Under the pieces are notes generated by a model. The model searched no databases. It was not told where the DNA came from and was given only the letters and a program-made list of their open reading frames with translations. A stretch of DNA of 25,959 nt, from positions 1 to 25,959 of the IMG/VR virus record IMGVR_UViG_3300035698_006639; one strand, 5' to 3'. A program made the translations under genes and the position numbers. Positions 1-25,959 of the stretch are shown here, one piece after another. Position 1 is the stretch's first letter, and each line of letters starts with the position of its first letter. The stretch is from a virus.

Positions 1-358
1 CAGCAGCCCCAGCAGCCCAAGCAGCAGCCCTAGCAGCAGCCAGTTCATCTTGTGTAGCCTTGTTATTTGCAAACTTTTCAGCAACGTTACAAGCATTAAT
101 ACTTCTTTGATCTGGGTCTTTTACAAGTCTCAAAGCTTCTCTAGCACACCATACTCCAAATAAACGTAAATCTTTATTAGACATAAATTCTTTTCTACAT
201 AAAACCCAAATAATATCTTCTTTGCCTTCCACTTTATCACTGAATTGTTCAATAAATTCCAAAGGAGTTAATTGTAAATCTTTATTAAATCCAACTTCAG
301 TAGGATCATAACAAGGGTCAAAACTGTTAAGTAAATCGAGTGTAATCTTTGTTTCCAT
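1..358 (-). CDS. Alanine-rich phage accessory protein, C-terminus cut by window edge
   Basis: The gene reads leftward from an ATG at 358-356 and runs off the window, so only about 119 residues are visible. The stretch DLRLFGVWCARE, then NACNVAEKFANNKAT, then DELAAARAAAWAAGAA matches a small-protein family I know from many tailed-phage genomes. Those proteins have a conserved R-L-F-x-V-W-C-A-R motif, a V-A-E-x-F-A-N motif and a C-terminal tail of Ala-Ala-(Arg/Trp) repeats. The function of that family is not established as far as I know. The repeat tail is encoded by GCT/GCA/GCC codons and makes the first 50 bases locally GC-rich in an AT-rich genome. It is the last of three closely spaced leftward genes, with 2 bp between its start and the stop of the previous one, so co-transcription is likely. 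No SD is visible. Family match is confident; the role is unknown. Confidence 0.8.
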   Translation of the reverse strand, partial: METKITLDLLNSFDPCYDPTEVGFNKDLQLTPLEFIEQFSDKVEGKEDIIWVLCRKEFMSNKDLRLFGVWCAREALRLVKDPDQRSINACNVAEKFANNKATQDELAAARAAAWAAGAA

Positions 359-360
359 AA

Positions 361-588
361 TTATAAGGTGTTAATGTTAATTACTTTGTGTGTTTTATAA
401 AATCCGTGATAAATAAAAGGAGGGTTATGAATAGGCATTAATTTACCAACTTTAACATCGGCAATACAAACGTAAGAACCAGTCCAAATAGTACTTTGAA
501 AGGGTTCTGTTTTAGTAATGAAATTGTTTTTTACGTAGATAGTCAGAACGTCTTGCCCATCATCTTCTAATTCGATTTTGTACGTCAT
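361..588 (-). CDS. Hypothetical 75-residue protein
   Basis: I do not recognise this protein. It is 75 residues, acidic at the N-terminus (IELEDDGQD) and rich in beta-branched and aromatic residues, with a C-terminal PPFIYHGFYKTHK stretch. It looks like a small compact beta fold without signal peptide or membrane segment. It lies between two leftward genes with gaps of 5 bp upstream and 2 bp downstream, so it is very probably part of the same transcript. The ATG at 588-586 has no SD before it, only an A/T-rich leader, as for most non-structural genes here. Reality as a gene is supported by tight packing; no function can be given. Confidence 0.6.
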   Translation of the reverse strand: MTYKIELEDDGQDVLTIYVKNNFITKTEPFQSTIWTGSYVCIADVKVGKLMPIHNPPFIYHGFYKTHKVININTL

Positions 589-593
589 AGCTT

Positions 594-1013
594 TTATTTA
601 ATTAATTTTTCAAATACGTGTCTCGCAAATCGGGCTCTATCCCTAGAATTAAAATGAGAGGTGGATGTCTTTAAATCTTTTATTAAGTTTTCAATTGACT
701 TACTATATTCTTTCTTTAGATCAGCAAACGCTTGAAGTTCTAAGTTAGATGCTTTTTGCTCAGCACTCCAACGGGTTAAGTTTATAAACTCTGAATGGCT
801 GGTGTCTATAAAACCCACTACTTTTGAATCATTAAAAGTTTTATCACCATTACTTAACCTAGATTCTACCACAGAACCTATTATTTCTGATGCAGCAATA
901 CGTCTTGAGAAGTTATATGTCGTATTATCACTTATTTCATTTAAATATTGATAGGTTCTCTTTTGACGGTGGGAGGTTCTTGACCCAATATAAATTATTC
1001 GTATTAGTTTCAT
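594..1013 (-). CDS. Hypothetical 139-residue basic protein
   Basis: This is the first gene of the left-hand leftward trio. The product is 139 residues and basic, with an Arg/Lys-rich N-terminus (TSHRQKRTYQY) and a helical, charged second half (LKKEYSKSIENLIKDLK, then NSRDRARFARHVFEKL). I do not recognise a family. The helical, basic character would fit a nucleic-acid-associated or regulatory protein, but that is only an impression. The ATG at 1013-1011 is preceded by an AT-rich leader with no SD. Upstream lies a structured non-coding stretch with an intrinsic terminator (1187-1218), suggesting that expression of this trio depends on readthrough or on a promoter near 1020-1140 that I could not identify. 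Confidence 0.6.
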   Translation of the reverse strand: MKLIRIIYIGSRTSHRQKRTYQYLNEISDNTTYNFSRRIAASEIIGSVVESRLSNGDKTFNDSKVVGFIDTSHSEFINLTRWSAEQKASNLELQAFADLKKEYSKSIENLIKDLKTSTSHFNSRDRARFARHVFEKLIK

Positions 1014-1142
1014 AATAATAAATTTTAATTAATAATTTAAGTTGACCGAATAGTGGGATACAAACCCACCTGATGTTTATATTTATCCGGTATATTTTAG
1101 TGTATTATGCTATTTCGAGCCGGGGCTGCTTTTCTGTCGTTT
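1014..1142. other. Non-coding leader upstream of the leftward gene trio
   Basis: No credible coding region is seen between the 33-codon ORF and the gene ending at 1013. The stretch holds a perfect hairpin, GTGGG at 1053-1057 pairing with CCCAC at 1065-1069 around a 7-base loop. It also has an imperfect long-range match between CCGAATAG (1046-1053) and CTATTTCG (1110-1117). I found no convincing Bacteroidota-type promoter (TTTG, spacer, TAnnTTTG). It is probably the 5' untranslated region of the trio, and may be structured. Confidence 0.4.
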
Positions 1143-1244
1143 TTAATTGAGCAACCATTGTATGCGGATAAGAACGTCTTTTTGCCTAAAAAGCCCCCAA
1201 GTTATTAACTTGGAGGCTGGCGCGCTTTCTGCGCCGTGTCTCAT
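1143..1244 (-). CDS. Putative 33-codon leader peptide with strong SD
   Basis: A leftward ORF begins with ATG at 1244-1242 and ends at TAA 1145-1143. The product starts MRHGAESAPASKL and ends RIQWLLN. Five bases upstream of the ATG is a perfect GGAGG (1254-1250, within AAAAGGAGGTT), which makes it stand out in this SD-poor neighbourhood. A 5-bp hairpin (1235-1219) and an intrinsic terminator (1218-1188) lie inside the coding frame. That is the arrangement of a leader peptide whose translation can affect termination. The peptide has no recognisable domain. The alternative is that the GGAGG is part of a structured RNA and nothing is translated. I favour a leader but with limited confidence. Confidence 0.4.
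   Translation of the reverse strand: MRHGAESAPASKLITWGLFRQKDVLIRIQWLLN
1187..1218 (-). terminator. Intrinsic terminator, leftward
   Basis: On the minus strand GCCTCCAAGTT (1217-1207) pairs with AACTTGGGGGC (1203-1193) around a 3-base loop. This gives 11 pairs including one G-U, and the stem is followed by TTTTT at 1192-1188. The stem can be lengthened by one A-U pair. This is a strong Rho-independent terminator shape. It lies inside the short leader ORF and ahead of the three leftward genes at 1-1013, so it is placed to attenuate their transcription. The CCTCC in its 5' arm could alternatively pair with the GGAGG at 1254-1250. Confidence 0.75.
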
Positions 1245-1291
1245 AATAACCTCCTTTTAAATGTTAGAACTTATTTCAGTACTATTCAATG

Positions 1292-1327
1292 CCTACAAAA
1301 GCGGCTCTGGAAGGTAGCCGCTGTAGG
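1292..1327 (-). other. Interrupted stem-loop downstream of the 71-residue gene
   Basis: Two nested inverted repeats form one stem. The outer arms are CCTAC (1292-1296) and GTAGG (1323-1327). The inner arms are AGCGGCT (1300-1306) and AGCCGCT (1316-1322). There is a 3-base bulge on one side and a 9-base loop. It is GC-rich against an AT-rich background. It sits 20 bp past the stop of the leftward gene at 1347-1562 and ahead of the SD of the leader ORF. On the minus strand only TTT follows the inner stem, so it could be a weak terminator, an mRNA 3'-end stabiliser or part of a structured leader RNA. Confidence 0.5.
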
Positions 1328-1346
1328 ATAGAGTAACAATAAGTTT

Positions 1347-1562
1347 TTAGAACCCATAACCACTGTTTGAATTATTTCGTATTGGACGATTTAAATAATA
1401 ATTTTCAAGGGCTTTACTTCCATATTTTTCGGAAAAATCTTTATAAAGTTTCTTTTCTTTTTTTATTATAGGTAATGAATCGTCACTGTTTCTTCCAACC
1501 CTTTTGATCACCATTTGAAGTTTTTTTACTTTTTTATCTAATATTCTTTCTGAAGTTTTCAT
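1347..1562 (-). CDS. Hypothetical 71-residue basic protein
   Basis: The product is a small, strongly basic protein, with Lys/Arg-rich stretches (ILDKKVKKLQMVIKRVGR, then IIKKEKKLYKDF) and a polar C-terminus ending NNSNSGYGF. I recognise no family. Size and charge fit a phage early or regulatory protein, but nothing visible proves it. It is transcribed away from the terminase operon out of the AT-rich divergent region. Its stop is followed by a stem-loop (1292-1327), consistent with the end of a short transcript. The ATG (1562-1560) lacks an SD. Confidence 0.55.
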   Translation of the reverse strand: MKTSERILDKKVKKLQMVIKRVGRNSDDSLPIIKKEKKLYKDFSEKYGSKALENYYLNRPIRNNSNSGYGF

Positions 1563-1821
1563 ATCGCAAAAGTTTTAATTATTAATTTCATTAGCTAAAC
1601 TAATACCTTTTTTTATATAATCCTAATGTTTTAAGAAAACTTTTAAGAAAACTTTTAAAGAATCTTTATTTATAATGGTTTTAAATAAACCCGTAATCTC
1701 AATCATAGCCTGAGACATACATTAAAATTCTATTTTAAAAACCATAAACCTAGTTCGCTTCGTTTCCTTATTCCAAATATTTATCCGTAATTTTTTGAAA
1801 TATATTAATAATTCCAAAAAA
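1563..1821. promoter_or_regulatory. Divergent intergenic region between leftward and rightward operons
   Basis: This very AT-rich stretch separates the leftward small genes from the rightward virion operon, so promoters for both should lie here. I could not find a clear Bacteroidota-type -33/-7 pair. It contains a short tandem repeat (1629-1660), described separately. An upstream in-frame TTG at 1795 would lengthen the small terminase by nine residues, but I prefer the ATG at 1822. The promoter role is inferred from orientation only. Confidence 0.45.
1629..1660. repeat. 12-bp tandem repeat, 2.6 copies
   Basis: The unit TTTTAAGAAAAC occurs at 1629-1640 and 1641-1652, followed by a partial copy TTTTAAAG at 1653-1660. 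It lies in the divergent promoter region about 70 bp upstream of the leftward 71-residue gene. Spacing close to one helical turn would place copies on nearly the same DNA face, as operator arrays do, but low-complexity A/T sequence makes chance plausible. Confidence 0.6.
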
Positions 1822-2409
1822 ATGAAACGCACTAAAACGAAAAAGAAATCATCAAAACAACCACAAAAAGGCTCTAAGCCCGTCAAGTGGAATGGTGATC
1901 GTATGCGTCAAGTTTATGAGTTGGCGTTGTTAGGTTTGACTGAAGAAGTAATGTGTAAGGTAATGGATGTGCATATTAAGACTTTCGAATATTGGAAGAA
2001 AACAAAACCCGCTTTATTAAAAACATTAAGAGATGGTAAAGAAATAGCGGATGCGAAAGTAGCAACAGCGTTCTACAAATCGGCAACCGGTTACTCTCAT
2101 CCCGATACCTATATTACTACCAGTAGGGAAAAGGAATATGATGACAAAGGAAATCTAACCAGAGAGTATACAATGGTGCATCAAGTTCCTATTATAAAAC
2201 ATTACCCACCGAATGCTTATGCTGCTTTAAAATGGTTACAATTACGTCAAAGAGAAGCTTGGGCTGATGTTAATAAGTTTGAAATAACTAATATCCATAA
2301 GATTCAAAAAATAGACTTGACCCAGTTCTCAGAGCCGGAATTAAAAGTAATGGAAAAACTTGGTATAAGTAACCTATTAAAACAATTACCAGAAAATTCA
2401 AATAACTAA
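1822..2409 (+). CDS. terS: Terminase small subunit
   Basis: This 195-residue protein begins with a Lys-rich tail (residues 1-22). It continues with a helix-turn-helix-like segment at about 34-58 (LGLTEEVMCKVMDVHIKTFEYWKK) and a helical stretch with DAKVATAFYKSATGYSHP. Near residues 143-166 comes the pattern YPPNAYAALKWLQLRQREAW. That Pro-x-x-x-(A)-A-x-x-W-L-x-x-R-x-x-x-x-W pattern is characteristic of phage small terminases. The protein recognises packaging-site DNA and hands it to the large subunit. The immediate neighbour is the large terminase, 60 bp downstream. I chose the ATG at 1822, which gives the usual basic N-terminus, over an in-frame TTG at 1795; neither has an SD. It is the first gene of the rightward virion operon. 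Confidence 0.85.
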   Translation: MKRTKTKKKSSKQPQKGSKPVKWNGDRMRQVYELALLGLTEEVMCKVMDVHIKTFEYWKKTKPALLKTLRDGKEIADAKVATAFYKSATGYSHPDTYITTSREKEYDDKGNLTREYTMVHQVPIIKHYPPNAYAALKWLQLRQREAWADVNKFEITNIHKIQKIDLTQFSEPELKVMEKLGISNLLKQLPENSNN

Positions 2410-2469
2410 TATATTTTTTTGCCTTAAAATAAATTATTAGGAATAATGCTAAATATAGGTAAAGACTAA

Positions 2470-3990
2470 ATGCAAAGAGACAAGTTCAGAATATCAAAAA
2501 AAGAGTTGCTACAAGAAGCATTAAACAATCCCATGAGTATAACTCGTGAGTTGAATAATCGTTCTTTGTATCATTTCTTGGAATGGTGTTGGCCTATAAT
2601 ATGCCCTGACCCTTTTGAAAGCAATTGGCATATAGTTGAACTTTGTAAAGAACTTGAAGAAATTGCATATAGAGTGGGAAATAGGAAACCAAAGAAACAC
2701 GATCTATTAATAAATATACCCCCCGGTACTACCAAGACAAAATTAGTAAGTATAATATTCCCAGTATGGTGTTGGACAAAGTGGTATTGGATGCGTTTCA
2801 TATGCTTATCCTTTACAGCACCACGTGCATTGGAGAGTGCTGAAGAGAGTCGTGATATCATAAAGTCTGATATATTTAAGGCTGTATACCCTGAATTGGA
2901 CATAAAAGCTGACAAAGATGCCAAGAGCAACTTTAGGGTAATTAAGAAAAGTCAAGGCATATCAAACGGACGTCAAGCACAAGTGATACTGGGTGGATCA
3001 AGGCTGTCTACTTCGATAGGTGGAACAGTAACTGGATTCCATGGTGATATCATTATATGGGATGATCCTATTGATCCAAAACGTGCAGTGAGTGAAACGG
3101 AATTAGAAAGTACAAATCATTGGATGGACAATACTTTGCCTACACGTAAAACTAATAAAAAGACATCAACTGTGATTGGTATTATGCAAAGGTTGGGTGA
3201 GCTTGATCCAAGTCAACATTTATTAGATAAGAAGAAAAAGAACTTGAGGCATTTATGTATACCAGGTGAGATTAGAAATTATCGTGAGCAGGTAAGCCCT
3301 AAACGTTATATAAAGTATTACGTAAATGATTTACTTGACCCAAACCGACTTGGGTGGAAAATACTCAAGGAGCTTGAGGTGGAAATAGGCCAATATGGTT
3401 TTGCAGGACAAGTAGGACAAAAACCAACACCCCCTGCTGGTGGAATGTTTAAAACTGATCGTATTATTACGGTTGATATGCCTATTAATCCAGAACGTAT
3501 TGAAATGATGGTACGTTGTTGGGATAAAGCAGGAACAGAAGGTGGGGGAGCTTATACAGCCGGGGTGAAGATGTATAAGCTAACGAATGGACAATGGGTT
3601 ATAGCCGATGTAATAAGGGGTCAGTGGAGTAGTGAAGTGCGTGAAACTAAAATAAGGGATACAGCATTTGCGGATGGAATAGAATGCCATGTTGTGATAG
3701 AACAAGAACCCGGTTCTGGAGGTAAAGAAAGTGCTGAAGGTACGGTGCGAAATTTAGAAGGATTTACATGTAAGCCAGAAAATCCAACAGGTAATAAAGC
3801 ATATAGAGCTGATCCATTTAGTGTACAAGTAAATGATGGTAAAGTTTGGATGTTAAAAGGGGACTGGAATGAAAAATATAAGGATGAGTTAAAGCATTTT
3901 CCAAATAGTAAATATAAAGATCAGGTGGATGGTAGCAGTGGTGCTTATAATTATCTAATAAACAAACGGGAGGCCAGACGTGTTTCTTAA
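2470..3990 (+). CDS. terL: Terminase large subunit (packaging ATPase/nuclease)
   Basis: This 506-residue packaging motor pumps DNA into the prohead by ATP hydrolysis and cuts the concatemer. The N-terminal ATPase shows a Walker A motif PPGTTKTK (residues 84-91) and a Walker B IIIWDDP (194-200, Asp198-Asp199). A coupling-like segment TSTVIGIMQRLGELD (232-246) follows. The C-terminal RNase H-like nuclease has candidate acidic residues Asp352 (RCWDKAGT), Glu411 (VVIEQEPGSGG) and Asp484/Asp487 (KDQVDGSSGAY). The order and spacing fit full-length TerL proteins of the Terminase_6C type. The start ATG follows AGGTAAAG, only a weak SD. The N-terminus MQRDKF resembles that of the portal gene downstream. 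Function is confident; the packaging strategy (cos or pac) cannot be read. Confidence 0.95.
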   Translation: MQRDKFRISKKELLQEALNNPMSITRELNNRSLYHFLEWCWPIICPDPFESNWHIVELCKELEEIAYRVGNRKPKKHDLLINIPPGTTKTKLVSIIFPVWCWTKWYWMRFICLSFTAPRALESAEESRDIIKSDIFKAVYPELDIKADKDAKSNFRVIKKSQGISNGRQAQVILGGSRLSTSIGGTVTGFHGDIIIWDDPIDPKRAVSETELESTNHWMDNTLPTRKTNKKTSTVIGIMQRLGELDPSQHLLDKKKKNLRHLCIPGEIRNYREQVSPKRYIKYYVNDLLDPNRLGWKILKELEVEIGQYGFAGQVGQKPTPPAGGMFKTDRIITVDMPINPERIEMMVRCWDKAGTEGGGAYTAGVKMYKLTNGQWVIADVIRGQWSSEVRETKIRDTAFADGIECHVVIEQEPGSGGKESAEGTVRNLEGFTCKPENPTGNKAYRADPFSVQVNDGKVWMLKGDWNEKYKDELKHFPNSKYKDQVDGSSGAYNYLINKREARRVS

Positions 3991-4003
3991 ACGATAATAA
4001 GTT

Positions 4004-5461
4004 ATGAAAAGAGATAAGTTTAATACTAATAATAAGGATTTAGCTAATATGGCTAAATTACAAACTTTAAGCACTCTGACTAATCGAATGGCTTTGGGTC
4101 AACAGCTGGGTTTACAGTATAATGGTGATCGGGATATTTACGAAGCTTTAGGTTATCCCAAAACGATAACGTTTGAAGTCTATTATGGCAAGTACAGGCG
4201 CGACCCTATGGCTAAGGCTGTTATAAACCGTCCAGTTAAAACTACGTGGCGGGGACAGCTACAAATCGTTGAAGCGCAGGATGCTGAAGTAACACAATTT
4301 GAGGCTGCTTGGAATGAGTTAGATGAAATGTTAAAACTACAATCTAAGTTTTCCAGAGTTGATAAGTTAGCAGGAATAGGGTGTTACGGAGTTTTATTAT
4401 TAGGATTGGATGACGTTAAAAATTCAATAGATTGGATAAACCCCGTAGCAGGGAAAAGAAAACTATTATACGTTAAACCATATAGTCAAAAAAGCGCAAC
4501 CATATTAGAGTATGAAAGCAATCCAACAAATCCCCGGTATGGCAAACCAAAGATATATGGAATAAATGTTCAGGAAGATACTACAATTAGTAATGGAGTA
4601 GCAAATGTAGCAGGTGTTTCTGTTTCGGTACATTATAGTAGGGTAATACACGTGGTTGGAGAAGTTCTTGAAAGTGATGTATTAGGTACGCCACGATTAG
4701 AGGCTGTCTACAATAACATAATGAATCTTGAAAAGATAGTTGGTGGTGACCCAGAAATGTTTTGGAGGGGGGCACGTCCCGGTTATACAGGGAATGTTAG
4801 TAAGGACTTTCAAATGACTCCTGCTACTAAAACCGATTTACAAGATCAGATTGATGAATATGAAGGCAATCTGCGCAGGTTATTAGTAACGGAAGGGGTG
4901 GACTTTAAAGCCTTATCACAACAAATAGCTAATCCAAAAGATAATGTATTGGTACAGGTACAAATGATCTCAGCAGAGACAGGCATTCCAATCCGTATTT
5001 TATTAGGTAGTGAACGCGGTGAGTTAGCTAGTGGACAAGATGCTGTTGAGTATAAAGAGATGATACAAGACCGTAGGGATGACTTTGCAGAACCAAACGT
5101 GGTAAGACCTTTTATAGATCGTATGATTATGTTTGGAGTATTGCCGAAACCGAAAGATGGTACATATACGGTCATATGGTCTAATTTACTGGACATGACT
5201 GAAGAGCAGAAAGTAAAGAACGGTAAAGAGAGAGCTGCGTCATTGAAGAGTTGGGCAGATAGCTTAATGGCTTCCCAAGTAGTACCACCAAAGATGTTCT
5301 TCAAATACTTCCTGAGATTTGATGATGAAGAGGTGGAGATGATTATGGATGCTATGGGGGAGATGGAAGCTCTGGAGACGGTAGTAACTAAAGAGGAGAA
5401 TGATATAATGGAGTTGGAAAATAATGTATATCAATTACCCAAACGAGATAAAAAGAAATAG
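4004..5461 (+). CDS. Portal protein (DUF1073-like)
   Basis: At 485 residues it has the length of a phage portal and sits directly after TerL, 13 bp downstream. The N-terminal part holds ITFEVYYGKYRRDPMAKAVI and RPVKTTWRG (about residues 55-85). The middle has AGIGCYGVLLLGLDD and HYSRVIHVVGEVLESDVLG, and a later segment has SAETGIPIRILLGSERGELASG (about residues 324-345). These are hallmark stretches of the DUF1073/SPP1 gp6-like portal group. Portals form the dodecameric ring at one capsid vertex through which DNA passes. The C-terminus is charged and ends QLPKRDKKK. The ATG has no SD. Some databases label this domain by an Acb1-like name; I see no reason to assign anti-CBASS activity here. 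Confidence 0.9.
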   Translation: MKRDKFNTNNKDLANMAKLQTLSTLTNRMALGQQLGLQYNGDRDIYEALGYPKTITFEVYYGKYRRDPMAKAVINRPVKTTWRGQLQIVEAQDAEVTQFEAAWNELDEMLKLQSKFSRVDKLAGIGCYGVLLLGLDDVKNSIDWINPVAGKRKLLYVKPYSQKSATILEYESNPTNPRYGKPKIYGINVQEDTTISNGVANVAGVSVSVHYSRVIHVVGEVLESDVLGTPRLEAVYNNIMNLEKIVGGDPEMFWRGARPGYTGNVSKDFQMTPATKTDLQDQIDEYEGNLRRLLVTEGVDFKALSQQIANPKDNVLVQVQMISAETGIPIRILLGSERGELASGQDAVEYKEMIQDRRDDFAEPNVVRPFIDRMIMFGVLPKPKDGTYTVIWSNLLDMTEEQKVKNGKERAASLKSWADSLMASQVVPPKMFFKYFLRFDDEEVEMIMDAMGEMEALETVVTKEENDIMELENNVYQLPKRDKKK

Positions 5462-5485
5462 ATTTATTAATCATATAAATTTAAA

Positions 5486-5878
5486 ATGATGGAAATAACA
5501 GAATTTAAAACATTATTAGACAAGATTTCAAGTGGAGAACTGGTGGTTGCTGTAGGCTGTGGTATTAACGAAAGTCAATTTACGATCATTGCCCAAGTGG
5601 CAGCTAGACACATTACTGTAACAGGTTGGGATAATTATTTAGATTACGTAAATGATTGGAAAACCCGAATTGTTAAGAACCCTATCAAATTACGGAGCAT
5701 GGAGGAGGTGCAAAGATTAAAAAAGGTATTAGAAGTTGCTATAAATAATGAGGTTATAGATTATCCAGATGATACTAATAAAGGAAATTGGACTGTTGAA
5801 CGTTTACGGCAAAGAGAAAGGGAACAGCGATTTCTTATGTTACAATGGGTGTTAGGTGATGATTCAATTTATTCTTAA
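5486..5878 (+). CDS. Hypothetical 130-residue protein in head operon
   Basis: I recognise no family. The product has 130 residues, with an N-terminal helix (MMEITEFKTLLDKISSGEL), a short segment VVAVGCGINESQFTII, a WDNYLDYVNDWK motif and a charged helical C-terminus (VERLRQREREQRFLMLQWVL). It lies 24 bp after the portal and 12 bp before the next gene, inside the packaging and head operon, so a role in head assembly or packaging is likely by position alone. There are two consecutive ATG codons at the start and no SD. Confidence 0.7.
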   Translation: MMEITEFKTLLDKISSGELVVAVGCGINESQFTIIAQVAARHITVTGWDNYLDYVNDWKTRIVKNPIKLRSMEEVQRLKKVLEVAINNEVIDYPDDTNKGNWTVERLRQREREQRFLMLQWVLGDDSIYS

Positions 5879-5890
5879 AAGGAAATAATC

Positions 5891-6127
5891 ATGACAACAA
5901 AACCAAATACAAACGTTTCCTGTCAAATTTTACAATTGCTGGGATTAGACACAACTGGATTAATAGAAGCTACTATTTACTTTAAGGTTGATGATGTCGT
6001 TAGAATAGATGCCGCCTACTTGGCTGAAGTAGAATTGGATGACGAGGGTAATTTAAAAACTGAATTAAAGCAGTTTGTTTTGGCTGAAGTTACGGAGGAT
6101 GTTAAGGAGAAAGAAAGCAAAGTATGA
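5891..6127 (+). CDS. Hypothetical 78-residue protein
   Basis: This small protein has the segment ILQLLGLDTTGLIEATIYFKVDDVVRIDA and an acidic C-terminus (EVTEDVKEKESKV). The predicted character is a small beta-rich domain. Short proteins with a similar I-x-x-L-L-G-L-(D)-x-x-x-V-x-x-(A)-x-I-x-x pattern occur in head operons of other phages, but I cannot name a function. It is preceded by a partial SD (AAAAGGAA, 6-13 bases upstream of ATG). Its stop TGA overlaps the ATG of the nuclease gene (ATGA at 6124-6127), implying translational coupling. Confidence 0.65.
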   Translation: MTTKPNTNVSCQILQLLGLDTTGLIEATIYFKVDDVVRIDAAYLAEVELDDEGNLKTELKQFVLAEVTEDVKEKESKV

Positions 6128-6591
6128 GATTAGGACTTTGCACAAACGGAAGGTCAATTGAATACTCTATGCAAGAAGCTATGGAGACTTTTTTAAATAG
6201 AAAAGGATTAATATACAAAGATGAATTTACGGTTAAAGAAGTTTCAAGACGTGCTGACTTTTTAGTATTTAAAAAGCATAGTGGTTTAATTAATATAGAA
6301 GCTAAATGTAATGACTTTAAATGTATGTTGAAACAGCTAAACGATCACGCCAAATATTGTGATTATTGTTTTGCTTATATTACGGATGTTTGTAATACTC
6401 CGGTATGGTTTAAAAGAAAGCTGGCTGAATCTGGTTTTGGGTTAATAGTTTATAATTGTGATAGTGAAGAGGTAACTGAAGTATTGGAAGCCCATCATAA
6501 CCATAAAAGAGATAAAGAATTAAGAAATAAAATATTGAAAGAAATTAAAAAGCAACCATTATTAAAAAGAAATAAGTTTAAACATGTGTGA
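6124..6591 (+). CDS. PD-(D/E)XK-type nuclease-like protein
   Basis: This 155-residue protein has the core signature of the PD-(D/E)XK nuclease superfamily. Asp45 sits in RRADFLVF, and Glu59-Ala-Lys61 sits in LINIEAK 14 residues later. A helix DFKCMLKQLNDHAKYCDYCFAYI follows, as in VRR-NUC/MmcB-like minimal nucleases. The predicted activity is Mg2+-dependent DNA cleavage. It starts within an ATGA overlap with the upstream 78-residue gene and overlaps the downstream minor head gene by 8 bp, so it is fixed in the packaging/head operon. Possible jobs include processing DNA during packaging, host DNA degradation or exclusion of competitors; the sequence does not decide. The C-terminus is Lys-rich. 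No target-recognition domain is visible. Confidence 0.7.
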   Translation: MRLGLCTNGRSIEYSMQEAMETFLNRKGLIYKDEFTVKEVSRRADFLVFKKHSGLINIEAKCNDFKCMLKQLNDHAKYCDYCFAYITDVCNTPVWFKRKLAESGFGLIVYNCDSEEVTEVLEAHHNHKRDKELRNKILKEIKKQPLLKRNKFKHV

Positions 6592-7549
6592 TAATCATTT
6601 ACATACTAATTCGTTAACCATATACGCGGCTGACCCAACCAGAACGTTGACGTTGCGTAATGCTTTCGTAAGGGATAGCAACAGGAGGTTTAATGAATTA
6701 ACCGCTGCAATTCGTATGGCAGTAGATACGGAAGATGTATTTGGTTTACGTCCCACAACGGTATCAGTGTTTGCTGCTCCCGTAACTACTCCCGGCGCAG
6801 GGGCTTTTGCTTTTCCCCGGAGTGCTGATAAGGTTGAAGCTTTTAATCAATGGTTAATAGAGCAAGAACGCAAAGGATTATTAAAAATTGGGGAGTTACC
6901 TCAATTAGGTGCTGGAGTTGAATCGGCTTGGACAGACAAGTATGTATTTGATTCATATAAACGGGGTGTTATGCGTGCCAGACAGGAAATGAAGAAAGCT
7001 GGGATGACTAGTGTACCTACCGTAGAAGCTACTGGTGGAATAGACGTGTCTATGGGGACACCGTTTCATGTCGATAGGGTGGGGCTTTTATATTCGCGTA
7101 CATTTAGTGAACTAAAAGGAATAACAGCCAGTATGGACCAGCAAATCAGCCGAATTTTAGTGCAGGGTATCGCGGACGGGGATGGGCCAACCTTATTAGC
7201 TCGAAAATTAGTAGCAACCATCAACGGTACTGGGATGGGTGATTTAGGGATTACAGATCATTTGGGGCGTTTTATTCCAGCAAGACGGCGTGCTCAGATA
7301 ATGGCGCGTACAGAAATAGTTAGAGCCCATCACCAAGCTATGGTTGAAGAGTATAAAAGTTGGGGAGTGGAAGGGGTTGCAATACAAGCTGAATGGTTAA
7401 CGGCTGGTGATAACCGGGTTTGTCCTGAGTGTGATGCTAAAGTGGGTAACGGTTCTTTGCCGGGTGGGTATTATACGTTGGATGAAGTACAACCAATGAT
7501 ACCAGTACATCCCCAGTGTAGATGTATAGTTGTGCCGATACCTATTTAA
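6584..7549 (+). CDS. Minor head protein, Mu gpF-like morphogenesis domain
   Basis: This 321-residue protein has a C-terminal domain matching the Mu gpF/SPP1 gp7 minor head family (PF04233). It shows ARRRAQIMARTEIVRAHHQA (about residues 231-250), EWLTAGDNRVCPECDAK (about 268-284) and VHPQCRCIVVPI at the very end. The Cys-x-x-Cys and Cys-x-Cys pairs with a His may bind metal. Such proteins are present in few copies near the portal vertex and help assembly or DNA ejection. The N-terminal two thirds (ADPTRTLTLRNAF onward) is the usual alpha-helical connector region. It follows the portal after three small genes, an expected place. The start ATG is inside the end of the nuclease gene. Confidence 0.85.
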   Translation: MCDNHLHTNSLTIYAADPTRTLTLRNAFVRDSNRRFNELTAAIRMAVDTEDVFGLRPTTVSVFAAPVTTPGAGAFAFPRSADKVEAFNQWLIEQERKGLLKIGELPQLGAGVESAWTDKYVFDSYKRGVMRARQEMKKAGMTSVPTVEATGGIDVSMGTPFHVDRVGLLYSRTFSELKGITASMDQQISRILVQGIADGDGPTLLARKLVATINGTGMGDLGITDHLGRFIPARRRAQIMARTEIVRAHHQAMVEEYKSWGVEGVAIQAEWLTAGDNRVCPECDAKVGNGSLPGGYYTLDEVQPMIPVHPQCRCIVVPIPI

Positions 7550-7565
7550 AATTAAAATAAACGTT

Positions 7566-9086
7566 ATGACTAAAAAAGATAAGAATAAAAACTTAATGGG
7601 ATGGTATACCCATTTAACTTCTAATTACGAAGTGCGGCAAGAAACGTATGAAGGGCGTGCCCATATTGTAGTACCTGTAATTATGATGGTTGAAGGTGTT
7701 CATAGTGGATCAGCTGGGCCAGTGTTACATTTGGCTGATGAATTGGGAAAGATACCCGGAAGTTGGAATGGAATTCCGGTAACTATACAGCACCCAGAAG
7801 TGGAAAACGATTTTGTATCAGCAAACTCACCTGAGATATTAGCATCGTGGTCAGTAGGTATTGTATTTAATACCGTAATGGATAATGGTGCCTTGAAAGC
7901 AGAAGCTTGGATTGACGTACTAAAGATTCAAACGCTTTCTATGGATGCTTATTCTGATATTATGGCTGGTAAGATACTTGAGGTGAGTGTAGGGGCTTTT
8001 AATGAGCCTGAAGAAGTTGAAGGAGAATGGAATGGAGAAAATTACATTGCTATTGCCAGAAATCACAGACCCGATCATTTAGCCTTATTGCCCGGCGGTG
8101 AAGGAGCTTGTTCTGTGGAAGATGGTTGTGGTGTGAGAGTATATAAACTATTAAAAAAGGGAGGAGGGACTAATGTGCCAAACTTAGAAATTAATTCAAA
8201 TGTACAAAGGGATTTAAACCAGCAAGGGTTTATTTTAACACCGATCGTGAATGAAATGGGATACACTGAAACTTTAGATTTAGTCCGAAGTAAATTGTAT
8301 GCCATGGATTCTGAAGATGTCTATGTTTATATGGAGGAGTTATTTGATAATTCAGTCATATACCGCAAAGAAGATCGAAATGTAGATCAAAGCACTTTAT
8401 GGAAACAATTATACCAGATCACTGGAGGCGTTGTGGAGTTCGCAGGAGAGCCCAAACAAGTCAAGAAACAAGTTGAGTATTTGGAAGTTTCTGAAAGTAA
8501 ATTACCATTAAGAAATAAATTTACAAATAATAAAAAAGAAGGTATGGCAGACAAATGTACTCCCTGCGTAAAGACTAAAGTGAATGCATTAATTGCAAAC
8601 ACTTCTGTTAACTTTACGGAAGAAAACAGGGAATGGTTGGAGGGTCTTGAGGAAACTCAATTGGATTCGATGACACCAAAAGAAATTCCAAAAGCGAAAG
8701 CAGAACCTGTGGTTGTTAATTCAGCCCAGATTATGGACGCTTTTAGAAAAGAAGTTAAAACCCCACAGGACTTTATTAATATTGCGCCTCCGGGGATGAA
8801 AGAACAGTTAAACCACGGATTGGCTGCGTATAACGCTCAACGTGATGGTTTGATTAAAAGTATCATGGCGAATACTGCGGAAGGTACTTGGACTGAGGAC
8901 GGTTTAAAGGCTATGGAACATACAACTTTACAAAGTGTGTATAAAAGTATTCCAAAAGATTCTAAAAGCACTGAACCAGTAATTGACTTCAGTTTGAATG
9001 GAAACCCTGCCCCGGAAGTAAACGCTGAGTTGGAGGTGGATGGAATGTTCCCAATTGAAATCGAATTTGAAAAAGAGGAGGACTAA
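7566..9086 (+). CDS. Capsid maturation protease fused to scaffold (DUF2213-like)
   Basis: I start this at ATG 7566 (506 residues, MTKKDKNKNLMGW). An ATG at 7530 would add twelve residues inside the upstream gene. The N-terminal domain (about 1-195) is DUF2213-like, a prohead-protease fold. It contains SWNGIPVTIQHPEV, a candidate nucleophile Ser141 in ILEVSVGAF, and His171 in RPDHLALLPGGEGACS. The rest (about 200-506) is charged and helical, with conserved-looking blocks (MDSEDVYVYMEELFD, then ADKCTPCVKTKVNALI, then PKEIPKAKAEPVVVNS), as expected for scaffold. Such proteins shape the prohead and are then degraded. An internal ATG at 8544 could give a separate scaffold form. The C-terminal codons GAGGAGGAC supply the SD of the next gene. 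Confidence 0.85.
   Translation: MTKKDKNKNLMGWYTHLTSNYEVRQETYEGRAHIVVPVIMMVEGVHSGSAGPVLHLADELGKIPGSWNGIPVTIQHPEVENDFVSANSPEILASWSVGIVFNTVMDNGALKAEAWIDVLKIQTLSMDAYSDIMAGKILEVSVGAFNEPEEVEGEWNGENYIAIARNHRPDHLALLPGGEGACSVEDGCGVRVYKLLKKGGGTNVPNLEINSNVQRDLNQQGFILTPIVNEMGYTETLDLVRSKLYAMDSEDVYVYMEELFDNSVIYRKEDRNVDQSTLWKQLYQITGGVVEFAGEPKQVKKQVEYLEVSESKLPLRNKFTNNKKEGMADKCTPCVKTKVNALIANTSVNFTEENREWLEGLEETQLDSMTPKEIPKAKAEPVVVNSAQIMDAFRKEVKTPQDFINIAPPGMKEQLNHGLAAYNAQRDGLIKSIMANTAEGTWTEDGLKAMEHTTLQSVYKSIPKDSKSTEPVIDFSLNGNPAPEVNAELEVDGMFPIEIEFEKEED
9077..9081 (+). promoter_or_regulatory. Strong SD of the decoration protein gene
   Basis: GGAGG lies 8 bases before the ATG at 9090 and is encoded within the last Glu-Glu-Asp codons of the scaffold gene. 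It is one of only four perfect GGAGG sites before rightward genes in this window. Confidence 0.85.
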
Positions 9087-9089
9087 AAG

Positions 9090-9569
9090 ATGGCTTTAAC
9101 GAAAAAAACAATTAAGCTTAAAAAGTATAGCGATGTCATTGAGGAAATGACAGCGACCGCGGTTGCGCTGACTCCCGGAATGCTTTTAGAACAAGTGGCT
9201 GCGGGAACATGTCAAGCCCATTCAGGTGCTCAACTTCCTGTATTATCAATGTTTGCTTTGGAAGATGAACTTCAAGGAAATGGAATTGATACTGACTTCG
9301 CAGTTTCTGCTACTATTCAAGTATGGATTCCCGGACGTGGTGATATTGTGAATGCTCTATTGGCTAACGGTCAAACAATCGTAATCGGTGATAAACTGGT
9401 AAGCAATGGTGATGGTAAACTGAAGAAATATTCAGCTGTGGAAGATGAATCAAGTATTGGTGAAATATTTTACAGTGATGTTATTGTAGGTTATGCTGTT
9501 GATGCGGTTGATATGTCGGGCAGTAGCGCGGCTGACCCTGATGGACGTATTCAAGTTAGAATTAAATAA
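9090..9569 (+). CDS. Probable capsid decoration/stabilisation protein
   Basis: The product is 159 residues, beta-rich, with no Cys-rich or catalytic motif. Features include VALTPGMLLEQVAAG, FALEDELQGNGIDTDFA, VQVWIPGRGD-like IQVWIPGRGDIVNALLANGQ and GDKLVSNGDGKLKKY, with the C-terminus DGRIQVRIK. Proteins of this shape between the protease/scaffold and the major capsid gene usually coat the capsid as trimeric decoration or head-stabilising proteins. The G-x-x-V-x-x-x-L-A-x-G-x-x-(V)-x-x-G-x-x-L segment resembles those families. A strong SD argues for high expression, as expected of a stoichiometric virion protein. It is 4 bp after the scaffold gene. The exact family is not certain. Confidence 0.7.
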   Translation: MALTKKTIKLKKYSDVIEEMTATAVALTPGMLLEQVAAGTCQAHSGAQLPVLSMFALEDELQGNGIDTDFAVSATIQVWIPGRGDIVNALLANGQTIVIGDKLVSNGDGKLKKYSAVEDESSIGEIFYSDVIVGYAVDAVDMSGSSAADPDGRIQVRIK

Positions 9570-9572
9570 AAA

Positions 9573-9577
9573 GGAGG
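9573..9577 (+). promoter_or_regulatory. Strong SD of the major capsid gene
   Basis: GGAGG (in AAAAAGGAGGAC) lies 8 bases before the ATG at 9586. It decides the start: the reading frame is open upstream to 9493, but that part overlaps the decoration gene and has no SD. Confidence 0.9.
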
Positions 9578-9585
9578 ACAAAAAT

Positions 9586-10716
9586 ATGCCTATGGATTAT
9601 ATGACACCCGGTGGAGCAATCGGGGACGTGGCCAACCGTATTCAAACGAATGGTAACACGCAGGTAGGAGCTATGAAACCTTTTGCAGTCTACAATAAGA
9701 GGATGCAAAGGTGGGAAATGGCAACTACAGTGTATGCAGGGGGTGACCCTAAGAAGAAAACAAGCTACCACACGTATTCACAACCAATGTCACCTCTGGA
9801 GGTTAATGCCGGAAGTACATTGCGAAGGGATGAGTGGAAAGCTTTGGATGAAGCTGTACTAAATATTTCACGTAGTCGTTTAGTAGGGGTGCAGGATTTG
9901 ATTAGTGACGGATTGATTTACCAATTGGGTAATGCGATGGGCACAACTGTACTGGAATGGCATGATATGAGTGATTCAATGGAAGCCGACCTGACTATGG
10001 ATGGGGTGACCCGTTCTAAAGGGGACAGGCCAGTATTCCAATATAACTATTTGCCTATCCCCATAATCCACGTGGATTATGAGATTAACGCACGAGCGTT
10101 GGCAGCTAGTCGTAATATGGGAAACCCATTGGATTCTACTTCAGCCGAAAATGCTGCCCGTAGGGTTGCTGAACGTTTGGAAGAAATGTTATTCACCAAT
10201 ACCACTAAAGCTTTTGGAGAGCTTGATCAACGCAGCCGTAATTCAATTTATAGTTACGTTAATCATCCAGATCGCAACCCCGTTACTTTAACGGTTAATT
10301 GGGATGCTGATGCTAAAACAGGGAAACAGATTGTGGATGAAGTAATGGATATGAAAAAAGCCAGTATTGCGGCTAAACATTATGGCCCATGGAATTTGTA
10401 TATTCCAACAGGTTATGAAACCACAATTGATGCTGATTATTCTGATGCCAAGGGTTCTAACACTATCCGGGAGCGTATCTTGAAAATATCTAATATCAAG
10501 AATATAAAAACTATTGATTCGTTGGCTGCCAATACTGTTCTTTTAGTACAGATGACTTCTGACGTGGTTCGTTTAGTTCGTGGTTTAGGTATGCAGAACG
10601 TTCAGTGGTCTACTGAAGGTAATATGGTTAACAAATATAAGGTGCTAACAATCCAAGTTCCTCAAATTAGGAGTGATCAGGATGGTAACTCAGGAGTTAC
10701 AATGTTATCAGCTTAG
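9586..10716 (+). CDS. Major capsid protein, encapsulin-like HK97 fold
   Basis: I assign 376 residues from the ATG behind a strong SD, beginning MPMDYMTPGGAIGDV. The stretches PIPIIHVDYEINARALAASR, ENAARRVAERLEEMLFTNTT, IYSYVNHPDRNPVTLTVNWD, HYGPWNLYIPTGYETTIDADY, NTIRERILKISNIKNIKTID and VLLVQMTSDVVRLVRGLG are familiar from encapsulin/linocin-like major capsid proteins of tailed phages. They include the conserved (Y/N)HP-x-R and IPTGYE segments. The protein forms the icosahedral shell. Position after protease/scaffold and decoration genes, and the strong SD, agree. A hairpin follows the stop (10724-10740). No N-terminal delta domain is evident, consistent with scaffold supplied by the upstream fusion. 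Confidence 0.9.
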   Translation: MPMDYMTPGGAIGDVANRIQTNGNTQVGAMKPFAVYNKRMQRWEMATTVYAGGDPKKKTSYHTYSQPMSPLEVNAGSTLRRDEWKALDEAVLNISRSRLVGVQDLISDGLIYQLGNAMGTTVLEWHDMSDSMEADLTMDGVTRSKGDRPVFQYNYLPIPIIHVDYEINARALAASRNMGNPLDSTSAENAARRVAERLEEMLFTNTTKAFGELDQRSRNSIYSYVNHPDRNPVTLTVNWDADAKTGKQIVDEVMDMKKASIAAKHYGPWNLYIPTGYETTIDADYSDAKGSNTIRERILKISNIKNIKTIDSLAANTVLLVQMTSDVVRLVRGLGMQNVQWSTEGNMVNKYKVLTIQVPQIRSDQDGNSGVTMLSA

Positions 10717-10723
10717 TAATATG

Positions 10724-10740
10724 ATCACTAATCAAGTGAT
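10724..10740 (+). terminator. Hairpin after major capsid gene (weak terminator or mRNA stabiliser)
   Basis: ATCACT (10724-10729) and AGTGAT (10735-10740) pair perfectly around the loop AATCA, followed by TGATTTT and further T-rich sequence. The stem is AT-rich, so termination would be partial. The core CTAATCAAG recurs in the hairpin after the tail-tube gene at 19739-19755. Confidence 0.55.
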
Positions 10741-10767
10741 TGATTTTAAAATTTAATTTTTAAAGAG

Positions 10768-11130
10768 ATGGCAAAAAGAGACAAAAATAAAAACAAACCA
10801 ATAAGTCCTACTGAGGGTGAAATCCTTCATATTAAAATAGGGGGTGGTTCATTCCATTTTAAAGGTAAAATTATTAAGCCAAAGCAAACATTTCTTGCAG
10901 ACCCGGATGAAATACCTAAAGGTTTTAGAGATATTGTAAAGCCTATTGAGGACAAACCTGAAAACCGTAAAAAACCAAAAGTTCCTGCTGTACCCACTTA
11001 CAAAAAAGTAAAGATTGAAAAAGGAGACAAAAAAGGAAAATGGAACGTTGTAAATAGTGACGGTAAGGTTTTGAATGAAAAACCTTTGAATGAAAAAGAT
11101 GCGGATGCTTTAATTGAAACTTTTAGTTAG
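10768..11130 (+). CDS. Hypothetical 120-residue head-region protein
   Basis: This protein is strongly charged, starting MAKRDKNKNKP. It has three apparent parts. The first is a short beta domain (EILHIKIGGGSFHFKGKIIKPKQTFLADP, about residues 18-45). The second is a Lys/Pro linker (about 61-77). The third is a C-terminal mini-domain (about 78-120) with KKGKWNVVNSDGKVLNEKPL and DADALIETFS. The latter G-x-W-x-V-V-x-S-x-G-K-x-x-(N)-E-K-x-L-x-x-x-(E)A pattern recurs in small phage proteins next to capsid genes, but I do not know its function. A connector-edge or head-surface role is a guess from position. Only a weak AAAGAG precedes the start. The glycan cassette begins 6 bp after its stop. Confidence 0.7.
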   Translation: MAKRDKNKNKPISPTEGEILHIKIGGGSFHFKGKIIKPKQTFLADPDEIPKGFRDIVKPIEDKPENRKKPKVPAVPTYKKVKIEKGDKKGKWNVVNSDGKVLNEKPLNEKDADALIETFS

Positions 11131-11136
11131 TCAATT

Positions 11137-14100
11137 ATGTGGAATGTACCTCAGATATGGAAAGAAGAAATTTGGATTGTGGGCGGTGGCTCGTCAATGC
11201 CTAAACAATTTGGAGTTCCTGAAGATATTATTAAAGGAGTTTGTACAGGAACTATGCCCCCATCTAAATATTCACCGTATCTTGAGGCTATCCATGATAA
11301 ACATATAATAGGAATTAATATGTCATACCAGATTGGAGACTGGATGGATATTATATTCTTTGGTGATAATAATTTTTTATTGAAGAATGAAAAAGATTTG
11401 AGAGCTTATCCGGGTTTAAAAATATCTTGTGCCAACAAAGCGAAAAACCCAGAACATGATTGGGTGAAGTATTTGCCAATGGATTCTCAAAAGGTTTTAG
11501 GATTAACACGAAAGCGTTATAAAGTATCATGGAATTTAAACAGCGGAGCAGCAGCTATTAATTTAGCAGTCCATTTAGGAACAAAGAGAATTGTCCTATT
11601 GGGTTTTGACATGAAATTAGATGAGGGCAAGAACCAACACTGGCATAATCTATATAACAAGAATAATAATGTCGAAAAACGCAGCAAAGCGACTTTCAGG
11701 AGACATTTAAAAGGATTTCCAGCGATAGCACGTGATGCTAAATTGAGGGGGGTTGAAATTATTAATGTTAATCCTGATAGTGCCATTGGATGTTTTAAAA
11801 AAGCACCACTTGCGGAAGTACTGAAATATTCACTTCCAAAATTGATAATAGAAACGGAAGAAATTAAAATTGAGGAAACCCAAATTGAAGTTAAAACAAA
11901 TAAACTAGCTGACATTATAATACCACATCATGATCGTCATGATTTATTAAAAAACACATTGGATAAGCTTCCAACAGACCTTTTTAATATAGTAATTGTG
12001 TCGGGGGGCTCATTCGCAAGGAATTGTAATTTGGGGGCGAAGTTAGCTGAGACTGATAACCTCATATTTATGAATGATGATATTGAACCTGATGTCAATC
12101 AATTAATAGAAGCTTGTACTAATGAAGCAGACATAGTTGGATTTCCAGAAATATTACCGAATGATGGAAATGCTGTTATTTATGGAATAGGATGGGTTTT
12201 AAAAAATGATGGTGCTATAAGTTCAAATTTAAGAAGGGATCAACGAGATGTTCATATTCCCTCTGGGTTTTTATTTAAAGCTAAAAGCACTGCTTGGGAA
12301 AAATTAGGTGGTTTTGATGAGACATTTATAAATGGAGCGGAAGATGTAGATTTAGGATTACGCGCTAAAGAAATGGGGTTGAGTATTGATTATATTAAGT
12401 CAAAAACTCCAATTGTTCATTATCATAGTCAATCATCAGGAAGGATGGATCATAATGTTGAAAATAGAAAATATTTAAAGGAACTTTGGTCTGACAATAG
12501 AATCAAAAATGCGTTAAATTTAAAAAAAGAAAAAAGAATATTATTGACCAATAATCAAATGGAGCATTTTGGTGGAAGTGAGACTTTTACGTATACATTA
12601 ACAAAAGAATTGGAAAAACGTGGGTACAAAGTTGATGTGTTTACATTCAAACCTGGAAAAGTTTCTAATAATCTTTTTGAAATACATCCAAAAAATCAAA
12701 AAGAAACATTAAGAATGCGTTACGATTATATTTTTATAAATCATAATACATGCTTGAAACATCTTAAAACTATAAGAGGAGTAAAAGTTTTAACTTGTCA
12801 TGGTATTTTTCCAGCTTTGGAACAACCTGTTAAAGGTGCAGATGTGTATGTTACTATATCTGGAGAAGTAAAAGATCATTTAAAAAAATTAGGTTTTGAT
12901 TCTGAGGTAATTTACAATGGAATTGATTGTGGATTATTTAAACCTGTCAATAAAATAAATACGGAATTAAAAAATGTTCTTTCTATTTGTAAAGGGAAAA
13001 AAGCAAATGAAATTATAAAAAAAGCTTGTGATAAATTAGGGCTTACTTTTAAAGCTTTACGGTCTGTTGAAAATAATAAAATCAATGAGGTTAAAGAGGT
13101 GGAAGATTATATCAATGAAGCTGATTTAGTTGTAAGTTTAGGTAGAGGAGCTTATGAAGCAATGGCTTGTGGTCGTGCCGTGATTGTATTTGATAAACGT
13201 GGATACATGGATCGAATGTTAGGGGATGGAATAGTCACGGAAAATAATATTGAAGAGATAAAGAAAAATAATTTTTCCGGTAGACGGTATGAGATAGAAT
13301 TTGATGTTGATGGGATCGTAAATGAATTGAAAAAATATAAGAGTTCAATGGGAGCATTCAATCGAAAATATGCTTTGGTTCACTTCAATATCAAAAAACA
13401 AGTAGATAAATATTTCACACTTTTGGATAAAAAGATAATAAATTTTAGGTTTATTGATAGTTCTATTACGGAATATGGAATTGCAAAGAATCTTGAAAGA
13501 AAACTTGTAAAAGAAGGTTGTGTTTTAAGTGACAGTGAAGTTTCTATTTGCTATGCTAATGATATAGGAGAGCTTGTGCCTCATACAAATGAAGTACAGA
13601 CACCGGCTAATCACTTTCCACTTAAAAGAGCAGTGGAAAGTAAAGCGGATTATGTATTTTATAGTCAAAAAATAATGCAGCACTGGTTTCAAAGAAGCAA
13701 TTGTTTCTTTTTACCGTCTGGTTTTGATGAAAATGGATTTGGTAAAAAATGTAAAAAAGATATTGATGTAGGTTTTGTTGGTAGATTAAAATTCGATCGG
13801 AGATTACAATTTGTTAAACGTTTACAAAAAGAATTTGAAACTGTTGTTATTAAAGAGGGTATTTATTTTACAGAAATGGCAGATTTTTATTGTCAATGCA
13901 AAATTGTACCAAATTCTTCAACATCTAATGAAATTAACATGCGAATGTTTGAAGCAACCGCTGCAGGTGCTTTGCTTATAACACAGCGAGTTAAATATAT
14001 AGAAGATTTTTTTACGGACAAAGAGATTGTATTATATGATACAGAAGATGAAATGGTGGATAAAATCAACTATTATTTAGAACATGAAGAAGAAAGAATA

Positions 14101-14199
14101 ACAATAGCCAAAGCTGGTCAAAAAAGAACATTAAAATCATATAGTTATTTAATGAGGGCTCAAGAGATGATAAAAATAATACGAAATAATCCTATTTAG
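11137..14199 (+). CDS. Four-module glycosyltransferase polypeptide
   Basis: This protein is 1020 residues. Module 1 (about 1-235) resembles DUF115/GT42-like transferases: IWIVGGGSSM (12-21), GIGDWMDIIFFGDNN-like QIGDWMDIIFFGDNNF (65-80), IVLLGFDMK (152-160) and QHWH (167-170). Module 2 (about 257-455) is GT2, with IIIPHHDRHDLL, a metal-binding-like MNDD at 312-315, and the acceptor-site motif GGFDETFINGAEDVDLGLR (391-409). Module 3 (about 466-765) is GT4-like: QMEHFGGSETF (474-484), IYNGID (592-597), GRGAYEAMACG (669-679). Module 4 (about 768-1020) is a CgeB-like Glycos_transf_1_2 domain: VGFVGRLKFDRR (878-889) and NMRMFEATAAGALLITQ (934-950). Together these could extend one glycan through several steps. 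Acceptor and sugars cannot be read. The domain calls are from motif memory; module 1 is the least certain. Confidence 0.8.
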   Translation: MWNVPQIWKEEIWIVGGGSSMPKQFGVPEDIIKGVCTGTMPPSKYSPYLEAIHDKHIIGINMSYQIGDWMDIIFFGDNNFLLKNEKDLRAYPGLKISCANKAKNPEHDWVKYLPMDSQKVLGLTRKRYKVSWNLNSGAAAINLAVHLGTKRIVLLGFDMKLDEGKNQHWHNLYNKNNNVEKRSKATFRRHLKGFPAIARDAKLRGVEIINVNPDSAIGCFKKAPLAEVLKYSLPKLIIETEEIKIEETQIEVKTNKLADIIIPHHDRHDLLKNTLDKLPTDLFNIVIVSGGSFARNCNLGAKLAETDNLIFMNDDIEPDVNQLIEACTNEADIVGFPEILPNDGNAVIYGIGWVLKNDGAISSNLRRDQRDVHIPSGFLFKAKSTAWEKLGGFDETFINGAEDVDLGLRAKEMGLSIDYIKSKTPIVHYHSQSSGRMDHNVENRKYLKELWSDNRIKNALNLKKEKRILLTNNQMEHFGGSETFTYTLTKELEKRGYKVDVFTFKPGKVSNNLFEIHPKNQKETLRMRYDYIFINHNTCLKHLKTIRGVKVLTCHGIFPALEQPVKGADVYVTISGEVKDHLKKLGFDSEVIYNGIDCGLFKPVNKINTELKNVLSICKGKKANEIIKKACDKLGLTFKALRSVENNKINEVKEVEDYINEADLVVSLGRGAYEAMACGRAVIVFDKRGYMDRMLGDGIVTENNIEEIKKNNFSGRRYEIEFDVDGIVNELKKYKSSMGAFNRKYALVHFNIKKQVDKYFTLLDKKIINFRFIDSSITEYGIAKNLERKLVKEGCVLSDSEVSICYANDIGELVPHTNEVQTPANHFPLKRAVESKADYVFYSQKIMQHWFQRSNCFFLPSGFDENGFGKKCKKDIDVGFVGRLKFDRRLQFVKRLQKEFETVVIKEGIYFTEMADFYCQCKIVPNSSTSNEINMRMFEATAAGALLITQRVKYIEDFFTDKEIVLYDTEDEMVDKINYYLEHEEERITIAKAGQKRTLKSYSYLMRAQEMIKIIRNNPI

Positions 14200-14201
14200 T
14201 T

Positions 14202-14828
14202 ATGTATAAAGATTATAATAAAATGTGGAAAGCTTTAGCGGCAAGAAAGAATTGGAAAGAGTACATTTTGCCAAAAAGAACCAATAAAGAATTCTGGGAA
14301 GAAGGAAAAAAACAAGCTGAGTTTTTACAAACGTTCATAGATGTAAATGATACAGTAGTTGATTTAGGTTGTGGTATTGGTAGGGTTTTAAAGTTTATTA
14401 AAGCAAAAAAGAAAATAGGAGTAGATGTATGTCAGGATTTTTTAAATAAGATAAAGGATAAATCTATTGTAAAGATCATAGCAAATGGCAAGGATCTGAA
14501 TGGTATAGAAGATAATAGTGTTAATTTTTTATATTCTTTAATGACTTTCCAACACATGCAAAAAGAAGATTGTGTGTTGTATATGAACGACATCTATAGA
14601 GTTTTGCAATTAGGAGGCACTGTTTTTATTCAAGTGCCAAAACTTAATTCTAATTACTATAAATCATCTGGATTTGTAAATATTTATTCGAAAAAAGAAT
14701 TAGAACGATTAGTACAGGAATCACCATTCAAGAAATTTAAAATAAATAGAGGTAATTTAGTTGGTTATGCAGATAAGAATGAAAACATCGTTAAAAAAAG
14801 AGAATATTTTTTAATATTAACAAAATGA
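14202..14828 (+). CDS. SAM-dependent methyltransferase (class I)
   Basis: This 208-residue enzyme has the class I methyltransferase fold signature. Motif I is VVDLGCGIGRVLKF (residues 52-65), the acidic end of strand 2 is IGVDVCQDF (72-80), a motif IV-like stretch is NSVNFLYSLMTFQHM, and VLQLGGTVFIQVPK (about 134-147) follows. These are typical of Methyltransf_11/25-type small-molecule or sugar O-methyltransferases rather than DNA methylases; no NPPY or PC motif is present. Lying 2 bp after the multi-module glycosyltransferase and overlapping the next GT2 gene by an ATGA, it most probably O-methylates a sugar of the same glycan. The substrate is inferred from neighbours only. Confidence 0.85.
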   Translation: MYKDYNKMWKALAARKNWKEYILPKRTNKEFWEEGKKQAEFLQTFIDVNDTVVDLGCGIGRVLKFIKAKKKIGVDVCQDFLNKIKDKSIVKIIANGKDLNGIEDNSVNFLYSLMTFQHMQKEDCVLYMNDIYRVLQLGGTVFIQVPKLNSNYYKSSGFVNIYSKKELERLVQESPFKKFKINRGNLVGYADKNENIVKKREYFLILTK

Positions 14829-15553
14829 AAATTGCTGGAATAACAAGGATTAGAAATGAATCTGAAATAATACAAAATACATTAGACCATGTAGCAAAGC
14901 TTGTGGATGATATTTTTGTATATGATGATTGTTCTACAGATAATACAGTTAATATATGTAAAGCACATTCTGCTGTACATACTGTATTGTGTGGTACTTC
15001 TTGGGCTTCTGATCCAGTAGGTCGTAAAAATGCGGAAGGTAATTTACGCACACAAATACTTTTAGAAGCACAAAAGTATGATTACGATTGGATTTATTAT
15101 TTCGATGCAGATGAGTATGCTGATTTTGATGGTATTGATTTTACAGCAAATGCGTATAAATTAAGATTATTTGATTTCTACATTACACCAGAAGATGTAA
15201 ATAAAAAATACTATGAACGTCAATGGATGGGACGTGAGTATAGAGATATTTTAATGTTGTTTAGAAATGTACCAAATACAAAATTTGGAGAACGTATTCC
15301 AATACTTTCATTTGCATCTAAAACAATTGTATGTGCAGGATATGTTAAACATTATGGTAAAGCAATTTCTATTGAAGAATGGGAACGGACATGTGATTAT
15401 TATATTAATCATCGTGGTGGTGATTTATTACCTGAATATACAAATAAATGGATAGAACGTAAGGGTAAAGCAGTTCATACAAAATCTGATTTTGGTAATA
15501 AATTAATTAAGTGGGAACAACGATTTGAATTTGAACACATACATAAATTATGA
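14825..15553 (+). CDS. Glycosyltransferase family 2-like protein
   Basis: The product is 242 residues. The N-terminus MKIAGITRIRNESEII and VYDDCSTDNTV (33-43) match the nucleotide-sugar-binding half of GT2 (GT-A fold) enzymes, and FDADEYAD (93-100) supplies the metal-binding Asp-x-Asp-Glu. The middle GREYRDILMLFRNVP and the C-terminal VKHYGKAISIEEWER fit the compact GT2 group that follows N-E-x-x-x-(L)-x-x-x-L-x-x-x with D-x-D-E. Catalysis would be single inverting glycosyl transfer. There is no membrane segment, so it is cytoplasmic. Start and stop both lie in ATGA overlaps with neighbours, giving tight translational coupling inside the cassette. The donor sugar is unknown. Confidence 0.85.
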   Translation: MKIAGITRIRNESEIIQNTLDHVAKLVDDIFVYDDCSTDNTVNICKAHSAVHTVLCGTSWASDPVGRKNAEGNLRTQILLEAQKYDYDWIYYFDADEYADFDGIDFTANAYKLRLFDFYITPEDVNKKYYERQWMGREYRDILMLFRNVPNTKFGERIPILSFASKTIVCAGYVKHYGKAISIEEWERTCDYYINHRGGDLLPEYTNKWIERKGKAVHTKSDFGNKLIKWEQRFEFEHIHKL

Positions 15554-16173
15554 AGTTTAGCATAATCATACCAACCATGTGGAAATGTATTCCATTCTTG
15601 AGAGAGATGGTTTGTAAATATGACAGATGTGAGTTTGTTGAAGAAATCCTTATTATAAATAATGATGAGAGTGCTAGTGTAAAATTAGAAAGCGATAAAC
15701 TTAGGATATTAGGAACAGGCAAAAATATGTTTGTAAATCCGGCTTGGAATTTAGGCGTTACAGAGGCTAAAGCTGAAGGAATTATTTTAGCTAATGATGA
15801 TATTTATATAGAACGTCTTGATGAAGTTATTAGAGAGTTTAGTTTTTGGATTAGAGAAGGAATGTTAATTGGTTTTAGTACTGAAAGCTTTACCAATTCA
15901 ATTCCTATTCAAATTCGATTATGTTACACGAATGTGTTAACTTATGGGTTTGGAGTTTTTATGGGGCTTTTTAAAAATTCATATACTCCTATACCCTCTG
16001 AATTAAAAGTATGGTATGGTGATAATTATTTATTAATAAAGAATTTGGGAGTTTATATTGAAGGATTTAAAGTAATAACCACTATGAGTGCTACTTCCAA
16101 GACAATGACTTTAAAAGACCAGCATAGAATAGAAAAAACTTATTTTGAAAAGCTTGTTAAAAATGGAAAATAA
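15550..16173 (+). CDS. GT2-like glycosyltransferase, short
   Basis: This 207-residue protein starts MKFSIIIPTMWKC, the usual first strand of GT-A transferases. It has EEILIINNDES (31-41), NPAWNLGVTEAKAEGIILANDD (63-84) with the NDD in the place of the Asp-x-Asp motif, and a later VWYGDNYLL. The layout resembles module 2 of the large protein (N-x-G-x-x-x-x-x-x-x-x-I-x-x-N-D-D), so the two may be distant relatives. It is shorter than typical GT2 enzymes and lacks a clear C-terminal acceptor motif of the E-D-V-D type, so activity is less certain. It overlaps the upstream gene by ATGA and the downstream gene by 11 bp. Confidence 0.7.
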   Translation: MKFSIIIPTMWKCIPFLREMVCKYDRCEFVEEILIINNDESASVKLESDKLRILGTGKNMFVNPAWNLGVTEAKAEGIILANDDIYIERLDEVIREFSFWIREGMLIGFSTESFTNSIPIQIRLCYTNVLTYGFGVFMGLFKNSYTPIPSELKVWYGDNYLLIKNLGVYIEGFKVITTMSATSKTMTLKDQHRIEKTYFEKLVKNGK

Positions 16174-16858
16174 AAAAGACACGGTAAATGTAGTGTTAGT
16201 TTTAAAGTCTGGGGGTGATTTTAAATTTGACGATGTTTCTTTAATCGCTTGTCATTTACATAAGCAATGGCGTGGTGAAAAAGAACTACGCGTGTATTGT
16301 TTATTCGATAAAGCTTTAAAGCCTATTGAATTAGTTGGGGTTACTTTATTACCAATGCCCGAAAAGGATTATATGGGGTGGTGGTGTAAGATAAATTTAT
16401 TTTCCCCACAAATCAAGGATTTAAAACCATTTTTATATTTGGATTTGGATTCCGCTATCTTAAAGGATATATCTTGTCTTATACCGGATGAAACGTTGGC
16501 TAAAGAGTTTATTATGTTGAGAGACTTTTATAAAAATAGTAAACCCGCTTCAGCAGTGATGTGGATTCCAGATAAATCAGAGTTAAATCAAATATGGGAT
16601 GATTTTAAAAGAAAACCGGGTTCAATAATAAATGCCAACCGGGGTGATCAGGACTTTATTAGTAAAACGGTCAAGGTTATCAAGTTTTGGCAAGATTTGT
16701 TTCCCCGGAAAATTGAAACATTTAAACCACACCAACGAAAGTGGTTAAAAGATATTAGTGAAGAAACAGCAATTGTTTGTTTCCATGGTTATCCAAGAAT
16801 CCCTCAAGCTGCCAGTATGGTACAATGGGTTTGTGATTATTTTAAAAACAGAATATGA
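16163..16858 (+). CDS. GT8-like glycosyltransferase
   Basis: I start at ATG 16163 (231 residues, MENKKDTVNVV); an in-frame TTG at 16145 would lie deeper in the upstream gene. Motifs include MGWWCKINLFSP (about 71-82) and the metal-binding-like LYLDLDSAI (91-99, Asp94-Leu-Asp96). They also include NRGDQDFI (159-166) and CFHGYPRIPQA (206-216), the order found in retaining GT8-type and related GT-A transferases (DxD, then D-Q-D, then a H-x-G end motif). It would add one sugar from a nucleotide donor. It overlaps the upstream gene by 11 bp and the sulfotransferase gene by ATGA. The exact GT family should be checked by profile search. Confidence 0.75.
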   Translation: MENKKDTVNVVLVLKSGGDFKFDDVSLIACHLHKQWRGEKELRVYCLFDKALKPIELVGVTLLPMPEKDYMGWWCKINLFSPQIKDLKPFLYLDLDSAILKDISCLIPDETLAKEFIMLRDFYKNSKPASAVMWIPDKSELNQIWDDFKRKPGSIINANRGDQDFISKTVKVIKFWQDLFPRKIETFKPHQRKWLKDISEETAIVCFHGYPRIPQAASMVQWVCDYFKNRI

Positions 16859-17505
16859 AAATCTTTAATCCAATATTAATAACAGGTGCTGATAGATCAG
16901 GGAGTTCATTAGTAACTAGAATAATTCAATTGTGTGGGGTGCAAACGGGAGCTTCCAATCAAATGTTACAAAATAGAGTGATACAAAATAAAAGTATTTC
17001 GTTTATTCAAAGTGTTTTACAAAAAGGGTTTATGCCTGATTCTGAAAAGATAAATATTCCAAGAAATTGGAAAGCTGAGATTGAAAACGAATTAACTCCA
17101 GATATTAAATGGATGTTTAAAAGTAGTACCATTGCTCAAATGTGGCCAGTATGGAATTATGCTTTTCCAAATGCTCGTTATGTTATTGTAAGACGGCGCA
17201 CTGGTGATATTGTAGATAGTTGTATGAAAACGAATTATATGGATTTATTTAAAAATGAATCTAATTGGAAAGCTATTGGAGTAGATAATGAAAAAGATGC
17301 TTGGGTGTGGTGGGTGAGACAATATGAACAAAAATTTATAGAGATGTTGGAGTGGGGTTGTAATTGTAAAATCATATGGCCTGAAAGAATGGTGACTGGA
17401 GATTATGCTCAAATTTATGAATTGGTTGAATGGTTAGGTTTAGAATGGAATAATAAAATACCAACTATTATTGACCCAAAATTTAATAAAAGTAGGAGGG
17501 ATTAA
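16855..17505 (+). CDS. PAPS-dependent sulfotransferase-like protein
   Basis: The product is 216 residues. The N-terminal P-loop-like PILITGADRSGSSLVTR (6-22) is the 5'-phosphosulfate-binding loop of sulfotransferases. RYVIVRRRTGDIVDSC (108-123) matches the 3'-phosphate-binding strand-helix with its conserved Arg and Ser-like residues. The WVRQYEQKFIEML segment and the C-terminal short form fit the Sulfotransfer_1/3-like enzymes of bacteria. The reaction would move sulfate from PAPS to a hydroxyl, here presumably of the cassette glycan; the alternative, a small-molecule or protein acceptor, is not excluded. It is the last cassette gene. Its final codons AGGAGGGAT form the SD of the connector gene 2 bp downstream. 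Confidence 0.8.
   Translation: MKIFNPILITGADRSGSSLVTRIIQLCGVQTGASNQMLQNRVIQNKSISFIQSVLQKGFMPDSEKINIPRNWKAEIENELTPDIKWMFKSSTIAQMWPVWNYAFPNARYVIVRRRTGDIVDSCMKTNYMDLFKNESNWKAIGVDNEKDAWVWWVRQYEQKFIEMLEWGCNCKIIWPERMVTGDYAQIYELVEWLGLEWNNKIPTIIDPKFNKSRRD
17495..17499 (+). promoter_or_regulatory. Strong SD of the connector gene
   Basis: GGAGG lies 8 bases before the ATG at 17508, encoded by the last Arg-Arg-Asp codons of the sulfotransferase gene. The strong site marks the return from SD-less cassette genes to structural genes. Confidence 0.85.
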
Positions 17506-17507
17506 AA

Positions 17508-17885
17508 ATGGCAAATAGAGTAGATGAAGCAGATGTTAGTGCAATATTGGATAACACTACTTTGACTGATCAACAAATTTTAGCATACATCAATAGTGCA
17601 AATGCTACTATAAATAATGCGTTAGCAGATAGTGGTTTGAGTAGTGATATTTTATTCGAAATTGAACGGTGGTTATCAGCTCACATGATTTCTATTACAA
17701 GGGAAAGGATGGCGAAAAAAGAGGAGGCTGGTTCAGCTAAAATTGAGTACATTGGAGTGTATGGGAAGGGTTTAGAATTGACCCCTTATGGACAGATGGT
17801 TTTGGATTTAGACACCACCGGAATCATGGCTTCATTGGGTGGAAAATCGGCAACTATTTACGCAATACCTGAAAGTCATGATTAA
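17508..17885 (+). CDS. Head-tail connector (gp6-like adaptor)
   Basis: The product is 125 residues and mostly alpha-helical. It begins MANRVDEADVSAILDNT, followed by TDQQILAYINSANATINNAL, IERWLSAHMISITRER, a short turn and a beta end (AKIEYIGVYGKGLELTPYGQ). The V-x-x-I-x-(D)-x-x-x-x-D-x-x-x-x-x-x-I-x-x-A pattern and the W-L-(A/S)-A-H-x-x-(S) segment are typical of HK97 gp6/SPP1 gp15-like connector rings that sit below the portal. Position before the head-closure, gp10-like and terminator genes fits exactly. Start is fixed by a GGAGG. The C-terminus mentions no catalytic motif. Confidence 0.8.
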   Translation: MANRVDEADVSAILDNTTLTDQQILAYINSANATINNALADSGLSSDILFEIERWLSAHMISITRERMAKKEEAGSAKIEYIGVYGKGLELTPYGQMVLDLDTTGIMASLGGKSATIYAIPESHD

Positions 17886-18105
17886 TATAAAATTGAAATA
17901 ACATATCATATGAAAAATTTAATAGAAAATATCAATATTAAACGTAATATGATTTATAATGGTTTTAATACATTATGTGGTATGTTGGTTATATTTATAT
18001 AGAAAGAAAATGATCGTGTGTTTGGTTGAAGTTCAGTAAGTTACTGAGGTGTGTTTTATTTAACCATAATATGAAGTCATAACGTAATTTAATATAATAA
18101 TAAAG
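17886..18105 (+). other. Gap in the head-tail operon with a possible 30-codon ORF
   Basis: This 220-bp break is unusual in an otherwise tightly packed rightward operon. It holds an ORF at 17910-18002 (MKNLIENINIKRNMIYN onward, 30 codons) with no SD and a hydrophobic end, which I do not consider a reliable gene. There is also a perfect 6-bp hairpin TCAGTA/TACTGA (18033-18047) followed by GGTGTGTTTT, possibly a weak terminator. No promoter or homologous structural fragment was recognised. Confidence 0.35.
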
Positions 18106-18486
18106 ATGAGCATCATAAGTTTCATACGAAAAGTGACTCCTCAAACGGTGGTGTATTGGGGCAATCCTACACCAGACGGTTTTGGAAAATATACCTATGA
18201 TTCGCCTGTTGAAATTAAGGTAAGATGGGATGACGTGAGTAGCATTATTTCAGATAATCAAGGGCGTGAAATTACGTCCAACGCAACTATATTATTAAAC
18301 CAAAATGTTGATGAACAAGGTTATTTATATTTGGGAAGTTTATCAGATTTGGATAGTGATCCAACTCCTTTAAATGTTTCAAAAGCATATATGATTTCGA
18401 AAGTAGAAACAACACCGTTATTTAAAAGTACAACACAATTTGTTTATCAATGTTACTTAACAACATCACGTGGCAGCAATACTTAA
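18106..18486 (+). CDS. Head closure (stopper) protein-like
   Basis: The product is 126 residues and beta-rich. The segments QTVVYWGNPTPDGFGKYTYD, EIKVRWDDVSSIISDNQGRE, ATILLNQNVDEQGYLYLG and AYMISKVETTPLFK match what is usual for small neck proteins of the SPP1 gp16/HK97 gp7-like head-closure group. These have a short N-terminal strand, a W-x-D-x-x-x-x-x-x-x-x-G-x-x-x-x-S-x-A-x-(V)-(L) core and a final barrel strand. They plug the connector and bridge to the tail. The gene order connector, closure, gp10-like, terminator supports the call. The ATG at 18106 follows an AT-rich leader without SD. It overlaps the next gene by 17 bp. Confidence 0.7.
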   Translation: MSIISFIRKVTPQTVVYWGNPTPDGFGKYTYDSPVEIKVRWDDVSSIISDNQGREITSNATILLNQNVDEQGYLYLGSLSDLDSDPTPLNVSKAYMISKVETTPLFKSTTQFVYQCYLTTSRGSNT

Positions 18487-18883
18487 AATAAAAGGATTTG
18501 ATAAAGTGGAAGCTAATTTGAATAAAGAAATTCAAAAGATAAAATCAAGATCGGCTAAAGGTATGTTATTGTCAGCAGCATTAATTAGAACTGATATGGA
18601 TAAAACACCACCATTAATTCCGATTGATTTGAATAATTTAAGGGCTTCTTGGTTTGTGACAAAATTTAAGATGTTAAAAGGAATTGGATTGATTATTGGA
18701 TTTTCAGCAAATTATGCATTATTAGTTCATGAAAGAATGGAAGGAGCACCGTGGGGTGATGGAGTGGTTGGGGACGTTAATTGGAAAAGACCCGGCAGTG
18801 GGCCAAAGTTCTTTGAGGCTTCTTTTAAAAGAAACGCAGGAAAGGTTTTAACAATTATACAACAAAATGCAAGAATAAAATGA
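18470..18883 (+). CDS. HK97 gp10-like tail completion protein
   Basis: The product is 137 residues, started at GTG 18470, which overlaps the upstream gene by 17 bp. It contains LKIKGFDKVEANLNKEIQKI at the N-terminus, AKGMLLSAALIRTDMDKTPP with a following IPIDLNNLRASWFVT, then GFSANYALLVHE and a C-terminal GPKFFEASFKRN. The P-(V/I)-D-(T/L)-x-x-L-R-x-S, A-x-Y-A-x-x-x-H-E and K-F-(L/F)-x-x-A-x-x-x segments are the signature of HK97 gp10-like/tail completion proteins, which join the preformed tail to the filled head. The neighbours on both sides have the expected identities. Confidence 0.85.
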   Translation: MAAILKIKGFDKVEANLNKEIQKIKSRSAKGMLLSAALIRTDMDKTPPLIPIDLNNLRASWFVTKFKMLKGIGLIIGFSANYALLVHERMEGAPWGDGVVGDVNWKRPGSGPKFFEASFKRNAGKVLTIIQQNARIK

Positions 18884-19284
18884 AAGCATCATCAATAGAT
18901 ATAAAAGACATGTTACAAGCAGATAGCTCTTTGGGGCTTTTGTTTAAGGATAACTTATTTGTGGGTAAAGAACCCACCTCAGAGGATGTAACTCCCGATA
19001 CAGTGACTGTTTATGATACTCCGGGGAGTCCTCCGCAATTAACTTTAAAGAAAGGTGAAAACTATTATAAGCCATCAGTGCAAGTACGGATAAGAAACAA
19101 TAGTTATCCAGTTGGTATGAGTTTAGGACAAAATATTTTAGAATCGTTACATGGCCGGGCAAACGAAACATGGAATGGTTCTCTATATACGTTAGTTCAA
19201 GTAATTAATGGCCCATTCTTTTTAGAGTGGGACAAACGCGAACGAGCTATTTTTATTATTAATATTAATTTACAAAGGAGGTAA
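18880..19284 (+). CDS. Tail terminator / minor capsid protein (PF12691-like)
   Basis: The product is 134 residues. The pattern PDTVTVYDTPGSPPQLT, then YYKPSVQVRIRNNSY, MSLGQNILESLHG and a final WDKRERAIFIININ fits the PF12691-type minor capsid proteins, which are equivalents of tail terminators (lambda gpU role). They form the ring ending tail-tube growth. It overlaps the gp10-like gene by ATGA at 18880-18883. Its last codons, AGG AGG TAA, create the SD of the tail-tube gene. No unusual residues were seen. Confidence 0.8.
   Translation: MKASSIDIKDMLQADSSLGLLFKDNLFVGKEPTSEDVTPDTVTVYDTPGSPPQLTLKKGENYYKPSVQVRIRNNSYPVGMSLGQNILESLHGRANETWNGSLYTLVQVINGPFFLEWDKRERAIFIININLQRR
19277..19281 (+). promoter_or_regulatory. 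Strong SD of the tail-tube gene
   Basis: GGAGG (in AAAGGAGGTAATT) lies 5 bases before ATG 19287. It is made by the terminal Arg-Arg codons of the tail terminator gene and is the longest SD among the rightward genes. Confidence 0.9.
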
Positions 19285-19286
19285 TT

Positions 19287-19727
19287 ATGGCAAGTAATGC
19301 TATTGCCGGGGTTGGGACCAGTTTCCGAAAGTGGAACACTACAGACAGTTCAGCGGGTTTCTGGGAAGCAATTGCGGAAGTGAAAACAATATCTGGGCCA
19401 GGTTTGACACGTGGTACTCATGATGTAACCTCTTTGGATTCCACTGATGGTTACAAAGAGTTTATTGCTGGGTTTAAAGATTCAGGTACAGTCGTGCTAA
19501 ATATGAATTTTAGCAGGGATGAATATGAAATGATGAAAACTGATTTTGAATCAGATACAAATCAAAACTATGAAATCTTTTTACCTGATGATGATGAAAC
19601 GTCATTAGAGTTTGAAGGATTAGTGACTGAAATGCCTTTAACTATTCCTGCGGATGATGTAATAACTGTGGATATTACTATTAAAATAACAGGAAAAGTT
19701 ACACTGAATTCAGGTAGTGGTTCTTAA
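19287..19727 (+). CDS. Major tail tube protein
   Basis: The product is 146 residues. The features fit lambda gpV/HK97 gp6-like siphovirus tail-tube proteins: a conserved KTISGPGLTRGTHDVTSLDS (29-48), then YKEFIAGFKDSGTVVLNMNF and a last sandwich with EFEGLVTEMPLTIPADDVIT. The P-x-x-x-R-x-(T/H)-x-(D)-V-T-S-x-x-S and F-x-x-G-x-x-D-(S/A)-G-x-V-x-x-x-(M/L) patterns are diagnostic. It polymerises as hexameric rings around the tape measure. The strong SD and the downstream hairpin mark it as highly expressed. No contractile sheath gene accompanies it, indicating a non-contractile tail. Confidence 0.9.
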   Translation: MASNAIAGVGTSFRKWNTTDSSAGFWEAIAEVKTISGPGLTRGTHDVTSLDSTDGYKEFIAGFKDSGTVVLNMNFSRDEYEMMKTDFESDTNQNYEIFLPDDDETSLEFEGLVTEMPLTIPADDVITVDITIKITGKVTLNSGSGS

Positions 19728-19738
19728 AAAGTACAAAG

Positions 19739-19755
19739 AGTTCTAATCAAGAGCT
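19739..19755 (+). terminator. Hairpin after tail-tube gene (weak terminator or mRNA stabiliser)
   Basis: AGTTCT (19739-19744) and AGAGCT (19750-19755) pair with one G-U around the loop AATCA. The loop and flanking bases (CTAATCAAG) are identical to those of the hairpin after the major capsid gene. A T-rich stretch follows but no compact T-run, so it may protect or process the tube mRNA rather than terminate. Confidence 0.5.
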
Positions 19756-19786
19756 GTTAAATTATTACATTTTAAAAATTAATCAG

Positions 19787-20182
19787 ATGGTTGAAAAGAA
19801 AAAAGAAAGTTTGAAATTATTAGCAAGAGGGGCTTTTTTATCTGTTATGGATTTAAAGGTTAAAAAAGTTGATTTGGGAAACGAGGGTCATGTGTTTGTT
19901 AGGGAAATGACTGGAACTGAACGTGATGCGTATGAGGCTTCTTTGTTAGTTGAAAAAGAAACTAAAGAAGGCACTGAGTACAAACAGAATTTGGAAAATT
20001 TTCGTTCTAAATTAGTAGTGTACACAGCTTGTGATGAAAAAGGTAATCTACTATTTAAACCAGGTGATTTTGTAAATCTTGGCAGAAATAATAGTGCCAA
20101 AATGTTAGATTTAATTGTGGATGCTTCTCAAGTGTTAAATAAAATCTCAAAGAAAGATAAAGATGCTTTAATAAAAAACTAA
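19787..20182 (+). CDS. Tail assembly chaperone, gpG-like
   Basis: The product is 131 residues, with helical basic start and the REMTGTERDAYEASLL segment (about 42-57) followed by KLVVYTACDEKGNLLFKPGD. That is the E-(M/L)-(T/S)-x-x-x-R-D-x-(Y/F)-E-x-x-L ... R-x-x-L-V-x-x-x-x-x-D-x-x-G-x-x-L-F pattern of gpG-like chaperones in siphophages. It lies between tube and tape measure genes, where lambda G/T analogues occur. It coats the tape measure before tube assembly. Its final codons ATA AAA AAC TAA contain a slippery heptamer for a -1 frameshift that would make a longer G-T fusion (268 residues). Confidence 0.85.
   Translation: MVEKKKESLKLLARGAFLSVMDLKVKKVDLGNEGHVFVREMTGTERDAYEASLLVEKETKEGTEYKQNLENFRSKLVVYTACDEKGNLLFKPGDFVNLGRNNSAKMLDLIVDASQVLNKISKKDKDALIKN
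20173..20179 (+). promoter_or_regulatory. Programmed -1 ribosomal frameshift site (A AAA AAC)
   Basis: The heptamer is positioned in frame as X XXY YYZ with codons AAA (20174-20176) and AAC (20177-20179), directly before the stop TAA. A -1 slip moves reading to CTA at 20179-20181. That frame has been open since 20161 and continues to 20592. Downstream GC-rich GGCGACCCACGCGGC could give a weak stem (GCG/CGC), but no strong stimulator is visible. This matches the gpG-gpT strategy of tailed phages. Confidence 0.85.
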
Positions 20183-20592
20183 AAAGGCGACCCACGCGGC
20201 TGTTTTTATTTAAGTTGTGCAAACAGTTGGGATTTAGTCATCCAGATAAGTTACAAAAGGAATTGACTTCAACTCAAATAAGCGAATGGGAAGCCTATGA
20301 TAAAATTGACCCGATTGGGGAATGGCGTGCTGATTATCGTATGTCTGTGTTAGCTTCATTAGTGATGAATATAGCTATTAAGACACACGGAAAAAGAGGG
20401 ACTAAAACAACAGAATTTATGGACTTTTTTCCAATATGGGATGAAGAACAACGTAAACAAAAAGAGAAAGGACAAACAATAGCAGAAATGAAGAATGCTT
20501 TACAGGGTATTGCTTCTCATTTTAAAAATAAATTTAAAAAAGGAACGCACGATACTAGACCCCCTGCATCATTAAGGGATAAGAAAAAATAA
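20179..20592 (+). CDS. Tail assembly chaperone, gpT-like part made by -1 frameshift
   Basis: Read from the slip site, this frame adds 137 residues to the gpG-like protein (total 268). The added part begins LKRRPTRLFLFKLCKQLGF. It contains HPDKLQKELTSTQISEWEAY and DPIGEWRADYRMSVLASLVM, the L-x-x-x-(L/Q)-x-x-W-x-x-(F/Y)-(D/Y)-x-x-x-P-(I/F)-G-x-x-R-x-D pattern typical of gpT-like chaperones. It ends with a Lys-rich tail (SLRDKKK). An independent start (TTG at 20215) would lack both an SD and the residues joining the two parts, so the fusion is the better model. Its T domain is expected to bind the tape measure and recruit tube protein. The stop is 1 bp before the tape measure ATG. Confidence 0.85.
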   Translation, partial: LKRRPTRLFLFKLCKQLGFSHPDKLQKELTSTQISEWEAYDKIDPIGEWRADYRMSVLASLVMNIAIKTHGKRGTKTTEFMDFFPIWDEEQRKQKEKGQTIAEMKNALQGIASHFKNKFKKGTHDTRPPASLRDKKK

Positions 20593-20593
20593 A

Positions 20594-23314
20594 ATGGCAA
20601 CAATAGGTGAATTAATAGCAACATTGGGAATTGATACTTCAGGGCTTGCTTTGGCTTCTAAAAACATGAAGAACTTTGAGAGAAAAACTCAAGATTCCAT
20701 AAATAGGGTTAATGCTAAATTAAGGACAACGGGTGACTCCATGAAAAAGTTTGGTAGATCAGCTACCATGAGTATGACGTTACCCCTTGCGTTAGTAGCA
20801 GGAGCTGCTTTTAATGTTTCTAAAAACTATGAAGCCAGTTTATCTAAAGTTGAAGGTTTAGTGGGTGTTGCTCGTGATCAAGTCCAAGCTTGGGGTAAAG
20901 ATATTATTGAATTAGCAACTAAATTAGGCAAAGCCCCCACTGAATTGGCTGATGCTTTATTCTTTGTAACTTCTGCAGGTATTAAAGGAGCGAATGCCAT
21001 GAAAGTGTTGGAAAGTTCTGCGAGGGCTTCTGTTGCGGGATTGGGTGAAACTAAGTTGGTGGCTGATTTAGTTACTTCAGCTATGAATGCGTATGGCCCA
21101 TCCCTTTTATCGGCTGCCAAGGCTACTGATATTTTAACGGCTGTTGTTCGTGAAGGTAAAGCTGAAGCCCCTGAATTGGCAGCTAGTTTAGGTCAAGTAC
21201 TTCCAATAGCTGCTGAAATGGAAATAAGTTTTAATCAAGTAGGTGCTGCGGTGGCTGCCATGACTAGAACAGGAACAAATGCGTCAACGGCTGCTATTCA
21301 GTTGCGGCAAATAATGGCATCTCTTTTAAAACCTACTAAAGCCGCAGAGAAAGCTTTAAATAAAATGGGCACTTCATCCGCGTTGCTTCGAAAAACTATT
21401 AAAGAAAAAGGATTGCTACAAGCTTTAATGGATATTCGAAAATTAACTACAAAATATGGTGAAGAAATAACTGCTAAAGTGTTTCCTAATATCCGGGCTT
21501 TGTCTGGAGTGTTAGACTTAATGGGTAAGAATGCAGCTGATAACATAAAGATTTTTAAATCTCTGGAGAATGTCACAGGTAGTGCAGACAGAGCATTTTT
21601 GGCAGCTTCAGAAACAATAAAATTTAAATGGGATCAATCAGTTTCAGAAGTTAAAACGTCTTTGACTTTATTAGGAACTCATATAGGGTCAACTTTATTG
21701 CCTATAATTCAAAAACTATCTAAATGGATTCTTGAAGTATCTAAATGGTTTAATGGGTTAAGTGAGACTACTAAAAAAGTGGTTGTAGTTATAGGATTTT
21801 TAGCAGCTGCTCTTGGGCCAGTTATGGTTATTTTAGGAGTATTAGTGGGGACAGTTTTGCCGGGCTTAATTATAATAGGGCATAAAGTTGCTATGATGTT
21901 TGTATTTTTAAAAGCAGCAATTATATCTAATCCAATAGGGGCTTTAATCGTAGCATTAACAACGGTAGTGTCTTTATTAATTGTATTTCGTAAAAGAACT
22001 AACAATGCTGAAAAGGCTCAAAAGGGGTTGAATGATGAAATTAAGATAACTGAGGAGTTGACCAAGAAGCCTCAAATATTAGATTTTTTGAGAAAAGTAG
22101 GATTGTTGCAAAAACAAACAATTGGCAAAGGTTTATTTTCAGTGGATGTAGAGCAATTAAACATGGCTGGTGGAGTTTTTAAAAAGTTAACTGATTCCAT
22201 TGCTCAATTGCCTTTAGGATATATTAAGGGTATTAAAAGTGTTGTTGAAAATCAAATTACTGAATTAAAACGAGGTGTTTTAAATTTTGTAATTACTGAA
22301 AATAGTGTATTAGATGAATTAACTTTAGGTGGTTTTGAAAATCAAATAAGTGCTTTGGAGGAGGCTTTAAAAGTTATTAATGTTGAATTAGAAAAATCTA
22401 AAAATTTAGGGGGTGCAGGAGTTTTTATTGACCCTAAAATTAAAGAAACTTTAACTGAATTAATTAATAGAGAAAAACAACTATTTACTTTAAATGGATT
22501 ATTGGGAAATTCTTTTGATTTAGTAAGTGGTCGAACTAATTTATACACGGAGGCTTTAGAAACTTTAATTTCGTTAGGAGTAAAACCAACAGATGAAAAT
22601 GTACAACGTCTTACGAAACGAATAAATGATTTAGATTTGAATAAATTTACTAAAGAGCTTCCTGATGGTTTAACACGAATGAAAAATTTAGTTAAACCTA
22701 CCACTGATGCTTTAAAAGATATGTCCCATATTCTTGAAGAGGGTGTTGCTGCTAAAGCAGAGTTGGCTCAAATGGCTTTGGCTAAAGTGGAAGCCACCAC
22801 AATTACTTTAGGGGGCTTTATTAGTGGGGTGTTTCAAAATATGTCTAATTCTATTTCAGACGCTTTAAATGGAACTGAGAATGTTTTACAAGCTTTTGGT
22901 AAATTCTTTTTTGATTTTATAAAAGGAATGATTATAAAATTAGTAGCGGCAGCCATAGCGGCTTTTGCTTTGGCCATAGCTTTAGAGGCTTTAGGATTGG
23001 GGGGTGGTAAAGTATTTGCGGCTTTAGGAACAGCAGCGACGTTGGGTGAAACGTTTAAAGCAGGTTTCAAAGCTTTCGGGGGTGTGGGATTAGCTCAGGG
23101 TGGTATAGTTCCAGAGGGATTTCCTAATGACTCTTTTCCAGCTCGTTTAACTTCTAAAGAAGCTGTCATCCCTTTAGATAGATTTGATAGTTTAGTAAAC
23201 ACAACACCTGTAAATAATAGTTCAATGGGAGAGGAGTTTGTTGCTGTAATCAAAGGTGATGATTTATATATTGTTAATACACGTAATGAAATAAAACGTA
23301 ATTCAATTGGATAA
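20594..23314 (+). CDS. Tail tape measure protein
   Basis: The 906-residue protein begins with coiled, helical residues, then a TP901-type tape-measure core: FNVSKNYEASLSKVEGLVG (about 75-95), ATKLGKAPTELADALFFVTS (about 112-131), and VLPIAAEMEISFNQVGAAVAAM. Hydrophobic segments lie at about 392-468 (several helices, ending before RKRTNN) and about 771-823. The C-terminus has the usual LAQGGIVPEGFPNDSFPARLT. Tape measures fix tail length. The rule of about 0.15 nm per residue would give a tail near 135 nm, a rough inference. Its stop TAA overlaps the next ATG (TAATG), implying coupling. The start ATG follows directly after the T-like chaperone. Confidence 0.9.
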   Translation: MATIGELIATLGIDTSGLALASKNMKNFERKTQDSINRVNAKLRTTGDSMKKFGRSATMSMTLPLALVAGAAFNVSKNYEASLSKVEGLVGVARDQVQAWGKDIIELATKLGKAPTELADALFFVTSAGIKGANAMKVLESSARASVAGLGETKLVADLVTSAMNAYGPSLLSAAKATDILTAVVREGKAEAPELAASLGQVLPIAAEMEISFNQVGAAVAAMTRTGTNASTAAIQLRQIMASLLKPTKAAEKALNKMGTSSALLRKTIKEKGLLQALMDIRKLTTKYGEEITAKVFPNIRALSGVLDLMGKNAADNIKIFKSLENVTGSADRAFLAASETIKFKWDQSVSEVKTSLTLLGTHIGSTLLPIIQKLSKWILEVSKWFNGLSETTKKVVVVIGFLAAALGPVMVILGVLVGTVLPGLIIIGHKVAMMFVFLKAAIISNPIGALIVALTTVVSLLIVFRKRTNNAEKAQKGLNDEIKITEELTKKPQILDFLRKVGLLQKQTIGKGLFSVDVEQLNMAGGVFKKLTDSIAQLPLGYIKGIKSVVENQITELKRGVLNFVITENSVLDELTLGGFENQISALEEALKVINVELEKSKNLGGAGVFIDPKIKETLTELINREKQLFTLNGLLGNSFDLVSGRTNLYTEALETLISLGVKPTDENVQRLTKRINDLDLNKFTKELPDGLTRMKNLVKPTTDALKDMSHILEEGVAAKAELAQMALAKVEATTITLGGFISGVFQNMSNSISDALNGTENVLQAFGKFFFDFIKGMIIKLVAAAIAAFALAIALEALGLGGGKVFAALGTAATLGETFKAGFKAFGGVGLAQGGIVPEGFPNDSFPARLTSKEAVIPLDRFDSLVNTTPVNNSSMGEEFVAVIKGDDLYIVNTRNEIKRNSIG

Positions 23315-25368
23315 TGGCTTACAATCTTAAATATTATACTGAATTTTATAATTATTATAAAGATGTTATAAGAATAGACATCAGTGGTTTAAATTTTACC
23401 GGAGTAGCTGAAAAGGTAGTGGTTGACGGGAAAGCCCCTTGTGTGTTAAGTTATCCTGGTGATGAAAATAATTTAAACCGTCCGGTGTTTGGAAGTCAAG
23501 CAACTTTAAATTTAAAGTCATTGGTAAAATTTCAATTTACCAGTTTACATAATTCAGATGCCAGAGAACATCGAATGGACGTTTATAAAGATAGTGTGTT
23601 AATTTGGACTGGATGGATTTTACCTGATTTATTTAGTGAACCGTATATTGCACCACCTTATACTGTTTCTATTACAGCACGTTGTGGTTTAGGAGAGTTA
23701 AAAGAAACGAAAATGCCAGAAACTATTTTATCTTATGTTGACGGTGCTCTTATTCCTACTGAAAAAGAAAGGGTCAATTTATATTCTATAATTGTTCAAA
23801 TGTTGAGGACGTTAGATAATGATTTGGAAGTATGGGAGTCAGTGAATGTGTATTCTAATGAAAGTACACCACTAGAATCGGACAGTCCTTTTTTCGAAAC
23901 GTATGCTAATGTCAGCATGTATAATGGGTTTACTTATTATGAAACCCTTGAAAAAATATTACAAACGTTTAATGCACGTATCTACCAACAAGATGGGAGA
24001 TGGAATATTGTTCGAATATCTGAGTACAAAGAAATTTTAATTCAAAGAAAGTGGGATTTAATTGGGGGAGGTAGTGGGGTTGGTAATACAAAGTTAACCA
24101 CTTTTAAAATAGGTTTACGAAATGGCTCACCAATAATAAATCAAAGCCCTACAAAGAAAATAAACCCAGCTTGGAAAGATTTTACTTTTATACAGAATTT
24201 AGAATTAAAAGAATCATTCATTAAGAATTTTGATTATCAAGAATGGGAAGACATATTTACAGGGACGCATTATTCACCCAGAACAGAAAAAACTTATAAT
24301 TTATATAAACAGAGAATTAAAGATTGGGTTGAATCAGAGGATGCTTTATTTAAAAGGGTATCAGGGATTGCCAGTTTGTCATTGAATCGTAGAAGCTCAT
24401 ACACAACTATACAAAAAACTATTGAAACTACAACAAGACAAGGTAGTATTGAATACTATGGAAAATTTCAAAAACAAAATACAAAAATAATAGATGATTT
24501 ATATAAAATAACACAGACCATAAATAATATTGAAATAAATGAAGATCAAAGTATTCTATTTAGACTTAGGTATGCCATGTTTTCAACAGCATCATTTAGA
24601 GTGGTAATTAAAACTAAAAACTCACCCACTACTAAATACATTGTAAAAAATGGAGATGATTATGAATGGACAAGTGTAGCTAGTGAGTTAATTTTTGAAG
24701 ATACTGAATTGAGTACCAGTGATGAATTAAACTGGGTTGATTTTTCTTTTATCATAGAAGGAATTGAATCAGAAACTCAATTTGAAATTGAAATAAGGGC
24801 AGCATTGGGAACAGCAGGAGGTGGTCCAGCTTTATCTTATTGTGGTGCTAAAATTATAGATATAAATCAAGATGAATATCCTGAAACAATAGAAACTGAA
24901 AAAACAATAAATGAAAATAATGTTTACTCACCCGGCGAAATAGAAATAACGGGAGGTGATATGCCCAAAGAACTTAATAACCGATTAATATGGAAACAAG
25001 GTTATACACGATCAGGAGGAGAGGCAACATATAGATGGTTTGCTCGTGATGAAATTCCCGGTGATTTAACGCTATTACAATTAATACAAAGAGACTATGA
25101 ACAATTTTATTTAACACCTCGATGGGTGTTAACGCTTCCAATTTTAAGTCAAGATATTAAATTTGATAGTTCCATAGTTGATTCACGAGTAATTGGTAAA
25201 AAATATATATGTAATAAATCATTTGTAAATTTAAGGACAAGTATATTTACAGGTTCATTTATTGAATTTGCTGCTGGGGAAGATTCACCGTGGATATTGA
25301 ATAGTGGTTATTGGAATGATGATAATATTTGGGATGATAGTGCCACGTGGGATGATGGGGGTTCTTAA
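23314..25368 (+). CDS. Baseplate/distal tail-like protein of Bacteroidota phages
   Basis: The product is 684 residues. The N-terminal region (about 1-140) contains YNYYKDVIRIDISG, PCVLSYPGDENN, VLIWTGWILPDLFSEPYIAP and YTVSITARCGLGELKE. I associate this arrangement with large tail proteins located after the tape measure in phages of Bacteroidota, which replace the usual Dit/Tal pair. The middle is beta-rich with YYETLEKILQTFNARIYQQDGRWNIV, a phage tail-hub-like segment. The C-terminus ends in a repeated Trp-x-Asp-Asp pattern (WNDDNIWDDSATWDDGGS). It probably forms the tail tip that links tube and fibre. No enzymatic motif was seen. It starts one base inside the tape measure stop. Confidence 0.75.
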   Translation: MAYNLKYYTEFYNYYKDVIRIDISGLNFTGVAEKVVVDGKAPCVLSYPGDENNLNRPVFGSQATLNLKSLVKFQFTSLHNSDAREHRMDVYKDSVLIWTGWILPDLFSEPYIAPPYTVSITARCGLGELKETKMPETILSYVDGALIPTEKERVNLYSIIVQMLRTLDNDLEVWESVNVYSNESTPLESDSPFFETYANVSMYNGFTYYETLEKILQTFNARIYQQDGRWNIVRISEYKEILIQRKWDLIGGGSGVGNTKLTTFKIGLRNGSPIINQSPTKKINPAWKDFTFIQNLELKESFIKNFDYQEWEDIFTGTHYSPRTEKTYNLYKQRIKDWVESEDALFKRVSGIASLSLNRRSSYTTIQKTIETTTRQGSIEYYGKFQKQNTKIIDDLYKITQTINNIEINEDQSILFRLRYAMFSTASFRVVIKTKNSPTTKYIVKNGDDYEWTSVASELIFEDTELSTSDELNWVDFSFIIEGIESETQFEIEIRAALGTAGGGPALSYCGAKIIDINQDEYPETIETEKTINENNVYSPGEIEITGGDMPKELNNRLIWKQGYTRSGGEATYRWFARDEIPGDLTLLQLIQRDYEQFYLTPRWVLTLPILSQDIKFDSSIVDSRVIGKKYICNKSFVNLRTSIFTGSFIEFAAGEDSPWILNSGYWNDDNIWDDSATWDDGGS

Positions 25369-25391
25369 AAATTAAATTTAAAAATATAAAT

Positions 25392-25959
25392 ATGAAAAAG
25401 TTATTATTATTATTCGCATTGGTGTTATGGAGTGTATTAGGTTATTCTCAAGCACAAACCATTAATAATGGTGAAAGTGGATTAGCTGTCAGAACAAAAA
25501 TAAATAATATGTTTTCACAGTTATATGGTTTGAATGTATCTGTACAATTTAGCACAGATGGTGTGACATGGATAGATGATTTTGTGTCTGGTAATATTTG
25601 GGTTCGATTTTCTACTGATTTAGAAGCAACATGGTCAGACAAAACAGCTATATTAGATTTGGAAGGGCTTACTTTAGTGGAAGGGGGAAATAGAACTATT
25701 AAAATAGAAAAGAGTACAGTTGGAGCTGGTTATCATTTGATAATTGAGGCAGGTGAATCTTTTTCAGGGGACGATGGTGGTCACTTATATTTACAAGGTG
25801 GGTTAAATAGTACAGGGGTTAAAAGGGGAACAGTTAGGATTGGTGATTTAGTAAATGATGCATCTGTTTCTATTGTAGATACTCTTTATATGTTTGATCA
25901 TAAAATAACAGGATTAGCTGACCCGGAATATGATCAGGATGCAGCAACAAAGAAATATG
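25392..25959 (+). CDS. Tail fibre protein with N-terminal signal peptide, cut by window edge
   Basis: The first 189 residues are visible. Residues 1-23 form a classical Sec signal peptide (MKKLLLLFALVLWSVLGYSQ, cleavage plausible near Ala21-Gln22). From about 24 on begins a usual phage fibre N-terminus, TINNGESGLAVRTKINNMFS, which resembles the N-x-G-E-S-G-L-x-V-R-x-K-I-N motif of tail fibres. Around 172-189 ITGLADPEYDQDAATKKY is the L-x-(D/N)-P-x-x-x-x-D-A-A-T-K-x-Y linker found before fibre shafts. The ORF starts 23 bp after the baseplate-like gene with no SD and continues past the edge. A secretion signal is unexpected on a virion protein. Confidence 0.8.
   Translation, partial: MKKLLLLFALVLWSVLGYSQAQTINNGESGLAVRTKINNMFSQLYGLNVSVQFSTDGVTWIDDFVSGNIWVRFSTDLEATWSDKTAILDLEGLTLVEGGNRTIKIEKSTVGAGYHLIIEAGESFSGDDGGHLYLQGGLNSTGVKRGTVRIGDLVNDASVSIVDTLYMFDHKITGLADPEYDQDAATKKY

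Follow-up and report, generated by a model that had tools for sequence, protein, structure and literature searches.

Reports of glycosylation of the phage virion are recent and cover few systems. Corndog, a Cluster O mycobacteriophage, encodes an O-methyltransferase and three glycosyltransferases (gp35 to gp38) in the interval between portal and protease, for which modification of the capsid is proposed (PMC4351075), and in mycobacteriophages both capsids and tail tubes are reported as targets of glycosyltransferases (Freeman et al. 2023, cited in PMC10877033 and PMC12691614). With the Maf flagellin glycosyltransferases, a small co-encoded factor, GlfM, helps the transferase to reach the structural protein (PMC13317340, citing Unay et al. 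2024). The window analysed here is a stretch of 25,959 nucleotides, probably from a tailed phage of Bacteroidota; it is a 26-kb fragment, and other modification genes could lie elsewhere. Its positions 10768-17505 are likely to represent a glycan-assembly cassette in a fixed slot, the soluble enzymes of which, with putative activities, would glycosylate and sulfate a phage structural protein. Related phages swap the middle genes of the slot, and each phage may thus wear a different coat.

Results

Six coupled enzyme genes between capsid and connector were described in the first-pass annotation, and the ORF coordinates (11137-17505) agree with that description: all six enzyme ORFs lie on the + strand, neighbouring cassette ORFs overlap by 4-11 nt or are separated by 2-nt gaps, and the connector starts directly behind them (Table 1). 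The unit extends further than was annotated, its true left end being the gene of a small protein, g10768, outside the earlier coordinates. Family searches of the window proteins support the further point that the window has no recognised sugar-nucleotide synthesis gene. The major capsid protein (MCP), 49-65% identical to the MCPs of relatives, likely starts at 9583 (9493 in the ORF list); the phrog_1962-type glycosyltransferase has an open frame from 16145, with the ATG at 16163 as its likely start. Scans of 9.0-19.3 kb gave 53 promoter sites (50.1 in shuffles) and 4 terminator sites (4.2 in shuffles), and with counts so near to the shuffles a separate cassette promoter cannot be argued.

Table 1. 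Genes and modules of the slot and its borders in the window
Feature	Coordinates	Strand	Evidence and remarks
Head decoration protein	9090..9569	+	phrog_766 head decoration, E 1.4e-8; context gene, possible acceptor
Major capsid protein, left slot border	9583..10716	+	phrog_771, E 8e-27; DUF6260, 8.5e-24
g10768, small two-domain protein opening the cassette	10768..11130	+	Slot survey, N-domain fusions, AF2
Module A of the 1020-aa protein, predicted GT42/MptE-fold transferase	11137..11841	+	phrog_4603, E 1e-32; AF2 fold
Modules B-C-D, same ORF (11137-14199): one GT-A-type and two GT-B-type	11842..14199	+	Pfam; stand-alone homologues
Class I SAM methyltransferase	14202..14828	+	Methyltransf_11, E 1.4e-10; motif VVDLGCGIGR
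GT2-type glycosyltransferase	14825..15553	+	Glyco_tranf_2_4, E 4e-15
Probable glycosyltransferase, GT64-like, weak	15550..16173	+	Glyco_transf_64, E 2.3e-4
phrog_1962-type glycosyltransferase	16163..16858	+	phrog_1962, E 2e-36; invariant DLD (DxD) motif
PAPS-type sulfotransferase	16855..17505	+	Sulfotransfer_3, E 4e-9, above cut-off
Head-tail connector (DUF4054-like), right slot border	17508..17885	+	DUF4054, E 1.5e-4, slightly below cut-off; phrog_302 weak; synteny

Profile searches found an enzyme family for each of the six genes, that of the GT64-like protein being borderline (21.0 bits against a cut-off of 21.3). The class I methyltransferase (Methyltransf_11, 1e-10) and the PAPS-type sulfotransferase (Sulfotransfer_3, 37.4 bits against a cut-off of 27) were both recovered as annotated, and so was the proposal of up to seven glycosyltransferase modules, four in the 1020-aa protein and three as single enzymes, in which count module B and the GT64-like protein each rest on weak single matches. 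Within the 1020-aa protein, residues 43-231 match phrog_4603 (sialyltransferase-like), residues 478-598 match Glyco_transf_4 (5e-13) and residues 902-1012 match Glyco_trans_1_2 (1e-30); matches to GT2/GT7C at residues 365-427 are weak and under the curated Pfam cut-offs, as are the NCBIfam glycosyltransferase models at residues 292-430 (3e-6) under theirs. Other phages have a conserved glycosyltransferase to which module B is 45-73% identical. The GT2-type enzyme has weak similarity, under the cut-off, to the SunS peptide S-glycosyltransferase, and the GT64-like protein belongs to one homologous gene type, found in two loci at 33% identity. Searches of PDB sequences gave no useful match for the GT64-like or the phrog_1962-type protein and only coiled-coil noise for modules B-C-D.

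Nearly all relatives have module A as a gene of its own; in the 1020-aa gene it is joined to a three-module glycosyltransferase, which unrelated phages encode separately (stand-alone B-C-D homologues of ∼825 aa, 44-76% identity per module); the GC content is 0.30 in B-C-D compared to 0.36 in module A, and B-C-D is a gain by fusion to module A. The AF2 model of module A (pLDDT 93) is predicted to carry the GT42/MptE superfamily fold, in common with GT42 sialyltransferases such as CstII and with MptE-like enzymes: CstII is the best PDB match in the fold search (E 4e-5), Foldseek finds the MptE-like HPPK 8sd5 (E 9.5e-4, probability 1.0), and identity to these structures is 12-16% at a TM of ∼0.45. 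PF01973 matches 74 of the 76 module A homologues at E ≤ 0.05 (best 3.6e-6), the window's own module A scoring 17.0 bits under a cut-off of 34.6, and the CST-I model matches two of the 76. Since the GT42 Pfam model PF06002 has no match across the window, we do not claim GT42 membership of module A by sequence.

Of 86 non-redundant related phage loci, 76 have a filled slot, taken as MCP to connector, and 10 an empty one. Filled slots have g10768 in 75/76 cases, module A in 73 (as the first enzyme in 72) and the sulfotransferase in 66 (as the last in 59), around a variable middle of 0-11 genes that includes GT2, GT11, epimerases/dehydratases, methyltransferases and cupins; 571 of 577 slot ORFs are on the operon strand. 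None of the three fixed genes occurs in the empty slots (g10768, 0/10), which form two clades from which the whole set is missing. Even where capsid proteins are 93-95% identical, the phages carry different cassettes, 1.0-5.6 kb in length. The enzymes of the annotated complete assembly line are present, but the pathway is not a single fixed one: it is one form of a cassette that is hypervariable between its conserved ends. Among 50,697 phage records, no match was found to the sulfotransferase (E ≤ 1e-3) or to a g10768 homologue, the L002 protein (E ≤ 0.1).

The capsid, decoration and tail-tube genes have a strong Shine-Dalgarno sequence in 90-95% of relatives (decoration, 95%), the cassette enzymes in only 7-8%, which fits the expectation for catalysts co-transcribed with structural genes. 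No membrane-like segment was detected in the cassette proteins (best 19-residue hydropathy, 1.27), and a cytosolic cassette resembling an O-antigen locus is the best reading.

The N-domain of g10768 (the first ∼55 residues, with a module at ∼19-60) also occurs as a fusion partner of cassette enzymes of three other kinds, and these fusions suggest that it is a docking domain; g10768 is proposed as a docking protein or acceptor. In the AF2 model the N-domain has a pLDDT of ∼91, at a whole-model pTM of 0.41. The protein has no significant match in Pfam, PHROG or NCBIfam, nor did the PDB give one, whether its sequence (E 0.5 at best) or its fold (E 1.9 at best) was compared, and a search of viral structures returned only small phage proteins without known function. 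A structure match to a protein of the D3-like phage PP9W2 (E 0.35) was too weak to retain, and likeness of the N-domain to the first ∼45 aa of the B-C-D glycosyltransferases that stand alone was not accepted (profile comparison, P 0.004, probability 8%).

The window enzyme at the right end of the cassette is, by profile and motifs, a predicted PAPS-dependent sulfotransferase of the Sulfotransfer_3 family. Sulfotransfer_3 matches all nine aligned members (E ≤ 0.01), and the alignment has invariant TGxxRSG and IVRRxxxDxxxS, R114 and S122 included; we take TGxxRSG to be the 5'-phosphosulfate loop and R-x7-S the 3'-phosphate motif.

Discussion

The first-pass annotation had offered a virion protein or a host surface glycan as the target of the cassette. 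The virion protein is the best explanation, since the genes lie in the late operon, their products have no membrane segments, and the set is missing from two clades; alteration of LPS, capsule or S-layer glycan, in the manner of serotype conversion or superinfection exclusion, is unlikely. Phage glycosyltransferases do classically alter the host surface, from gtr loci, and one cassette GT2 matches the GtrB-like phrog_841, if only at E 0.037. However, the membrane GtrA, GtrB and GtrC of a gtrABC cluster had no significant match in the cassette, nor was a GtrA-type flippase, polyprenyl-phosphate glycosyltransferase, polymerase or membrane-like segment recognised there; the slot stays with the capsid and connector genes across 76 loci, and a surface change made from within a late morphogenesis operon would precede lysis only shortly. 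DNA hypermodification, with the transferases acting on modified bases of the phage genome, appears very improbable. Glycosyltransferases of T-even phages act on hydroxymethylated bases in this way. Phage glycosyltransferase and sulfotransferase genes have moreover been read as possible nucleotide or protein modification systems (PMC10829341). Yet no base hydroxylase or hydroxymethylase was found among the searched proteins of the 26-kb window, the genes are fixed beside capsid and connector rather than replication genes, and a base adduct would not be expected to need as many as 11 middle enzymes.

Direct protein sulfation as the core reaction, for example of a neck-protein tyrosine, with the glycosyltransferases separate or acting on top, is also improbable in our assessment, although it draws on evidence that a model of pure glycan capping leaves unexplained, namely the loci L119 and L203, which hold just g10768 and the sulfotransferase and no glycosyltransferase. 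When the sulfotransferase profile is compared with the PDB, tyrosylprotein sulfotransferases match best, aligned over the length but at an insignificant E of 0.085. Connector residue 81 is Tyr in 74 of the 76 cassette-bearing rows, which include the window, whereas 9/10 empty loci have Phe. This pattern rests on only two independent slot changes in the capsid tree and is phylogenetically confounded, with other columns following the empty clades too; ten filled loci without a slot sulfotransferase nevertheless keep Tyr81. When filled loci were contrasted with empty ones, none of the virion proteins compared, the capsid and decoration proteins among them, stood out as a clear acceptor. In those two proteins no column separates all loci; connector Tyr81, the strongest Tyr/Phe contrast, is suggestive.

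For the preferred reading, assembly of a sulfated glycan on a virion protein, we infer the biochemical activities, the reaction order, the acceptor and the benefit as follows. Late in infection, soluble enzymes from the virion operon would act on a phage structural protein. Module A probably begins the chain, for which the donor may be CMP-nonulosonate or similar; swappable glycosyltransferases would lengthen it, the methyltransferase would methylate it, and the sulfotransferase would end it with a sulfate taken from host PAPS. Probably g10768 either guides the enzymes to the acceptor, by analogy with the help that GlfM gives to Maf flagellin glycosyltransferases, or serves as the acceptor itself. 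Exchange of the middle genes between phages would give different virion glycotypes, with a likely benefit in escape from glycan-binding defences, in stability or in adhesion. As a tentative extension, which may well prove too bold, the slot could be the phage counterpart of an O-antigen locus, in which the exchanged enzymes are framed by a first enzyme and a sulfotransferase cap that are both fixed, and by a small docking or acceptor protein, so that close relatives bear different sulfated virion glycans, the N-domain of g10768 being a portable module that targets fused enzymes to the virion.

If the slot does serve virion glycosylation, large groups of uncultured Bacteroidota phages would vary their particle-surface chemistry as bacteria vary their capsules, from a dedicated hypervariable slot that across loci holds enzymes of sugar-nucleotide synthesis, methylation and sulfation. 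The system offers a testable acceptor/docking pair in g10768 and its fusions, natural controls in the empty slots, and candidate enzymes for the production of sulfated protein glycans.

Compared to known systems, the placement annotated as unusual has precedent as regards glycosyltransferases and methyltransferase in the virion operon, in Corndog (PMC4351075) and in D3-like phages. The window cassette, like that of Corndog, has both enzyme types inside the structural operon, but between capsid and connector instead of portal and protease and in a phage of unrelated hosts; the accessible Corndog description includes no sulfotransferase, no slot with fixed ends and variable middle and no docking protein of the g10768 type. 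The Pseudomonas phages D3 and PP9W2 have the same slot, in the order MCP, small protein (95-aa), module A relative and connector, and in these phages and PAJU2 the phrog_4603 gene is annotated as alpha-2,3-sialyltransferase. In PAJU2 the module A relative follows the head closure gene, and a methyltransferase lies two genes after it. All three differ from the window in matching module A alone, at 24-37% identity, and in having no sulfotransferase; D3 and PP9W2 have a single glycosyltransferase in the slot, the GT-B gene of PP9W2 lying further downstream. The likeness of g10768 to GlfM, both small co-encoded factors, would be an analogy of function alone. In bacteria, O-antigen/capsule and flagellar glycosylation islands share the conserved flanks around an exchanged middle of glycosyltransferases, epimerases and methyltransferases, whereas the window cassette lies among the virion genes of a phage operon and has no flippase, polymerase or lipid carrier enzymes. 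Against these systems, the sulfotransferase cap, the design of fixed ends with a hypervariable middle and the docking module appear to be new.

Results

In the 25,959-base virus record, the morphogenesis operon runs terminase, portal, MuF, DUF2213-type protein, decoration protein, major capsid protein (MCP), cassette, DUF4054-like connector, tail genes and tape measure. ORF and family searches bore out the first-pass annotation in that the six ORFs before the connector are real, coupled and enzyme-coding. Among its glycosyltransferase (GT) assignments two are weak: module B in the 1020-aa protein, and the GT64-like protein. Besides DUF6260, the MCP matches two models of encapsulins, Linocin_M18 at E 1e-7 and, below cut-off, the NCBIfam family 1 encapsulin at E 2e-8, and so makes a phage capsid-encapsulin link visible. 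A small ORF between portal and MuF gives weak MmcB-like/HSDR_N nuclease-fold matches (E 0.01), an unusual position for a nuclease-like gene. Strong Shine-Dalgarno sequences are found in relatives only at decoration, capsid and tail-tube genes and at about half of the connectors; they may be a sign of those virion proteins that are made in the largest amounts.

Features of the window and of related loci (L-numbers)
Feature	Position	Remark
Portal		Phage_portal_3, E 3.5e-30
Nuclease-like ORF	6124-6591	
Decoration gene	start 9090	
MCP	9583-10716	phrog_771
g10768	10768-11130 (+)	small protein at cassette start
Six enzyme ORFs	11137-17505	
Module A	11137-11841	first part of 1020-aa protein
B-C-D	11842-14199	three further GT modules of 1020-aa protein
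Connector	17508-17885	right border of slot
Tail-tube gene	start 19287	
Long cassettes	L014:1-10759, L015:1-10759	
Cassettes of g10768 and sulfotransferase only	L119:11103-12242, L203:3891-4902	
B-C-D with differing N-terminal domains	L020:7262-9811, L018:9893-12391	
PAJU2 ORF010	L266:1396-1965	module-A relative

Relatives were retrieved with four queries (MCP, module A, sulfotransferase, 1020-aa protein), the MCP-anchored sampling being independent of the cassette and the others dependent on it. Removal of identical connectors left 86 loci spanning the slot from MCP to connector, all surveyed on metagenomic fragments, with ORFs called from the first start and with HMMs that had been built on close relatives. 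Neighbouring genomes with and without the cassette, which the annotation had proposed to compare, both occur: 76 slots are filled and 10 empty, the latter deliberately sought, so that 10/86 is not a frequency estimate. Filled slots measure 1.0-10.8 kb (median 5.4 kb) and hold 1-14 ORFs, 571 of 577 on the operon strand. Of the 76 filled slots, 75 have a g10768 homologue, which none of the 10 empty slots has; 73 have module A, as the first enzyme in 72, and 66 have a sulfotransferase, as the last ORF in 59. Taken by itself, the MCP-anchored sample agrees with the pooled picture: 51 loci span the slot and 48 are filled, with g10768 in all 48, module A in 46 and a sulfotransferase in 37. Empty slots form two groups on the MCP tree, hence emptiness changed about twice. 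The window's probable host is read from the labels of the MAGs that matched in the genome collection (four Bacteroidetes/Bacteroidota, Balneolales, Syntrophomonadaceae and unclassified), contigs of a kind that can be misbinned.

Pooled Pfam matches of the 145 middle ORFs comprise Glycos_transf_2 (24), epimerase and GDP-mannose dehydratase families (about 10), GT11 fucosyltransferase-type (6), cupins (5) and several methyltransferase families. Some relatives thus encode sugar-nucleotide synthesis, differing from the window, where, as the annotation stated, no such gene was recognised. Five loci with MCPs 93-95% identical (L044, L053, L057, L066, L067) have slots of 5.3, 3.5, 1.0, 5.6 and 3.9 kb, and most pairs among them share few or no middle genes; L058 and L082 (MCP identity 91%) share one of six, whereas other near-identical pairs share all. 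Middle-gene exchange is therefore frequent, not universal. The long cassettes L014 and L015 carry genes upstream of sulfotransferase and connector that were named by eye as radical-SAM-like, UDP-sugar 4,6-dehydratase-like, LmbE-like deacetylase and acyltransferase-like proteins.

The 1020-aa protein is a fusion of module A with B-C-D. Module A is its own gene of ~235 aa in nearly all relatives; B-C-D is elsewhere a single ~825-aa protein (44-76% identity per module), encoded upstream of a ~700-aa ORF in phages whose MCP has no detectable relation. Base composition agrees with this origin (GC 36% in module A, 30% in B-C-D, 27-34% in other middle genes, 38% in the connector). Small N-terminal domains of B-C-D differ between phages and look like exchangeable docking domains; they have no demonstrable relation to g10768. 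The AF2 model of module A (76 sequences) has pLDDT 93, and among PDB structures it comes closest to CstII sialyltransferase (E 4e-5) and an MptE-like HPPK (E 9.5e-4), at TM ~0.45. The MptE-like Pfam family is weakly matched by 74/76 homologues, CST-I by two, and invariant residues include a GGGxS loop, N61, D77, W132, N135, G137 and H190. Module A is likely a nucleotide-sugar transferase, for which the fold hints at a CMP-nonulosonate as a possible donor. Its relative PAJU2 ORF010 was labelled 'structural protein' by the depositors and may, in that phage, be associated with the virion.

The window's sulfotransferase scores above the Sulfotransfer_3 cut-off, and 9/9 aligned members match this family, with PAPS-loop and R-x7-S motifs invariant. 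Closest PDB profile matches, not significant, are tyrosylprotein sulfotransferases; a search of 50,697 phage records gave zero matches to the window's protein.

Discussion

All of the findings are based on sequences and models. For g10768 a docking role is proposed. The protein comprises two small domains and a linker (homologues 66-192 aa, some cut at contig ends), and the proposal arises because its N-domain (first ~55 residues) joins three different protein kinds in the same slot: N-terminally a ~705-aa transferase-like protein (L044, L066), a ~315-aa protein (L053, L067) and a module-A-like/FkbM-methyltransferase-like fusion (L045). Most of these loci are closely related to one another, and that the ~315- and ~705-aa partners are enzymes was judged by eye and from context. 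In L063 the N-domain lies between two other domains. The rarity of strong Shine-Dalgarno sequences at g10768 (18% compared with 90-95% for abundant virion proteins in relatives) is a mild argument against its being a stoichiometric coat protein. With 26-45% identity where module A has 46-55%, g10768 is fast-evolving.

Between the two targets left side by side in the annotation, a virion protein or a host surface glycan, soluble enzymes co-transcribed with late genes, the lack of lipid-carrier/flippase genes and linkage to both capsid and connector favour the former. A virion protein would be modified in the cytosol before or during assembly, with module A acting first and sulfate added last, an order suggested solely by conservation and by the constant arrangement of the genes; the methyl group would go on the glycan, its assumed acceptor. 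The two fixed enzymes are usable separately, as shown by cassettes of g10768 and sulfotransferase without glycosyltransferase (L119, L203) and of g10768 and module A only (L057). Connector residue 81 (window numbering) is Tyr in 74/76 cassette rows, among them that of the window, whereas 9/10 empty loci have Phe; position 76 is Pro in 10/10 empty and 1/76 filled loci. These positions are possibly an acceptor site, possibly a clade marker: the Tyr81 contrast is limited to two independent slot changes and has three exceptions, other columns follow the same clades, and we therefore treat it as a lead, not as evidence.

The annotation had called a complete assembly line with methylation and sulfation between capsid and connector genes unusual, a claim to be narrowed, since the kind is already known. 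In the literature searched, which covered few subscription papers, no description was found of the sulfotransferase, the slot with fixed ends and hypervariable middle, the empty-slot controls or the docking-domain fusions; these are the new elements. GTs are reported to modify capsids and tail tubes, and capsid glycosylation to impair antibody recognition (Freeman et al. 2023, as relayed in PMC10877033 and PMC12691614). D3 and PP9W2 have the gene order MCP, 95-aa protein, module-A relative and connector. Corndog-type mycobacteriophages, according to PMC4351075, resemble the window in carrying an O-methyltransferase and three GTs inside the virion operon, enzymes detected in infected cells and undetected in virions, for which the authors proposed capsid modification.
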